This document shows, piece by piece, positions 1 through 64,000 of a DNA stretch of 64,000 nucleotides (the stretch's first letter is position 1; the number at the start of each line of letters is the position of its first letter). Made by a program: the position numbers and the translations under genes. The DNA comes from Luteococcus japonicus (GTDB lineage: Bacteria > Actinomycetota > Actinomycetes > Propionibacteriales > Propionibacteriaceae), in assembly GCF_003752415.1 (NCBI RefSeq), contig NZ_RKHG01000001.1, forward strand, positions 744,001-808,000, given 5' to 3'. Under the pieces are notes generated by a model, which was not told the DNA's origin, did no database searches, and saw only the letters and a program-made list of their open reading frames with translations.

Positions 1-1429
1 CCAGCGGAACCTGCTCAGCGACCTGCTCCCCGACCCGCAAGGCATAGGTCTGCCTGGCAGTGGGCTCTGGATCTCCCGGCTCCGGCTCCTGACCCAGCAA
101 GCCGATGCTCAAGCCCGACGGGGCACTGACGCTCCCATGGTCCGGGACCAGATGGCCCGCCAGCACTCGCAGCAGCGTGGACTTGCCGCTGCCATTTGCC
201 CCCTCCACCAACCAGCGGTCACGCCCGCCGATCGACAGGCTGACGGGAGCAAGACGCCCGTCGACGGCCACCTGCGTGGCCACCAACACCGGACCACCTT
301 GCGCAGAGCGGTCCTGCGCCGATCCTCCGGTGGCGCCAGCCTGTGTCCTCGCGGCATCCAGTCCGCGGAAGCGCAGTTCACGTGGTGGCTTGCGCAATTG
401 TTCCTGCTCCAGCCGGTCAAGGGCAGTACGTGCATCATTGACGCGACGGGAGACGACCGTCCCATTCTTGTCGCTGTAGAACTTCTTGGAGCCCCTGCCC
501 TCCACCTGGATCTCACGGTTGGTGTGCCCCACCTGCTGGTCCTGCCTGACCCGGCCTCGCAGCCGGTCGAGTTCAGCCTGCTCCTGCTCGTACTGCCGCT
601 GCCACCGCTCACGCTGGCCGGCACGATGGGAGAGGTATTCGGTGAAGCTTCCGGTGAAGCGCGTGATGCCCGGGGCGGCGGCACCCTCCCCGCGATGCGG
701 CCGCGGTGCAGGATCCAGATCCACCAGGCTGGTCACCGTCTCGTCCAGGAAGGCGCGATCATGACTGGCCAGCAGGACCGGGCCCGGCCAGTCGCGAATG
801 GTCTGGCTGACCAGCTCCGTGGCGCGGTCATCCAGGTGGTTGGTGGGTTCGTCCAGCAACAGCAACTCACTGCGACGCACCAGGACCCACGCCAGGGACA
901 GCCGGGCCCTCTGGCCACCCGACAGTTCACCGGCAGTCCGGTCCGGGGCGAGTCCCGCCAGGCCGAGGCCGTCGAGCAGCACTTCCCAGCGGTGGTCCAC
1001 CTGCCAGGCGTCGGTGCGTTCGGCATCCACGATGGCCTGGGACAGCGCCAGCGCCAGGGACTCGTCCTCGGGACGATGCGCCATCGCCTCGCCGATGCGG
1101 GTGACCTCGTCGGCATGGTGCCGCACGGGAGCCAGGGCCAGCCGCTGGATGGCGGCCAGACTGTCTGTTCCGGCGAAGGGCGGCTGCTGATGGTGGAGCG
1201 CCCAGTTGGCGGGACGATCGATCTCACCCCCGTCCGGCTGGTCCAGACCCGCGACCAGCCGCAGGATGGTGGACTTGCCTCGTCCGTTCTCGCCGATCAG
1301 TGCAGCGCAGTCCCCCGCCGCAACCGCGAAGCTGACATTGGTGAGCACCCGGCGGCCCGCATAGGACTTGGACAATCCATCGATCCGCAGGTGTGCTCCT
1401 TGGTGGGAAGAACCGGGATCGATGAACAC
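1..1429 (-). CDS. ABC-F family ATPase, 3' end beyond window
   Basis: Soluble tandem-ATPase protein of the ABC-F family, whose members bind the ribosomal E site and act as translation factors or antibiotic-resistance proteins. The first Walker A (GENGRGKST) lies near residues 47-54, the signature LSGGQ near 169 and Walker B followed by the ABC-F hallmark DEPTNHLD near 190-201. A second Walker A (GANGSGKST) is near 411-418. No membrane segments are seen. The start is GTG at 1429, with AGGAGG five bases upstream. The last part of the second ATPase domain runs off the left edge, so only 476 residues are visible. Which ABC-F subgroup it belongs to, and whether it gives antibiotic protection, cannot be told from this fragment. 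Confidence 0.9.
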   Translation of the reverse strand, partial: MFIDPGSSHQGAHLRIDGLSKSYAGRRVLTNVSFAVAAGDCAALIGENGRGKSTILRLVAGLDQPDGGEIDRPANWALHHQQPPFAGTDSLAAIQRLALAPVRHHADEVTRIGEAMAHRPEDESLALALSQAIVDAERTDAWQVDHRWEVLLDGLGLAGLAPDRTAGELSGGQRARLSLAWVLVRRSELLLLDEPTNHLDDRATELVSQTIRDWPGPVLLASHDRAFLDETVTSLVDLDPAPRPHRGEGAAAPGITRFTGSFTEYLSHRAGQRERWQRQYEQEQAELDRLRGRVRQDQQVGHTNREIQVEGRGSKKFYSDKNGTVVSRRVNDARTALDRLEQEQLRKPPRELRFRGLDAARTQAGATGGSAQDRSAQGGPVLVATQVAVDGRLAPVSLSIGGRDRWLVEGANGSGKSTLLRVLAGHLVPDHGSVSAPSGLSIGLLGQEPEPGDPEPTARQTYALRVGEQVAEQVPL

Positions 1430-1554
1430 ATGGGCCTCCTGAACGCCGGGACGCGGTACCCGCACCACTGTGCCTCCCGACAGGAGAACGCGCCACCGAT
1501 TTTCTGGCGACCACTCGGTTGCCCATTTCCTGCGCTTGGCAAGATGAGGGGGTG

Positions 1555-2223
1555 ATGTCCATGGATCCGCTCTTCGAGGAGGCACCCCGCCCCGTCGTGG
1601 ACCTGCCCGACGGGGCGCATCACGTGCCGGGATTCCTGTCACTGGACGAACAACGGTGGCTGGTCGAACGATTCGACGAATGGGGACGCGGGCCCGTGCC
1701 GCCCCGCTACCCGTTGATCGGTGGGCACCCAATGAGCGTGCAGAGCGTGTGCCTGGGGTGGCACTGGAATCCCGGCCGACTCACCCGACGGGCGGTCGAC
1801 CAGAACGGTGAGCTCGTCCCCCCGGTACCTGACTGGATGGTGCGGCTGGGGCAACGTGCCCTGCTGCGCGCCACCGGCGACGACGAGGCTGCCCGCAGCT
1901 ATGTGCCCGACTGTGCCCTGGTCAACTGGTACGAGCCGTCGGCGCGGATGGGAATGCACCAGGACAAGGAGGAACGCGCCCCGGCACCCGTGGTCTCCTT
2001 CTCCATCGGAGACTCCTGCCGCTTCCGCTTCGGCAACACCGAGACCCGCAACAAGCCCTATGTGGACCTGGAACTGCGCTCGGGGGACCTGTTCGTCTTC
2101 GGTGGCCCGTCGCGACTGGCCTTCCATGGGGTGACCCGGATCATGCCGGACACCGCCCCGGCCGGTCTCGGTCTACCTCCGGGGCGGATCAACATCACGC
2201 TGCGCGTCTCCGGGCTGCAGTAG
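1555..2223 (+). CDS. alkB: AlkB-like 2-oxoglutarate/Fe(II) dioxygenase
   Basis: Probable oxidative demethylase that repairs 1-methyladenine and 3-methylcytosine in DNA, using Fe(II) and 2-oxoglutarate. It is 222 residues, the usual AlkB size. The iron ligands are visible as H135-x-D137 (in NWYEPSARMGMHQDKEE) and H191 (in FGGPSRLAFHG). The 2-oxoglutarate-binding arginines are in RINITLR at 211-217. The start at 1555 has GAGGGGG just upstream; a second ATG follows two codons later. It is divergent from the ABC-F gene. The stop lies only five bases before a repeat copied from the 3' end of the gene at 8480. Confidence 0.88.
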   Translation: MSMDPLFEEAPRPVVDLPDGAHHVPGFLSLDEQRWLVERFDEWGRGPVPPRYPLIGGHPMSVQSVCLGWHWNPGRLTRRAVDQNGELVPPVPDWMVRLGQRALLRATGDDEAARSYVPDCALVNWYEPSARMGMHQDKEERAPAPVVSFSIGDSCRFRFGNTETRNKPYVDLELRSGDLFVFGGPSRLAFHGVTRIMPDTAPAGLGLPPGRINITLRVSGLQ

Positions 2224-2227
2224 CCGT

Positions 2228-2270
2228 CAGCCCAGCCGACGCGCCCGTCACTGGGGCAAGGAGTTGGCGT
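2228..2270. repeat. Direct repeat, left copy (att-like)
   Basis: This 43-bp stretch matches 8462-8502 with three substitutions and a 2-bp gap. The right copy is the 3' end of the acyltransferase gene at 8480-9091; read on the minus strand this copy also ends in ANSLPQ-stop, against ANSVPQ-stop there. The two copies bracket a 6.2-kb insert, as integration into the end of a gene would leave. Confidence 0.75.
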
Positions 2271-2491
2271 GGGGTGCCCAGCACGTCCCCGCGGATAGAA
2301 ATTCACCCCATTCCTGAAGCGCGCCTGAACGCATCGTGAGGCTGCGCGTGTCGGAGGGCTGAAGCGACACCGCCTGCAGCTGTCGCTGTTTAGGATGTCG
2401 AAGACAGCTCGGGGGAGCAGACAGTGCATCATTGACCGCTGCACCGTGGTCTGTGGTTAGCGCAACACCCTCCGAGGAGCAGCCCCAGACA

Positions 2492-2829
2492 ATGAACGCA
2501 GCCAATGGCCCCACGCGACGCACCGTACTTGGCTCAGCCGTTGGTATGAGCATCGCCTCCGTCCTGCCGTATTGCTCCGCGTTCGAGGCAGCAGCCCAGG
2601 AATCCCCAGACCAACTCATCCTCCCGCACCAGTCATTCGGGAAGAGCACGCTCCCGGGGATTGGCACCTTCCATAGCCTCCCACTCACGCTCGACAAGAG
2701 CCTGCGGAGCGAACTGACGGTCAAGAATCGCCCTTCCCATGTCATTCCACCGGAGTTCGTCCACGCGGATGCCATGAGTCATCAGATCGACGGCATCCCG
2801 CTCTACAACAACCCTGAACCGCCCCGGCA
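2492..2829 (+). pseudogene. 5' part of Tat-exported, epimerase-like gene
   Basis: N-terminal part of a secreted protein cut off by an insertion sequence. A twin-arginine signal (RRTVLGSAVG followed by a hydrophobic run and AAAQ) covers about residues 9-36. The mature part ends near DGIPLYNNPEPP. The remainder of a protein of this kind resumes at 7102, beyond the IS. The motif order (IPLYNN here, then FPYRLGGG, PNPWYTSFANSR and YHLVNLATF there) resembles the D-glucuronyl C5-epimerase C-terminal family. The family assignment is inference. The two halves are not in the same frame across the presumed junction, so a small loss may have accompanied the insertion. Confidence 0.55.
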
Positions 2830-3146
2830 TGTCCGGAGAGTGAATTCGTTGAAAGGATCACTCTCATGGCACGTCCTTCGAAGTACCCGCCCGAGTTGCG
2901 CCAGCGGGCTGTCCGGCTGGTGATGGAGTCCCGCGAGGAGCACGAGACTGAGTTCGCCGCGATCAGGTCGGTGGCCGCCAAGTTGGGGATCACCTCGCCC
3001 GAGACGCTGCGCAAGTGGCTGCGCCAGGCCGAGATCGACCAAGGCGTCCGTCCTGGGGTGACCAGTCAGGAGTCGGCCGAGTTGAAACGGCTGAAGCGGG
3101 AGAACGCCGAACTGCGCCGCGCGAACGAGATCTTGAAGGCAGCCTC

Positions 3147-3163
3147 GGCTTATGTGGGTGATC
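3147..3163. repeat. Left end of Tn554-like unit (inverted repeat)
   Basis: GGCTTATGTGGGTGATC at the left junction is the imperfect inverse of GATCACCTACATATCAAGCC at 6113-6132. The GGCTT part overlaps the IS orfA sequence, so the true element end lies at or just after 3151. Confidence 0.6.
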
Positions 3164-3167
3164 GGTG

Positions 3168-5018
3168 TCAAGCGGTGGCGTGATCGAGGTCTTCGAGTAG
3201 GTGGGTGTAGATCTCGGCGCGGCGGGTTTGTCCTTTGGCGCAGGCGTCGTTTCGTTGGGCGATGAGGGTGGGCCGGTGGTGGTGGGTGGTGAAGAACATG
3301 GGGCAGGTTTCGCAGATCGTTTCGTAGCGGCAGTCGAGCTCGACGGGGCGGCGGCAGTAGCCGTTGCCCAACAGGCGTTTGTCGACTTCGGCGTGCAGGG
3401 CGGTCATGGCTGGACCGGCGGCCTCGGCGGGCAGGACGGGGATGGCGGGCTCGGTGGCTTGGTAGAGGGCTTCGATCTTGTTGGTGACCTGGAAGTACTG
3501 GTCGGCGACGGTGCGGTCACCGATGCGGGCGTAGACCATCGTCATCGACAAGTCGGCGTGGCCGAGCAGCGCGGCGATCGCTTCGAGGCTCATGCCTCGG
3601 TTGATGGCTTGGGTGGCGAGGGTGTGTCGCAGCTGGTGGGGGTGGACGTGGCCGATACCGGCGGCGGTGGCGGCTTTCTGGACAGCTTTGTCGACGCGGG
3701 TTGGTGGGATGGGCCGTCCGCGTTCGAGCAGGAGCAGGTCGCTGGCCTGCCAGGACGGGCGGTGGGCGATCCAGGTGTCGATGAGGGTCTTGAGGGCCGG
3801 GTCGAGGGGGATGTAGCGGTCGGTGTGGAGTTTCCCGACCGGGGTGCGAAGCCAGTAGCCGGTGCCGATCTGGACGACGGCGTTGATGCGCAGGCCGAGT
3901 AGTTCGCCGCGGCGCATGCCGGTGCGGGCCAGGATCTGGATCATCAACCGGTCGAGTTCGTCGGGTAGCTGGGCTGCGGCGGCCATGAACGCGGTAGCGC
4001 GGGCATCGTCGAGGAACTTCGGCAGGGGCTTGTCCAAGCGTGGACGGTCTTCCCGGAAGACTAGAGCGCGGGTGGGGACATCGGGGTAGTCCCATTCGGT
4101 GATGCGGGTGAAGAAGGTGTGCAGGTGACCCATCCGCATGCCCAGTGTGGTCTTCGACAACCCGGGCTGGCCGCGGTAGCCGGGTCGTTGGTCGAGCCAG
4201 TCCCGGTAGCCCTCGATGTGGCAGCGGTGCAGGTCGGCGATGCGCTCGGCATCGGGGTGGTGGGCGATGAGGTATCCGGCGAACTGCCGCAGCGTGGTCT
4301 CGAACAGTGCCACTGATGAGGGCCGCAGCGAGGCGTGGCATTGCTGCAGGTAGCGGCGCATCGTGGCCGCCATCACGGGGACATGGGTGGTGATCTGTTC
4401 CCAGTCGACCTCGGCGGCGCTGCGCGCCGCCCATGGCCGGCGGATGGCTGGTAGGGGTGCTTGACCGCGGTGGAACATCACCGCGTCGAGGCCGAACAGC
4501 GGCGTCGACAAGCATCGGGGCGGCGCGCTCGCTCGGGAGGCCATCACGCCATCGAAGTAGCTGGTGCGCGCCTGCTGGTAGGTCTGTGTGGTCAGGGCAT
4601 CAGGGCTGGTGCCGGCGATCGCGCAGATGCGCGCCAGGTGGGACCACATGCGTCGGCTCTGTTTCGTGGTGAAGCCCAGCTCGAGCGCTTGGGTGGCGAA
4701 CCTGTCGCGCTGCTCGGGGTAGGCGTCAGCGATGTAGATGCCCCAGTGACAGCATGACTGGGAGACGAAGTCCGGGGTGACCGGCAGGCTGGTGGCGATG
4801 GCAGCATGCGCTGCGAATGACATCACCTCGGTGCGGACCTGGCGGCGTTGCTCGACACTGGCGTGGTTCCAGCCGTCGAGATCACCGAACAGCCGTCCGA
4901 AGCGCTGTGCCGCCAAGCGCCGGCCCTTCGCCGACGCTGAACTGGAAGCAGCCGCAACATAGGAGGCCGTCACCTCATCGAGAGCCGCACTGGTGCTGAC
5001 AGGGGCAACAGCAGTCAT
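3168..5018 (-). CDS. TnpB-like tyrosine recombinase
   Basis: Large tyrosine recombinase, 616 residues, likely acting with the TnpA-like partner in transposition. The catalytic half shows the first arginine in RTGMRRGELLGL, then the HQLRHTLATQ box (HxxR), a GHADLSMTMVY segment with the presumed nucleophile tyrosine, and an extended tail. The tail has a cysteine cluster (CRRPVELDC, then CETC) like a small zinc site, a feature of TnpB-type proteins. It overlaps tnpA by 4 bp (ATGA at 5015-5018), so the two are co-translated. Its stop lies about 17 bp inside the element's left end. Cargo of this kind can also occur as recombinase pairs of unknown function in actinobacteria. Confidence 0.82.
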   Translation of the reverse strand: MTAVAPVSTSAALDEVTASYVAAASSSASAKGRRLAAQRFGRLFGDLDGWNHASVEQRRQVRTEVMSFAAHAAIATSLPVTPDFVSQSCCHWGIYIADAYPEQRDRFATQALELGFTTKQSRRMWSHLARICAIAGTSPDALTTQTYQQARTSYFDGVMASRASAPPRCLSTPLFGLDAVMFHRGQAPLPAIRRPWAARSAAEVDWEQITTHVPVMAATMRRYLQQCHASLRPSSVALFETTLRQFAGYLIAHHPDAERIADLHRCHIEGYRDWLDQRPGYRGQPGLSKTTLGMRMGHLHTFFTRITEWDYPDVPTRALVFREDRPRLDKPLPKFLDDARATAFMAAAAQLPDELDRLMIQILARTGMRRGELLGLRINAVVQIGTGYWLRTPVGKLHTDRYIPLDPALKTLIDTWIAHRPSWQASDLLLLERGRPIPPTRVDKAVQKAATAAGIGHVHPHQLRHTLATQAINRGMSLEAIAALLGHADLSMTMVYARIGDRTVADQYFQVTNKIEALYQATEPAIPVLPAEAAGPAMTALHAEVDKRLLGNGYCRRPVELDCRYETICETCPMFFTTHHHRPTLIAQRNDACAKGQTRRAEIYTHLLEDLDHATA

Positions 5019-6118
5019 GGGCGTGGCCCTTCGACGATGGGTGGGTAGATGTCGGCCAGGACGTGCATGGCGTCGCGGTACTGGTCAGCGAGCCAGTCGT
5101 TGGACAAGTGGAGGTAGATGCGGGTCGTCTCCAGGTTGGCGTGGCCGGCCTGCGCCTGGATCGCCTCCAAGGCCATGCCCGCCTCCCTCAGCCGGGTGAA
5201 GCATGTGTGACGCAGCTCATGGCAGGTCGCGTGGCGTAACCCCGCCCGTTGACGGGCCCCAGCAAGGACTTCATCCAGCCCTGCTGCGCTCAACGGCATG
5301 CCGCGGCGGGGCCCCTTCAACACCACGAACACCAGCCCGGTGTCACACCCCGGTGGCCGTTCGGTGGTCAAGTAGGCGGCCAGGTGGGTGAAGAACGCAT
5401 CAACGACAGGGACGATACGTTCGTGGCCGCCCTTGCCCTGATGGACGAACACCCGTCCATCGCCCAGCTGGATGTCTGCCAGACGCAGGCCCAGCACCTC
5501 ACAGCGTCGCAGCCCGGCATGCAGCATCAGCGTGACCATCGCCCGGTCCCGCTCGGTGCGCAATGCGCCCATCAACGCGACCGCCTCACCCGGCGGCAGC
5601 ACCTGTGGCAGCCGTTTCGGAGCCCGGACCAGAGGCGAGCCCCGCAACGACCGTGACCGGGGCGTCATCGACCGTGGAACCGGCTGACGTTCACAGACAC
5701 CGCGGGTGACCAAGTAGTCGAACAACGACGTGACCGTCGCCAGCCGGCGCTTGATGGTCGAAGCTGCCAGGCCTGGCTCGCCGTCGACCAGCCGGACCAC
5801 GTTGCCGCCGTGGCGAGGTTCACGCTGCTGTTCGATGAAGGCCAACACATCCGCCGTGTCGACCTCGACCGGGGGTTTGCCCACGATGGTGAAGAAGACC
5901 TTCAAGTCGAACGCCTGAGCCAGCACCGAATTCGGTCGTAGGCGGGCCGCGGTGAACTTCAGGTACTCGTCGGTCCACGGCTCACCCAACCTGGGTGGCT
6001 GCCCCTCCACGAAAACCAGCTTCGGCACGAACCCAACCATGACCGGCCCCCAGCCGCTCGACGACACCACCATCGTCACCGCCGCGTCGCCGCGCTGTTC
6101 CACCGGGGTCAAGATCAC
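5015..6118 (-). CDS. TnpA-like tyrosine recombinase
   Basis: Tyrosine recombinase of up to 367 residues. An N-terminal SAM-like core-binding region precedes the catalytic domain, in which the first arginine is in HAGLRRCEVLGL, the HxxR box in CHELRHTCF, and the tyrosine in HANLETTRIYLHLS. The longest frame starts at GTG 6118, inside the element's terminal repeat; ATG at 6073 (MVVSSSGW) is a plausible internal start and I cannot decide between them. It is the first gene of the two-gene unit. The pair sits opposite in direction to the IS genes it interrupts, so its transcription would have to start at the very end of the element or in the IS. Confidence 0.82.
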   Translation of the reverse strand: MILTPVEQRGDAAVTMVVSSSGWGPVMVGFVPKLVFVEGQPPRLGEPWTDEYLKFTAARLRPNSVLAQAFDLKVFFTIVGKPPVEVDTADVLAFIEQQREPRHGGNVVRLVDGEPGLAASTIKRRLATVTSLFDYLVTRGVCERQPVPRSMTPRSRSLRGSPLVRAPKRLPQVLPPGEAVALMGALRTERDRAMVTLMLHAGLRRCEVLGLRLADIQLGDGRVFVHQGKGGHERIVPVVDAFFTHLAAYLTTERPPGCDTGLVFVVLKGPRRGMPLSAAGLDEVLAGARQRAGLRHATCHELRHTCFTRLREAGMALEAIQAQAGHANLETTRIYLHLSNDWLADQYRDAMHVLADIYPPIVEGPRP

Positions 6119-6132
6119 CTACATATCAAGCC
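6113..6132. repeat. Right end of Tn554-like unit (inverted repeat)
   Basis: GATCACCTACATATCAAGCC mirrors the left end at 3147-3163 apart from one substitution and a short insertion. IS orfA sequence resumes at the CTTTCTTC beginning at 6132. Confidence 0.6.
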
Positions 6133-6159
6133 TTTCTTCGCGGCGGAGCTCGACCGCCC

Positions 6160-7077
6160 CGGCAGGTACTAGTCGATTTCGTCGACGCCCAGCGTGACCG
6201 GTTCGGGGTCGAGCCGATCTGCAAGGTCTTGCGTGAGCACGGCTACCAGATCGCCCCGAGCAGCTACTACGAGGCCCGCCAACGCAGATCCTCGGCCAGG
6301 GCCCGTCGGGACCAGCAGCTGGTCGAGCTGATGCGCCAGCTGCGCGAAGCCAACCGGTTCCTGACCCGCTTCGGTGCGCGCAAGATGTGGATCTTCCTGC
6401 GCTCGCAAGGCCATGACGTAGCCCGCTGCACCATCGAGCGGCTCTACCGCGCCCAGGGCTGGCAAGGAGCAACACGTCGGCGCAGGTTCAAGCCCATGCC
6501 CTCGGACGGGACACCGCGACCGGCTGACCTGGTCGATCGGGGGTTCTGGGCTGCCCGGCCCAACCGGTTGTGGGTCGCGGACTTCTCCTACGTGCCGACG
6601 TGGTCGGGGATGGTCTACGTCGCGTTCGTGATCGACGTGTTCAGCCGCCAGATCGTGGGCTGGCGCGCTGCCACGCGCATGACCACCGACCTCGTCCTCG
6701 ACGCGCTGGAACAGGCCCTGTGGTCACGCAAACAGCAAGGCATCACCAGCTTCACGGGACTGGTCCACCACACCGACGCCGGGTCCCAGTACGTCAGTTT
6801 TGCCCTCACCCAACGGCTGGTCGAGGCCGGCGTCGATCCGTCGGTCGGGTCGAACCACGACCCCTACGACAATGCCTTGGCCGAGTCCACGATCGGGCTG
6901 TTCAAAGCGGAGCTGATCCGGCCCGAGGGCCCCTGGCGCAATGTCGAGCACGTCGAGCTCGAGACCCTGCGCTGGGTCGACTTCTACAACACGATCCGCC
7001 CCCACGAAGCCCTGGACGACCTCACCCCGATGCAGGCCGAAGACCTCCACTACCATCGGCTCAAGCTCACCGCCTGA
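6160..7077 (+). CDS. IS3-family transposase OrfB (DDE integrase)
   Basis: Catalytic part of the IS3-family transposase. The DDE triad is visible as D in VADFSYVPTW, D in VHHTDAGSQY and E in NALAESTIGLF, with the usual IRPHEALDDLTP near the C-terminus. The frame is -1 relative to orfA and overlaps its end at about 6160, as expected for a programmed frameshift product. An isolated start (TTG 6229) would give 282 residues. Because orfA is split, only OrfB alone could be produced here, so the copy is probably immobile unless helped by another copy. Confidence 0.88.
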   Translation, partial: RQVLVDFVDAQRDRFGVEPICKVLREHGYQIAPSSYYEARQRRSSARARRDQQLVELMRQLREANRFLTRFGARKMWIFLRSQGHDVARCTIERLYRAQGWQGATRRRRFKPMPSDGTPRPADLVDRGFWAARPNRLWVADFSYVPTWSGMVYVAFVIDVFSRQIVGWRAATRMTTDLVLDALEQALWSRKQQGITSFTGLVHHTDAGSQYVSFALTQRLVEAGVDPSVGSNHDPYDNALAESTIGLFKAELIRPEGPWRNVEHVELETLRWVDFYNTIRPHEALDDLTPMQAEDLHYHRLKLTA

Positions 7078-7101
7078 GCCACCAAACCAAGTCTCCGGAC
7101 A

Positions 7102-8440
7102 CCCCGGGGCGGTTCACCCCAAGATGACCGGTCGGGAGTGGGCCTTGCACGTCATCCACGCCACCACCATCTCGGGGGACTGGCTCAACAACTACGTCGA
7201 GACAGGTCGCCGGGAATGGCTCGAAAAGGCCATGGGAGTGATTCGTGGACTTTGCAAGCGTGCCACTCGTCGTCCGACTCCCCATGGCACTGCTCTGTTC
7301 CCCAAGTACGAGTTTCCCTACCGTCTTGGGGGTGGCCTGACCGGGACGATGCCCAACCCGTGGTACACCAGCTTTGCCAACTCGCGGGTGCTGAACCAGG
7401 CCACTCGCATCTACTACCTGACCAAGGCGCCCGAGTTCAAGACGTTCGCGGATCAGCTGTTGGCCGCCTACTCGGTCGGCCAGGACAAGAACGATCCCTC
7501 CTTGCCATGGTTCATGGCCGTGGACTCTGACGGCTATCTGTGGCCGGAGGAATACCCGCTGCAGGACGGCGGGATCACGAAGGTGATCAACGGCACCCCT
7601 TCCGGTTGGTGGGGAGTCCAGGCCTACGGGGAGCTGATCGGGGAGAACGACCTGATCCGAAAGGTGAACGCCGGGGTCTGCGCAACGATGATGCACTGCG
7701 CTGACGTGGTGCGGCAGCCGGGCATGATCAGCCGCTACTTCGCTGAAGGCAACTACGCATCGCGGCTGTACCACTTGGTGAATCTGGCTACCTTCTCATC
7801 GATGTGGCAGGTCTCAGGTCATCTGCCGTTTGCCCATGTGATGGATGGGCTGATGTGTGACTGGAACGTCAATCAAGGCTTTACCTGGAACGAGTTCTCC
7901 CGTGGTCGGCCCCACGCGCTGTTCCTTCCGAGTCGGACAATCCTCTACGTGCGCCAGACCCGCTCCGATGGGACGCCCCTGGCCGCCAAGCGATGGTCCA
8001 CACCCCGCGAACTGCTCTTGACCACCAAGACTCGGTGGCGCTACGGGCCCGGACAGCCGGTGTGGAGTCAAATGGCAAACGGCCCGCTCACTGGCTGGTG
8101 GGTGGCCGAACAGCCGGGTCGGGCACGACAGGCAGCGTCGGTGAGGGGCATGACTCTCCGGGGAGAAGCACTCGACCGCGAACGACCTGATTTTTTGCCA
8201 TTCACCCACCGACCGATACCCCTGACATTCAAGGCGAACACCAACATCACCGCATACACCTACGATCCTGCGGGCCGCGTCACATCCCGCGTCACCAGAA
8301 GATGGACCCGTAACAGCATGGCCCGCGCCGATGCCCTGTCGACCATCAATGGCGCCCCTCACGCACGCCTCCTCGAGGGCGCTTTCGCTGGGAAGTGGAC
8401 CCCGCTGACCTCGGCCACGGTCTGCATCACTGGTCTCTGA
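7102..8440 (+). pseudogene. 3' part of exported, epimerase-like gene
   Basis: About 440 codons of an open frame directly after the IS end, lacking its own signal peptide. Recognisable segments are FPYRLGGG, PNPWYTSFANSRVLNQATR and YHLVNLATFSSMWQ. The pattern (an aromatic-rich P-W loop, then an all-helical repeat with a YH-x-LxN segment) resembles the D-glucuronyl C5-epimerase C-terminal domain, which modifies uronic acids in polysaccharides. The corresponding N-terminus with a Tat signal is at 2492-2829. If the first ATG (7124) were used, a leaderless protein of 438 residues could still be made, but it would lack export. The function is inference; the split is directly seen. Confidence 0.5.
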
Positions 8441-8461
8441 CTGAAATTCGCCCATGCCCGG

Positions 8462-8502
8462 CAGCCAAGCCGACGCGACTCACTGGGGCACGGAGTTGGC
8501 GT
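8462..8502. repeat. Direct repeat, right copy (3' end of acyltransferase gene)
   Basis: Partner of 2228-2270. It includes the last seven codons and the stop of the acyltransferase gene, so this is probably the original chromosomal copy and 2228-2270 the copy brought in or duplicated. Confidence 0.7.
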
Positions 8503-9091
8503 CCTGGATCACCGTGCGGGGCGCGACCGCACGACCATGATCCGAGACATCGTGGGTGACGACGGCGTTGGCACCGATCGCGGCCTTCTCCCCGATGTGG
8601 ATCGGCCCGACGAGGACGGCCCCGGCGCCGACGTCGACCCCGTCCGCGAGCTGCGGGACGTGCGCGGCCTGGTCACCGTCCACGTCGCCGCGAAGGCCGA
8701 TGGTCACGTTCTGACGGATCACCACGTCATTGCCGATCACCGCGTCGCGATGGATGACGATGCCGCTCTGGTGGGCCAGCTTCACGCGCCGGCCAACCGT
8801 CGTCTCTGCGGGGAGCTCGATACCGTAGACATTGCGCGCCATCAGCAGCCCGGCCCTGCCCACGCGTGACAGTACTGCGGCCCCTGCCCGGGTTGCCCCG
8901 GGCATCTGGCCCCAGTTCGCGAGCCGGTGGAAGACGACGGTCTGGGCTCCCGGGGTCTTCATGCCGTGATTGGTCTGCCGGTCTTCCCGGATCACGTCGA
9001 TGCCGGGCCACCGCTGCGCCAGCCGCTCCACCCACCACCGCTGGGCGGCCACCCGCTCCTCTCCTTCTGGGCCGTTCGTCATGTTCTGCAT
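8480..9091 (-). CDS. Serine O-acetyltransferase-like hexapeptide-repeat protein
   Basis: Left-handed beta-helix acyltransferase of about 203 residues, most like CysE/EpsB-type O-acetyltransferases. After a helical N-terminal third, hexapeptide repeats run from VGRRVKLAHQSGIVIHRDAVIGNDVVI to the C-terminus. They include the LAHQSGIVIH segment, which resembles the active-site histidine region of serine acetyltransferases. A GGGGGAG ribosome site eight bases upstream favours ATG 9091; 9097 and 9100 are alternatives. Substrate could be serine, for cysteine synthesis, or a sugar; no cysK is adjacent. Its 3' end appears to have served as an insertion site for the 2.2-8.5 kb insert. Confidence 0.72.
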   Translation of the reverse strand: MQNMTNGPEGEERVAAQRWWVERLAQRWPGIDVIREDRQTNHGMKTPGAQTVVFHRLANWGQMPGATRAGAAVLSRVGRAGLLMARNVYGIELPAETTVGRRVKLAHQSGIVIHRDAVIGNDVVIRQNVTIGLRGDVDGDQAAHVPQLADGVDVGAGAVLVGPIHIGEKAAIGANAVVTHDVSDHGRAVAPRTVIQDANSVPQ

Positions 9092-9246
9092 GTCCATCAC
9101 TCCCCCGTTCGGACAGTTCGTCGATGACTCAACCTCTCGAAACTAACCCGGGCCGCAGGCCGGAGTGAAGGGTGCCCGCATGTCGGAGGACGAAATGACA
9201 CCGTCTCCGCGAGATCGTCAGGCGGTGTGCGAGCTAGGGTCTGGGC

Positions 9247-9591
9247 ATGTCCGATCCATCCATCGACGAGACCACCGTCCGGGCGGAACTGGCCGTAAAG
9301 GCCGCCGAGTTGCGTTCCCGGATCTCCGAGCTGACCCGCCCGGTGGAGGGCGGCGCCACCATTGGCTTCGGCAAGCGGATCGGCGAGGGAACCACCCAGG
9401 CCATTCAGCAGATGGAGGACGCCTCCGCAGCGCAGGCGCTCGCCGAGGTGCTCGACCAGGTGCAGCGCGCCCAGGCGAAGTTCGACGAGGGCAGTTATGG
9501 CAACTGCGACGTGTGTCGCCAACCGATTGGCGAGGCGCGCCTGGACTTCCGCCCGTGGTCCACCCGGTGCATGGAGCACGCCGACGTCTGA
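9247..9591 (+). CDS. DksA/TraR-type zinc-finger protein
   Basis: A 114-residue protein with an N-terminal helical part and a C-terminal DksA/TraR zinc finger. The ligands are C87-x-x-C90 (NCDVCRQPI), C108 and H111 (TRCMEH). Such proteins bind RNA polymerase through the secondary channel or act as small regulators. Actinobacterial members are shorter than E. coli DksA and are poorly characterised. The final ligand is His rather than Cys. It stands alone on the plus strand, convergent with the next gene by only 10 bp. Confidence 0.75.
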   Translation: MSDPSIDETTVRAELAVKAAELRSRISELTRPVEGGATIGFGKRIGEGTTQAIQQMEDASAAQALAEVLDQVQRAQAKFDEGSYGNCDVCRQPIGEARLDFRPWSTRCMEHADV

Positions 9592-9601
9592 ATGGGATCG
9601 C

Positions 9602-10273
9602 TCACCAAGGCCTGGGGGTACCGGTCCAGTCCTTGGTGATGGTGGGTTCTCTGCGCGCTTGAAGCACCCGGACCAGGACAAATCCCGTGAAGTAGCCGAG
9701 GCTCTGGGCGATCCTGGGCGTCGGATGGTTCGCGATGGCGCTGAGGCAGCAGGACAGCAGAATTGCCATGCCCAACATGAGCCCCACTGCCGGCCTCCAG
9801 GACATCCGCTGGATCCTCGGGTCCACCAACTGACCCGAACCGCCACCCAGCTGCTTGACCCATTCCGCCAAGACCCTGGCCGTCGGGTAGGCGGTGTCCC
9901 GCCAGAGCGGCTTGGCGGACAGGGGCAGGGTTCGCCCGTCCTCCAGAACCAGCACAGGGAACTCCTGATCGTTGAAGCTCACCACCCTGGCAACCTTCCG
10001 GGCAGCAATCCGCCGCTGACCAGAGCTACCGTCGAGCACAAACTCCTCGCCTTCCAACCGACATGATTCGACGTCGGGGCGGCGCAGCACGTAGTAGGCC
10101 GTACCCGCGACCCAGATGGCCGCTGAGAGCCAGCCCCACCACGCAACGGGGTGGAAGAAGGCCGAAGCCGCCACGGCAAGGGGAAGGAGCAGGAGACGAC
10201 CGGCTGCGAGGCGACGTTCGCGACGCCCCTCCTGGAGCGGAATCACGATAGGACCGTCCACCGTTGTGATCAC
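9602..10273 (-). CDS. Hypothetical membrane protein
   Basis: A 223-residue protein of unknown function. Two hydrophobic segments lie near residues 23-62 (LLLLPLAVAASAFF and WWGWLSAAIWVAGTAYYVL). A soluble beta-rich middle of about 90 residues follows, then two more hydrophobic segments near 160-205. The layout (paired helices, a cytosolic PH-like or SHOCT-like beta region, paired helices) is common in actinobacterial membrane proteins, but no family is recognised. The start is GTG 10273, preceded by GGAGGTGA. No conserved catalytic motif is seen. Confidence 0.6.
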   Translation of the reverse strand: MITTVDGPIVIPLQEGRRERRLAAGRLLLLPLAVAASAFFHPVAWWGWLSAAIWVAGTAYYVLRRPDVESCRLEGEEFVLDGSSGQRRIAARKVARVVSFNDQEFPVLVLEDGRTLPLSAKPLWRDTAYPTARVLAEWVKQLGGGSGQLVDPRIQRMSWRPAVGLMLGMAILLSCCLSAIANHPTPRIAQSLGYFTGFVLVRVLQARREPTITKDWTGTPRPW

Positions 10274-10480
10274 CGTTTCACCTCCTGGGGCTTGGATTCC
10301 TGCAGGCTAGCCCGATTCCCATCGGTCACCAAAGCCCTTGGGACGGCTCAGGAAGACCCGCCGTCGCTGGCTGGACTTCGCCGCTCACAACCACACGCAC
10401 CAACTGGGAAGACGACCTGCTCCCCTCTTGGGGCAACCCCAAATGATACGTGCGTACCAGAAAGGGCTAGGCTCCATTCC

Positions 10481-11227
10481 GTGCCACAGACGCCCTTGCC
10501 ATCGGAGGTAAGCACCGGGCTCCGGGACTCAATCCCGATCGCGGTGGGGTACTTCGCGACGTCGCTCGCATTCGGTGTCTACTGTGCCCATGCCGGGATC
10601 GAAGCGCTCGGCGCCGCGGTGATCTCGATGACCAACCTGTCGAGCTCCGGGCAGTTCGTCGGTGTCACGCTCTGGACCGATCACGCGGGGCTGCTCGAAG
10701 TGGGCGTCGCCATCTTCCTGATCAACCTGCGATACCTACTGATGTCCATCTCACTCGGGCAACGCCTGGACACCTCCGTGACGTGGTGGCAGCGCATGTT
10801 GATCGCGGCCGGCATCACCGATGAGATCTACGCCCTGGCAATCCGACGTCCCCGGGTCACCGTGACGAGCTACCTGTCGATGATGGTGCTGCCGATCCTT
10901 GGCTGGACGTCGGGAGCAGTGGTGGGCGTGCTGCTCGGTTCCATCCTCCCGCCGCTGCTCAATGCCGCCTTCGGTGTGGTTCTCTATGCCATGTTCGTCT
11001 CGATCGTGGTTCCGGTCGCGAAGTCCTCGCGCCCGGTGCTGTGGACCGTGCTGGCCGCGGCGGGGCTGAGCTGCCTGATGCACTGGCTCCCCGTGGTGCG
11101 CCACATCCCGACGGGATGGCAGATCATCATCGTCACCCTGATCGCCTCGGCGTGGGCGGCCACGATGTGGCCTCGTCCGGAGGCTCGAATCGGCCCGCCG
11201 GCACCCGAGAGCGGGGTGGAGGCATGA
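10481..11227 (+). CDS. azlC: AzlC-family branched-chain amino acid exporter, large subunit
   Basis: Integral membrane protein of about 248 residues. It forms a two-component exporter with AzlD that moves branched-chain amino acids (BrnFE in corynebacteria) out of the cell. The family opening 'GLRDSIPIAVGYFATSLAFGV' is present near residues 12-32, followed by five or six further membrane segments. GTG 10481 is chosen because it sits just before the first conserved residues; the frame is open far upstream but without family sequence. The stop overlaps the azlD start by 4 bp. A regulator of the Lrp type is often adjacent in relatives, but none is here. Confidence 0.85.
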   Translation: MPQTPLPSEVSTGLRDSIPIAVGYFATSLAFGVYCAHAGIEALGAAVISMTNLSSSGQFVGVTLWTDHAGLLEVGVAIFLINLRYLLMSISLGQRLDTSVTWWQRMLIAAGITDEIYALAIRRPRVTVTSYLSMMVLPILGWTSGAVVGVLLGSILPPLLNAAFGVVLYAMFVSIVVPVAKSSRPVLWTVLAAAGLSCLMHWLPVVRHIPTGWQIIIVTLIASAWAATMWPRPEARIGPPAPESGVEA

Positions 11228-11529
11228 GCCTGGCTGTGTGGATCCTGGTGATGGCCGGTGTCACCTATTCGCTCCGCGTGATTCCCTTGCTGCTGATCAA
11301 GCGTGAGATCACCAGCGTGTGGTGGCAGTCCTTCCTGCTCTACCTGCCCTACGCCGTGCTCACCGCGATGACGGTGCCGGCCATGGTGCTGGCCACCCGC
11401 AGCCCGGTCTCGGGCCTGGCGGCCCTGATCGTGGCGAGCCTGGTCGCCATGCGCGGACGGAGCCTTGGCGAGGTCACCGTCGCAGCCGCAGGAACCGTCG
11501 TGGTTGTGGAGGCCCTGCTGGGCCTGTAG
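11224..11529 (+). CDS. azlD: AzlD-family small subunit of amino acid exporter
   Basis: A 101-residue protein with three or four hydrophobic segments and the AzlD hallmark 'TYSLRVIPLLLI' near the N-terminus (residues 14-25), then 'LLYLPYAVLTAMTVPAM'. It pairs with AzlC to complete the exporter. The ATG at 11224 overlaps the azlC stop (ATGA), so the two are translated together. Length and hydropathy are normal for the family. Confidence 0.85.
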   Translation: MSLAVWILVMAGVTYSLRVIPLLLIKREITSVWWQSFLLYLPYAVLTAMTVPAMVLATRSPVSGLAALIVASLVAMRGRSLGEVTVAAAGTVVVVEALLGL

Positions 11530-11552
11530 TCCTGGCCCATACCCACGGGGCC

Positions 11553-12136
11553 GAACCAGGTCTGGCAATCCGACTTCCGTGACTACGAGACTGTCGATGG
11601 TGGGACCTGGCGGATAGCTGGGGTCGCGGACTATTACTCGAAGTACGAGTTCGGCTGGCACTGGTCACCCACCGCGAACCAGCACGACGCGATCGCCGGG
11701 GTCGAATGCGACTCGCGGAGGCCGAGCGATGCTCGACGGCGTGTCCATGGCCGAGCATCTGACTGATCCCGATACGGGTGAGATCGTCCCGATCACGCTG
11801 GTCACCGCCAACGGCGGACTGTTCCGCTCGTTCCGGTTCGAACACTTCATCACGGCACATCCTGAGCTGAGGCATGTTCGGACTCGCGTCAGGACGCCGG
11901 GCCAGAACGGCGTCCGCGAACGAACCTTCCAGGGCCTGAGGTACGAGCGGCTGCACCGCGAGCAGATCGACGACGCCCTCGACCTGGTCCGGGAAGCCGA
12001 TGCATACCGCGTCGACTTCAACACCGTGCGAGCACACGAACGCCTGTCCTGGAACCGGCCTTCAGATGTCCACCGCGGGCTGGCGGACCCGACATCCCCA
12101 ACTTTCCCGAGCCCGAAAATCCTGCCAACTGCTTGA
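11553..12136 (+). pseudogene. Remnant of IS transposase (DDE integrase domain)
   Basis: Decayed 3' part of an integrase-core transposase. It begins with PNQVWQSDFRDYETVDGGTW and VADYYSKYEFGWH, the first aspartate region, in one frame. It continues after a shift near 11,705-11,725 as ITLVTANGGLFRSFRF, RTRVRTPGQNGVRERTFQGL (the glutamate region) and VDFNTVRAHERLSWNRPSDV to 12,136. The N-terminal DNA-binding half is absent and no inverted repeats are evident. The second aspartate position has become TANGG. It lies between azlCD and the remnant of an integrative-element end. Confidence 0.75.
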
Positions 12137-12439
12137 CGCGGGACAGCACCTGCTCGATCGCCAAGGAGGGCGCCCCTCATGCCTGGCGCGTCCCCAAGCC
12201 CTCCCCTCCTCGGTGCCCGGCATCATCATTCCGTGGTGTGTTGAGTCCTCGTGACGGGACTGTCGGCGTCTCCGACATGCTGGGGTGGTTCACCTGCGAG
12301 GGCCGCGACAAATTCACGCCACACTCCCCCAGCCAATGAGCACCGAAATGGACCCCACCGCGTAGTGATGGACATGAAGAGCCAGTCGCACAACCACCCG
12401 GCCACTCTGGCAGGCCCCGCCGCGACCGAACGAGCAGGC

Positions 12440-12533
12440 GGTCGACACCACGCGACCGTGGGAGATGCGTGGGGCATACGCGTGGGCCGAACATGCCCCA
12501 CATTGGGCCCCACTCAAGACGGACAAAACGAAG
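12440..12533. repeat. Copy of integrase-side element end
   Basis: This stretch resembles 25,587-25,680, the region between the integrase start and the terminator of the integrative element. Shared parts include CGTGGGAGATRCGTGGGG followed by a mirrored CCCCAC block. It lies outside the left att repeat, so it looks like the end of an older related element. No integrase reading frame survives to its left; 12,137-12,440 shows no gene I can support. Confidence 0.5.
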
Positions 12534-12571
12534 AAGGCATCTCCCCTAGTCACACCGGGGAAAGATGCCTT
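12534..12571 (-). terminator. Hairpin terminator beside left att repeat
   Basis: AAGGCATCT and AGATGCCTT form a 9-bp stem with a CCCCTAGTCA-containing loop. On the minus strand it is followed by CTTCGTTTTG. It resembles the hairpin at 25,681-25,716 behind the intact tRNA-Pro, and would have terminated that tRNA before insertion or belonged to an older element. Confidence 0.65.
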
Positions 12572-12592
12572 CTCAAAAAACCATTTATACCG

Positions 12593-12615
12593 GTCGGGGC
12601 GACAGGACTCGAACC
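12593..12615. repeat. att repeat, left (tRNA-Pro 3' fragment)
   Basis: GTCGGGGCGACAGGACTCG plus AACC, 23 bp, is identical to 25,739-25,761. It is the acceptor-stem and T-arm end of tRNA-Pro read on the minus strand, without the rest of the tRNA. It marks the distal end of the integrated element. Confidence 0.88.
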
Positions 12616-12684
12616 AAAGCACTTCACCCGCGTTCCCCCGGTTGACTAGGCGTTTCCCCCGTGGACCCGGAACCCATTGCGGCG

Positions 12685-12715
12685 CCGTGGGACATATGTG
12701 GGACACAGTGGGCGG
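12685..12715. promoter_or_regulatory. Candidate integrase arm-type sites
   Basis: CCGTGGGACATATGTGGGAC is a tandem of TGTGGGAC-like units just inside the left att repeat. Related CGTGGGAGATACGTGGGG units stand just inside the right end (about 25,601-25,618). Placement at both ends suggests binding sites for integrase or Xis; this is inference. Confidence 0.35.
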
Positions 12716-13574
12716 TGGTACACACCAGACCTGCACCTTCGGCAGGCTCATTGCGAGCATGACTGCCTCACGGCATCAGCAACCATGCGCCTTCGTCGGC
12801 TATCCACATCTTGCTCACGCAGGAACCATCAAGGACCGGGTCCAGGAACTTTGCCATGAGCGCTCGTGCAGCTGCGGCGTCGTACGCGCGGATGGCGGGG
12901 ATCGTCTTCGCCTTGGCTGCGTAGACGCGTCCCCAGGCCGCGGGGACCATGAAGGCGCTGGGAAGGTCGAGTCTGCGCATCAAGGCCTCGGCCGCCAGGG
13001 CAATGCGTAGCTGGTCACCGTTGATGTCGTAAGTGGCGGCGATGAGGACAAGGTCCACGAGGTCCTTCTCCCGCGACGATGGCCGGCCCCTGTGGCCTTC
13101 CAACGTCGCGCAGGCCTTGCCCGCGATCTGGTCCACCAGGGGATAGAGCCGGTAGGCAGCCGAGGGCAGCCGGGGCAGGTCGAGCGCATTGGCGGGGTGC
13201 TGGATCTCCGGCGGCACTGTGGTGGCCACCTTGACCACCAAATTCACGTTCAACCTCCCGCGTCTGGCGGCGCCAATGTAGACCTCGAAGCTGACGCGAT
13301 AGCCCTCAGCGTAGGGCTGCTGGTCACCACCAAGGGTGGTCCGGTGGCCGACATACTCGAAACGAAACCAATCACCTAGATCACGACCGGCAGCCGCACG
13401 AAGCTCTGCAAGCGCATCGTCCAGGCCGCGACCCTTCAGGAACAGATCGAGGTCCGTCGTCGACCGTGCCGCGGGAACCCGCGCCAGCAGGCTGGCCCCG
13501 CCCTTCAGCATCCAACCCCCGTCCGAGAGGAAGAGACGGGTCAAGAATCTGTCGAAGTACGCCTGCGGAAGCTG

Positions 13575-14648
13575 TCAACCTGTGTGGAGACACTCGCGGC
13601 GGGTTTGCTCGTCGAGGATGCCGTCGGGGTTGAGCCAGGCATGTGCGGGTGGTGTGGCCAGGTGGGGTGGCTGAGTGAATCGTTGGGGATATCGGTGGGC
13701 GAGGGCCTCAAGAGTGGCTTGGCGTCGGTGGTGGACCTGGTGCCAGGTGCCGTCGTGAACCGACTGGGGCGTGTGGCCGGCCAGGGATGAGTGGGCGTGG
13801 TGCTGGTTGTAGTCGGTGACCCGACGTGCGGCCCAAGACCGGGCGGCGTCGAGGTCGGTGAAGTATCCGGGCCAGTCACGGTGGTACTTCGCGGTCTTGA
13901 ACCATGACTCCATGTGGGGGTTGTCGTTGGAGACCCGCGGCCGGTTGCGGGAGCGGGTGATGCCCATCGCGCGGAACACGCGGGCGAGTTCGTCGGACAT
14001 CATCGACGGACCTCCATCGGAGTGGACGATGCGGGGATGGACGCCGTGCGTGGTGAATGCGGTGGTGAACATGTCGGCAGCCAGCTGGTCATCCTCGCAG
14101 TCCTCGACACGCCAAGCCATGATCCGGCGGGAGAACACGTCAATGACGGCATACAGGTTGAACCATTGGCCCTTGTACCGGCCGGGCAGCTTGGTGATGT
14201 CCCAGCACCACACCTGGTTGGGGCCGGTGGCATGCCACTGCGGCATCGCCGACGAGCGCTTGCGGGAACGTCGAGCAGTGGTGCAACGGATCCGTTCGGC
14301 GCGGGCGATGCGGTACCAGGTCGACAACGACGCCACCGGATCCCCGGCGTCCAACGCGTCGAACCACGCCTGATACGCGCTGATTCCCTGCTGCGCCGCC
14401 GAGCGCAACAGGCCGATGATGCGCTGCTGGTCCTGCTCCCCGACCCGGTTCGGGTAGGCCCGCCCCCGGTGTGGTGTCGGGCTGGCGATCCCGGGACGGG
14501 GATGACTGCGGTAGTGCCACGACGAACGCGACAACCCGATCACCGACAACGATCGCCGCAGGCTCCAACCCGCCTGGCGCAGGTCGTCCACCAGCGCCTG
14601 TTCGGCCGCCAAGAACCGCTCCTGCTCGGCGCTGACCTGCCCCGTCAC
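13575..14648 (-). CDS. IS3-family transposase OrfB
   Basis: A 357-residue DDE transposase. The triad is visible as D in VWCWDITKLPG, D in IVHSDGGPSM and E in NPHMESWFKTAKY, followed by the NQHHAHSSLAGHTP segment typical of the family. An HTH-like N-terminal region (LRRSLSVIGLSRSSWHY) precedes it. The start at 14,648 overlaps the orfA stop by 4 bp, so this element couples its two genes by overlap; a frameshift fusion cannot be excluded. The stop lies about 8 bp inside the IS end. Confidence 0.9.
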   Translation of the reverse strand: MTGQVSAEQERFLAAEQALVDDLRQAGWSLRRSLSVIGLSRSSWHYRSHPRPGIASPTPHRGRAYPNRVGEQDQQRIIGLLRSAAQQGISAYQAWFDALDAGDPVASLSTWYRIARAERIRCTTARRSRKRSSAMPQWHATGPNQVWCWDITKLPGRYKGQWFNLYAVIDVFSRRIMAWRVEDCEDDQLAADMFTTAFTTHGVHPRIVHSDGGPSMMSDELARVFRAMGITRSRNRPRVSNDNPHMESWFKTAKYHRDWPGYFTDLDAARSWAARRVTDYNQHHAHSSLAGHTPQSVHDGTWHQVHHRRQATLEALAHRYPQRFTQPPHLATPPAHAWLNPDGILDEQTRRECLHTG

Positions 14649-15025
14649 TCGCCGTTGGTGGGCCCCTGCCTGACGGACAGCTGCTGCAAGAGCCCGATAG
14701 CTTTTCCCAACGCATCATTGGCCCGGGTCAACGACTCGATCTGCTCCCGAGCCTGCCGCGCCTCTTCCTCACGAGCCTGACGCTCGATGGCCAACTGCGC
14801 CTTCAACCGGGCGAACTCCGCCCCATCCGTGGCACTCATACGCGCAGTATCGCGAGGCTCCAACCCCAACTCCAAGTCCCCATACAAGTACTGCCGACGC
14901 CACGACTGCATCCGCCGCTGGGAAACCCCATGCTCATCCAGCCACCGCCCCTTCGACCCCTGCGGCAACACCAAGTACTCAGCCACCAACTCCGCCCGCT
15001 CCCTCGCGGTCCGCTGCTCAATCAT
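14645..15025 (-). CDS. IS3-family OrfA
   Basis: A helix-turn-helix protein of about 126 residues (YLVLPQGSKGRWLDEHGVSQ, then RRMQSWRRQYL). A long coiled-coil C-terminus (AQLAIERQAREEEARQAREQ) follows, matching the leucine-zipper tail of OrfA proteins. ATG 15,025 is chosen because GGGAGGT stands six bases upstream; the frame is open to 15,046. It is co-translated with orfB. Confidence 0.85.
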   Translation of the reverse strand: MIEQRTARERAELVAEYLVLPQGSKGRWLDEHGVSQRRMQSWRRQYLYGDLELGLEPRDTARMSATDGAEFARLKAQLAIERQAREEEARQAREQIESLTRANDALGKAIGLLQQLSVRQGPTNGE

Positions 15026-15176
15026 CACGGCACCTCCCTGACTCACAACCAGCTTGCCAATCAGGGCTGCTGGATCAAATCACCGACACTACGATCGGGT
15101 TCCAGCTTGGCTGCCTTCCGGGCGGCGTCCTTGATGGCGGCTTCTACCGCGACTGGCGTCGGGTATGGCTCGGGGA

Positions 15177-16094
15177 TCATGGTTCCAGCTTCCTCACTTG
15201 GGACGGGATGTTGCTCGCCAGTGCTTCACGGATGGGCTGGAGCATCTTCGAGGTGGCTTCCTGCTGATCCTTCAGGAGGTTCTGGGGGATGGTCAGGGCC
15301 GCCAGCGCTGGGGCAAACTGCTCCAGACCCTGAATCCTGAGCGGCGTGACGACTGGCTTCATGGCTGCGAGATCGGGGAACAGGTTCCCCAGAACGCGGG
15401 CAGCCAGTTCCGGCGCAGAAGAGACGCGGGCCGCGACGCTGTCGATGTCGAGGCCAGCGAGTTCCTCGAGCCGATGCAGCAGAGCAGCGCCGCCACCCTG
15501 GGGAAACCCGTTGCGTTGAGCCAGCGGCCCCAGGAGCTCCTCCAGGCGGTCGCGGTTGACGGTCATGCGCAGGCTCGCGTCTCGGTAGGCATCGGAAACA
15601 GTGCTCAGGTCCTCGTTCGTCTCGACCAGGTCGGCGATGGTACGTTCCACCGTCGTGACGGGCAGGCCTCCGGCGATGGCGATGTCACTGTCGGGAAGCT
15701 TGCGTGTCCGGTAGCGGATGTCGGTCTTCTGTGTCTGCCGCCGTGCCGCGGTGGTGAAGCTCACTATCGTGGGGCGAAAGCCGCCAATCTCGAGCAGGTT
15801 CGCCGCGGACGCCAGCGAGACGACAACCTCCGACCGATGGTGGGCCAGCCGTTCATAGGCCAGCGCGGTTGGCTTCGTGGAAAGCCACGCAGCACGGAGA
15901 TCGTCAAGTTCACCAGAAGGAGTTCCGCCATCCCGGTAGACGCCATGGGCAAGCCTCACCAAGTCGCCCGTGTCAGCGAGCCGGCTCAGCTGCATGTGAC
16001 TGACGCCGCGCGCAAGCGCCTGCCGAGACGTCACCAGACCCCACTGAGACCCGGTGATCTCAGCCAGGGTCCTGCGCACCTCACCACTCTTCAT
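15177..16094 (-). CDS. AbiEi-type antitoxin (type IV), system 1
   Basis: A 305-residue antitoxin and repressor of the AbiE type. The N-terminal winged helix-turn-helix (residues about 5-50, ending LVRLAHGVYRDGG) matches the wHTH of AbiEi proteins, followed by the C-terminal antitoxin domain. AbiEi proteins neutralise the toxin without stable contact and repress their own promoter by binding inverted repeats. A fitting perfect inverted repeat lies at 16,103-16,123. The stop overlaps the toxin start by 4 bp. Because the toxin is split by an IS, this antitoxin is now effectively an orphan. Confidence 0.82.
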   Translation of the reverse strand: MKSGEVRRTLAEITGSQWGLVTSRQALARGVSHMQLSRLADTGDLVRLAHGVYRDGGTPSGELDDLRAAWLSTKPTALAYERLAHHRSEVVVSLASAANLLEIGGFRPTIVSFTTAARRQTQKTDIRYRTRKLPDSDIAIAGGLPVTTVERTIADLVETNEDLSTVSDAYRDASLRMTVNRDRLEELLGPLAQRNGFPQGGGAALLHRLEELAGLDIDSVAARVSSAPELAARVLGNLFPDLAAMKPVVTPLRIQGLEQFAPALAALTIPQNLLKDQQEATSKMLQPIREALASNIPSQVRKLEP

Positions 16095-16102
16095 GCTGGA
16101 AT

Positions 16103-16123
16103 ACTAACATTCATTATGTTAGT
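16103..16123. promoter_or_regulatory. Inverted repeat, probable AbiEi operator
   Basis: ACTAACAT, five bases, then ATGTTAGT: a perfect 8-bp inverted repeat nine bases upstream of the antitoxin start, in locally AT-rich sequence. Autoregulation through such repeats is known for AbiE systems; binding here is inferred. Confidence 0.6.
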
Positions 16124-16229
16124 AACCAAGCAGATGCGATAAGTTTGACAGGAGAGAGCTCCGGCACACAGGGCCTCCAATCGAGGTCCAAGTCCGGCGC
16201 CGTAGCATGCCAGTGCGCTTTCGGGAACT

Positions 16230-16537
16230 TCATCGTCCATCCCAGATCTTCGCGAAGGAGATCGCACTGAAGACAGCGACCGCACGCTGCCGCGCAGACA
16301 CCCTGTGGATGACAACATTGCGCAGACCCGCAATGGCTGGCCAAGGCACCTGCGGCATGTCGTCCTTAGTCTCGTCGCTCAGAGCGCGAACTGCCTCGCC
16401 CATGACCGCAAGGTCGCGCAGGACCGCCTCGAATGCCCTTTCGCCGAGCTGCTCGTCACCGAAGTGCGTCGCGTACTCACGGCATTGTCGATGCTCGCAA
16501 CGATGTCGCTGAGCCCCCGCTCGTCCGACCGACTCAC
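16230..16537 (-). pseudogene. HepT-like HEPN toxin, frameshifted
   Basis: Remnant of a HepT (DUF86) HEPN-domain RNase toxin. It opens with VSRSDERGLSDIVASIDNA from GTG 16,537, overlapping the MntA stop (GTGA). It then switches frame near 16,480-16,490 and continues as REYATHFGDEQLGERAFEAV, LGEAV-like helices and WPAIAGLRNVVIH. The HEPN Rx4-6H motif survives (RNVVIH), but the tyrosine and C-terminal helix that normally follow are replaced by unrelated sequence. Both the frameshift and the altered C-terminus point to inactivation. Confidence 0.72.
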
Positions 16538-16851
16538 AACGGCACCGCATCTGCCAGCGCCGTCTCCGCAATCCCGTGACGCAGAATCGAGGCCGTCACG
16601 ACGTCAACCCGGCAGCCGAGCAGGCCGCCTAACTCCCCGGTCAGCCCCGCAATTCGGAGCAGGTCATTGCCTTGGCCGGGAACCAGATCAACCAGCACGT
16701 CAATGTCGTTCTCGGAGGTCGCCTCACCACAAGCCACCGACCCGAACAGGCGCGGATTGACCGCGCCATAGCGACGAAAGACCTCATCGATGCCCTGAGC
16801 ATGCGCATCGAGACGCACGCGCGCATCCCGGCCCTCCACAGTCATCGTCAT
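16534..16851 (-). CDS. mntA: MntA-type nucleotidyltransferase antitoxin
   Basis: A 105-residue minimal nucleotidyltransferase. The signature G37-S38 followed by D49-x-D51 (GSVACGEATSENDIDVL) is intact. In HepT/MntA (type VII) systems the MntA antitoxin AMPylates and silences the HepT toxin, and the gene order and slight overlap seen here are typical, although the toxin often precedes the antitoxin. With HepT broken the antitoxin is likely a leftover. It sits between AbiE system 1 and a DUF6880-like gene, all on the minus strand. Confidence 0.8.
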   Translation of the reverse strand: MTMTVEGRDARVRLDAHAQGIDEVFRRYGAVNPRLFGSVACGEATSENDIDVLVDLVPGQGNDLLRIAGLTGELGGLLGCRVDVVTASILRHGIAETALADAVPL

Positions 16852-16962
16852 GAATCGATCCTACCGGCACCCTGATGCTGCCGCCGACCTGCCGCACCTC
16901 GATCTGCAGCGCCTCACCCGAGCAGCGGCGTGGACCTTCCAGATGAGGTCACTGCGGCCAGC

Positions 16963-18189
16963 TCACCGTGCCAGTCCCGCCGCGTCGAACTCCTGTTGCA
17001 GCCGCGGACGACGGCGATGGACCTCGCGCATCTCACGAACGACGGCATCGAGATCATCGCCTTGGCCAGCGGCGACGGCGAACCGCCGGGCCCGAACCAA
17101 GAGATTCGCTGCGACGCGGTAGTGCCGCGCACCCGTCTCGCGGAGCTCATCGTCGGCGAGCCGAACCAGGACAGGCATAGCCTCGTCTGGATGGGACAGG
17201 CCCCTCGCCTCAGCCAGTTCACCCCACAAGCCAGCGCCCACCAGGTCCGCGTGCTCGTGGGCCACTTGCCACGCGGAATCCACATCAGCCAGCTGGCGTA
17301 ATAGGAAGGCCACGGCCTCCCACGGGCGTCCCTTGAGGCGTCCAACCACCTGCTGCTGCAGTCCGGGCCATCTGTCGCCCGCAGCTGCGTGCACCTGCGC
17401 CGCGGTGCTCTGGTTCGGCCATCGCTCAAACAGCTCCAGGCTGGACGGCAACACCTCGCCGGGGCGGTGTTCTGCCAGCAAGTCCCGCCACAATCTGCCT
17501 GCCCGAAGCGCCTGGTGCTCGGGTGGCATCAGGGCCGCCCGCCGGGCCCAGTCAATGGCCCGCTCCACGTCTGCGATCTCAACGAATGCCTCAGCCGTCT
17601 TTAGCGCCCAGGCCGAAACTGACCCGTCTCTGGCGTGAGTGGCGATGATCGCCTCCACATCACGGTCGAGCACGGCGAGCCGGCGGGCATTGTGTTCCAG
17701 CACGAAACGTTCATGCGAGTAGCCGTCGCGAGCCTGCGCACACCCAGCCAGGTCGGACTGTCGTCGGGCCAGTTCCGCGCGGTAACGCGCGATGCCCGCT
17801 TCCCTCAGCACCGGCGCGTAGGCCACCGGATCCAAGGTGAAGAAGTCGCACTCCTCGTCGAATTGGAACTTGATCATCCACGCCACCAGCCGTGCCACCG
17901 GCACCTTGGCCGCCGTTGCCGTCACCGGATGCAGCGCAATCAGGCGCTGACAGGCGTCCCCGATGATCCCGGCCGAATCATCGGCACGCATGATGATCCG
18001 AAGCGACGACATCAACGCCCGCTGACACACGTCATGGACCACCGAGGCATCCTCGACGCCCACGGCCTCCTCGAGGATGTCAACGGCCTCGTGCATCTGG
18101 GAGCCGTGCTCATTGGCCGCCCGATACCGATGCAGGTCACCACTCGAGCGGATCAAGGGCAAGACCTCGTCGGCCAGGTCGCTTCGCAT
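16963..18189 (-). CDS. DUF6880-like helical-repeat protein
   Basis: A 408-residue, all-helical protein with TPR-like units, for example ALKTAEAFVEIADVERAIDW and AAEAHADLVGA-like repeats through the second half. It ends in RARRFAVAAGQGDDLDAVV and EMREVHRRRPRLQQEFDAAGL. That C-terminal pattern is shared with actinobacterial proteins annotated as DUF6880 or as partners of SWIM zinc-finger proteins. ATG 18,189 is favoured over an upstream frame extension. No enzyme motif is seen. It may have been picked up with the island; no link to the neighbouring toxin systems is shown. Confidence 0.55.
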   Translation of the reverse strand: MRSDLADEVLPLIRSSGDLHRYRAANEHGSQMHEAVDILEEAVGVEDASVVHDVCQRALMSSLRIIMRADDSAGIIGDACQRLIALHPVTATAAKVPVARLVAWMIKFQFDEECDFFTLDPVAYAPVLREAGIARYRAELARRQSDLAGCAQARDGYSHERFVLEHNARRLAVLDRDVEAIIATHARDGSVSAWALKTAEAFVEIADVERAIDWARRAALMPPEHQALRAGRLWRDLLAEHRPGEVLPSSLELFERWPNQSTAAQVHAAAGDRWPGLQQQVVGRLKGRPWEAVAFLLRQLADVDSAWQVAHEHADLVGAGLWGELAEARGLSHPDEAMPVLVRLADDELRETGARHYRVAANLLVRARRFAVAAGQGDDLDAVVREMREVHRRRPRLQQEFDAAGLAR

Positions 18190-18330
18190 GCATCCATCCT
18201 GCCACCGGCGACATTCATGGCACACCCCTGGCAATTGGCCCTGCACCACAGGGTCAGGAAGCCTCGCTCACACCCATCAATATGCATCCAGGCCCCCACA
18301 GGGTAGTCTTTTGCATACTGGAGGTGTGAT

Positions 18331-18957
18331 GTGAAGACGACAGGTGTCCCGGCCGCCCTGGCCGCTGCCCCACTGCGCACCGTGCGCCCCTTGATGTTGC
18401 GCGACCTGTATGCCAACCCGGAGAAGGAGCTCCTACGCCTGCAACGCACAGGACGCGTCGTGCGCATCGCCCCAGGCACCTACACCGTCAAACCCGACGA
18501 CATCGACCCTGACATGCCCTGGCGACCCAACCCCGAGGAAGCGGCCATGGCCTACGCCACAGCCCAGTATGGCGACCGCATCCCCGTCCTGTATGGCATC
18601 GGCGCCGCCCGCTTCCACCACGCCATCCCCCGCGCCATCGCCACCACAGTCATCGCCGTCCCGCAGCAGCACCGACCCGTCGTCCTCACTGACCAGACAC
18701 AGGTGACGTTCACCACCACCGACGTCGACGCACTCGACGCCCGGCTCGAGACCGGCCGCCTGGGCGCCTTCCTCGTCACCACCCCCGAACAGACCTTCGT
18801 CGACCTGATCGCCCGACCCCAGCTCGGAGGCCTGTCCAACGAAGCCAGCGCAGCCGTCAAGGCCTTGGCCGCGCACGTCGACCCCGAAACTGCGTTGGGT
18901 ATCGCGAACCCACGAGCGAGAACCCTCGCCCGGGCTGTCGAGGAGGCACTGCCATGA
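18331..18957 (+). CDS. AbiEi-type antitoxin (type IV), system 2
   Basis: A 208-residue AbiEi-like antitoxin. It has the winged HTH region (LYANPEKELLRLQRTGRVVR, then IAPGTYTVKP) and a C-terminal domain with TTPEQTFVDLIARP, as in AbiEi proteins. GTG 18,331 has GGAGGTG directly upstream. The next gene starts 4 bp before its end. TATGCA at 18,281 and TGCATA at 18,312 are a weak inverted pair that could be its operator. It is shorter than the antitoxin of system 1 and runs in the opposite direction, so the two AbiE systems were acquired separately. Confidence 0.8.
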   Translation: MKTTGVPAALAAAPLRTVRPLMLRDLYANPEKELLRLQRTGRVVRIAPGTYTVKPDDIDPDMPWRPNPEEAAMAYATAQYGDRIPVLYGIGAARFHHAIPRAIATTVIAVPQQHRPVVLTDQTQVTFTTTDVDALDARLETGRLGAFLVTTPEQTFVDLIARPQLGGLSNEASAAVKALAAHVDPETALGIANPRARTLARAVEEALP

Positions 18958-19832
18958 CCACCCCAGACAACAACACACCCCCTGCCCGCCGGCCACCCCG
19001 CGCCCGGGTGACACGCCAACCAGTCGCCCCAGCGAGCTACAAGCTCTCGAACGCGGATGCGCGGGCACAGATGGAGCACTACGGCGTTCCCCGCGAGTCG
19101 ATCGAGCACGACTTCGTCATCTCACATGTCCTGGCAGCCATCGCTCCCCTGCGTGACCAGTTCGTCTTCTACGGCGGAACTGCACTGAGTCGCACCATCC
19201 TTGATGGCCTGCGTCTCAGCGAAGACATCGACCTACTCTCCATCGGACCCCGCCCAACGGTAGCCAAGGCGTTGGACGACGCGATCCGGACCCGACTGGC
19301 CCGGAGCTTCGGCAAGGTCACGGCTGAACCATCCCTCACTGCGGCGAAGCGAGACACCGAGGCCTGCATCTACCAGATCGGCGACACCCAGCTGCGTATC
19401 CAGCTCATCGATGGACGCAACTACATTCCGCTTCCCCACTGCACCGCACTGGTTCACCAGCGCTACCACGCTCTGCCTGACCTGGAGCTCACCACGCCCA
19501 CACCGGCCGGATTCGTGGTGGCCAAGACCATGGCGTGGAGTGACACCACCCGCAACGCACCCCGCGACCTCTACGACCTATGGGCCTTGGCCACCGCCGG
19601 ACACATCACCGCCGAAGCAGCACGCACCTATCGACGCATCGGCCCGACCGGCGGCTACCCCAAGCCCTGGAACCTGCCCACACGCACCCCATCCAGTGAC
19701 GAATGGTCTACCTCCTTGAACCACCAGTGCCAGCCACAGGTCACTCCCCAAGAAGCCCACAACGTCACCCTCGCAGCCTGGCACCACGCCGTCACCGCTG
19801 CAGAGCAGTCGCCGCTCCAGACGGAGTACTGA
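18954..19832 (+). CDS. AbiEii-type nucleotidyltransferase toxin, system 2
   Basis: A 292-residue nucleotidyltransferase toxin of the AbiEii/AbiGii family. The signature is complete: FYGGTALSR at 72-80, LRLSEDIDLL at 86-95, and a later FVVAKTMAWSD and PRDLYDLWAL, matching motifs III and IV. It overlaps its antitoxin by 4 bp (ATGA). This is the one AbiE pair in the window with both genes intact. Family members arrest growth upon infection, and some modify tRNA; the target here is not known. Confidence 0.85.
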   Translation: MTTPDNNTPPARRPPRARVTRQPVAPASYKLSNADARAQMEHYGVPRESIEHDFVISHVLAAIAPLRDQFVFYGGTALSRTILDGLRLSEDIDLLSIGPRPTVAKALDDAIRTRLARSFGKVTAEPSLTAAKRDTEACIYQIGDTQLRIQLIDGRNYIPLPHCTALVHQRYHALPDLELTTPTPAGFVVAKTMAWSDTTRNAPRDLYDLWALATAGHITAEAARTYRRIGPTGGYPKPWNLPTRTPSSDEWSTSLNHQCQPQVTPQEAHNVTLAAWHHAVTAAEQSPLQTEY

Positions 19833-19871
19833 CCGGCCGGCACAGTCAGAACCCCCACGGCTTGGGTGGGC

Positions 19872-20039
19872 ATGACCACTCATCCAGACGAACTGAGCAC
19901 CGACCGTCCCCTCATCATCGAACAGCTGCTCCTCGAGGCCGACGACCTCAGCGCCGCCGACGCACCCCACGACCAAGTCGACGACCTCATCAACACCGCC
20001 CTGGAACTACTCACCGACCAAACGCAGGCGGTGCAGTGA
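19872..20039 (+). CDS. Small acidic protein upstream of ardC
   Basis: A 55-residue reading frame from ATG 19,872 (preceded by GGGTGGG), rich in Asp, Glu and Leu and ending LLTDQTQAVQ. Its stop overlaps the ardC start (TGATG), and it is read in the same direction, which supports translation. No family is recognised. An acidic small protein beside an anti-restriction gene could be a DNA mimic, but size and composition alone do not show that. Confidence 0.5.
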   Translation: MTTHPDELSTDRPLIIEQLLLEADDLSAADAPHDQVDDLINTALELLTDQTQAVQ

Positions 20040-21135
20040 TGGCACGCCGACCACCCACCGAAGACCAGAAGGCAGAACGAGCAGAACAACTCGAGCACCT
20101 GCACGCGCAGATCGCCGACAAAGTCGCCAACCTCACCAGCTCCGCACAGTGGCAGGCCTGGCTGCGCGTCGCCAGCCGCTTCCACCAGTACAGCTTCAAC
20201 AACACCATCCTGATCTGGACCCAACGCCCGACGCCACCCTCGTCGCCGGCTACACCACCTGGCAGAAGAGCCTCCACCGCCAGGTCACCCGCGGCGAACA
20301 CGGCATCCGCATCCTCGCCCCCGTCACACGCCGCCTACCCAAACTCAAGCCCGACGGCACACCCGTGCTCGATGACAAGGGCAAACCGGTGATGGCCACC
20401 CAGATCGTCGGGGCCAAGCCGACCAGCGTCTTCGACATCAGCCAAACCACCGGCGACCCCGTCCCGGAACCGCCCCGCCCCGCCCTGCTGACCGGCCGGG
20501 CCCCGGAGGGTCTCTGGCAATCCCTCGCCAGCTTGGTCCACGCGCAGGGCTTCCGCCTCGAGAGGGGCGACTGCCACGGCGCGAACGGATACACCGACTA
20601 CACCACCCGAACCGTCAAGGTCCGCGACGACGTCGACGACGCCCAAGCCGTCAAGACCCTCGCCCACGAACTCGGTCACGTCCTACTCCACCAGCCCACC
20701 ACCGACGGCGCCCCGGTCTGTCGGGACAGGCGCGAGGTCGAAGCCGAATCCGTCGCCTACCTCGTAACCGCCGCCCACGGCCTCGACAGCAGCCAGTACA
20801 CCTTCACCTACGTCGCCGGCTGGGCAGAGCAAGCGCTCCCCCACCACCCCGACGGCACCACCGTCGCCGATGTCATCCACGACACCGGTAGCCGAGTCCT
20901 CCAAGCCGCCCACCAGATCCTCGACGCCACCGCGGCACCAGACAACACCCAGCCCATAGGCCAAGCCCTCGCAGAGACAGTCGCCCGCAACGTCGCGGCA
21001 GACCGCACGGCGATGCTGCCAGACGGTCCGGCTCCCAGGTGGGACTCAGGGACGCGGCGATCTTCAGACCCTCCCACCAGGTTGAGGTGCCCGCGTCATC
21101 CCTCGGTCGCGAGTCCTGCAGCTCCACGTCTGTGA
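20039..21135 (+). pseudogene. ArdC-like anti-restriction protein, frameshifted
   Basis: ArdC-type protein: an N-terminal single-stranded-DNA-binding domain (WQAWLRVASRFHQYSFNNTI, then LIWTQRP) and a C-terminal zincin-like domain with HELGH (TLAHELGHVLLH) and a following E in REVEAESVAYLV. ArdC proteins protect incoming mobile DNA from restriction. The frame breaks at about 20,229: RP should be followed by DATLVAGYTTWQKS, which lies in the next frame, as if one base were missing. After the frameshift the sequence is normal to about 21,040, then runs into unrelated codons to 21,135. This is either a real null allele or a single-base sequencing error. Confidence 0.78.
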
Positions 21136-21596
21136 CAGTGGCGGGCATCTGGGCGCCTTGTGAGCGGACGAACACATTTCCTGCCGCCCAGACGAACCAG
21201 ACCCGTGCGGATGGCACCGTCGCGCTCGTCGTCCAACGGAGCGCTTCGTTCGCCCGCAAGCCACAGGCGGTCGCGGAGGTTGGTGGACACCCGCGACAGC
21301 GAGTAAGGCTGCGGACTCGCGGTCACTGCCTTGTCTGGTTGCTGGTGGTGCGCGGCCAGACATGGTCGAGCAGGCACAGGCCCACCGCAGCCATCAATTC
21401 CCCGCTTCAGCGGTCAGTGTTTTTCAGATGTCATGGTCCAAGTCATGCCAGCAGTGTCGTCGGAATGGACAGCTCCGCCAGCGAATGCTCGCTCCGGCAG
21501 CGGCAAGAGAGCGCGACAGCCGAAGGCTACGCACCACGCGTCAAGAGAGTGTCTTCTGGCGGGCACACTGGATGCAGTGGGAGCCCGGCGGCGAGG
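21136..21596. other. 461 bp without a recognisable gene
   Basis: Several reading frames are open on both strands (for example a minus-strand piece containing TNLRDRLWLAGERSAPL and one with ARVWFVWAAGNVFVRS), but none matches a known family or has a good start and ribosome site. It may be decayed coding sequence between ardC and the phosphatase remnant. Confidence 0.4.
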
Positions 21597-21980
21597 CGTG
21601 GCGGAGTTGCCGAGCGGGCGCCTGGTTCGTGGGCGCCGCTGGTCAGCACGCACCACTACTCCCGCCGAGCACGGCCTCTACGCCTTGTGGCACGACCCGA
21701 ATCCCCATGGCCGTACACCTGGTTGAAATGGCCAGACTTCGGGCTGCCCCTGTCCCGGGAGGCAGCATGGGCTGAAATCGAGCGGGCATGGCGATTGGCG
21801 GAGGTCGAGCGGGTGGAGGTGGCCTGCGGTGGCGGACGGGGCCATACGGGGACTGCTCTGGCTGCTATGGCCATACTGGACGGGCTCGAGGCAGATGCAG
21901 CTGTCGCTTGGGTACGGGATGTGTACGACCCTGGCGCCGTCGAGTCCCCCTGGCAACGCGGGTGGCTACGCCGGCATTGA
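21597..21980 (+). pseudogene. Protein-tyrosine-phosphatase-like protein, frameshifted
   Basis: A member of an actinobacterial phosphatase-like family with the P-loop ACGGGRGHTGTALAAMAILD (Cys-x5-Arg form C-GGGRG-HTG) followed by WVRDVYDPGAVESPWQRGWL. The N-terminal part (ELPSGRLVRGRRW, HGLYALWHDPNP) is in one frame from GTG 21,597. The rest (WPYTWLKWPDFGLPLSREAA onward) is in the next frame, with the break near 21,700. The arginine of the usual GRGRTG loop is His here. One inserted or deleted base would restore it, so it may be a recent mutation or a sequencing slip. Confidence 0.7.
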
Positions 21981-22067
21981 GAATAGGACCAGGACAATCA
22001 CCCCACGGTCTGCGGCATGTCCGTGCGATGGTCGATGGTGCGTGCCTAGCCTCTCTAGGATGCTGGC

Positions 22068-22751
22068 ATGGACCCTCGACTGGAAGTGCTGACTCGCCCC
22101 AGGGACGGGGCGTCGGCCACCGTCGAGGAGGAGCACGGGGCCACAACGGTCACGCTGTCTTGGGCGGATGGCGCGGAACTGCAGGCGGTACAGTACCGGG
22201 AGAACGATGTCATCCACGCCTATCTGCACGGTTGTGGCATGGGTCACCACTGGGCTTCAGCAGCTCACGTTGAGATCTTTCTGGAGACTCTGGCTTCCCA
22301 CCCCACGCGCCGTTGGCGCTCTCGCTTCTCCACTCGGGTCGGGTTCGCCGACCACGAATGGTGGCTCGGAAGCCGCTTCGTCCTCCAAGGTCGCCTGCCG
22401 GATGCATCGTTCCCGGCATTGCCGGGTGGTGGATCCGCCGCCACGTGGTTCGCCCTCTTCGACGATGGCTGGCTCGTCGCCCATTCCACCGCCGGCGCAG
22501 CCATAGCCACGGTGGGAGCCCCCGAAGAGCACGGTTCCGAAGCGCAGGTCTTCAGCTCTGACGGGCGAATCCTTCGCCTGCACGAGGGCTATGACGGCTA
22601 TGACGGGATCCTCGGTGTCGACTGCCTCCCCCTGGGCGGGGTCACCGAGCTGCTTCGTAGCGCCAAGAACCCCACTCCGACCGGTCTCGACGACGCGGCC
22701 CTCATGGCCTGGCACATCGAGAACAGCCGCTCCGCTGTAAGAACCATCTGA
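22068..22751 (+). CDS. Hypothetical protein, island cargo
   Basis: A 227-residue soluble protein with no recognised family. It has no signal peptide or membrane segment. Composition is normal for the host, and tryptophan is frequent (TRRWRSRF, HEWWLGSRF, AATWFALFDDGWLV). The ATG at 22,068 follows AGGATGCTGGC. Its place among toxin-antitoxin genes makes an immunity or defence role possible, but nothing in the sequence shows it. Confidence 0.6.
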   Translation: MDPRLEVLTRPRDGASATVEEEHGATTVTLSWADGAELQAVQYRENDVIHAYLHGCGMGHHWASAAHVEIFLETLASHPTRRWRSRFSTRVGFADHEWWLGSRFVLQGRLPDASFPALPGGGSAATWFALFDDGWLVAHSTAGAAIATVGAPEEHGSEAQVFSSDGRILRLHEGYDGYDGILGVDCLPLGGVTELLRSAKNPTPTGLDDAALMAWHIENSRSAVRTI

Positions 22752-22795
22752 TTTCGCGGGAAACGGTCGCGCCTTTCCGATCGCGGCATGAGTGC

Positions 22796-22812
22796 GATAC
22801 CACATTGGTATC
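22796..22812. promoter_or_regulatory. Inverted repeat, probable antitoxin operator
   Basis: GATACCA-CAT-TGGTATC is a perfect 7-bp inverted repeat ending nine bases before the RHH antitoxin start, overlapping its likely promoter. Ribbon-helix-helix antitoxins usually repress their own operon through such a site. Confidence 0.65.
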
Positions 22813-22820
22813 ATGGAGTC

Positions 22821-23024
22821 ATGGCAATGACTCTGCGGTTGACCGAGGACGATGAGCGAGTTCTCGCACGTCTGGCACAGGACGAGGGGATCAGCCGTCA
22901 GGAGGCCACGATCCGGGCGATTCACGAGGCGGCCGAGCGGCGGGGGCATGAGCGCAAGGTGTCGGGTTCGTCCCGTCGAGCTCGTGCGCGCTATGCCGAC
23001 GTGCTGGAGCGACTCGGGCAGTGA
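22821..23024 (+). CDS. Ribbon-helix-helix antitoxin of Doc-type toxin
   Basis: A 67-residue protein with the CopG-like opening MTLRLTEDDERVLARLAQDE and a basic, disordered tail (RRARARYADVLERLGQ) of the kind that docks onto the toxin. ATG 22,821 lies just after the operator palindrome. The stop overlaps the GTG start of the doc gene (GTGA), which couples the pair. Doc toxins are commonly paired with Phd; pairing with an RHH antitoxin is known in actinobacteria. Confidence 0.82.
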   Translation: MAMTLRLTEDDERVLARLAQDEGISRQEATIRAIHEAAERRGHERKVSGSSRRARARYADVLERLGQ

Positions 23025-23383
23025 CCGAGTGCCTCGACCTGGAGGACCTGCTCGCGCTGGTCGACGACCTGCAGGTTGGTCCATTGCGTGACTTGGGCCT
23101 GCTGGACTCGGCGGCCCATCGGCCGCGAACAAGTCTGTGGGGTCGTGAGGCGTACCCGAGTCTGGACGAGAAGGCTGCTGCACTGTTGGAATCGCTGGTC
23201 CGCAACCACGCTCTCGTGGATGGGAACAAGCGCCTCGGGTGGCTCGCCACCGTCGTCTTCCTCGACATCAATGGCGCCTGGGTGGAGGCGCCGGATGACG
23301 ACGCCTACGACTTGGTCATCGCTGTGGCCAGTGGGCGCCTGAGCCTCCCCGAGATTGCCGACGCGCTCGCCCGCTGGCACTAG
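23021..23383 (+). CDS. doc: Doc-type Fic-fold toxin
   Basis: A 120-residue Fic-superfamily toxin. The active-site loop HALVDGNKRLGW is at residues 63-74, matching HxFx(D/A)GNKR, including the His and the GNKR phosphate-binding part. Doc toxins phosphorylate elongation factor Tu and stop translation. The N-terminal GLLDSAAHRPRTSLWG segment is also typical. It follows and overlaps the RHH antitoxin, and both genes are intact, so this is likely a working addiction module that could hold the island in the chromosome. Confidence 0.85.
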   Translation: MTECLDLEDLLALVDDLQVGPLRDLGLLDSAAHRPRTSLWGREAYPSLDEKAAALLESLVRNHALVDGNKRLGWLATVVFLDINGAWVEAPDDDAYDLVIAVASGRLSLPEIADALARWH

Positions 23384-23409
23384 ACCGCCGCGGCAAGAGC
23401 GGGCGTCGA

Positions 23410-23913
23410 TCAGTGCTTGCGCAGCTCCATCTCGATGAAGTCGTAGGTGCTGCCGTTGGTGGCCTGCGTGTACGTCCGGATGGTGGCGAAGCCGGCTGCT
23501 TCGTAGACCTTTGTGGCCCGCTGGTTGAATGCCGCAACGATCAGCGTGACCGGTGACTGCGTGAGCCCTTCGGTCTCCAAGAGGGCCAAGGCAGCCTGCA
23601 GGAAGCTGAGGCCACGGCCGCCTCCGGTCAGATCGGGGCGGAGGCCGAGGCTGATCTCGCAACGGTCGTCATCGCCTGTGTCTGCTGTGAAGAAGCCCAC
23701 GAGGTCTTCGTGGTGGCGGACCTGCCAGAACCGGTCGGGCCATTGGGCGGCAGTGACGAACTCCTTGTAGTCCCCCATGTCAGCCGTGGCGTCGTAGAAG
23801 TCATAGGGCGCGGCGTACTTCCAGTGGTCAGCGATCACCTGGGCTGCCTCGACGGTCATTGGGGTGAAGGTCAGGCGCTCGCGCCAGTCGTTGCGGTCTG
23901 AAGTGTTCGCCAT
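23410..23913 (-). CDS. GNAT-family N-acetyltransferase
   Basis: A 167-residue acetyltransferase of the RimI/GNAT fold. The acetyl-CoA-binding motif A is seen in SLGLRPDLTGGGRGLSFLQA (Q/R-x-x-G-x-G/A form), followed by VAAFNQRATKVYEAAGF, the usual motif B with N and Y. ATG 23,913 (MANTSDRND) is preferred to an upstream extension. It is convergent with the doc gene. The substrate is not evident; an antibiotic- or toxin-modifying role is possible in an island. Confidence 0.75.
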   Translation of the reverse strand: MANTSDRNDWRERLTFTPMTVEAAQVIADHWKYAAPYDFYDATADMGDYKEFVTAAQWPDRFWQVRHHEDLVGFFTADTGDDDRCEISLGLRPDLTGGGRGLSFLQAALALLETEGLTQSPVTLIVAAFNQRATKVYEAAGFATIRTYTQATNGSTYDFIEMELRKH

Positions 23914-24128
23914 GCGACGAGTTTCGCGGGTCGCCGGGGGCACGGCAACGCAAATCTCGGCGAACCGCAACGTCCGACTTTCGGCAGTTGAGAATGCTCA
24001 CGCACGGGACACGCATCTGGACAAGTCGGGTGGAATACCCAGCACCGGACTCCTTCAACGGTCGGCTTCGACACTGCTGACGCGCGACGACAAGTGGCGC
24101 AGATCCGACAGGCAATCAGTGCGTGAGG

Positions 24129-24353
24129 TCAGGAAGCCCGTTGCAACAGGCGGTCGACGTCGGCTGGGTCCAAGCGCAGCATCCGTGGGCCGAGGCGGTA
24201 CGCCGGAAGTCTCCCGTCAGAGATCATCCGACGCACCGTCTTGGGACACACCCCCAGCCGGCGCGCAGCCGACTGCACGGTCTCGACCTCAATCTCTCGC
24301 CGTGGATGCTCCATGCCCGCCCAAGCCGCCACGCGCTCTCCCGTGACCGACAC
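24129..24353 (-). CDS. Excisionase-like helix-turn-helix protein
   Basis: A 74-residue protein with a MerR/AlpA-type helix-turn-helix (VETVQSAARRLGVCPKTVRR, then MISDGRLPAYRLG and LRLDPADVDRLL), the layout of small excisionases. It follows the integrase gene with no gap on the same strand, which is consistent with a joint transcript. It probably bends att DNA for excision and may regulate the integrase promoter. No DNA-binding data are implied. Confidence 0.72.
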   Translation of the reverse strand: MSVTGERVAAWAGMEHPRREIEVETVQSAARRLGVCPKTVRRMISDGRLPAYRLGPRMLRLDPADVDRLLQRAS

Positions 24354-25586
24354 CTACTCGGACGCGCCATCGCCACCGCGGGCCAGCTCGGCCAATCGCC
24401 CTGCCAGGAGTTGTTCGCGCTGCCGACTGGCGTGCTGGTAACGCATCGCCATCTGGGCCGTCGTGTGCCCCATGCGCGCCATCAACTCGGCGGTCGTGGC
24501 GCCATTCTGCGCGGCCATGGTGGCAGCAGTGTGACGCAGGTCATGGAACGTGAGATCGTGCCGGTCCATCACATCGCGTGCCTGGTCGAAGGCATACCGC
24601 AGCGCCTTCTCACTCATCGGCAGCTCACCGCGACCAGGAAAGAAGTACGCAGAGCGCGCCCTCCGCTCCCCCAGACCTGCACGCCACTCACGAAGCGCCG
24701 GTAGCAGATGCGGCGGGATACCGACATCCCGGATCGCCGCAGGCGTCTTGGGCGGACCCACGATCACCTGCCCCTTGATCCGCGTCACGCCCTGACGAAC
24801 GTGAATCCACCCGGTCACGGTGTCGACGTCCCCAACCCGAAGCGCCCGCACCTCCCCAGAACGAAGCCCACACCACGCCGCCAACAGCACGGGAAGCGCC
24901 TGCCCCGGTGGCAACCGATCGGCCACACGGTTGAGCTCGGCCACCGTCGCCGGCTGCATCGCCCTGGTGGACTTGCGCCGACCCACCGAACGGATGCGGC
25001 AGGGATTAACGACAATCAACTCCTCGTCCACACACACCGCCAGCAAGGACTTGAGCAGCGCGTACGCGTGGCTTCGTTGCACGGCCCGTTCCGGCCCCAT
25101 CCGGTCGAACCACGCGCGAACCTGCTTCGGCGTGATCGACGCCACCGCCTGATCCCCGAACTCGGGAAGGATCAGCCGATCCAAAAGACTCTCGTACAGT
25201 GCCCTCGTCCTCGGTGTCAGGTCACGTCGGGCCACCTCGTCGCCGGCCAGGTCTCGGAACACGACCTCGACCGGAGCCTCCTCCTTCACCAGCGCGGGCC
25301 GGGGAGCCACCAGAGCCTGCCACTCACCCCGGCTGATCGACCGCTCAACGTCGACGAGCCAACCTTCGGCGTCGATCTTGGCCACGAAGGTGTGATCTGC
25401 CGAGTGCACCTGACCATCTGGCCCCAGATACCGAGCACGCCACTTCCCAGAGGGAAGCTTGTCCAACCGTCCGAAGCCCCGTTTGGAGCGCCCGCGGCGC
25501 GTGGAGCGTTTCCCTTGGGGGGAACGCAAGTCACTGGCGTTTCCCGCATCGCTGGTCGGAGATGAGGTTGTCCGCTTCGTAGTCAT
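24354..25586 (-). CDS. int: Tyrosine site-specific integrase
   Basis: A 410-residue phage-type integrase. An Arm-DNA-binding N-terminus (RGRSKRGFGRLDKLPSGKWR, then ARYLGPDGQ) is followed by a SAM-like core-binding domain. The catalytic domain has R in AAWCGLRSGEVRAL, HDLRHTAAT and MGHTTAQMAMRYQHA, containing the Tyr nucleophile. It starts about 150 bp from tRNA-Pro and is read away from it, as expected of an integrase that inserts its element into that tRNA. The intact gene and matching att repeats suggest the element could still excise. Confidence 0.9.
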   Translation of the reverse strand: MTTKRTTSSPTSDAGNASDLRSPQGKRSTRRGRSKRGFGRLDKLPSGKWRARYLGPDGQVHSADHTFVAKIDAEGWLVDVERSISRGEWQALVAPRPALVKEEAPVEVVFRDLAGDEVARRDLTPRTRALYESLLDRLILPEFGDQAVASITPKQVRAWFDRMGPERAVQRSHAYALLKSLLAVCVDEELIVVNPCRIRSVGRRKSTRAMQPATVAELNRVADRLPPGQALPVLLAAWCGLRSGEVRALRVGDVDTVTGWIHVRQGVTRIKGQVIVGPPKTPAAIRDVGIPPHLLPALREWRAGLGERRARSAYFFPGRGELPMSEKALRYAFDQARDVMDRHDLTFHDLRHTAATMAAQNGATTAELMARMGHTTAQMAMRYQHASRQREQLLAGRLAELARGGDGASE

Positions 25587-25680
25587 GTCGAGCCTCTCGT
25601 CGTGGGAGATACGTGGGGTTCAGATGTCCCCACAAGTCCCTCGGAGGCCCCTTGGTGCTCATCGGACCGAGACATGGAAC

Positions 25681-25716
25681 AAGGCGTTTCCCCTAGTCAA
25701 ATAGGAGAAACGCCTT
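25681..25716 (-). terminator. Terminator of tRNA-Pro
   Basis: AAGGCGTTTC and GAAACGCCTT form a 10-bp stem, 24 bp behind the tRNA 3' end on the minus strand. The loop contains CCCCTAGTCA, as in the hairpin at 12,534. It is carried on the element side of the att site. Confidence 0.7.
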
Positions 25717-25738
25717 GTCAGATGAAGCTCTTGAATCT

Positions 25739-25761
25739 GTCGGGGCGACAGGACTCGAACC
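25739..25761. repeat. att repeat, right (inside tRNA-Pro)
   Basis: Identical over 23 bp to 12,593-12,615. It covers the discriminator base, the acceptor 3' strand and most of the T arm of the intact tRNA gene. Confidence 0.88.
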
Positions 25762-25812
25762 TGCGGTCTCCTGCTCCCAAAGCAGGCGCGCTAGCCACTA
25801 CGCTACGCCCCG
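25740..25812 (-). tRNA. tRNA-Pro (TGG)
   Basis: A 73-nt cloverleaf on the minus strand. The acceptor stem CGGGGCG pairs with CGCCCCG, discriminator A. The anticodon stem CCTGC/GCAGG encloses the loop TTTGGGA, giving anticodon TGG (codon CCA). The T loop is TTCGAGT. The CCA end is not encoded. It is the integration site of the 13.2-kb element; its 3' half is supplied by the element, so function is kept. Confidence 0.93.
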
Positions 25813-26107
25813 TGAAGCCGCATCTCGGAGTGAAGCCTCCGGGATGCGAACTCCACGAGTCTAGACGATCAGCACGTCGCATGAAGAATCGGCCGGCCGT
25901 GCTGGCCGACAGCATTCAGCAAACAAGCGAACAGCACCCAGCCCTTGAGACGGCTCCAACAGCGGTCAAGGCTTGATGCATGACACTCACATCCATCCCC
26001 ACCTCACCGCCCCCAGCGTCCTCGCAATGGCGAGATCTATGAAGCGTGGTGCGAAGAAGTTGACTTCCACGACAGCTACCAGCGCAGGAACTATTGGCAC
26101 TGACCGC
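25813..26107. other. Intergenic, no gene supported
   Basis: This 295-bp stretch upstream of tRNA-Pro has no reading frame with family resemblance. A short frame ending in VDFHDSYQRRNYWH at about 26,098 might be the tail of a lost gene. The tRNA promoter should lie in its left part. Confidence 0.3.
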
Positions 26108-26389
26108 TCAGAAGCGGAAGGGAATCGGGATCGGGCCGCAGCAGCAGACGCCCTCCACCCGGATGTCCGACCGGCGGATCGCGGAGGCGGCCCGGGCGCA
26201 CGTCGCGAACTGGCGTGCCGCGGTGCCGGCGGAGGCCACGGCCCCGCGCTCGGCGATCGAGTTGCGGATCAGGGTGGAGCAGGTGCCGCCACCAGCCACA
26301 CCCGACGCGCACTTCCACCCCTTGCGCGGCGACAACTGGGCCCGATACCCCTCCACCAGGCGCAGTGCGATGGAGTCGATGAAGTTCAT
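26108..26389 (-). CDS. YidD-like membrane insertion factor
   Basis: A 93-residue, cysteine-rich protein. It opens with an amphipathic helix (FIDSIALRLVEGYRAQLSP) and then KCASGVAGGGTCSTLIRNSI. That arrangement fits a divergent subgroup of the YidD (TIGR00278) family, in which a 'SP-x-KG' element precedes a Cys-rich 'C-A-H-R-V-x-x-G-x-S-C-S' stretch. YidD proteins assist membrane protein insertion. GAGGAG stands seven bases before ATG 26,389. It is not beside rnpA or yidC as the classical YidD gene is, so its role is uncertain. Confidence 0.55.
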   Translation of the reverse strand: MNFIDSIALRLVEGYRAQLSPRKGWKCASGVAGGGTCSTLIRNSIAERGAVASAGTAARQFATCARAASAIRRSDIRVEGVCCCGPIPIPFRF

Positions 26390-26437
26390 GTCCGTGCTCC
26401 TCATGCTCAGGCTCATGCCATCGTCAGGGCAGTCAGG

Positions 26438-27322
26438 CTAGCCCGGCCCGGCTGCCTCTGGCTGCACCCCTGGGGCTGTGAATTCACCCGCCTGGGCACG
26501 CATGGCATGGATGGCCCCGACGATGGCATCCGGCCGGTCCAGCATCATCAGGTGCTTGGACTGCTCCACCACCACATGCCGGGCTTCCAGCAGCCGGGCA
26601 AGCCGGGCCTGCTCGTCGATCCATTGACCATCCGAGGCATCGGCGGCTGTCAACAGCAGCGTCGGCACCCCGGGCCACGGATGGCGTCCGCGCAGTTCCT
26701 GCAGGTCCCAGCCCTGACGTTCGTAGGACATCGACTCGGCGGTGCTCATGGCAAGCGAATCCGCATCCCGATAGATCTGCGTCAAACGCCCCATGCTCAT
26801 CCGGGAGAACTCCCGATGCGACTGGAACCACGACCCCCAACGAAAGGCCAACCCCGCCACATGGTTCAGCCGCATGCCATCGACGACCTTGGCCAAGCGT
26901 CGCGCCACCGTCGGCGCCGGCACGCCCGGAGCCGACGAGTACCACTCCACGGACCCGTCCACCAAGACCACGCCACCAACCAGGTCCGGCCGGACACGAG
27001 CCAGTGCCTCGGCGTGGAAGGCGGCCATCGAATGCGCCACGAGCAGCGCCCCCCGAATCCCCCGCAGTTCCATCAGGGCCGCCAGGCTGGCGACCTCCTC
27101 CTCCAGACGCGGCGAATGCCCGGGCCACCTGGTGCCCCCGATGCCAGGCCGGTCATAGCGCAGCACCCGGACACCGTCGAGGAGCTTCACGACGTCACGC
27201 CAGAACTCCATGGCCAGACCGCATCCATTCATCAGGACAACAGCCGGCTCCGTGCCCGGCTTCTCCCGCCAGTGCAGCTCTCGTCCGGCGCAGCACGTCA
27301 CATCGCCCTTGGGTTCCACCAC
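26438..27322 (-). CDS. Alpha/beta-hydrolase
   Basis: A 294-residue alpha/beta-hydrolase. The oxyanion segment VVLMNGCGLAMEFW, the nucleophile elbow VAHSMAAFHAEAL (Ser near residue 97) and a C-terminal KHLMMLDRPD with the catalytic His are visible; the acid is likely in VLVDGS or TAADASD. The elbow AHSMA departs slightly from GHSMG. It starts 10 bp after the lysX stop, so the two probably form an operon. In LysX-bearing actinobacteria a hydrolase next to lysX is frequent and may act on the aminoacyl-lipid, but the substrate is not shown here. Confidence 0.75.
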   Translation of the reverse strand: MVEPKGDVTCCAGRELHWREKPGTEPAVVLMNGCGLAMEFWRDVVKLLDGVRVLRYDRPGIGGTRWPGHSPRLEEEVASLAALMELRGIRGALLVAHSMAAFHAEALARVRPDLVGGVVLVDGSVEWYSSAPGVPAPTVARRLAKVVDGMRLNHVAGLAFRWGSWFQSHREFSRMSMGRLTQIYRDADSLAMSTAESMSYERQGWDLQELRGRHPWPGVPTLLLTAADASDGQWIDEQARLARLLEARHVVVEQSKHLMMLDRPDAIVGAIHAMRAQAGEFTAPGVQPEAAGPG

Positions 27323-27331
27323 GATCCGAGA

Positions 27332-30300
27332 CTAGCGCCGTGGCCTGACCAGCGGGAAGGCGATGGTCTCCCGGATCGACGCGCCCGTGAGCAACATCAC
27401 CAGCCGGTCCAGACCGATCCCCAAGCCACCGGTCGGGGGCATCCCGTACTCGAGCGCCGCCAGGAAGTCCTCGTCGATCTCCATCGCCTCCGGATCGCCA
27501 TTGGCGGCTCGGAGCGACTGCTCGGTCAGGCGCTGGCGTTGGATCACGGGATCCACCAGCTCGGAATATGCCGTGCCCAACTCGGAGCCGAAGACCACCA
27601 GGTCCCACCGCTCCGCCAGCCGATCGTCCTCCCGATGCGGGCGGGTCAGTGGCGACAGGTCGGCCGGGAAGTCGCAGAAGAAGGTGGGTGCGACCGTGGG
27701 CTTCTCGCACAATTCGTCGTACAGGCTCTCCAGCACGTCGCTGCGGGCATCGCTGGGCACCACGTCGAGCCCGAGGCGCGACGCGTGCCTGGCCAGTTCC
27801 TGACGCGAGGTATCCGGAGTGACCTGTTCCCCCAGCCCCTCGGAAATGGCGTCGTGAACGGAGATCCAGCGCCACGGCTCGGCAAGGTCCACCTCATGGA
27901 CCGCCCCATCGGCTCCAGTACCTCGCACGATGCTGCTCCCGGTGGCCTCCACGGCAGCGCGACGCACCATCGTCTCGGTCAATCGCTGCATGGAGCGGTA
28001 GTCGGCGTGCGCCTGGTAGGCCTCCACAACGCTGAACTCCGGATTGTGCGTGGCATCCGCACCCTCATTGCGGAAGTTGCGCCCAATCTCGAAGACCCGG
28101 TCACACCCCCCGACCATCAACCTCTTCAGGTAGAGCTCCGGCGCGATGCGCAGGTACAGGTCCAGGTCATAGGCATTGATGTGGGTGCGGAAGGGCCGCG
28201 CATTGGCCCCACCATGGATGGTCTGCAGGATCGGGGTCTCCACCTCCAGATAGCCCTCGTCGAGGAAGTTCTGGCGCACCGCCTGGAAGGCACGGCTCCG
28301 CACGGCCAGCCGATCCCTGCTGACCGGGTTCACGATCATGTCCAGGTAACGTTGGCGCACCAACGCCTCCGGGTTGCTGATCCCCTTGTACTTGTCCGGC
28401 AACGGACGCAAGCACTTGCTGGTCAGCCTCCACTCGTCGACGAGCAGCGACGGGGTTCCGGTCTTCGAGGCACCACACACGCCGCCGAAGGCCACCTGGT
28501 CCCCCAGATTGGTCACGTCGTCGAAGCGTCGCAGCTCGTCGCGCCCCATCCTCGAGGCCTCCAGCAGGGCCTGGGTAGCTCCCGAGAAGTCCTGCAGGCG
28601 CACGAAGCAGACCCCTCCGTGATCGCTCACCCCCACGATCCGTCCGCCGATGGTGATCCGCTCCCCTGGCCTGCCGACGACATCGGCACACTGCGCGTCG
28701 ACGCCCGTCGTCACCGGGTAGGGCTGCTGACCCTCCGCCAGCAACGCAGCTCGCTTGTCCAGCCGGCCACGCATCTGCTCCGGAACCCTTGCGGTGGGCA
28801 GCTCCAGGACCGGGCGCGCCAGGAAGTCCATGATGACCGGGTCATCGGCACGGGTGAGTGGCTGTTCGATGGCGGGCATCGGATTGCCCCAGCAGGGCAG
28901 GTCCAGGAATCCCTCCGCCAGCCCCATCGCGGCCCCGACCTGACCAATGTCTGCGGCATCCTCGTAGGCAAGGAAGCGTGGTTGCCAGGCCGGTGCGTAC
29001 TTCACATTGGAGCGGTACAGCTGCTCGATCTGGAACCACCTGGAGAAGATCATCAAGACCCGACGCTTGGCGCGGTCCAGGGCCGTCGCCCCGATCCGCT
29101 CCCCCTCCTCGAAGGCACTGCGGAAGACCGCGAAGTTCAACGACACCCGCTGCCAGCCGCGTTCCCGGCCAACACCCATCAGGCCGGCCACCATGAACTC
29201 GGTGATCCCGTTGTCCGCCTCCGGGTTGCGACGCATCACGTCCAGCGACAGGCCGTCCGCACCCCACGGGACGAAGGACAGCAGCCCTGCCGTCTGCTCG
29301 GGCTGGTGCGAGCCGGGCGGGAAGATGGCCTGCACCATCACACACGCGCCATCCAGGGGATCCCCCAGTCTGTTCAGTGCCATCGAGAAGCCCCGGTCGT
29401 CGCCATCCCTCCACTGCTCGCTCAGGGCAATGAGGTGGTCCAGCTCCTCCGATGCGATCTCGTCATGCCGGCGCACGCGCACCGTGTAGCCCAGGTTCTT
29501 CAGCCTGGTCACGGTGCCCCGTACCGCCTTCAACTCACGCGCCTCGAGTGTGAAGGACTGTGGATTGAGGATTGCCTCGTCCCCGACGCGGATCACCCGC
29601 AGGCCGCCACGCTCGTAGGCTCCGGCGCCCGCCTCCGACGCGCCCACCACGCCGGGGGTCCAGCCGTAGGTGTGGCACAGCCCCACGTAGGCGGACACAG
29701 CCCCGTCCCACTGCTCACGTCGCCCGATGGGATCCCCAGAGGCCAGGCACACCCCGAACTGCACGCGATAGGTGATGGCCGACTGACCATTCCCGGCGAA
29801 GACGACCTGCTTGTCACGCCGGGTCGCGAAGTAGCCCAGCGAGTCCTCCGGGTTCTGGGCCAGGAGGCGCCGCAGCTCCAGCTCGTCCTCGAGGGTCGAC
29901 GTCGCCTGCGAGCGCTGGGAGCGCATCAGCACCAGCAACCCGGCCAACAGGCTCAGGCCGATCAGCAGCCCCACCACGCTCTGCACCCAGCCCGGCACCA
30001 TCTTGGGCATGCTGGCGTTCTGCCCGTAGACGACGTGCTGCACGATGCTGATCAGCCGCGAGCGTGGCCGCCCCGTACGCCCCGCGACCATCCCCAACAG
30101 ATAGCCGGCACCCAGTGACGCCACGATGCCCGCCAGCGCCGTGAGGGCGGCGGCGCGCAGGCTACCGGGTGTCAGGCGGGCGGTGAACTCGCGTCGATTG
30201 GTCACCAGCAGCCACAGCAGCAAGGTGGTGGTGACCACGCCGAAGCCGTACTCCAAGAGCTCACCGTTGAGGCCACGGTCGAGCGGCCCGCCCTGCCACA

Positions 30301-30607
30301 GGCTGGTCAGGATTGCCACCCACGCCACGACTTCTGCCAACCACCAGATCCCCAGCCACACGGTGGCCATCCACCAGGCCACACGCTTGCGACGCATCAG
30401 GGCCGCCCCCACGATGCCGCAGTAGACCGCCAACCCGAACCCTCCGGTGTCCACCGGAAAGACCAGGCTGCTGAACAGGTCGACCGCGGCGCGCACCCAG
30501 TGCGTGCCGCGGAAGACCTCGCGGAGGATCACCAGGAAGGCGGCGATGTAGAAGACCCGCGAGAGGAGCTGCGGAACTCGACGGCGGGTAGTGCTCGACA
30601 ACGGCAT
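27332..30607 (-). CDS. lysX: LysX: lysyl-phosphatidylglycerol synthase fused to lysyl-tRNA synthetase
   Basis: A 1,091-residue bifunctional enzyme. The N-terminal part has about six membrane segments (from FYIAAFLVILREVF to VVGLLIGLSLLAGLLVLM). A DUF2156/MprF lysyl-transferase domain follows, with PDR-type segments up to about residue 560. The C-terminal half is a class II lysyl-tRNA synthetase: the OB fold, motif 2 in FEIGRNFRNEG and motif 3 in GLGIGLDRLVML. Together they charge tRNA-Lys and transfer lysine to phosphatidylglycerol, making the surface more positive and resisting cationic peptides. The fused form is typical of mycobacteria and relatives. The start is ATG 30,607. Confidence 0.93.
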   Translation of the reverse strand: MPLSSTTRRRVPQLLSRVFYIAAFLVILREVFRGTHWVRAAVDLFSSLVFPVDTGGFGLAVYCGIVGAALMRRKRVAWWMATVWLGIWWLAEVVAWVAILTSLWQGGPLDRGLNGELLEYGFGVVTTTLLLWLLVTNRREFTARLTPGSLRAAALTALAGIVASLGAGYLLGMVAGRTGRPRSRLISIVQHVVYGQNASMPKMVPGWVQSVVGLLIGLSLLAGLLVLMRSQRSQATSTLEDELELRRLLAQNPEDSLGYFATRRDKQVVFAGNGQSAITYRVQFGVCLASGDPIGRREQWDGAVSAYVGLCHTYGWTPGVVGASEAGAGAYERGGLRVIRVGDEAILNPQSFTLEARELKAVRGTVTRLKNLGYTVRVRRHDEIASEELDHLIALSEQWRDGDDRGFSMALNRLGDPLDGACVMVQAIFPPGSHQPEQTAGLLSFVPWGADGLSLDVMRRNPEADNGITEFMVAGLMGVGRERGWQRVSLNFAVFRSAFEEGERIGATALDRAKRRVLMIFSRWFQIEQLYRSNVKYAPAWQPRFLAYEDAADIGQVGAAMGLAEGFLDLPCWGNPMPAIEQPLTRADDPVIMDFLARPVLELPTARVPEQMRGRLDKRAALLAEGQQPYPVTTGVDAQCADVVGRPGERITIGGRIVGVSDHGGVCFVRLQDFSGATQALLEASRMGRDELRRFDDVTNLGDQVAFGGVCGASKTGTPSLLVDEWRLTSKCLRPLPDKYKGISNPEALVRQRYLDMIVNPVSRDRLAVRSRAFQAVRQNFLDEGYLEVETPILQTIHGGANARPFRTHINAYDLDLYLRIAPELYLKRLMVGGCDRVFEIGRNFRNEGADATHNPEFSVVEAYQAHADYRSMQRLTETMVRRAAVEATGSSIVRGTGADGAVHEVDLAEPWRWISVHDAISEGLGEQVTPDTSRQELARHASRLGLDVVPSDARSDVLESLYDELCEKPTVAPTFFCDFPADLSPLTRPHREDDRLAERWDLVVFGSELGTAYSELVDPVIQRQRLTEQSLRAANGDPEAMEIDEDFLAALEYGMPPTGGLGIGLDRLVMLLTGASIRETIAFPLVRPRR

Positions 30608-30714
30608 GGGGCAATCCTGCTCCCCACAAGGTCATCGACGGCACATGACAGCCTGATGGCACAGAAAATCATCCCGTGGTGGCAGGAGGGACTACATCTG
30701 GCGCCGGAGACCCA

Positions 30715-32172
30715 TCACCACAACAGCCAGGCGAGGACCTCGTCGCCACATCGTTCGGCAAGCAGCCGGGCGCGAGCGTCCTCACGAACCCGTGCCAGCG
30801 GCACCGGCCACCGCTCCACCTCCCAGTGCTCCGGGAGGTTCCCGCTGACCGCCCAGACGACGGCACGGGTGAGCTGGTCTGCCGTGTGCCCCGGCAACCC
30901 GGCTCCCAGCAGCGCCAGGGTGCGCACCGTCGCGGCCGGCATCTGCTCCACCGCCCGCATCGCCAACATCTCGGTGTGGATGATCGCCTCCGCCACAGCC
31001 CGCTGCTGCTCGTCGTCACCCGGAACCGCGCCCGAGGGCAGCGGCAGCGTCGGTGCACCGCCGGACAGCCTGCTTGCGAGCGTGGCGTGCAGGGCACAGG
31101 TCAGGGCTCCGGGCTGCAGGGCACAGCGGGAGGCCAGGTCCGGTAGCGTCTCGACGAGTTCGGGTGCGCCATGGGCCAGCACCTCGTCGGCAACCGCCGC
31201 CAAGGCAAGCGGAGCAATGGGCCCGGGACGGGCAGAAAGGCTCTCCACCGCCTGGGTGACGGCATCGGCCGGGGCCTCGCCCAGGTGACCGCGCTGCTGC
31301 GCCCGCCCCAACAGGAAGACCTCATGGGGTGCCAAGGTCCGCGGGTCTCGTGCCAGCAGTCCACGGGCCGCCGGGATCAGGTGCGCATGCACGAGGTCTC
31401 CCGCCCAGGCCAGTTCGACGTCGGTGGTCCCCCGCCCTGCGTGCACCTGCGCCAGGTGCACCCCCTCCTTGGCGGTCAGCACCCGGGCATCCCCATCCTC
31501 CAGGATCGAGATCCCTGCGGCCTCGACGGCGGCATCCGGAAGTTCCAGCGTCACGGTGTCCTCCACGTCCCGCAACACGGTGCGCTCGGGCCACCAGGTG
31601 GGCAGTGCCGCAGCCTGGACCCGTTCATCGCGCAACCAGTCCGCGCGCCAGCTCACCTGGTAGCCCGCATGCGGGGTGCCGGCCGGGCCCAGGCGCATGG
31701 GCATGTCAGTGAGCCAGCAGAGCCCGTCGGACAGGCGACTACGCCCCCGCAACTGGGTGAAGGTGAGCAGCCGCCCATCGAGCTCCGCGACGTCCAGACT
31801 GATCTGCCCTTCCGCCCCGGCCAACCACCGCCGCGCGGGCCATGGCGTGGTCATCTCCAGCCAGGCTGCGGGCGCAGCCAGGTCGACGTCGGTGAGGTTC
31901 TGCACCTGGACCCGGATGCTCCAGACGTCGTCGAAGACGTGGCGCACCACGGCCCGCGCCTGCACCGCCCCGCCCGCCTCCAGGCTGAAGTGCTGCTCGA
32001 TCTCGTCCAGCAACAGCTCGGTGCGGCCATGGACCCAACCGCCCGCAAGGCGCACTGCCAGGCCTCGCGCGACGACGGCACCCGTGTCCGCCAGGGTGAG
32101 GGTGCTGAGTTCTCCATCAGGAGCGACGTGGATCTCCAGGCCGCCCCACTCGATCACCGGCGACGCTGACAT
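30715..32172 (-). CDS. Hypothetical protein next to nei
   Basis: A 485-residue soluble protein. Its start (ATG 32,172, MSASPVIEW) lies inside the 3' end of the nei gene, so it is co-translated with it. The N-terminal half looks like a beta-sandwich (many short strands and GGWVHGRTELLLDEIEQHFS, a trehalase- or glycoside-hydrolase-like entry domain). The C-terminal half is helical (residues about 300-480). No active-site motif is evident. Conservation of this gene downstream of glycosylases is not something I can state, so the role stays open. Confidence 0.55.
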   Translation of the reverse strand: MSASPVIEWGGLEIHVAPDGELSTLTLADTGAVVARGLAVRLAGGWVHGRTELLLDEIEQHFSLEAGGAVQARAVVRHVFDDVWSIRVQVQNLTDVDLAAPAAWLEMTTPWPARRWLAGAEGQISLDVAELDGRLLTFTQLRGRSRLSDGLCWLTDMPMRLGPAGTPHAGYQVSWRADWLRDERVQAAALPTWWPERTVLRDVEDTVTLELPDAAVEAAGISILEDGDARVLTAKEGVHLAQVHAGRGTTDVELAWAGDLVHAHLIPAARGLLARDPRTLAPHEVFLLGRAQQRGHLGEAPADAVTQAVESLSARPGPIAPLALAAVADEVLAHGAPELVETLPDLASRCALQPGALTCALHATLASRLSGGAPTLPLPSGAVPGDDEQQRAVAEAIIHTEMLAMRAVEQMPAATVRTLALLGAGLPGHTADQLTRAVVWAVSGNLPEHWEVERWPVPLARVREDARARLLAERCGDEVLAWLLW

Positions 32173-32969
32173 CGCGAGCACCAGTAGAGATTCCGGCCCT
32201 CCAGCGTGGCCACCTTGACGGGGCTGGCGCACACCAGGCAGGGCTGCGCGGCGCGACGGTAGACGTAGACCTCTCCCCCATGCCGGTCCACCCGTGGCGG
32301 TCGGCCCTGTGCCTCGGGGCCATGCTCCTCGCGCACCGTGTCGATGCGGCCGACGGTGACGCCGTCGCGCATCAGGAGCACCAGGTCAGCCCAGATGGCC
32401 TCCCACGTCGCACGGCGCAGCGTGTTTCCGGGCGTCGCCGGGTTCACACGGTGACGGAAGAGGACCTCGGCCCGGTAGATGTTGCCCACGCCGGCCGTGA
32501 TCCGCTGGTCCATCAGCAGCGAGGCGATGCTGCGTCCGGAACGTTGGATGCGTGTCCACGCGATCTCCGGGTCGGCGTCGGGACGGATGGGATCTGGCCC
32601 CAGCTTCGCGATCTGCGCCTGCTGTTCCTGCGGAGTGAGCAGCCGGCACATCTGCGGACCGTGCAGGTCCGCGGCGGTGACGCCGTCGGTGATCCGCAGC
32701 CGCACAGCGCCCCGGGGCGGAGCGAGCGGTGCGAAGAAGAACTTGCCGATCAGTCCCAGGTGGATGTGGACCATGTGTTCCGGGTGGGGCCTGGCGAAGT
32801 CGATGAACAGGTGCTTGCCACAGGCACTGGCACCCTGCAGCACCGTCCCGTCCAGGCTCGCGGCGGCACCGTCGAAGCGGCCCTGGGGAGAGCTCACCTG
32901 CACCGCCTTGTCCCCGAAGTGGTCCATGGTGGCCCGCGCCAACCTGTGGATCACGTGACCCTCGGGCAT
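32154..32969 (-). CDS. nei: Fpg/Nei-family DNA glycosylase (endonuclease VIII-like)
   Basis: A 271-residue base-excision repair glycosylase/AP lyase. The N-terminal catalytic P1-E2 is present (MPEGHVIHRLARA, marking the start at 32,969 rather than the longer frame). The H2TH helix region (LLMDQRITAGVGNIYRAEVL) and a C-terminal zinc finger (PCLVCASPVKVA, then WCSRCQRRR with CxxC pairs) are complete. The MPEGHV opening is the actinobacterial Nei1 form rather than Fpg (MPELPE). It removes oxidised pyrimidines. It overlaps the next gene, and a divergent small gene starts 47 bp upstream. Confidence 0.9.
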   Translation of the reverse strand: MPEGHVIHRLARATMDHFGDKAVQVSSPQGRFDGAAASLDGTVLQGASACGKHLFIDFARPHPEHMVHIHLGLIGKFFFAPLAPPRGAVRLRITDGVTAADLHGPQMCRLLTPQEQQAQIAKLGPDPIRPDADPEIAWTRIQRSGRSIASLLMDQRITAGVGNIYRAEVLFRHRVNPATPGNTLRRATWEAIWADLVLLMRDGVTVGRIDTVREEHGPEAQGRPPRVDRHGGEVYVYRRAAQPCLVCASPVKVATLEGRNLYWCSRCQRRR

Positions 32970-33015
32970 CAGACCTCCTCGGCGTGTGGTGGACGTCAGG
33001 TCTAGGATTCCACGC

Positions 33016-33201
33016 ATGACAAGCGAACGCACTCAACAGGGCTTCCGGCGTGAGTTCGGCCGCGACGGCACCACTGGCCTGGTCACACCGGAACGAGCCG
33101 TGCGCGCCCGCGAGGTCAGCCGCCCCGCCCCGGCCGACAAGCTGGCCGCCGAGAAGGTCGTGCAGCAGCTCGTCGCGCGGGCCCAGGGGCGGCGCCGCTG
33201 A
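33016..33201 (+). CDS. Small basic hypothetical protein
   Basis: A 61-residue protein starting MTSERTQQGFRREFGRDG and ending VVQQLVARAQGRRR. It is highly charged with a net positive charge, and no family is recognised. The upstream sequence is short (47 bp from the divergent nei start). The codon use is like that of neighbours. It may be a real small gene, since a frame of this composition is conserved-looking, but there is no motif to prove it. Confidence 0.45.
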   Translation: MTSERTQQGFRREFGRDGTTGLVTPERAVRAREVSRPAPADKLAAEKVVQQLVARAQGRRR

Positions 33202-33233
33202 TCCGGACCTGGGTTCATCGGGACCCGGGTTGA

Positions 33234-33689
33234 TCAGGCGAGGTGTGCGTCCTCGTAGTCGGTCATCTTCTGCACGCGGCGCGCGTGACGCTCCTCCTGC
33301 GTGAAGGGCTGGGTCAGGAAGACGTTGACGATCTCCAAGGCCTGCTCATTGGTGGTGAAGCGCCCGCCAAGGGAGATGACATTGGCGTTGTTGTGCTCGC
33401 GGCCAAGCTTGGCGATCTCGGTGTTGTACGCGAGGATCGCGCGGCAGCCCTTGACGCGGTTGGCGGCCAGCTGCTCGCCATTGCCGGACCCGCCCAGGAC
33501 GATGCCCAGGCTCTCCGGATCCGCAACGACGGCCTCGGCGCAGGGGATGCAGGTGTCCGGGTAGTCGTCCTCCGCGTCATAGCTGGTGGCGCCGTGGTCC
33601 ACGACATCGTGTCCGGCGGCGCTCAGCTGCTCGCGCAGGTACTCCTTGAGCTCGAAGGCGGCATGGTCGGTGGCAATGTGTACGCGCAT
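33234..33689 (-). CDS. rpiB: Ribose-5-phosphate isomerase B
   Basis: A 151-residue RpiB/LacA-family isomerase that converts ribose 5-phosphate and ribulose 5-phosphate in the non-oxidative pentose phosphate route. The signature is complete: IATDHAAFELKEYL at the N-terminus, the DYPD segment, GIVLGGSGNGEQLAANRVKG with the anion-binding loop, and HNNANVISLGGRFT. The actinobacterial active-site base is a Glu; a Glu in GSGNGE fits. The start is ATG 33,689. Confidence 0.93.
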   Translation of the reverse strand: MRVHIATDHAAFELKEYLREQLSAAGHDVVDHGATSYDAEDDYPDTCIPCAEAVVADPESLGIVLGGSGNGEQLAANRVKGCRAILAYNTEIAKLGREHNNANVISLGGRFTTNEQALEIVNVFLTQPFTQEERHARRVQKMTDYEDAHLA

Positions 33690-33734
33690 GCCCCAACTAT
33701 TTCAGATGCGGCCCGATAGGAGCCCGCCAGGTCT

Positions 33735-33995
33735 TCACCGCTCGGCATCCGGCACAAGCCGCTGCTCAAGCTGACACCTGACGAACGTCGCCTGCAGTAG
33801 CGCCATCAGGGTGGCCTCGTCCTCCATCATCGGCACTGTGACGGGGAAGTAGGTCCAGCCGTTGGCCACGAGCCTGGCAATGCGCAGCTGGTCTGCACAG
33901 AAGCTCACGGGGTCCGTGTGGTGCGCCACCAACTGCACCTCAATGGCCAGTTTGAGCTGCTCCATCGCCACGTCCACGACGATCTTCTCCCCCAC
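33735..33995 (-). pseudogene. DUF559-type endonuclease-fold protein, truncated
   Basis: An 86-residue C-terminal piece of a restriction-endonuclease-fold protein of the DUF559 type: KIVVDVAMEQLKLAIEVQLV, then HTDPVSFCADQLRIARLVANGW. The usual pattern is the same (a D and E-x-K-like core, then D-x-x-R...L-x-x-x-G-W). The N-terminal DNA-binding part is absent: directly upstream the frame is broken, although ATGAGTGGTCGTGATGAGGT begins another frame at about 34,037. Only the last domain is left, so function is unlikely. Confidence 0.5.
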
Positions 33996-34124
33996 CCTCC
34001 TCCAGCAGGGCCATCACCTCATCACGACCACTCATGCCCATGGAGGCTGGAGATCGGATCGCCCGGCGACTCACTCGCGCGATCGACTGTGGACAATCCC
34101 TCGGCGGGCCCCTTCTGTGGACAT

Positions 34125-34223
34125 CCCTGCGAGCGTTGCGAAATTTCGGCGGCAGCTCGCCTCACCAGGTCAGATACCGCCGGGACAGCAGATCTGCGCC
34201 AGTTTCGCGCAACCCTCGCAGGG
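34125..34223. repeat. ~100-bp cassette with terminal inverted repeats, copy 1
   Basis: CCCTGCGAGCGTTGCG at the left and GCGCAACCCTCGCAGGG at the right form a terminal inverted repeat matching 15 of 16 bases. The centre (about 66 bp) has no reading frame of note. The same ends occur in copy 2 at 44,791-44,893, but the centres differ. It lies between a truncated gene and the GlxR-like site of the acetate permease operon. Confidence 0.75.
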
Positions 34224-34250
34224 ATCCGCTGCCGAAACCGCGTGCCGGAG

Positions 34251-34266
34251 TGTGACAAATTTCACG
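34251..34266. promoter_or_regulatory. GlxR/CRP-like site upstream of acetate permease genes
   Basis: TGTGACAAATTTCACG matches the palindromic consensus TGTGAnnnnnnTCACA with one mismatch. Cyclic-AMP-dependent control of acetate uptake is known for GlxR in corynebacteria. It lies 193 bp before the DUF485 gene start. Confidence 0.65.
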
Positions 34267-34458
34267 AAATCTCTTGTGCATGGGTTCACAAGTGTGGCAC
34301 TGTCAACCCACTGGCCCGCCGGACCGACAACGTCGCCCGTCCGAGCAGGCAGAGCGCCACACCATGACCCGAGCCCCGGGTCCCCAAGGTCCGACAATCC
34401 GTCGACACCCCTTGCCACACACCGAGGAACCATCCTCGGCGCCCCGACAGGAGCCCAC

Positions 34459-34878
34459 GTGACGCATCCACACCACCACTCGACCTCGGAAGAGGTCGAG
34501 GCACACCTCCCCGAGGACCACTGGCCGCTTCCCGAGCTCAGCCAGGTCGGCCCCGAACACCACACGGACGGCATCAACTTCGTCGCCGCAAAGGACTCGG
34601 CCGAATACCGGGAGCTGCGCCAGTCCTTCACGAGCTTCGCCTTCCCGATGGTCCTCACCTTCGTCGGCGTGTACTTCGTCTTCGTGCTGATGGCCACATA
34701 CATGCCACACGTGATGGGACGCCGCGTCTTCGGTTTCGTCAACGTCGGCATCCTGTTCGGCCTGCTGAACTTCGCCACCACGTACCTGGTCACCTTCCTG
34801 TACGTGCGCCATGCCAACAAGAACCTCGACCCCCGCGCCGCCACCCTGCGCGCCCGCCTGGAGAAGGAGGTCAACTGA
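34459..34878 (+). CDS. DUF485 membrane protein
   Basis: A 139-residue protein with two membrane helices. The DUF485 pattern is clear: RELRQSFTSFAFPMVLTFVG, then VYFVFVLMATYMPHVM, and FVNVGILFGLLNFATTYLVT, with a final FLYVRHANKNLDP motif. DUF485 partners are found just before cation/acetate symporters and are assumed to help assemble or regulate them. The start is GTG 34,459 (ribosome site AGGAG). The histidine-rich N-terminus (HPHHHS) is unusual. Its stop overlaps the actP start. Confidence 0.88.
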   Translation: MTHPHHHSTSEEVEAHLPEDHWPLPELSQVGPEHHTDGINFVAAKDSAEYRELRQSFTSFAFPMVLTFVGVYFVFVLMATYMPHVMGRRVFGFVNVGILFGLLNFATTYLVTFLYVRHANKNLDPRAATLRARLEKEVN

Positions 34879-36482
34879 TGAGCCCCACCATCATGCAGAC
34901 CGTCGGCAACCCGCTCCTGAACATCGGCATCTTTGCCCTGTTCGTGATCGGCACCATGTCCGTTGTCATCAAGGTCACCCGTGACTCCGCCAAGAAGTCC
35001 ACCGACTTCTACACCGGCGGCGGTGCCTTCTCCGGCCGCCAGAACGGCCTGGCCATCACCGGCGACTACCTCTCCGCTGCCGCCTTCCTGGGCGTGACCG
35101 GCGCCATCGCCCTCAATGGCTTCGACGGCTTCCTGTACTCCGTCGGCTTCTTCGTCGCCTGGATCATCGCGTTGCTGCTGGTGGCCGAGCCACTGCGAAA
35201 CACCGGCAAGTACACGATGGCCGACGTGATGAGCTTCCGGATGAACCAGAAGCCCGTGCGCACCGCGGCCGCGGCATCCACCCTGACCATCAGCTTCGTC
35301 TACCTGCTCGCCCAGATGGCCGGCGCCGGTGGCCTGGTGGCCCTGCTGCTGGGCATCAGCTCCAAGAACGGGCAGAGCCTGGTCATCGCGCTGGTGGGCA
35401 TCATCATGATCGGCTACGTGCTCGTCGGCGGTATGAAGGGCACCACCTGGGTGCAGATGATCAAGGCCGTGCTGCTGGTCAGCGGTGCCGCGATCATGTT
35501 CCTGTGGGTGATGGCGCTCAAGGGCTTCAACCTGTCCCGCGTCTTCGGTGAGGCCGTCGCGGCGCACCCCAAGGGCGACGCCATCATGGAGCCGATGCTC
35601 CAGTACGGCACCAATGGCTGGACCAAGCTGTCCTTCATCTCGCTGGCGATCGCCCTGGTCTGTGGCCCTTCGGGCCTGCCGCACGTGCTGATGCGCTTCT
35701 ACACCGTCCCCACCGCACAGGATGCACGCAAGTCGGCCGTGTGGACCATCGGCCTGGTGGGCGTCTTCTTCATCTTCACCCTGGTGCTTGGCTACGGTGC
35801 GGCGGCCCTCGTCGGCGCCGACGTCATCAAGGCCGCACCCGGAAAGGCGAACTCGGCGGCCCCCTTGCTGGCCCACCACCTGGGCGGCTCGGTCTTCATG
35901 GCCATCATCTCCGGCGTCGCCTTCGCAACCATCCTCGCGGTGGTCGCCGGCCTGACCATCACCGCCTCCGCCTCCTTCGCGCACGACATCTACAACAACG
36001 TCCTGCACGACGGCAAGGTGGACCCGGTCAAGGAGGTCAAGGTGGCCCGCATCACGTCGGTCACCATCGGCATCCTGGCCGTCATCGGCGGCATCTTCGC
36101 CAATGGGCAGAACATCGCCTTCCTCATCTCGCTGGCCTTCGGAGTCGCCGCCTCGGCCAACCTCCCGGCCATCCTGATGACGATGTACTGGAGCCGCTTC
36201 AACACCCGCGGCGCCGTCTGGTCCATCTACGCGGGCCTGCTCTCGGCCGTCCTGATCATCATGTTCTCGACGTCGATCTCCGGCGGGCCGACGGCCTTCT
36301 TCCCGAATGCCGACTTCGCCTTCCTGGAGCTCACCAACCCGACGATCGTCAGCCTGCCGCTGGCCTTCCTGATGGGCGTCATCGGCAGCCTCACCTCCCC
36401 CAAGCCCGACTCGGACCTGCAGGCCGAGATGGAGGTCTGCTCGATGACCGGTATCGGCGCCGGCGACGCAATCGCCCACTGA
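34878..36482 (+). CDS. actP: Cation:acetate symporter ActP/MctC
   Basis: A 534-residue sodium:solute symporter of the SSS family (LeuT fold), with about 13 membrane helices. Typical segments are DFYTGGGAFSGRQNGLAITG, DYLSAAAFLGVTG, LADVMSFRMNQKP-like and GLPHVLMRFYTVPTAQDARK. The placement with DUF485 and the DYLSAA motif indicate a monocarboxylate/acetate permease rather than a proline or iodide symporter. It is translated from an ATG that overlaps the previous stop, and ends at a strong terminator. Confidence 0.9.
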   Translation: MSPTIMQTVGNPLLNIGIFALFVIGTMSVVIKVTRDSAKKSTDFYTGGGAFSGRQNGLAITGDYLSAAAFLGVTGAIALNGFDGFLYSVGFFVAWIIALLLVAEPLRNTGKYTMADVMSFRMNQKPVRTAAAASTLTISFVYLLAQMAGAGGLVALLLGISSKNGQSLVIALVGIIMIGYVLVGGMKGTTWVQMIKAVLLVSGAAIMFLWVMALKGFNLSRVFGEAVAAHPKGDAIMEPMLQYGTNGWTKLSFISLAIALVCGPSGLPHVLMRFYTVPTAQDARKSAVWTIGLVGVFFIFTLVLGYGAAALVGADVIKAAPGKANSAAPLLAHHLGGSVFMAIISGVAFATILAVVAGLTITASASFAHDIYNNVLHDGKVDPVKEVKVARITSVTIGILAVIGGIFANGQNIAFLISLAFGVAASANLPAILMTMYWSRFNTRGAVWSIYAGLLSAVLIIMFSTSISGGPTAFFPNADFAFLELTNPTIVSLPLAFLMGVIGSLTSPKPDSDLQAEMEVCSMTGIGAGDAIAH

Positions 36483-36513
36483 TCCCTCACAGAGGGCCCT
36501 TGTCGCAGAGGGT

Positions 36514-36548
36514 GAGGCCCCGTCCAGCTACTGGCTGGACGGGGCCTC
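36514..36548. terminator. Bidirectional terminator between actP and ligA
   Basis: GAGGCCCCGTCCAGC, a TACT loop, and its perfect inverse GGCTGGACGGGGCCTC form a 15-bp stem, followed by TTGCG. It stands between the convergent actP and ligA genes. Confidence 0.85.
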
Positions 36549-36586
36549 TTGCGTCCCCTCGACGAGCTCGGGGAACGAGTGTCAGG

Positions 36587-40358
<3,772 letters not shown>

Positions 40359-40418
40359 CCTCGACAGGCCCGGCCACCGTCGGAGATTGTTCGACGATCG
40401 CAAGCCTGGGTCCAAGAG

Positions 40419-40460
40419 TGAGCGCGTCCTGCACCGACTGTGGTGCAGGACGCGCTCATT
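40419..40460. terminator. Terminator between agcS and the nitroreductase gene
   Basis: TGAGCGCGTCCTGCAC and GTGCAGGACGCGCTCA form a perfect 16-bp stem around an 8-base loop, followed by TT. It separates two convergent genes and probably acts both ways. Confidence 0.85.
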
Positions 40461-40476
40461 GCGTGTGCAGGTGGGG

Positions 40477-41100
40477 TCAGTCGAAGATCGGGCCCACGGT
40501 GCGGGTGCGCTTCAGCTCGTAGAAGCCGTCATACTCGGTGACCAGGGCGAAACCGTCGAACAGGCGGCCGGCCTGCTCCCCCTTGGGAGCCGGGCTGATC
40601 ACGGGTCCGAACAGAGCCTTGCCGTTGATGTGGATCACCGGGGTGCCCACCTCGTCGCCGACGGGATCCATGCCCTCGTGGTGGCTCGTGCGCAGGGCGA
40701 CATCCAGCTCGTCGGGCTCGTCGCCCGGCTTCCACGCGTCGGCCTTGTCGGCGATTGCCTCGTCCAGGCCCAGCTCGGCCAGGGCGGCGCGCACCGTCTC
40801 GATGGTCTTGGGCTCCTTGCCCAGGTGATAGCGGGTGCCCAGCGCGGTGTAGAACTCGCGGAGCTGCTCGCTGCCGTACTGCTGCTCCACCAGGAGGGCG
40901 GCGCGCACACCGACCCAGCCCTCGCGCATGTGCTCCACGTACTCCTCCGGCAGGTCACGCCCGTCATTGAGCACCGAGAGGCTCATCACGTGGAAGGTGG
41001 TGTTCACGTCGCGCACCTTCTCCACCTCCAACATCCAGCGAGAGGTCATCCATGCCCATGGACACAGGGGATCGAACCAGAAGTCAACACTCGTCATCAT
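40477..41100 (-). CDS. DsbA-family mycothiol-dependent nitroreductase
   Basis: A 207-residue thioredoxin-fold protein. The active site FDPLCPWAW (CPW motif, one cysteine) lies at residues 9-17. This matches Rv2466c-type mycothiol-dependent nitroreductases, which reduce nitro-prodrugs and use mycothiol through the single Cys. The later [20 protein letters not shown] carries the cis-proline. The start is ATG 41,100, or 41,097. It supports an actinobacterium that makes mycothiol. Physiological role: likely oxidative-stress defence. Confidence 0.85.
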
Positions 41101-41218
41101 GCGTCCAGCGTATGTGCACCACCCCCGCAGACAACATCAATCACGGGTTGCGGCCACACGCCGGTATAGGCTCGACAGGTCCGAGCGATCCCCCATCTCG
41201 CCGCAGAAAGGCATCTAG

Positions 41219-43810
<2,592 letters not shown>

Positions 43811-43820
43811 GGTCCGTGCG

Positions 43821-44543
43821 ATGCGGCTGACCCGACGGCGGCTGGCCTGGCCGGCCGCCGTCGGGCTGCTGGCGGGGTGCGCCGCTCCTGGCCAGGATGC
43901 CGTCGCCCCGACGCCGAGTGCCCCGTCGAGCGCGTCCACGCTCCGCTCCCCGTCGAGCGCTCCGTTGGTGACACTGGCCGTGCGCGATGGCAGCACCCGT
44001 ACCGTGACCACGAAGGAGTCGCTGCTGGGGCTGGACGCGCGGGAGTCCGACGTCGTGCGCACCGAGGGAGGCGCTGTGGTCGTCCGGGATGGCGCCGGTC
44101 ACTTCCTGTTGCTGGTCGGTGCCCCGACGGTGCGCCTGGGCCCGGCCTCGCCGGTGACCGGCCAGTGGGTCACCGACCGCGGCCGGCTGCGAGCGGTCGC
44201 CGTGGACGGCAAGGCCTTGAACTCCGCGGCACCCGTGCGGATCACGGCGCCGGTGGGACGTCGGCTGGTGTCGTCGGTGGACCGGGAGACGTGGCAGGGC
44301 AAGCCGCGGTGGACCATCACCCCCTCGGAACTGGGACGGGAGGCACCCCTTATCCTCTTGCAGATCGAGGGTTGGGCCCAGGCCCGCGAACTCGGCGCCA
44401 TCCCGGAGTCGACTTCCCTGCGAAACCAGTTTGTCTGCCACCCCGCGAGTCTGGTGGCCCGGTCAAAGCCCAGCTGGAACATCGAGGCCGCGCGGAATGC
44501 CTCGAACCTGTGGGACACGATGGCCGCCGGCTGCAATCCCTGA
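43821..44543 (+). CDS. DUF2599 lipoprotein
   Basis: A 240-residue exported lipoprotein. A twin-arginine-like N-terminus (MRLTRRRLAWPAAVG) leads to the lipobox LLAGC, with Cys at residue 20. A low-complexity linker (TPSAPSSASTLRSPSSAP) follows. The C-terminal domain matches DUF2599: WTITPSELGREAPLILLQ, then LRNQFVCHPASLVARSKPSW and NLWDTMAAGCNP. The role of DUF2599 is unknown. It starts 10 bp after pepN in the same direction and may be co-transcribed. Confidence 0.75.
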   Translation: MRLTRRRLAWPAAVGLLAGCAAPGQDAVAPTPSAPSSASTLRSPSSAPLVTLAVRDGSTRTVTTKESLLGLDARESDVVRTEGGAVVVRDGAGHFLLLVGAPTVRLGPASPVTGQWVTDRGRLRAVAVDGKALNSAAPVRITAPVGRRLVSSVDRETWQGKPRWTITPSELGREAPLILLQIEGWAQARELGAIPESTSLRNQFVCHPASLVARSKPSWNIEAARNASNLWDTMAAGCNP

Positions 44544-44790
44544 CACGCGGGGGCCTGGGACCCAAAACTGGGAGCCCAGTGGAGGCTCAATCAGGCTTGA
44601 ACGATCCAATCACCCCGACTTCCTCTCAGTTTTGCGGCAACCCCGGGGAGCAGAGCAGCGCAGCCCCATCTGGAGATCCGGGCCAGCTCCGGGCCGGGCG
44701 ATGTGACTCTGACCGACGCCTGACCGCTCGGATCTCCCACGGCCAGAATTGCCAGGCCCAGCTCGTGAACCCAAGGCTCTGGGCAACCAA
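44544..44790. other. Intergenic region without a gene
   Basis: A weak hairpin (CTGGGACCC and GGGAGCCCAG, about 44,557-44,580) could end the lipoprotein transcript. No reading frame with family resemblance is seen. Confidence 0.35.
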
Positions 44791-44893
44791 CCCTGCGAGC
44801 GTTGCGGCTCAAGCACCAAACTGGGTCCCGGACAAGCGGGCTCCCCGCGGGAACTGGCGCCGGGAGCGCCCCGAATGCGCAACTCTCGCAGGG
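44791..44893. repeat. ~100-bp cassette with terminal inverted repeats, copy 2
   Basis: CCCTGCGAGCGTTGCG (identical to copy 1 at 34,125) and GCGCAACTCTCGCAGGG (one base from copy 1) bound a 103-bp unit. Its centre is GC-rich with internal hairpin potential and is unlike that of copy 1. It lies at the 3' end of the sulfur operon, just before the chelatase stop. Confidence 0.75.
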
Positions 44894-44913
44894 TTGACCG
44901 AACGGTAGGCCCT

Positions 44914-45585
44914 TCAGGCAGCCTTCCGAGCGGCGTCGCGGGCCACGTCCAGGCAGCGAACCAAGGCCTGGATGATGGCCGGGTGGTCACCCAGCGGGGC
45001 CGACACCGCATCCGCCCCCGCCTCCACGAGCCGGTCCTGGAAGAATCCGGGAGCCAACAGGTAGCTGGCCACGCCCACCGCTCCCCCTCGTCGCCGGGCA
45101 GCCTCCAGTTCGTCGGGAAGATGCCGCGGAGTCGCCAGTTCCACCCGGACGCCCAGTTCCTGCCAGTGCTGGGCCAGGTCCGCGGCCATACGACGGGCCT
45201 GAGCCCGGCTGTGCGCGTGGGTGGATCCGGCCCACCCGATGATGGTCGTGGGCCATGGTCCGCCCGCCTCCTCCACGCGGGAGGCCAAGGCCTGCAGGAC
45301 GAGGTCCTCGTCGAGGTCCGCCCCCAGGTGCGGCGTCACGCTGACATGGCTGGCCCGGCTGGCGGCCTGCGGGATGTCGACGCGGACATGGTGCCCCTCC
45401 CCCAGGAAGGCGGGAACGATGAGGTCACCGTCGCCGACGACGTCGGCCAGCCGCGGCCCGCAGACATCCACCCAGGCCAGGCGGACCGGCTCGGCCAGCC
45501 GCCAGGACAGCGCTTCGCGGATCCGCTCCACGCAGGCCCGGCCGGTGACCGAGTGAGTGCCGTGGGCGGCAAGGATGATGCTCAT
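44914..45585 (-). CDS. CbiX/SirB-like sirohydrochlorin chelatase
   Basis: A 223-residue class II chelatase-like protein with two CbiX-type half-domains: SIILAAHGTHSVTGRACVE at the N-terminus (metal-binding His8 in LAAHGT) and IIGWAGSTHAHSRAQARRMA in the second. Family members insert iron or cobalt into sirohydrochlorin. Next to a siroheme-dependent sulfite reductase, an iron chelatase (SirB-type) role is likely. ATG 45,585 overlaps the stop of the TauE-type gene. It is the last gene of the operon. Confidence 0.8.
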   Translation of the reverse strand: MSIILAAHGTHSVTGRACVERIREALSWRLAEPVRLAWVDVCGPRLADVVGDGDLIVPAFLGEGHHVRVDIPQAASRASHVSVTPHLGADLDEDLVLQALASRVEEAGGPWPTTIIGWAGSTHAHSRAQARRMAADLAQHWQELGVRVELATPRHLPDELEAARRRGGAVGVASYLLAPGFFQDRLVEAGADAVSAPLGDHPAIIQALVRCLDVARDAARKAA

Positions 45586-46514
45586 CGGGACCCCTCGACA
45601 AGCTCGGGAACCGAGGTGGTGTCCGGAGCCGAGGAGCCGGAGCCAGCAGCCCTCGCATCGGCGCGATGCCGACGAATCCCCAGGACGACCGAAGCGGCCC
45701 ACAATGCCAGCAACACCAGGGTGATCGGGTGGCGCGCCGTCTGCGGCACGTCGAAGCTGGAGAAGACGTGTCCCAGGTTGGTGACGACGATGGCGCCGCC
45801 CACCAGCCCGCCCATGATCTGCGCAGGGATCCGGCTGACCAGCCACGCCGCCAACGGCGCCGCCACCAGGCCGCCGGCCAGCAGCACCAGGACATAGCTG
45901 AGCCGCACCCCCGCGCTGCCCAGGCTGAGCACGAAGCCCAGGGAGGCAGCCACGGAGACAAGGAACTCCGAAGTGTCCACCGAGCCGATCACCGTGCGCG
46001 GCGCAGTCCGCCCCGCACTGACCAAGGCGGTGGTGGAGATGGGCCCCCATCCACCACCACCCGTCGCATCCACGAAACCGCCAACCAGGCCCAAGGGCGC
46101 CAGGAAACGCGACCCGTGTGGGGACACGCGGGCCTCGGAGACGTGGGTGCGGCGAAAGGTGAAGCGCCCCAGGATGAACACGCCGAGCCCCACCAGCAGC
46201 AGCGCCATCACGGGACGAGCCGCCTCGGTGGACAGGTGGGACAGCACCGTGGCTCCGGCAAAGGAACCGATGGCCCCGGGGATCCCCAGACGAAGCACCA
46301 ACCACCAGTCCACATTGCGCAGCTTCATGTGCGCGGCACCGGAGGCGACATTGGTGCCCAGCTCGGCCAGGTGGACCGAGGCGCTGGCCACGGCGGGCGA
46401 CAGCCCACCGGCCAGCAGCACCGACGTCGAGGTGATGCCGTAGCCCATGCCGAGCGAGCCGTCGATCAACTGAGCGACGAGCCCGGCCAGGGCGAGGAAG
46501 ATGAGTTGCTTCAT
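45582..46514 (-). CDS. TauE/SafE-family sulfite/sulfur-compound transporter
   Basis: A 310-residue membrane protein of the TauE/SafE family. The repeated motif LAGLVAQLIDGSLGMGYGIT and the second half GLVGGFVDATGGGGWGPIST are typical; about eight helices are predicted. In this operon it may export excess sulfite or import sulfate. The C-terminal tail (PELVEGSR) is unrelated to the family and short. It is 33 bp after cysN, and overlaps the chelatase by 4 bp. Confidence 0.85.
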   Translation of the reverse strand: MKQLIFLALAGLVAQLIDGSLGMGYGITSTSVLLAGGLSPAVASASVHLAELGTNVASGAAHMKLRNVDWWLVLRLGIPGAIGSFAGATVLSHLSTEAARPVMALLLVGLGVFILGRFTFRRTHVSEARVSPHGSRFLAPLGLVGGFVDATGGGGWGPISTTALVSAGRTAPRTVIGSVDTSEFLVSVAASLGFVLSLGSAGVRLSYVLVLLAGGLVAAPLAAWLVSRIPAQIMGGLVGGAIVVTNLGHVFSSFDVPQTARHPITLVLLALWAASVVLGIRRHRADARAAGSGSSAPDTTSVPELVEGSR

Positions 46515-46547
46515 CGGGACAATCCCTACTGTGAAGAGGTTCCTGGG

Positions 46548-47909
46548 TCAGATGGCCCAGTTGAAGGCGGACTGGGGATGCACGATGCCCGGGGTCGCGG
46601 GATCGTTCACCATGCCGGCGGCCAGTGTGAGCCCCTGCTGCGCGTCGACCAGGAGGAAGGCGCCACCGGGCCGCGAGGTCTGGTAGCTCTCCGCCATCAC
46701 GGGCGAGGCCAGCTTGAGCCGCACCCGGCCGATGTCGTTGAGTTCCAGGTGCTCCACCGGTTCGGGAGTCATCGTGTTGAGGTCCAGACGGCCCTCCAGG
46801 TCCCGGACGATGGCCTGCACGGTACGGGTGGAGTGCTTGAGCAGCACCCGCTGGCCGATCCGCAAGGGAGTGTCCGCCAGCCAGCTGACCATGGCATCCA
46901 CCTCGGTCACCGGTTCCGGGGCGGCATCCGCTGCGGCGATCAGTTCCCCGCGGGTGATGTCGATCTCGTCGGCCAACCGTAGGTTCACCGACTCCCCTGC
47001 CCTTGCCTCGGTGCGGCTGGACTCCTTGCCGGGAGCCGGGGCGATGTCGATCCCCACGATTCTGGTGCGGCGCCCGCTGGGCAGCACCACCACCTCGTCG
47101 CCAACCCGCGCCGTGCCCTGGGCGATCTGCCCGGCGTAGCCGCGGTACTCGACGAATTCCGGGCTGACGGCACCCTGCTGGGGGCGCAGCACGTACTGCA
47201 CGCCGAAACGCAGCGGCAGTTCGTCGCGGCCGGACCCCTCTGACGGGATCGCCTGGGGCTCGATGGTCACCAGCAGCTCGAGCAGGCTGGGGCCGTCGTA
47301 CCAGGGGGTGCGGGAGCTCCGGTCCACGACATTGTCGCCGTCCAGGGCGCTGACCGGGATGGTGGTCAGGCCCTCGACGCCCAGCTCCTTGCCGACCTGC
47401 TGGATGTCCGCGGCGACCTCGTCGTAGCGGTCCTGGCTGAAGTCCACCAGGTCCAGCTTGTTGACGGCCACCACGACGTGCGGCACGCGCAGCAGGGCCG
47501 CGACGGCGAGGTGGCGCCGGGTCTGTTCCAGCACGCCGCGGCGCACGTCCACCAGCAGCACCAGCACGTCGGCCGTGGAGGCGCCCGTGACGGTGTTGCG
47601 GGTGTACTGCACGTGTCCGGGGCAGTCTGCCAGGATGAAGGTGCGCTCGGCGGTGGCGAAGTAGCGGTAGGCGACGTCGATGGTGATGCCCTGCTCGCGT
47701 TCGGCGCGCAGGCCGTCGGTGAGCAGCGCGAGGTCCGTGCCGGTCAGGCCGCGCTCCTTGCTGACCCGCTCCACGGCGTCGAGCTGGTCGGCGAGGATGG
47801 ACTTGGAGTCATAGAGCAGCCGCCCCACCAGGGTGGACTTGCCGTCGTCGACGCTGCCGGCCGTGGCCAGCCGAAGCAGGGTGGCGTTCTCGGTGATCTG
47901 GCTGCTCAT
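46548..47909 (-). CDS. cysN: CysN, sulfate adenylyltransferase GTPase subunit
   Basis: A 453-residue GTPase. The P-loop GSVDDGKST is at 18-26, with LADCPGHVQYT and VNKLDLV for G3/G4. The C-terminal two beta-barrels follow. It drives APS formation with CysD. The length shows there is no fused APS kinase (CysC) domain, so APS is not phosphorylated here. It lies directly behind cysD (1-bp overlap, ATG after the stop). Confidence 0.93.
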   Translation of the reverse strand: MSSQITENATLLRLATAGSVDDGKSTLVGRLLYDSKSILADQLDAVERVSKERGLTGTDLALLTDGLRAEREQGITIDVAYRYFATAERTFILADCPGHVQYTRNTVTGASTADVLVLLVDVRRGVLEQTRRHLAVAALLRVPHVVVAVNKLDLVDFSQDRYDEVAADIQQVGKELGVEGLTTIPVSALDGDNVVDRSSRTPWYDGPSLLELLVTIEPQAIPSEGSGRDELPLRFGVQYVLRPQQGAVSPEFVEYRGYAGQIAQGTARVGDEVVVLPSGRRTRIVGIDIAPAPGKESSRTEARAGESVNLRLADEIDITRGELIAAADAAPEPVTEVDAMVSWLADTPLRIGQRVLLKHSTRTVQAIVRDLEGRLDLNTMTPEPVEHLELNDIGRVRLKLASPVMAESYQTSRPGGAFLLVDAQQGLTLAAGMVNDPATPGIVHPQSAFNWAI

Positions 47910-48805
47910 CAGAAGTAGCCCTCCTTCTTGCGGTCTTCCATGGCGGCTTCGGAGATGCGGTCGTCGGCGCGGGTCGCGCCCCGCTCGGTGAGGGTGGTGG
48001 CGGCAACCTCCACCACGACGTCGGAGACGTCGGTGGCGTCGGACTCCACGGCGCCGGTGCAGGACATGTCACCGACGGTGCGGTAACGCACCTGCTTGGT
48101 GATGACCTGCTCCTCCTCGCGCGGCTGGGAGACGGGCCCCACGGCCAGCCACATCCCGTCGCGGGCGAAGACCTCGCGTTCGTGGGCGTAGTACAGGCTG
48201 GGCAGCTCGATCTGTTCGCGCTCGATGTAGCGCCACACGTCCAGCTCGGTCCAGTTGCTCAGCGGGAAGACCCGCACGTGTTCGCCGGGGCGGTGCCGGG
48301 CGTTGTACAGGTTCCACAGCTCGGGGCGCTGGTTGCGGGGGTCCCACTGGCCGAACTCGTCGCGCAGGCTGACGATGCGCTCCTTGGCCCGCGCCTTCTC
48401 CTCGTCGCGACGTCCACCGCCGTAGACGGCGTCGAAGCGGTTCTCGGCTATGCCGTCCAGCAGGGGCATCGTCTGCAGCGGGTTGCGGGTGCCGTCCCGG
48501 CGCTCGGTGAGGCGGCCGTCGTCGATGTAGTCCTGCACGGACTTGACCACCAGCCGCAGGCCCAGGCGCTCGACGGTCCGGTCCCGGAAGTCGATCACCT
48601 CCGGGAAGTTGTGGCCGGTGTCCACGTGCATCACCGGGAACGGAATGGGTCCCGGCCAGAAGGCCTTGGCGGCCAGGTGCAGCATGACCACGGAGTCCTT
48701 GCCGCCGCTGAACAGCAGCACGGGACGCTCCAGTTCCGCCGTGGTCTCCCGGAAGATGTGGATGGCCTCGGACTCGAGGGCATCGAGATGGTTGAAGGTG
48801 CTCAC
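47909..48805 (-). CDS. cysD: CysD, sulfate adenylyltransferase small subunit
   Basis: A 298-residue ATP-PPase-fold protein that makes APS from ATP and sulfate. The PP-loop is LLFSGGKDSVVMLHLA, followed by HVDTGHNFPEVIDFRD and the GGGRRDEEKARAKER loop. GTG 48,805 overlaps the cysH stop (GTGA); ATG 48,820 would add five residues. It forms a heterodimer with CysN, encoded next. The C-terminus ends KKEGYF, typical of CysD. Confidence 0.93.
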   Translation of the reverse strand: MSTFNHLDALESEAIHIFRETTAELERPVLLFSGGKDSVVMLHLAAKAFWPGPIPFPVMHVDTGHNFPEVIDFRDRTVERLGLRLVVKSVQDYIDDGRLTERRDGTRNPLQTMPLLDGIAENRFDAVYGGGRRDEEKARAKERIVSLRDEFGQWDPRNQRPELWNLYNARHRPGEHVRVFPLSNWTELDVWRYIEREQIELPSLYYAHEREVFARDGMWLAVGPVSQPREEEQVITKQVRYRTVGDMSCTGAVESDATDVSDVVVEVAATTLTERGATRADDRISEAAMEDRKKEGYF

Positions 48806-49590
48806 AGGTGGATCCCGCATTCTGTCTTGGCGAGGCCGGCCCAGCGGCCGGCTCGGGGGTCTTCTCCGGGGGCGACGCGACGCGTGCAGGGGGCGCAGCC
48901 GATCGACGGGTAGCCGTCGGCCAGCAGGGGGTTGACCGGCACGCCGTGGGTGGTGGCGAAGTCCAGCACGTCGTCGAAGCTCCAGGCGGCGATCGGGTTG
49001 AGCTTCACCATCTGGTGGGTCTGGTCCCATTCGACGAGCTGGGCATTGGCGCGCAGCGCATTGTCCTCGCGGCGGATCCCGGTGACCCATGCCTCATAGC
49101 CGCGCAGTGCCCGGGCCAGCGGCTCCACCTTGCGGATCCCGCAGCAGGCCCCCGGGTCACGGTCGTGCAGCTTGGCGCCGTACTGGGCGTCCTGCTCGGC
49201 GACGGTGATCCGCGGCAGCACCTCGACGATGTTCACCGGCCAGGTGCGAGCCAGCTCGTCGCGTGTCTGCAGGGTCTCCGGGAAGTGGTAGCCGGTCTCG
49301 AGGAAGAGCACGTCGACCCCGGGGACGCTCTGGCTGACCAGCGCGGGCAGGATGGTGTCGGCGGCCATCGAGCAGGCGACGGCCAGTTCGGTGCCGAACT
49401 CCTCGGCGGCCCACCCGAGCAGCTCCTCTGCGGGTGCATCGACGAAGCGCTGCTGTGCCTGCTCGACGAGCTGTTGCAGCTCGGCGCTGGAGCGCCGTTC
49501 CCGACGCTCCCTGACCACCGGGGTGGCGGGCTCGGGCGTGTCCCCGAGGTCGATCTCCACTCCGGACAGGACATGGCTGAACAGGCTCAT
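48802..49590 (-). CDS. cysH: APS reductase (assimilatory, [4Fe-4S])
   Basis: A 262-residue thiol-dependent reductase making sulfite. The iron-sulfur ligands C149-C150 (ACCGIRK) and C232-x-x-C235 (GCAPC) are present, and the C-terminal catalytic ECGIH carries Cys258. That pattern belongs to APS reductases, not to the PAPS-specific enterobacterial type. Together with the absence of an APS kinase domain in CysN, this gives a direct APS route. ATG 49,590 overlaps the sulfite reductase stop; there is an ATG at 49,623 that adds unrelated sequence. Confidence 0.9.
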   Translation of the reverse strand: MSLFSHVLSGVEIDLGDTPEPATPVVRERRERRSSAELQQLVEQAQQRFVDAPAEELLGWAAEEFGTELAVACSMAADTILPALVSQSVPGVDVLFLETGYHFPETLQTRDELARTWPVNIVEVLPRITVAEQDAQYGAKLHDRDPGACCGIRKVEPLARALRGYEAWVTGIRREDNALRANAQLVEWDQTHQMVKLNPIAAWSFDDVLDFATTHGVPVNPLLADGYPSIGCAPCTRRVAPGEDPRAGRWAGLAKTECGIHL

Positions 49591-51275
49591 CGCAGGGCCT
49601 CCTCGTCTGCTCGGTGCGCCCACTCGGCAAAGGTCTCGTCGCCCTGGTGGCCGTCGAGGTAGCTGCGCGTGACGCGTTCCACGTAGTCGGGCAGGTCATC
49701 GGCAGTGATCTTCAGTCCACGTACGGTGCGCCCCAGACCGGCCTCGTCGCGCTCCTGGCTGGCCAGGCCGCCGCCCAGGTGCACCTGGAAGGCGAAGTCG
49801 TCGCCGGCCAACTGGCCCTTGAGCCCGATGTCGGCAATCTGGATCCGGGCGCACGAATTGGGGCAGCCGTTGATGTTGAGGCTGATCGGCCGCGGCAGCT
49901 CCACGTCGTCCAGCCGCTGCTCCAGGTCCGTGATGGTGCGCGCGGCCAGGCCCTTGGTCTCGACGAAGGCCAGCTTGCAGTACTCGATGCCGGTGCAGGC
50001 CATCGTGGCGCGGCGGAAGGGCGACGGCTTGGCGGTCAGGCCGAGCTCCTCCATCCCGGCGACGAGCTCTTCCACCTTGCCCGGGTCCACGTCCAGGACC
50101 AGCAACTTCTGGTGTGGGGTGAAGCTGATCCGGCCGGACCCGGCGGCCTCCGCCAGGGCCGCGACGCCGGTCAGGATGGTGCCGGACAGCCGGCCCACCG
50201 TCGGGGCGAAGCCGACGTACTTGCGGCCGTCCTTCTGGTCCCCGACGCCGACGTGGTCGGCACTCCCCACGGCCTTGGCCGGGGCGGGGCCGTCGGGCAG
50301 TTCACGGCCCAAGTACTCCTCCTGCAGCACCTGGCGGAACTTCTCGGGACCCCACTCGGCGAGCAGGAACTTCAGGCGCGCCTTGGTGCGCAGCTTGCGG
50401 TAGCCGTAGTCGCGGAAGATGCCGCAGACGCCGGCCCACACCTCGACGGCCTCCTCCGCGCGGACGAAGACGCCCAGGCGCTCGGCGAGGCGGGGCGTGG
50501 TGGACAGCGCGCCGCCGACCCACAGGTCGTAGCCCGGCCCGAACTCGGGGTGCTCGACGCCGACGAAGGAGATGTCGTTGATCTCGTGCACCACGTCCAA
50601 GCTTGGGTGCCCGGTGATCGCAGTCTTGAACTTGCGGGGCAGGTTGGCGAACTGCTCGTCGCCGATCCACCGCTCGCTGATGGCGCGGGCGGTGGGCGTC
50701 GGGTCGATGATCTCGTCGGCGCTGATCCCGGCGACGGGGCTCATCAGGAAGCCACGCGGGGTGTCGCCGCAGGCCTCGGTGGTGGACAGGCCCACCGACT
50801 CCAGCCGACGCCAGATCTCCGGAACGTCCTCGATGGCGATCCAGTGGTACTGGACGTTCTGTCGGTCCGAGATGTCGGCGGTGTCGCGGGCGAAGTCGGT
50901 GCCGATGCTGCCTAGCACGCGCACCTGGTCGAGGTTGAGCTGCTGGCCGTCGATCCGGATGCGCATCATGAAGTACTTGTCGGACAGCTGTCCGGCGTCC
51001 AGCTTGCTGGTGCTGCGAGCGTCGATGCCGGGCTTGCGCTGGGTGTAGATGCCCAGCCAGCGGAAGCGGCCGTGCAGGTCGTCCTCGGGGACGGAGTCGA
51101 TGCCCTGCTGGGAGTATACGTCGATGATCCGCTGGCGCACGGCCAGCGGGTTCTCCTCGGCCTTGAACTCCTCGTTGTGGTTCAGCGGGGTCTTGCCGTC
51201 CACGGCCCACTGGCCCTTGGACTGGCCCTCGCGGGGCGGACGGACGCGGCTGGGGGCCGCCTGGATGTTGTTCAC
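49587..51275 (-). CDS. sir: Ferredoxin-dependent sulfite reductase (NirA/Sir family)
   Basis: A 562-residue siroheme/[4Fe-4S] enzyme reducing sulfite to sulfide. The cluster cysteines are C427, C433, C471 and C475 (TGIEYC and CPNSC). A duplicated beta-alpha-beta reductase core is present, with DVGVRVQNVQ-like RQNVQYHWI and a final TG-type siroheme site. Nitrite reductases share the fold, but the setting in a sulfate operon indicates sulfite. It starts at GTG 51,275 with GAGGTGAG upstream and is the first large gene of the operon, 137 bp behind the leader peptide. Confidence 0.9.
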   Translation of the reverse strand: MNNIQAAPSRVRPPREGQSKGQWAVDGKTPLNHNEEFKAEENPLAVRQRIIDVYSQQGIDSVPEDDLHGRFRWLGIYTQRKPGIDARSTSKLDAGQLSDKYFMMRIRIDGQQLNLDQVRVLGSIGTDFARDTADISDRQNVQYHWIAIEDVPEIWRRLESVGLSTTEACGDTPRGFLMSPVAGISADEIIDPTPTARAISERWIGDEQFANLPRKFKTAITGHPSLDVVHEINDISFVGVEHPEFGPGYDLWVGGALSTTPRLAERLGVFVRAEEAVEVWAGVCGIFRDYGYRKLRTKARLKFLLAEWGPEKFRQVLQEEYLGRELPDGPAPAKAVGSADHVGVGDQKDGRKYVGFAPTVGRLSGTILTGVAALAEAAGSGRISFTPHQKLLVLDVDPGKVEELVAGMEELGLTAKPSPFRRATMACTGIEYCKLAFVETKGLAARTITDLEQRLDDVELPRPISLNINGCPNSCARIQIADIGLKGQLAGDDFAFQVHLGGGLASQERDEAGLGRTVRGLKITADDLPDYVERVTRSYLDGHQGDETFAEWAHRADEEALR

Positions 51276-51352
51276 GGGAGCTCACCTCTACAAAGGGGTG
51301 GCACGCAACGCACCAGGACGCGGACCTGCGTCTGGGAGTGGGTCAGAAAGAT

Positions 51353-51396
51353 GTCCCGGGCGTCACGCGCCCGGACGAAGTGCCCAGTTCTGGGCA
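51353..51396 (-). promoter_or_regulatory. Attenuator-like hairpins of the sulfur operon
   Basis: On the minus strand, TGCCCAG-AA-CTGGGCA (51,381-51,396) is followed by GTCCGGGCG-CGTGA-CGCCCGGGAC (51,353-51,376) and then ATCTTTCT. The second hairpin resembles an intrinsic terminator. Both lie between the leader peptide and the sulfite reductase, so ribosome position on the leader could choose between them. This is inference. Confidence 0.55.
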
Positions 51397-51411
51397 GGGG
51401 TCAGACGCGGA

Positions 51412-51498
51412 TCAGGACATCTGACACATGCTGCCGTTGATGCGCAGCAAATCCACGTGGCGACGGGCCACGAGGTAGAGCGCAACGGTCTTCTGCAT
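51412..51498 (-). CDS. Cysteine-containing leader peptide
   Basis: A 28-residue reading frame (ATG 51,498, stop 51,412) with the family core 'RRHVDLLR' at residues 12-19 and a single Cys at residue 25 near the end. Short proteins of this pattern stand upstream of sulfur-assimilation operons in many actinobacteria and are annotated as putative leader peptides. They can act through ribosome stalling when cysteine is short. Here a hairpin pair lies directly downstream, and the operon is sulfate reduction, so attenuation by cysteine is likely. Too short for the usual gene finders. Confidence 0.8.
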   Translation of the reverse strand: MQKTVALYLVARRHVDLLRINGSMCQMS

Positions 51499-51583
51499 GC
51501 CGTGAATTCAAGCACACGGCCTCGCGAATCCCAAGCCCGTCTCGAATTCTGGGAGTCCACCCCACGAGACGTGACATGCAAAA

Positions 51584-51607
51584 GCCCCGGACATCGTTGT
51601 CCGGGGC
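51584..51607 (-). terminator. Terminator behind the small membrane protein gene
   Basis: GCCCCGGACA, a 4-base loop, and TGTCCGGGGC form a 10-bp perfect stem. On the minus strand it is followed by TTTTGCATG. It ends transcription of 51,641-51,955 before the sulfur operon starts. Confidence 0.82.
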
Positions 51608-51640
51608 CTGTGCGGAAGGTCGTGTGGAGATGCGCCGGGT

Positions 51641-51955
51641 TCAGACTCCGCGGAGTGCTGCGGTGGCGCCACCACGAGGCTCGTCATGTGCGCTCGTCGC
51701 GGACTCCACGGCGCGCTGCGGACGGGCGGTCCCGATGCTCTCGGCCGGCTCGGGATCGTACATTCCAGCGGCGGTGGAACTCGCGTGCAGTTCCTTGCGT
51801 CGCGAGGTTCCGACGATCAGACCGGTGATCACCAGGCCGATCAGCAGCGGGGCTCCCAAGGTGAGCAGCAGCATGTGACCGGTGCTGACGGGCGTGTACT
51901 CGGGCCATCCGGGAAAGGTGGACTCCAGTGCGTGGAGGAAGGGGAGCGCGCTCAT
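51641..51955 (-). CDS. Small single-pass membrane protein
   Basis: A 104-residue protein with a short N-terminal segment, one strong hydrophobic helix (HMLLLTLGAPLLIGLVITGL, residues about 27-49) and a polar, probably cytoplasmic tail. No family is recognised. ATG 51,955 is the first good start. It is divergent from the pyr operon and behind it is a strong terminator. Its position next to pyrR is seen in the window only; a regulatory relationship is not shown. Confidence 0.55.
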   Translation of the reverse strand: MSALPFLHALESTFPGWPEYTPVSTGHMLLLTLGAPLLIGLVITGLIVGTSRRKELHASSTAAGMYDPEPAESIGTARPQRAVESATSAHDEPRGGATAALRGV

Positions 51956-52082
51956 GCGCCTGATACTAGCGGGTGCCTGCCGGATCCGGCAGGAGACGTT
52001 CCATGATCTCCGGTCACCGGTGACAGGGTTGCTTGATATGTTCGTCACCCGAGGGCCGCGGTGCCCCGGACGGAGAATTCCT

Positions 52083-52670
52083 GTGACTGACACCACCCTG
52101 ATCCCGACGGCGGGCACGGCACCCGTCGAGGCACGGACCATCCTCTCCGAGGAGGAGATCCAGCGGACCCTGACCCGGATGACACACCAGGTCCTGGAGC
52201 TCTCCCACGGAGCACAGGGCCTCGTGCTGCTGGGAATCCCGACCCGCGGCGTACCCCTGGCGCACAGGCTGGCGCGGTCCATCGCAGAGGCCGAGGGCCT
52301 GGAGGTCCCCGTGGGTGTGCTGGACATCACCATGTACCGCGACGACCTGCGTCGCCACCCCACCCGAGCGGCCGGGCGCAGCCAGATTCCGGCACCCCTC
52401 GAAGGACGCACCGTGCTGCTGGTGGACGACGTGCTCTTCTCCGGACGCACCGTGCTCGCCGCCCTTGACGCCTTGAAGGACATCGGCCGCCCGGGCCGCG
52501 TCATGCTCGCCACCCTGGTGGACCGCGGGCACCGGGAGCTGCCCGTGCAGGCCGACGTCGTCGGTCTTCGGATCGGCACCGCCCGCGACGAGCACGTCAT
52601 CGTCCACCTGGCCGAGGTCGACGGCGAGGACAAGGTCACCATCCAGCGCATCCCCGAGGAGAACCGATGA
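52083..52670 (+). CDS. pyrR: PyrR, bifunctional pyrimidine regulator / uracil phosphoribosyltransferase
   Basis: A 195-residue PyrR. The PRPP motif VLLVDDVLFSGRTVLAALDA is near residues 115-134, and GIPTRGVPLAHRLA is near 49-62. In many actinobacteria PyrR binds a stem-loop at the 5' end of pyr mRNA and represses translation when UMP is plentiful. GTG 52,083 with GGAG upstream is chosen. It is the first gene of an operon with pyrB and pyrC. Whether a binding loop lies in 51,960-52,080 cannot be told by eye. Confidence 0.92.
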   Translation: MTDTTLIPTAGTAPVEARTILSEEEIQRTLTRMTHQVLELSHGAQGLVLLGIPTRGVPLAHRLARSIAEAEGLEVPVGVLDITMYRDDLRRHPTRAAGRSQIPAPLEGRTVLLVDDVLFSGRTVLAALDALKDIGRPGRVMLATLVDRGHRELPVQADVVGLRIGTARDEHVIVHLAEVDGEDKVTIQRIPEENR

Positions 52671-53632
52671 AGCACCTGCTGGCAGCCAGTGACCTGGACC
52701 GCCCCCAGACCCTGGGCATCCTGGACCTGGCGGAACAGATGCACGACATCCAGGGCCGCGAGGTCAAGAAGATCCCCGCACTGCGCGGCCGCACCATCGT
52801 CAACCTCTTCTTCGAGGACTCCACCCGCACCCGGACCTCCTTCGAGATCGCCGGCAAGTGGATGAGCGCGGACACCATCAATGTCTCGGCCAAGGGTTCG
52901 AGCGTCAGCAAGGGCGAGTCCATGAAGGACACCCTGCTCACCCTGGACTCCATGGGCGTCGACTGCTTCGTCATCCGCCACGCCGGGTCGGGCACCGTGC
53001 AGCAGGCGGCCAACTGGGTGCGCGCCAGCATCGTCAATGCCGGCGACGGTGCCCACGAGCACCCCACCCAGGCGCTGCTGGACAGCTACTCGATGCGCCA
53101 GCACTGGCGCACCCTCGACGGCGGTCCGGTCAATGACTTCGAAGGACGCACGGTGGCCATCACCGGCGACCTGCTCCACTCGCGGGTCGTGCGCAGCAAT
53201 GTCAGTCTGCTCACCACGCTGGGCGCCAAGGTCCTGCTCTGCGCTCCCCCGACGCTGATGCCCACCGGTGCCGCCACCTGGCCCGTCGAGCTCGTCGACA
53301 GCTTCGACGAGGCACTGGCCCGCGCGGACATCGCCATGATGCTTCGCGTGCAGCGGGAGCGGATGAGTTCCGGCTTCTTCCCCAGTGAGCGGGAGTACAT
53401 CGATGGCTGGGGGCTGACCGCCAGCCGACTGCGGGCGCTGAAGCCCGGCGTCGGCATCATGCACCCCGGCCCGATGAACCGTGGCCTGGAGATCTCCAGC
53501 GAGGCAGCCGACAGCGTCGGATCGCTGGTCCTCAACCAGGTCTCGGCGGGCGTCGCGGTACGCATGAGCGTCCTCTACCACCTGCTGGGCGGCCAGCAGG
53601 ACAACTCCACCCAGGAAGGTGCCACGGCATGA
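52667..53632 (+). CDS. pyrB: Aspartate carbamoyltransferase, catalytic subunit
   Basis: A 321-residue ATCase catalytic subunit making carbamoyl-aspartate. The signature FFEDSTRTRTSFEIAGKWM is at about 48-66, and the conserved HEHPTQALLDSYSM is present (residues about 126-139, GAHEHPTQALLD). No regulatory PyrI follows. ATG 52,667 overlaps the pyrR stop by 4 bp, and pyrC overlaps at the end, so all three are translated as a block. Confidence 0.95.
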   Translation: MKHLLAASDLDRPQTLGILDLAEQMHDIQGREVKKIPALRGRTIVNLFFEDSTRTRTSFEIAGKWMSADTINVSAKGSSVSKGESMKDTLLTLDSMGVDCFVIRHAGSGTVQQAANWVRASIVNAGDGAHEHPTQALLDSYSMRQHWRTLDGGPVNDFEGRTVAITGDLLHSRVVRSNVSLLTTLGAKVLLCAPPTLMPTGAATWPVELVDSFDEALARADIAMMLRVQRERMSSGFFPSEREYIDGWGLTASRLRALKPGVGIMHPGPMNRGLEISSEAADSVGSLVLNQVSAGVAVRMSVLYHLLGGQQDNSTQEGATA

Positions 53633-54909
53633 GCGAGCAGGCCAACCACTACGTCATCACCGGAGCACGGCTCGCCGACGGCACCACCACGGACCTCTTC
53701 GTCCGCGACGACGTGCTGGTCGACGAGGCGCCCTCAGGCGCCGAGCGGATCGCCGCCGACGGGCTGCTGGCGTTGCCCGGTCTGGTGGACATCCACACCC
53801 ACCTGCGCGAGCCGGGCCGAGAGGATGCCGAGACCGTCAGGACCGGCACCGAGGCCGCGGCCCGCGGTGGCTTCACCGCGGTCTTCGCGATGGCCAACAC
53901 CCAGCCCGTCACCGACGACGCGGAGAAGGCCGAGTGGATCAAGCTGCTGGGCGAACGCGACGGTTCCTGCTACGTGCAGCCCATCGGCGCCGTCACCAAG
54001 AAGCTGGCCGGCAAGGAACTCTCGGAGATGGGCCTGATGGCCAAGAGCTCCGCCCAGGTACGGGTCTTCTCGGACGACGGCATGTGTGTGATGGACCCGC
54101 TGCTGATGCGCCGCGCGCTGGAGTGGGTCCGTCCCTTCGGCGGTGTGATCGCCCAGCACTCGCAGGACTCGTCGCTGGCCGGGCCGGGTGCCTGCTGCCA
54201 CGAGAGCGAGATCAGTGGCCGTCTGGGACTCGGCGGCTGGCCCGCACAGGCCGAGAGCATCATCATCGCCCGCGACGTGCAGCTGGCGGAGCTGACCCGT
54301 TCCCGGCTGCACGTCTGTCACATCTCCACCGCGGAGGGCGTCGACGTGGTGCGCTGGGCCAAGAAGCGCGGCATCAATGTCACCGCCGAGGTCACCCCGC
54401 ACCACCTGCTGCTCGGCACCCGTGAGGTGGAGGGCTATGACACGACCTTCAAGGTCAATCCCCCGCTGCGCACCGACGAGCACATCGAGGCAGTCCGGGA
54501 GGCCCTGGCCGACGGCACCATCGACGTCGTGGGCACCGACCACGCACCCCACGCCCCGCAGGACAAGGACCACGCCTTCGTCGATGCCCGCCCCGGCATG
54601 CTCGGGCTGGAGCAGGCGCTGGCCGTGGTGATGGAGACCATGGTCAACACCGGCCGAATGGACTGGTCCACCCTGGTGGATCGGATGAGCACCACTCCCG
54701 CCCGGATCGGCAACCTCGCGGGCCGTCAGGGTGTGGCGCTGGCTCCGGGCGCACCGGCCAACATCGTGCTGGTCGACCCGTCGGCACGCGCCTCGGTGGA
54801 CCGGGAGGCATCGCGCTCGCGCAGCCGCAACAACCCCTACCATGGCCGCGAGCTGCCAGACCCCGTCGTGGCCACCTTCTGGGAGGGTCGCCGCACCTTC
54901 CAGCGCTGA
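53629..54909 (+). CDS. pyrC: Dihydroorotase
   Basis: A 426-residue amidohydrolase (class I dihydroorotase) closing carbamoyl-aspartate to dihydroorotate. The metal site VDIHTHLREPG (residues about 48-58) and the C-terminal GTDHAPHAPQDKD are typical. ATG 53,629 overlaps the pyrB stop by 4 bp. The usual carA/carB/pyrD/pyrF genes do not follow; instead a hairpin and a decayed gene stand behind it. Confidence 0.95.
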   Translation: MSEQANHYVITGARLADGTTTDLFVRDDVLVDEAPSGAERIAADGLLALPGLVDIHTHLREPGREDAETVRTGTEAAARGGFTAVFAMANTQPVTDDAEKAEWIKLLGERDGSCYVQPIGAVTKKLAGKELSEMGLMAKSSAQVRVFSDDGMCVMDPLLMRRALEWVRPFGGVIAQHSQDSSLAGPGACCHESEISGRLGLGGWPAQAESIIIARDVQLAELTRSRLHVCHISTAEGVDVVRWAKKRGINVTAEVTPHHLLLGTREVEGYDTTFKVNPPLRTDEHIEAVREALADGTIDVVGTDHAPHAPQDKDHAFVDARPGMLGLEQALAVVMETMVNTGRMDWSTLVDRMSTTPARIGNLAGRQGVALAPGAPANIVLVDPSARASVDREASRSRSRNNPYHGRELPDPVVATFWEGRRTFQR

Positions 54910-54916
54910 TCACCGT

Positions 54917-54960
54917 GACCCCTTCCGCCCGGCATACTCGCTGCCGGACGGAAAGGGGTC
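54917..54960 (+). terminator. Hairpin after pyrC
   Basis: GACCCCTTCC...GGCA and TGCC...GGAAAGGGGTC form an interrupted stem of about 15 pairs with a 7-base loop. No run of T follows, so terminator activity is only probable. Confidence 0.5.
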
Positions 54961-54964
54961 GGGC

Positions 54965-56023
54965 ATGATCTTCTTCCTGGTGGGCGTGTGCTTCGTGGCC
55001 GTGATGCTGCTGGTCGCGCTCGTGGAGCAACGCGGAAATGAGGTGGGCGGCACCGTCATCAGCCGCCACGACGAGCTCTTCGGCCAGCCCCTGGGCGCCC
55101 TGCCCGGACCGGAGGGTGCCCCACGCGCCTCGCGACAGCAGCCGACGTGGACGCCCCGGTCGCCGTCCGCTTCGAACCCCCGGCGGGGGTACTGCCCGAA
55201 CAGGTGGGGTGCTCACCACTGGGCACACCCAGAACAGCCACGTCGCCGCCGCCTTCATCCAGCTGGCGGTTGACGGCTACCTGCACCTGGGCCGTGTGGA
55301 GCGCCAGCATGGCAGGCTCCGCAAACGCACCCACCAGGAGTGGATGGTCACGGCGCTGCGACGTGCCGACCCCACGCTGACTCCCTTCCGTGCCGGACTG
55401 CTGACCGCCGTGACGAAGGTGGGACGGCCCGCCACCCTCAATGAACTCAAGCCGCATCTGGCCAGGGTGGTGCCGGACCTGCGCAAGGAACTGCGCGCCC
55501 ATCCTGACCATGACCTGTGGTTCCCCCACATGTGTGAGGGCATCGTCCCCTTCGGCAAGTGCCTCACCACACCCGGAGCCAAGCAGCGCTCGGCGGTGGG
55601 AAGCACCCTGCGCTACCAGTGCGCGGGCTTCCGACACTTCCTGGCGGTGGCCGACGGCAGCCGGCTCCGTTTCGAGGAAGGCGCCGGCATCTTCAGCCGT
55701 TTCCTCCCCTGGGCCGTCGCCCTGGGCGTGACGGACAAATGGGTGAGAGCGCTTCGCCTCGCGTCCCACGACCTCGACGCGGATGTCACGGCCCACTGGT
55801 GCCATGACCTGGCCTGGTACGGGGACTTCTCGACGCTCGACCTGTAGGCCCTCGACGGGATGGGTGGCGGGCCGGGTGACGGGCTGGCGGACTTCTTCAC
55901 GTCGCTGGGCGAGGCCATGGCTGACCTGGCCGAGGCAATCAATGACCTGGCCAGTGACCTCGGTGACGTCGGGGACTCCGGAGGTGGCGACGGCGGAGGC
56001 GACGGGGGTGGCGGAGGCGGCTG
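54965..56023 (+). pseudogene. DUF2207-type membrane protein, decayed
   Basis: Remnant of a DUF2207 membrane protein. It begins MIFFLVGVCFVAVMLLVALV in one frame, passes to a second frame (PVAVRFEPPAGVLPEQVG), then a third (HVAAAFIQLAVDGYLHLGRV, later RLRFEEGAGIFSRFLPWAVA and WVRALRLASHD). It meets a stop at 55,847. A glycine-rich tail (DGGGDGGGGGG) typical of the family's C-terminus follows to 56,023. The large extracellular N-terminal domain is missing. At least two frameshifts and one stop make it non-functional. Confidence 0.75.
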
Positions 56024-56126
56024 ATCCGTCTCGACGCGCCGGGTGAGCCAGACAGCGGCGAACATAGTCCTCCCGGTCCGCACCCTCGATCTGGGGCCCG
56101 GTGGCCTCCAGCAGGCCGAGGGACAC

Positions 56127-56514
56127 CTATTGCGCGGCATCGACCGTCGCCATCTCGGCGGCCTCCAGACCATCGAGAGTGGGGGCAATGCTGCTGGTCA
56201 GGCGGCAGCTGAAGACCTCCTGATGCTGCACCACCCGCACGCCCGCACAGGAGAACTCGACCGTCTCGTCGAGCACCGGACCGTGCAGCTCCTCAGGGGA
56301 CAGGCGGACACCGGTCTCCTCGAAGAGTTCCCGCGAGGCGGCCCGGCAGGCGTCCTCATCACCCTCGACGGCGCCCCCGATGCTGAACCAGTAGGGCTGT
56401 TCCGGGCGATGGGGGCTCGTGCCCGTGCATCAGCAGGGCGCGGCCCTGCTCGTCGAACGGGATGACTCGTCCGGTCCATCGTTCCCAGGGGCAGGCAGCA
56501 CCGGGCGAGCCCAT
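56127..56514 (-). pseudogene. Nudix hydrolase, frameshifted
   Basis: A short Nudix protein with the box GGAVEGDEDACRAASRELFE followed by ETGV (GX5EX7REUXEEXGU, intact). The N-terminal strand (RWTGRVIPFDEQGRALLMHG) is in one frame and the rest (RPEQPYWFSIGGAVEG) in another. The break lies at a CCCCC run near 56,412-56,420, as if one base were gained or lost. Apart from that the gene is complete to VDAAQ-stop at 56,127. It may be a recent null or a sequencing error. Confidence 0.7.
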
Positions 56515-56637
56515 CGCGACGCTCGAAGCCATCCGCTGGGCCGTCGCTGGACCACCGGGCGTCCCCCACGCGCGAGTCCTGTGGTGGGCACAGACCGACG
56601 TGCCGTCAGGGTTTCGGGGAGGATGACAGGAGATTGC

Positions 56638-56962
56638 GTGAGCGCAGACGAGACCATTGGGCCACCACTGATCCCCGGCCTGCAGTACAAGGGTCTGCTG
56701 GGTAGCGGAGGGTTCGCGCACGTCTACCGCTATGAGCAGACCGCGCGTCCAGGCACTGAAGGGCACCATCACCACAGACGGCAAGATCAAGGGCACCGTC
56801 GAGGCGGAGGGCGCCTGCATCATGCCCGACGGCAAGATCTACCAGGGCACCGACACCCTGAACGACAACCCGGTCACGGGCAACTCCGTCGACTACGAGA
56901 TCCCGATGTACGACGCGGATGGCGTCGACCTCTCCAAGGTCAAGTGCTACACGTCCGCCTGA
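56638..56962 (+). pseudogene. Ser/Thr kinase N-terminus joined to an unrelated gene tail
   Basis: GTG 56,638 (AGGAG upstream) starts a kinase: LIPGLQYKGLLGSGGFAHVY, with the glycine-rich loop GSGGFAHV, breaks after about 37 codons (YRYEQTA). The next frame then reads VQALKGTITTDGKIKGTVEA and IMPDGKIYQGTDTLNDNP to a stop at 56,962. That tail is not kinase sequence and looks like the end of a secreted or repeat-type protein. A deletion that fused two genes out of frame explains the structure. Confidence 0.6.
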
Positions 56963-56978
56963 TCCCCGAACAAGTCCC

Positions 56979-57002
56979 CGGCCGCATCACCCTGCGGCCG
57001 GC
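56979..57002 (+). terminator. Terminator after the fusion remnant
   Basis: CCGGCCGC, an 8-base loop, and GCGGCCGG, followed by CGACTTCTTTCG. A plausible intrinsic terminator left from the deleted gene. Confidence 0.6.
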
Positions 57003-57212
57003 GACTTCTTTCGTCCGGGGATCTGATCGACGGGAATTCTCCTGCGGCTGCCAGCGTTGTATCCTGCCGGAGCAAGTATTCGGCCAATGAGTGAGGAGGG
57101 ACGGCGATGGGCATCTTCTGGACCCGTCCCACCATCGACCATGGACGTCGGCAGACCACGGGCTGTCCGGACGAGCAGGTCTCGTTCCGCACACATCCCG
57201 AAAGGTCTCGTC

Positions 57213-58574
57213 TTGTCCACCTCCTCCCCTGCGGCTGACGCTCACGCGCGCCGTTCCATCCCCTTCTGGGCCAAGGTCTTCATCGGCCTGGCCGTCGGCA
57301 TCCTGCTGGGCTACCTGGCCCGCACCTACGAGCTCACCTGGCTCACCGAGCTGCTCGTCACGGTCGGCACCATCTTCGTCAGTCTGCTGAAGGCCGTCGT
57401 CGTGCCGCTGGTGCTCTTCGCCCTGGTGGTCTCCATCTCCAACCTGCGGCAGGTCAACAATGCCGCCAAGCTGGCCATCAACACGCTGGTCTGGTTCGGC
57501 ATCACCGCGGCCATCAGCGTCGCGATCGGCATCACCATCGGCCTGCTCACCAATCCCGGTTCGCATGCCTCCATCGACACCTCGACGGCGCATGCCGTCG
57601 CCACCCAGGGCAGCTGGCTGGACTTCCTGAAATCCCTGGTGCCCGGCAACATCCTCGGCCTGCAGGTCGACTCCTCGCTGGAAGGTGAGGGCGCGGACCT
57701 GGCCGTCAGCAGTGCCCTGAGCTTCAACGTGCTGCAGGTGGTTGTCATCGGCATCGCGCTGGGCGCCGCGGCCCTGGCCGTCGGTGAGCAGGTCGCCGCA
57801 CCCTTCGTGGACTTCGCCAAGGCCGGCCTGGAGATCTTCCAGAAGCTGACCTGGTGGATCATCCTGCTGGCACCCATCGGCTCGGCCGGACTGATCGGCA
57901 AGGCCGTGGCCAACTACGGCTGGGACCTGGTGGCTCCGCTGGGCATCTTCACCCTCGACGTCTACCTCGGCTGCGCCCTGGTGATGTTCGTGATGTACCC
58001 GGCGCTGCTGGCGATGCACGGCCTGAGCCCCATCCGCTTCTTCAAGGGCGCGGGACAGGCCATCCAGCTGGCCTTCGTCTCGCGTTCGTCGGTGGGCACC
58101 CTGCCCGTCACCCAGCAGAATGTGATCGAGCGGCTGGGCGTGCCGCGTGAGTACGCCTCCTTCGCGGTCCCGATCGGCGCCACCACCAAGATGGACGGCT
58201 GCGCCTCGGTCTACCCGGCGCTGGCGGCGATCACCGTCGCCCAGCTCTTCGGTGTCCACCTGGGTGTGGGTGACTACCTGCTGATCGCCTTCGTCTCCGT
58301 GGTGGGTTCCGCAGCGACGGCGGGCCTGACCGGTGCCATCGTGATGCTCACCCTGACGCTGTCCACCCTTGGTCTGCCGCTGGAGGGCGTGGGCTTGCTG
58401 CTGGCCATCGACCCGATCCTGGACATGATGCGCACCGCCACCAATGTCGCGGGCCAGGCCGCCATCCCGGCGATCGTCGCCAAGCGTCACGGCATCCTTG
58501 ACGAGGACGTGTACAACGGGGTCGTGAGCAGCTCCGACGCAGCCCTCCCGGTGCGGGAGCCTGCCACTGCGTGA
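57213..58574 (+). CDS. Dicarboxylate/amino acid:cation symporter (DAACS)
   Basis: A 453-residue membrane transporter of the DctA/GltP/SstT family. Eight helices and two re-entrant loops are expected; signature stretches are SSVGTLPVTQQNVIERLGVP and GATTKMDGCASVYPALAAIT, with DPILDMMRTATNVAGQAAI (the NxxxD-type substrate site is MRTATNV). Substrate could be glutamate, serine/threonine or C4-dicarboxylate. TTG 57,213 (ribosome site GAAAGG) is favoured, since the frame upstream lacks family sequence. It is followed by a strong terminator. Confidence 0.85.
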   Translation: MSTSSPAADAHARRSIPFWAKVFIGLAVGILLGYLARTYELTWLTELLVTVGTIFVSLLKAVVVPLVLFALVVSISNLRQVNNAAKLAINTLVWFGITAAISVAIGITIGLLTNPGSHASIDTSTAHAVATQGSWLDFLKSLVPGNILGLQVDSSLEGEGADLAVSSALSFNVLQVVVIGIALGAAALAVGEQVAAPFVDFAKAGLEIFQKLTWWIILLAPIGSAGLIGKAVANYGWDLVAPLGIFTLDVYLGCALVMFVMYPALLAMHGLSPIRFFKGAGQAIQLAFVSRSSVGTLPVTQQNVIERLGVPREYASFAVPIGATTKMDGCASVYPALAAITVAQLFGVHLGVGDYLLIAFVSVVGSAATAGLTGAIVMLTLTLSTLGLPLEGVGLLLAIDPILDMMRTATNVAGQAAIPAIVAKRHGILDEDVYNGVVSSSDAALPVREPATA

Positions 58575-58584
58575 GGCACACACG

Positions 58585-58617
58585 AAAGGGTCCCCGGAGC
58601 AATGCTCCGGGGACCTT
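58585..58617 (+). terminator. Terminator of the symporter gene
   Basis: GGTCCCCGGAGC, loop, GCTCCGGGGACC with flanking AAA and TTT: a 12-bp perfect stem plus a short T run. Confidence 0.88.
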
Positions 58618-58660
58618 TGCCGTGGCGGCATCACCCCATGACGGGGGTGCTCATCACCCT

Positions 58661-58946
58661 TCAGACGTCGCGACGTCCGTCGTTGTTGAGGTCCCGGTCC
58701 AGCTTGCCGTCACGCAGGTCGTTGTGCAGGTTGTCCCCGCGCAGCTGCTCGTCACGGACGTTGTTGGCGCGGACATGGTCGGTAGTGTTGGTGCGGCCCG
58801 GCTCGCGGTGCTCCACGTGAGCGGGACGCACGGTGGTGTGCTGCTCCGGCTTCTTCTTCAGACCGGCCAGGCCAGCCAGGCCGGCGAGCCCGAGCAGGCC
58901 CCACAGACCGGTACGGTCCTTCTTCTCCAGTGGGTCGGGGGCCCAT
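58661..58946 (-). pseudogene. Small WGxxGLxGL membrane protein, frameshifted at start
   Basis: A short protein with one glycine-rich membrane helix, LWGLLGLAGLAGLAGLKKK, after a charged EKKDRTG, then a polar tail ending DLNNDGRRDV. This is like WGxxGxxG-type small membrane proteins. No start is in frame; an ATG at 58,946 would be in frame only if one C were removed from the CCCCC run next to it. The tail and helix are intact. It may thus be a working gene with a sequencing error, or a recent null. Confidence 0.55.
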
Positions 58947-59140
58947 CCGTGTCCCTACCGACTCCTCGACGCTAGGCCCAGGGCTGGGGCCAACACCAAG
59001 CCGATCCACTGTCAGCAAACGCGAAAACCCGGATTGACAAGCAATTACACCCACAGGGACGCACCCGAAGGGGCACTCCGCTCGGCGACTGAGGAAACCG
59101 CGAAGGCTGGCCCGGCTGACCTCAGGAGGCGACGACGGGG

Positions 59141-59251
59141 TCAACCTCCCGGAGTCGCGGCCCAGGCGACCTGCTGCGCCCAGGCGAGCACTGCAGGATC
59201 CACGACCGGGCGCATGAACTCGCTGACCACATTCGTGTCGGCGAGGATCAT
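59141..59251 (-). pseudogene. PIN-domain toxin, 5' remnant
   Basis: A 36-codon start of a FitB/VapC-type PIN toxin: MILADTNVVSEFMRPVVDPA, with the first catalytic Asp in DTN. It breaks off after AWAQQVAW. Just upstream lies the matching antitoxin start. The rest of the toxin, with the remaining acidic residues, is lost. Confidence 0.65.
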
Positions 59252-59258
59252 GGCAGGT

Positions 59259-59318
59259 TCACCTCACGAAGCCGCACATGCGTCGCTCCGGGACATTGCG
59301 GATCGTCAACGTGCTCAT
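59259..59318 (-). pseudogene. FitA-type antitoxin, 5' remnant
   Basis: A 19-codon piece, MSTLTIRNVPERRMCGFVR then stop, matching the RHH N-terminus of FitA-type antitoxins (TLTIRNVPE). GGAGG stands six bases upstream. The middle of the protein is missing, and the stop is 8 bp before the PIN toxin start, as if an internal deletion removed most of it. Confidence 0.6.
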
Positions 59319-59392
59319 GCCCACCTCCTGACAGCAATGCCAGCAAGGGGTGGGCATGGCAGGCGGGCGTACTTCCCGCGGACCGTCGGCGT

Positions 59393-60770
59393 TCAGATGA
59401 TCAGGGAGACCAACAGCACCGTGACCAGAGCCGTCACGGACAGGACGGTCTCCATCAGCGACCAGGTCTTGATGTTCTCCCCGACGCTGACGCCGAAGTA
59501 CTCCTTGACCAGCCAGAAGCCGGCGTCGTTGACGTGGGAGAAGAAGACCGAGCCAGCGCCGATCGCGAGCACCAGCAGGGCTGCGTGGGTGCTGGTCATG
59601 CCGGCAGCGACGGGGGCCAGGATGCCGGCGGTGGTGATGGTTGCCACCGTGGCCGAGCCCGTTGCCAGGCGAATCATCACGGCCACCAGCCAGGCGAGCA
59701 GCAGCGGAGAGACGGCACTGCCGGAAGTCCAGTTGGCCAGCATGGTGCCGATGCCGGTGTCCACCAGCACCTGCTTGAAACCGCCACCGGCGCCGACGAT
59801 CAACAGGATCCCCGCGATGGGCGGCAGGGAGTTGCCGATGGTGTCACTCATCTGCTGGCCGGTCATCCCCGACGCGCGTCCGAGGCTGAAGATGGCCAGC
59901 AGGTGGTCAGCAGCAGCGCCACCAGGGGCTCACCGATGAAGTCCAGGCTGTGCCGCACCGGGTTGCCGGTGTCCAAGAAGATGTCCGCGAAAGCCTTGCC
60001 CATCATGAGCACGACGGACAGCAGCACGGTGGCCAGCGTGATGCCAAAGCTCGGCTGACGAGGGGCGATGCCCGAGTGACCCTGCTCGTCGCCATTGGCG
60101 CTGACGAACAGCGCCGGAGCGCCGACCGGCACCCACTTGGCGGCGAGGGTGGAGAAGAGCGGACCAGCTACGGCCAGCGTCGGGATGGCCACCACCACAC
60201 CAAGACCCAGGGTGATGCCCAGGTCCGCCTTGACCAGGCCGATCGTGGCCAGCGGGCCGGGGTGCGGCGGCACCAGCGCGTGCATCACGGACAGGCCGGC
60301 CAGCGCGGGGATGCCCACCTTCATCAGCGGCAGCTCGGTGCGACGGGTGACCAGGATGATCACCGGGATGAGCAGCACCAGGCCGATCTCGAAGAACATC
60401 GGCAGGCCGATCAGACCACCAACCAGGGCCATCGCCCACGGGATCTGGGCCGGGCCGGGCTGGCCTTGCCGACGATGGTGTCGACCAGCTGGTCAGCACC
60501 GCCGGAATCGGCCAACCGGCGCCCGATGATGGCGCCCAGGGCGATCAGCACACCCACGCCGACGACGGTGGAACCGACGCCGGTGGTGAAACTCGTCGTG
60601 ATGCCCTTCAGTGGCAGCCCGGCAAGGGCACCGACCAAAAGGGAACCGATGATCAGGCTGAGGAAGGGGTGCAGCTTGAACTTGGTGATCAGTAGCACGA
60701 GGACGGTGATGCCAACCAGGGCGGCGGCGATCAACTGGCCGCCGGGGGCGGTTTGGAGAAGGGTGAGCAT
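59393..60770 (-). pseudogene. gntP: GntP-family gluconate permease, two frameshifts
   Basis: Gluconate:proton symporter, about 460 codons in three frames. Part 1 (60,770 to about 60,450) is LQTAPGGQLIAAALVGITVL to VDTIVGKASPA. Part 2 (to about 59,900) includes IGLPMFFEIGLVLLIPV. Part 3 ends LVTVLLVSLII at 59,393. The first break is a tandem CCCGG CCCGG duplication (about 60,447-60,458); dropping one unit restores GKASPAQIPWAMAL. The second needs one added base near 59,898. The gene sits behind gntK, divergent from gntR, so the operon's uptake step appears lost unless these are sequencing errors. Confidence 0.85.
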
Positions 60771-60816
60771 CGTTGGTACTGCAGTGTCTGTGGCGAAGGT
60801 GTCGGGTGGTTCGGGG

Positions 60817-61329
60817 TCAGTTCTGGGGCTGGCCGAGGGCGGTCAGCGCGTCGGCGACGAGACTGTCGACGGGTGCGCAGAAGTCGAGGGTGACCCCGCG
60901 CTCGTCGGCCTGCAGCGATTCGAGGGTGGCGTACTGCGAATCGACCAGGCTGGCGGGCATGAAGTGCCCGGGGCGGCTGGCGACGCGACGGGCGGCCTCC
61001 GGCTTGGGTCCGGCCAGGTGCAGCATCACGACGTCGGGTGCCTGGCTGCGCAGGAGGTCTCGATGACTCCGCTTGAGCGCCGAGCAGGCCACCACTGCCC
61101 CATCCTGGTCGCGTTCCGCGAGCCAGCTGCTGATTCGTTCCAGCCAGGGCTTGCGGTCGTCGTCGTCCAGGGGGTGGCCGGCGGCCATCTTCGCGACGGC
61201 CTGTTCGGAGTGGAAGGCATCTCCGTCCCGGAAGGGCACGCCCAGGTGAGCGGCGACGGCCTCACCGATGGTGGTCTTGCCGCAACCGGCGACTCCCATC
61301 ACCACGACCAGGGGCAATGCGTCAGTCAT
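60817..61329 (-). CDS. gntK: Gluconokinase
   Basis: A 170-residue P-loop kinase that makes 6-phosphogluconate. The P-loop GVAGCGKTT is at 12-20, GDAFHSEQAVAKMAAGHPLD at about 36-55 and the ACSALKRSHRD segment at about 81-91 are typical of thermosensitive-type gluconokinases. ATG 61,329 (MTDALPLV) is preferred over a longer frame. It is followed by gntP, and lies divergent from gntR over a palindromic operator. Confidence 0.92.
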   Translation of the reverse strand: MTDALPLVVVMGVAGCGKTTIGEAVAAHLGVPFRDGDAFHSEQAVAKMAAGHPLDDDDRKPWLERISSWLAERDQDGAVVACSALKRSHRDLLRSQAPDVVMLHLAGPKPEAARRVASRPGHFMPASLVDSQYATLESLQADERGVTLDFCAPVDSLVADALTALGQPQN

Positions 61330-61411
61330 TGTCGTCTTCTTCCTCGAAGGCACGGACCTCGGTGTCCGTCCCCCAGAGTGTGCGCCTCTAAATAGTATTT
61401 TGCAACATCCA

Positions 61412-61439
61412 CTAGCTCCCAAGTACCACTTGGAGCTAG
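61412..61439. promoter_or_regulatory. Palindromic operator between gntK and gntR
   Basis: CTAGCTCCCAAGTACCACTT followed by GGAGCTAG forms a near-perfect inverted repeat (one extra base) in the 119-bp divergent intergenic region, ten bases before gntR. It probably binds GntR to control both directions, with gluconate as inducer. Confidence 0.65.
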
Positions 61440-61448
61440 GCTGGCGGC

Positions 61449-62147
61449 ATGGCATCGGCGCTCACCCTTCGAGTCCTGGACGAGCTGGGACGCAGCATCG
61501 TTGCTGGTCAGATCCCTGCCGGCAGCATCTGGTTGCTGGACGACCTCGTCACACGCCACGGTGTCTCCCGCACGGCCGTGCGTGACGCGATCAAGGTGCT
61601 GGAGGCGCAGGGACTCGTCCGGCCACGCCGGCACGTCGGGATCGAGGTGCTGGGCCAGCAGGACTGGGACGCCCTGTCGGACAATGTGGTGCGCTGGCGG
61701 CTCGATGGACCGGACCGGCTCGAGGCCTTGCACCAGATCAGCGAACTGCGCAGTGCGATCGAACCCATGGCCGCCGAGCTCGCCGCCCGGCACGCCACCG
61801 CGGAACAGCGTCGCGCCATCGACGAGGCCGCGCTGGGGATGCAGCACACGGGCGCGGTCCCGGACCTCGAGGCCTACCTGCGCCACGATGTCGTCTTCCA
61901 CCGCACCCTGCTGCAGGCATCCGGCAACCCGATGTTCGCCTCGCTGGCCTACCTGGTGGAGCGCGTGCTCGACGCTCGCACCCACCACCACCTGATGCCC
62001 GAGAGGCCCAATGAGGACGCCATCCGCCTGCATCGACGGGTGGCGGAGGCCATCGCCACCCAGGATGCGACGGCGACGCGGCAGCGGATGGAGGCCATCG
62101 TCACCGAAGCGGTCGACGCCGTCGACGAGATGGTGGACGAGTCGTGA
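61449..62147 (+). CDS. gntR: GntR/FadR-type transcription regulator
   Basis: A 232-residue FCD-type regulator. The winged HTH is at about residues 30-70 (IWLLDDLVTRHGVSRTAVRD, then AIKVLEAQGLVRPRRHVGI). The FCD ligand domain has the metal-site histidines (RHDVVFHRTLLQASGNPMF and RLHRRVAEAI). It is expected to repress the gluconate genes until gluconate binds. It is divergent from gntK and read toward gnd. ATG 61,449 directly follows the operator. Confidence 0.88.
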   Translation: MASALTLRVLDELGRSIVAGQIPAGSIWLLDDLVTRHGVSRTAVRDAIKVLEAQGLVRPRRHVGIEVLGQQDWDALSDNVVRWRLDGPDRLEALHQISELRSAIEPMAAELAARHATAEQRRAIDEAALGMQHTGAVPDLEAYLRHDVVFHRTLLQASGNPMFASLAYLVERVLDARTHHHLMPERPNEDAIRLHRRVAEAIATQDATATRQRMEAIVTEAVDAVDEMVDES

Positions 62148-62200
62148 TCCGGCACGCCGGTGAGCAACCATGGACCCAAGCCCCAACAGACAGGACAAGC

Positions 62201-63667
62201 ATGAGCGAGCAGACCACCCCCGCCACCCGGCTGGCCGACGTCGGCGTGATCGGCATGGCCGTGATGGGCTCCTCCCTGGCCCGCAACATGGCCCACAAGG
62301 GATATGCCACCGCCATCTTCAACCGCACCTTCGCCAAGACCCAGGAAGTGATCGACAACCACGGCAGCGAGGGCACCTTCATCGCCTCCGAGAAGATCGA
62401 GGACTTCGTCGCCTCCCTGGAGCGTCCCCGTCGCATCGTGATCATGGTGCAGGCCGGCAAGGGGACCGACGCGGTCATCGACCAGCTGATCCCCTTGCTG
62501 GAGGCCGGGGACATCATCGTCGACGGCGGCAACTCCTTCTACGAGGACACCATCCGTCGCGAGGTCAAGGTCCGCGAGGCCGGGCTGCACTTCGTCGGTT
62601 GCGGCATCTCCGGTGGCGAGGTCGGTGCATTGGAGGGCCCCTCGATGATGCCCGGCGGTACCCGCGAGGCCTACGAGTCCATGGGTCCCATCCTGGAGAA
62701 GATCTCCGCCCAGTACGAGGGCGAGCCGTGCTGCACCTACATCGGCACCGACGGCGCCGGGCACTTCGTGAAGATGGTGCACAACGGCATCGAGTACGCG
62801 GACATGCAGTTCATCGGCGAGGCCTACACCCTGCTCAAGGCCGCGGGCCTGTCCAATGAGCAGATGGCCGACGTCTTCGCCGAGTGGAACACCGGTGACC
62901 TGGACTCCTACCTGATCGAGATCACCTCCGAGGTGCTGCGCCAGGTCGACGCCAGGACCGGCAAGGCTCTGGTGGACGTGATCGTCGACGCCGCCGGGAT
63001 GAAGGGCACCGGCACCTGGACCGTGCAGTCCGCCCTGAAGCTGGGCGTGCCGGTCAACGCCATCTCCGAGGCCGTCTTCGCGCGCGCCATCTCCTCGTCG
63101 CCGGAGCTGCGCGAGCACGCGCAGTCCGCTCTGGAGGGCCCCGACGGTTCCCTGTCCGTCGACGACGTGAAGGCCTTCACCGACGACATCCGCCAGGCGC
63201 TGTGGGCCTCCAAGGTGGTGGCCTATGCCCAGGGTCTGGACGAGATCCGCATCGCCGGGCAGGAGTATGGCTGGGAGATCGACGTGGCCGCCGTCGCCAA
63301 GATCTGGCGCGACGGGTGCATCATCCGCGCCAAGCTGCTCGACCGGATCAGCAATGAGTACGCGGCGAACAACCTGGTGACGCTGCTGGAGGCCCCCTCC
63401 ATCAAGGCGGAGCTGGCCAAGGGCCAGGACGCGTGGCGTCGGGTGGTCACCACCGCGATCACCGCGGGTGTGCCGGTGCCGGGCTTCAGCTCGTCTCTGG
63501 CCTACTACGACCAGGTGCGGGCGCCGCGGCTCAACGCGTCGCTCACCCAGGGGCTGCGCGACTACTTCGGCGCGCACACCTACCGGCGCATCGACGCCGA
63601 GGGTGCGTTCCACACCCTGTGGTCGGGCGACAAGTCCGAGGTTGCGGGCGACGCCGGCAACCACTGA
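62201..63667 (+). CDS. gnd: 6-phosphogluconate dehydrogenase (decarboxylating)
   Basis: A 488-residue enzyme oxidising 6-phosphogluconate to ribulose 5-phosphate. The NADP-binding segment VGVIGMAVMGSSLARNMAHK, the substrate motif GCGISGGEVGALEGPSMMPG and the catalytic HFVKMVHNGIEYADMQ (Lys and Asn) are complete, and the C-terminal tail is normal. ATG 62,201 is preferred. It is in the same direction as gntR and completes gluconate use: kinase, regulator, dehydrogenase. The lost permease is the missing step. Confidence 0.95.
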   Translation: MSEQTTPATRLADVGVIGMAVMGSSLARNMAHKGYATAIFNRTFAKTQEVIDNHGSEGTFIASEKIEDFVASLERPRRIVIMVQAGKGTDAVIDQLIPLLEAGDIIVDGGNSFYEDTIRREVKVREAGLHFVGCGISGGEVGALEGPSMMPGGTREAYESMGPILEKISAQYEGEPCCTYIGTDGAGHFVKMVHNGIEYADMQFIGEAYTLLKAAGLSNEQMADVFAEWNTGDLDSYLIEITSEVLRQVDARTGKALVDVIVDAAGMKGTGTWTVQSALKLGVPVNAISEAVFARAISSSPELREHAQSALEGPDGSLSVDDVKAFTDDIRQALWASKVVAYAQGLDEIRIAGQEYGWEIDVAAVAKIWRDGCIIRAKLLDRISNEYAANNLVTLLEAPSIKAELAKGQDAWRRVVTTAITAGVPVPGFSSSLAYYDQVRAPRLNASLTQGLRDYFGAHTYRRIDAEGAFHTLWSGDKSEVAGDAGNH

Positions 63668-63750
63668 GTCGTCGACGTCGGCTGAGCCTGTCGAGACCTA
63701 CGTCGCGCCGGTCCCTGCACCCCGCTCCCCGCACACCCGTATCCAGGAAC

Positions 63751-63826
63751 TGTCATGTAGCAACACTTCTGGGACACCGGGGTGTCATGACTTCTGGGAC
63801 GGTCGGGTGTCATGACATCTGGGGCA
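63751..63826. repeat. Iterated motif at IS left end
   Basis: Three units of the form TGTCATG...CTTCTGGGAC start at 63,751, 63,783 and 63,808 (the last two 25 bp apart), just before a transposase gene. They are probable transposase-binding repeats in the left end of an insertion sequence. Confidence 0.65.
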
Positions 63827-63839
63827 GTTCGCTGGGGGA

Positions 63840-64000
63840 ATGGGAAGCGCATTGTCGCCACGGGTTCGTGAGCAGATCGTCCGGTTCGATCCCGACGTGG
63901 AGCAGGTCTCGGTCAGCGAGTTCTGCCGACGGGCGGGGATCTCGACATCCTCGTTCTACCGAGTCCGAGACAAGGCCACCGAACGCGGGCTGGCCGCGGC
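63840..64000 (+). CDS. IS transposase, N-terminus (gene runs off window)
   Basis: ATG 63,840 (GGGGGA upstream) opens a frame to the edge: SPRVREQIVRFDPDVEQVSV, then EFCRRAGISTSSFYRVRDKA, a helix-turn-helix as at the start of IS481- or IS3-type transposases. The remainder lies outside. It could belong to the same family as the decayed transposase at 11,553-12,136, which lacks just this part, but the two do not overlap, so this cannot be tested here. Confidence 0.65.
   Translation, partial: MGSALSPRVREQIVRFDPDVEQVSVSEFCRRAGISTSSFYRVRDKATERGLAA

Follow-up and report, generated by a model that had tools for sequence, protein, structure and literature searches.

A probable cysteine-sensing leader with a single UGU codon ahead of the sulfate-reduction operon of Luteococcus japonicus

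The sulfate-reduction operon of Luteococcus japonicus is preceded by a short reading frame with one cysteine codon close to its end, which raises the question of whether a single codon could report the supply of cysteine to the genes behind it. The window analysed here (the whole stretch of 64,000 nucleotides, contig NZ_RKHG01000001.1, positions 744,001 to 808,000 of the forward strand) carries the following frames at this locus.

51412 to 51498, minus strand: leader ORF of 28 amino acids, MQKTVALYLVARRHVDLLRINGSMCQMS, with its stop TGA at 51414-51412
51424 to 51426, minus strand: putative sensor Cys codon TGT (residue 25), next base C (UGU-Y)
49587 to 51275, minus strand: sir, nitrite/sulfite reductase family, GTG start (Pfam NIR_SIR, 1e-60)
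48802 to 49623, minus strand: cysH, PAPS/APS reductase (NF002537, 258 bits, above cut-off)
47909 to 48799, minus strand: cysD (TIGR02039, 454 bits, above cut-off; start estimated from the model's beginning)
46548 to 47909, minus strand: cysN (TIGR02034, 508 bits, above cut-off)
45582 to 46514, minus strand: TauE/SafE-like membrane protein (PRK10621, a family we take to be TauE; match below cut-off only)

The sir gene reached no equivalog cut-off in the NCBIfam scan, and cbiX, a putative member of the same operon, was recognised as a reading frame only. A model working from the letters alone (the sequence-only reading) had described a 28-residue frame with Cys25 upstream of a sulfite reductase. 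This frame is present, on the minus strand, which that reading did not give, and its placement is borne out as well: three codons and the UGA follow the UGU, and the NIR_SIR gene begins, with its GTG at 51275, 136 nt past the leader stop. An Rfam scan at the leader returned nothing relevant, all matches lying far below gathering scores. Elsewhere in the window, positions 6129 to 6258 of the plus strand match the ALIL pseudoknot (RF01497) with 72 bits, where the gathering score is 50; this element is usually a frameshift signal of insertion sequences.

The leader is not a chance ORF, and its family is already known, because it matches the NCBIfam model NF042934 ('putative leader peptide') above cut-off (29.5 bits, E 3.9e-7, cut-off 27). 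The 19-position profile covers residues 9-25, that is, the motif through the Cys. A six-frame search of the organism's own 3.45 Mb genome gave the leader (28.1 bits) as the sole NF042934 match above cut-off, with five further matches all below 15 bits. The window leader failed the models of the mycobacterial leaders Ms5788A and Ms4527A (NF042933 and NF042936; 13.9 and 22.9 bits against a cut-off of 45), the names of which we take to belong to the leaders of Canestrari 2020. It shares with these leaders a VDLxR core and a Cys near the stop, but they are Cys-rich and it has one Cys. L116, a mycobacterial leader of the Ms5788A type, passes both Ms5788A and NF042934, thereby linking the window leader to the poly-Cys branch, which is reported as cysteine-responsive (Canestrari 2020, as cited in the available parts of PMC9094748 and PMC13236596, and referenced in that of PMC7790235).

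At E 1e-4, NF042934 has matches in at least 233 of 394 class genomes, with at least 11 in the richest genome. Within the bacterial family, at least 58 of 197 genomes have matches at E 0.01 and at least 29 of 197 above cut-off; the family and class counts are lower bounds, the respective searches having been capped at 43 and 22 scored candidates for each genome. A phylum-wide draw yielded matches in 12 of 198 genomes, all 12 being the own genome or members of the same class. Fourteen control genomes gave no NF042934 match in the family, class and phylum searches; ten controls matched in the own-genome search at E 10, none of them above cut-off.

Loci were fetched for part of the NF042934 matches listed in the family and class searches. 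The motif search was entered by 178 loci, and 168 leaders were kept: eight loci were negative for the motif regular expression (L098, L174, L207, L223, L224, L232, L237 and L243, although L098 has a frame resembling a leader but longer in the tail) and two were overlapping duplicates (L228, L230). Of these leaders, 152 come from NF042934 matches, not all of which reach the curated cut-off, and 16 come from named sir loci; together they form 108 clusters at 85% of 66 nt; these clusters share ancestry and are not independent trials. A motif peptide was found upstream in 16 of the 80 named sir loci, including all 12 Streptomyces loci listed; five of the 80 have less than about 560 nt upstream, where a leader could be cut off, and some others carry Cys-tailed frames without the motif. 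The leader of L004, among the 16 from sir loci, had no NCBIfam match at E 1e-4. In the genome drawn from the same genus (G020, L250; 79% complete), sir is present at 69% identity with no recognisable leader upstream. The leader may thus be gained or lost even inside a genus. Its absence there counts against an attenuator and makes a comparison of hairpins in close relatives impossible.

Leader positions were numbered from the H/A place of [HA]VDLxR, which is H in 76, A in 24 and W, Y or P in 8 of the 108 clusters. R(-2) and D2 occur in all 108, L3 in 104 and R5 in 105, and a Cys stands exactly at +11 in 104. Arg(-2) is encoded by CGG, CGC, CGT, CGA or AGG, so the residue is conserved there and not the bases. 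The Cys place lies 1-4 codons upstream of the stop in 93 of 108 clusters, with tails ranging from 0 to 11 codons; since both the tail and the candidate starts vary, the fixed part of the leader is the motif with its Cys.

The Cys codon at +11 is UGU in 102 of 104 clusters (101/102 without the two clusters from named sir loci). Cys codons of the downstream genes, by comparison, are UGU in 13 and UGC in 231 cases when ORFs are picked by coding score (34 and 243 in an earlier count on the longest ORFs), and elsewhere in these leaders Cys is mostly UGC (33/35 at +4, 22/26 at +9). The base after the +11 codon is a pyrimidine in 105/108 clusters, versus 75/244 after Cys codons of downstream genes. 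Expressed as Kullback-Leibler divergence (KL) from background, the synonymous constraint amounts to 3.89 bits at the +11 Cys and to at most 0.83 at other positions. A codon-blind pattern, R-x-HVDL-x-R-x5-C, applied to 236 genomes, matched with TGT in 117 of these genomes and with TGC in four, one of the four TGC matches containing an in-frame stop; this pattern misses the window leader, whose leucine is TTG. Exceptions to the codon rule are L064 and L199 (UGC at +11), L112 and L213 (UGC at +12), L209 (Cys shifted, UGU-U) and L247 (Gly in place of Cys). The single Cys of the leaders is thus not arbitrary, and the earlier suggestion that the one near-terminal Cys codon acts as the sensor gains from its being the most constrained synonymous choice in the leaders of the family.

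One Cys between five residues before H and the stop is the arrangement in 44 of the 76 H-type clusters. The poly-Cys leaders of the mycobacterial type have TGT at +11, most of them with additional TGT codons. Cys-tailed frames before sir that lack HVDL also carry UGU-Y, and some UGC (L003, L018, L022, L039, L043, L059, L251), and that of L026 has two TGT-G; these frames were chosen by residue pattern and are candidate leaders only. A second synonymous bias is seen at +8, where Ser is AGC in 55 of 71 leaders versus about 25% in the background.

The genes next to the 168 leaders, as predicted here, fall into 30 clusters, of which 20 were scanned with Pfam through representatives; the majority of the 20 are sulfur genes. 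The largest is sir (42, a figure that includes the 16 loci chosen for being sir loci), and the others include rhodanese (32), DUF4395 (13), SDF symporter (12), cysteine dioxygenase type I (10), a PALP enzyme (8), PAPS reductase (6) and sulfatase (5). Small clusters contain luciferase-like monooxygenases, substrate-binding proteins, a transporter permease, TauE, Sulf_transp and CbiX, as well as ThiS, GST and ROK, the last few of which are not plainly sulfur genes. Membership in NF042934 together with mostly sulfur genes downstream makes the proposed cysteine-sensing function of the leader before sir probable. Judged by sequence comparison, cysteine control of sir is likely, and the window leader is a member of a large family, named before, of probable cysteine-sensing leaders.

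Cysteine dioxygenase, a cysteine-degrading enzyme by its name, stands behind L095, L097, L099, L100, L103, L106-L109 and L210, and these 10 leaders fit poorly with induction by cysteine shortage. The sodium:dicarboxylate symporter family gene follows L089, L090, L093, L114, L179, L211, L212, L216-L218, L221 and L222, several of which carry W in the H place; as a cystine importer the symporter would make sense. Back-to-back HVDL-UGU motifs on opposite strands, 80-155 nt apart, occur in G266 C172, G326 C520, G336 C29, G346 C71, G356 C103 and G217 C251, suggestive of a single short region in control of a divergent pair of sulfur operons.

Between the sensor codon and sir, the RNA of the window contains several candidate elements.

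51400 to 51425, minus strand: leader-end hairpin GUCAGAUGU/GCGUCUGAC, overlapping the sensor codon, with the stop codon in its loop (folding)
51381 to 51396, minus strand: hairpin with stem GCCCAG/CUGGGC (folding)
51345 to 51376, minus strand: terminator-like hairpin, stem about 51376-51353, tail ACATCTTTCT, weak U-tract CTTTCT (terminator scan, -16.0 kcal/mol)
51276 to 51411, minus strand: gap from the leader stop to sir, C-G 0.15 in its first 80 nt; candidate Rho-loading stretch

Folding of 51430-51345 gives -38.8 kcal/mol (z -3.19); this stretch can form one long helix, in which the leader-end segment AGAUGUCC pairs with GGGACAUCU, or two separate hairpins when the leader end is removed. 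The pairing of the leader end has a z of -3.36 (best of three offsets), and the stretch from UGU to +45 has the lowest z among the 108 leaders (-4.6). The sequence-only reading had placed two competing hairpins here. Both hairpins, 51396-51381 and 51376-51353, exist, but they lie side by side and compete only with the leader end and not with each other. These folds would allow classical intrinsic attenuation in the window, in which the long leader-end helix, ending next to UUUCU, would be the terminator, and the two hairpins would form instead when a ribosome stalls at UGU. In addition to the z scores of -3.19 and -3.36 and the terminator-like scan match, a similar stem followed by TTTCGTCGTTTCT in L004, Nigerium massiliense, speaks for this explanation; the U-tract is poor, however, and the sequence is ambiguous on which fold would be the terminator. 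A hairpin switch in the window itself is possible, and as the explanation of the locus we consider intrinsic attenuation somewhat unlikely.

Such a switch finds little support across the family. Terminator-like hairpins in the 108 leaders number 16, against 13.6 in shuffled sequences, at -10 kcal/mol, 13 against 7.6 at -12 kcal/mol and 5 against 2.7 at -15 kcal/mol, so that intrinsic terminators, hardly enriched, were rejected as a family rule, and the idea of a competing terminator and antiterminator is not supported at this level. The mutually exclusive folds of trp-type attenuators, a possible arrangement in the window, show likewise hardly any enrichment over the family. On average the leader end has weak long-range pairing (mean z -0.30 for the best offset, 36; t -2.5), and local folding is slightly above chance in windows starting 30-75 nt past the H codon (mean z about -0.5). 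The sequence-only reading had itself named unconserved hairpins beside a conserved peptide as the outcome that would speak against it, and the family comes close to this picture, with hairpins near shuffle level and a nearly invariant motif. Two further candidates were discarded: a 4-bp CGAC/GUCG helix inside the motif, whose bases 5 and 37 vary without mutual compensation, and reinitiation from the leader stop to the gene, which is unlikely over a median predicted gap of 123 nt (108 clusters).

A feature that the family does share is an excess of C over G behind the leader. C-G in the first 80 nt past the leader stop is 0.167 in the family versus 0.012 in 228 control gene flanks. The excess in the gap is greater than that in the gene in 89 of 95 loci, a count made on 95 of the 108 clusters with the last 12 nt excluded and with the window's sir start taken too late; the 80-nt figure is independent of this. 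The C-rich stretch is a composition signal and thus a candidate rather than a mapped rut site.

Two elements upstream of the leader bear on where its transcript begins.

51506 to 51534, minus strand: candidate promoter for a leaderless mRNA, TTGGGA at 51534-51529, a 17-nt spacer and TTGAAT at 51511-51506 (by eye)
51580 to 51607, minus strand: intrinsic-terminator-like hairpin GCCCCGGAC/GTCCGGGGC followed by TTTT (by eye; absent from the terminator scan)

The hairpin would end a minus-strand transcript arriving from upstream, so the leader needs a promoter of its own. The candidate TTGAAT ends 7 nt before the leader ATG, which is the right place but not the TANNNT consensus, and a stricter sigma-70 scan of the window found no promoter at the leader; both facts count against a leaderless attenuator. 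In the relatives, 50 of the 108 leaders have TANNNT 5-8 nt upstream of a start codon that is in frame, whereas none of the 88 and none of the 83 start codons in the two other frames are so preceded.

We infer that the locus is rather probably an attenuator, leaderless and ribosome-mediated, by which the sulfate-reduction operon would respond to the supply of Cys-tRNA through one deliberately weak sensor codon. Transcription would begin at or beside the leader ATG, and a ribosome would translate the leader at once. With ample Cys-tRNA, it would pass the single UGU, read three more codons, end at UGA and depart, leaving the C-rich RNA behind it free, and transcription would stop before sir. With scarce Cys-tRNA, it would wait at UGU, cover the RNA through the stop and block the terminating event, and sir-cysHDN would be made. 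Termination in most of the family would probably be by Rho, in the manner of tnaC, and in the window the intrinsic hairpin may also act. Bacterial tRNA-Cys, with anticodon GCA, must read UGU by wobble, and a pyrimidine 3' of a codon is a poor 3' context. If these rules hold, a UGU read by wobble and followed by a pyrimidine would be the slowest request for Cys-tRNA, and a further slowing could come from inside the tunnel, through the conserved residues that precede the Cys by 6 to 13 positions. An extension that we hold with more doubt than belief is that RxHVDLxR is a nascent-chain pausing element, lying in the tunnel at the very moment when UGU enters the A site; a single weak UGU-Y would then suffice for sensing Cys-tRNA, and leaders without the motif would compensate with several Cys codons.

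Several observations count against the attenuator. Classical attenuators have repeated sensor codons, in contrast to the single Cys codon here, and where Cys codons occur at +4 and +9, ahead of the sensor, they should stall the ribosome too. The available part of PMC13236596 ascribes the regulation of mycobacterial cysteine genes to attenuation of translation, not of transcription, which argues for a ribosome stalled at UGU opening a structure that hides the Shine-Dalgarno (SD) site of sir. SD regions are indeed mostly paired (mean probability of being unpaired 0.24 over 83 loci, 0.28 with the leader masked to UGU), and masking shifts this probability by more than 0.2 in 13 loci, upward in 11 of them and downward in two. 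The gain is small, however, was computed without a shuffled control on start sites that are our own predictions, and reaches only 0.10 to 0.24 in the window; we regard translational attenuation as unlikely.

The conservation of R(-2), D2, L3 and R5 at fixed spacing to the Cys, with Arg(-2) kept as a residue, would also suit a strict arrest peptide, in which cysteine or some other sulfur metabolite would be bound by the nascent chain within the ribosome tunnel, the choice of codon being of secondary importance. This appears distinctly improbable, because the strongest constraint is synonymous (UGU over UGC, the 3.89 bits given above) and is left unexplained by a sensor working purely at the peptide level. 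Alternatively, UGUY might be conserved as an RNA or DNA signal, such as a pause site or a site for a protein or RNase, and not as a codon. The constraint does extend one base past the codon, and the AGC bias of Ser at +8 points to base-level constraint in codons 8-12; but the frames without HVDL also use UGU-Y as Cys codons, and UGUY, rejected as a pairing element, is paired no more often than with shuffled downstream RNA. With pairing at shuffle level the codon is the likelier object of selection than base pairing, and we give the signal explanation a very slim chance.

Trp-type attenuators have repeated sensor codons, unlike the window leader with its one Cys codon. Arrest in E. coli tnaC requires tryptophan excess and the stop codon; the likeness is that Rho would be kept from loading by a ribosome that sits near the leader stop, just ahead of the loading stretch, and the difference is that the proposal for the window involves a shortage of Cys-tRNA at a sense codon. 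Candidate cys leader peptides were predicted in Mycobacterium, P. acnes and B. longum by Seliverstov 2005 (PMC1262725), which also names tnaC and suggests Rho. In the available part of that paper, these leaders likewise have Cys codons near the stop before cys genes and no conserved terminator; unlike the window leader they have runs of Cys codons, and neither the HVDL motif nor the UGU rule is described there. Cys-rich leaderless uORFs appear in the available text of Shell 2015 (PMC4633059). The Rhodobacterales uORFC-8-2 before cysS (PMC8632094, as far as its available text goes) is similar as a uORF with Cys codons for which ribosome-mediated attenuation is proposed, but has two tandem Cys codons, mostly UGC, and an intrinsic-terminator U-run in all members. 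The accessible portion of the S. lividans reannotation (PMC8079986) gives eight leader peptides, none with VDLxR, the metL leader ending in three Cys.

As consulted here, NF042934 (type cis_reg_atten), whose profile the window leader passes, amounts to a name and a profile, with no description of codon or RNA features. The literature searched held no account of the spacing of the HVDL motif or of the UGU-Y rule, although Canestrari 2020, among others, could contain them. What is new here, as far as that literature goes, is the fixed Cys spacing and the UGU-Y codon rule; the leader family itself was already known. Matches to the family occur in over half of the sampled class genomes. In the literature searched it is treated for mycobacteria and a few relatives only. 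With the UGU-Y rule, the working of the sensor can be probed by a synonymous change of one base, and such leaders can be found by a simple pattern in the DNA. If the reading of the motif as a pausing element is true, the family would combine attenuator and arrest peptide in one hybrid found throughout the class, in which codon choice and peptide are tuned together.
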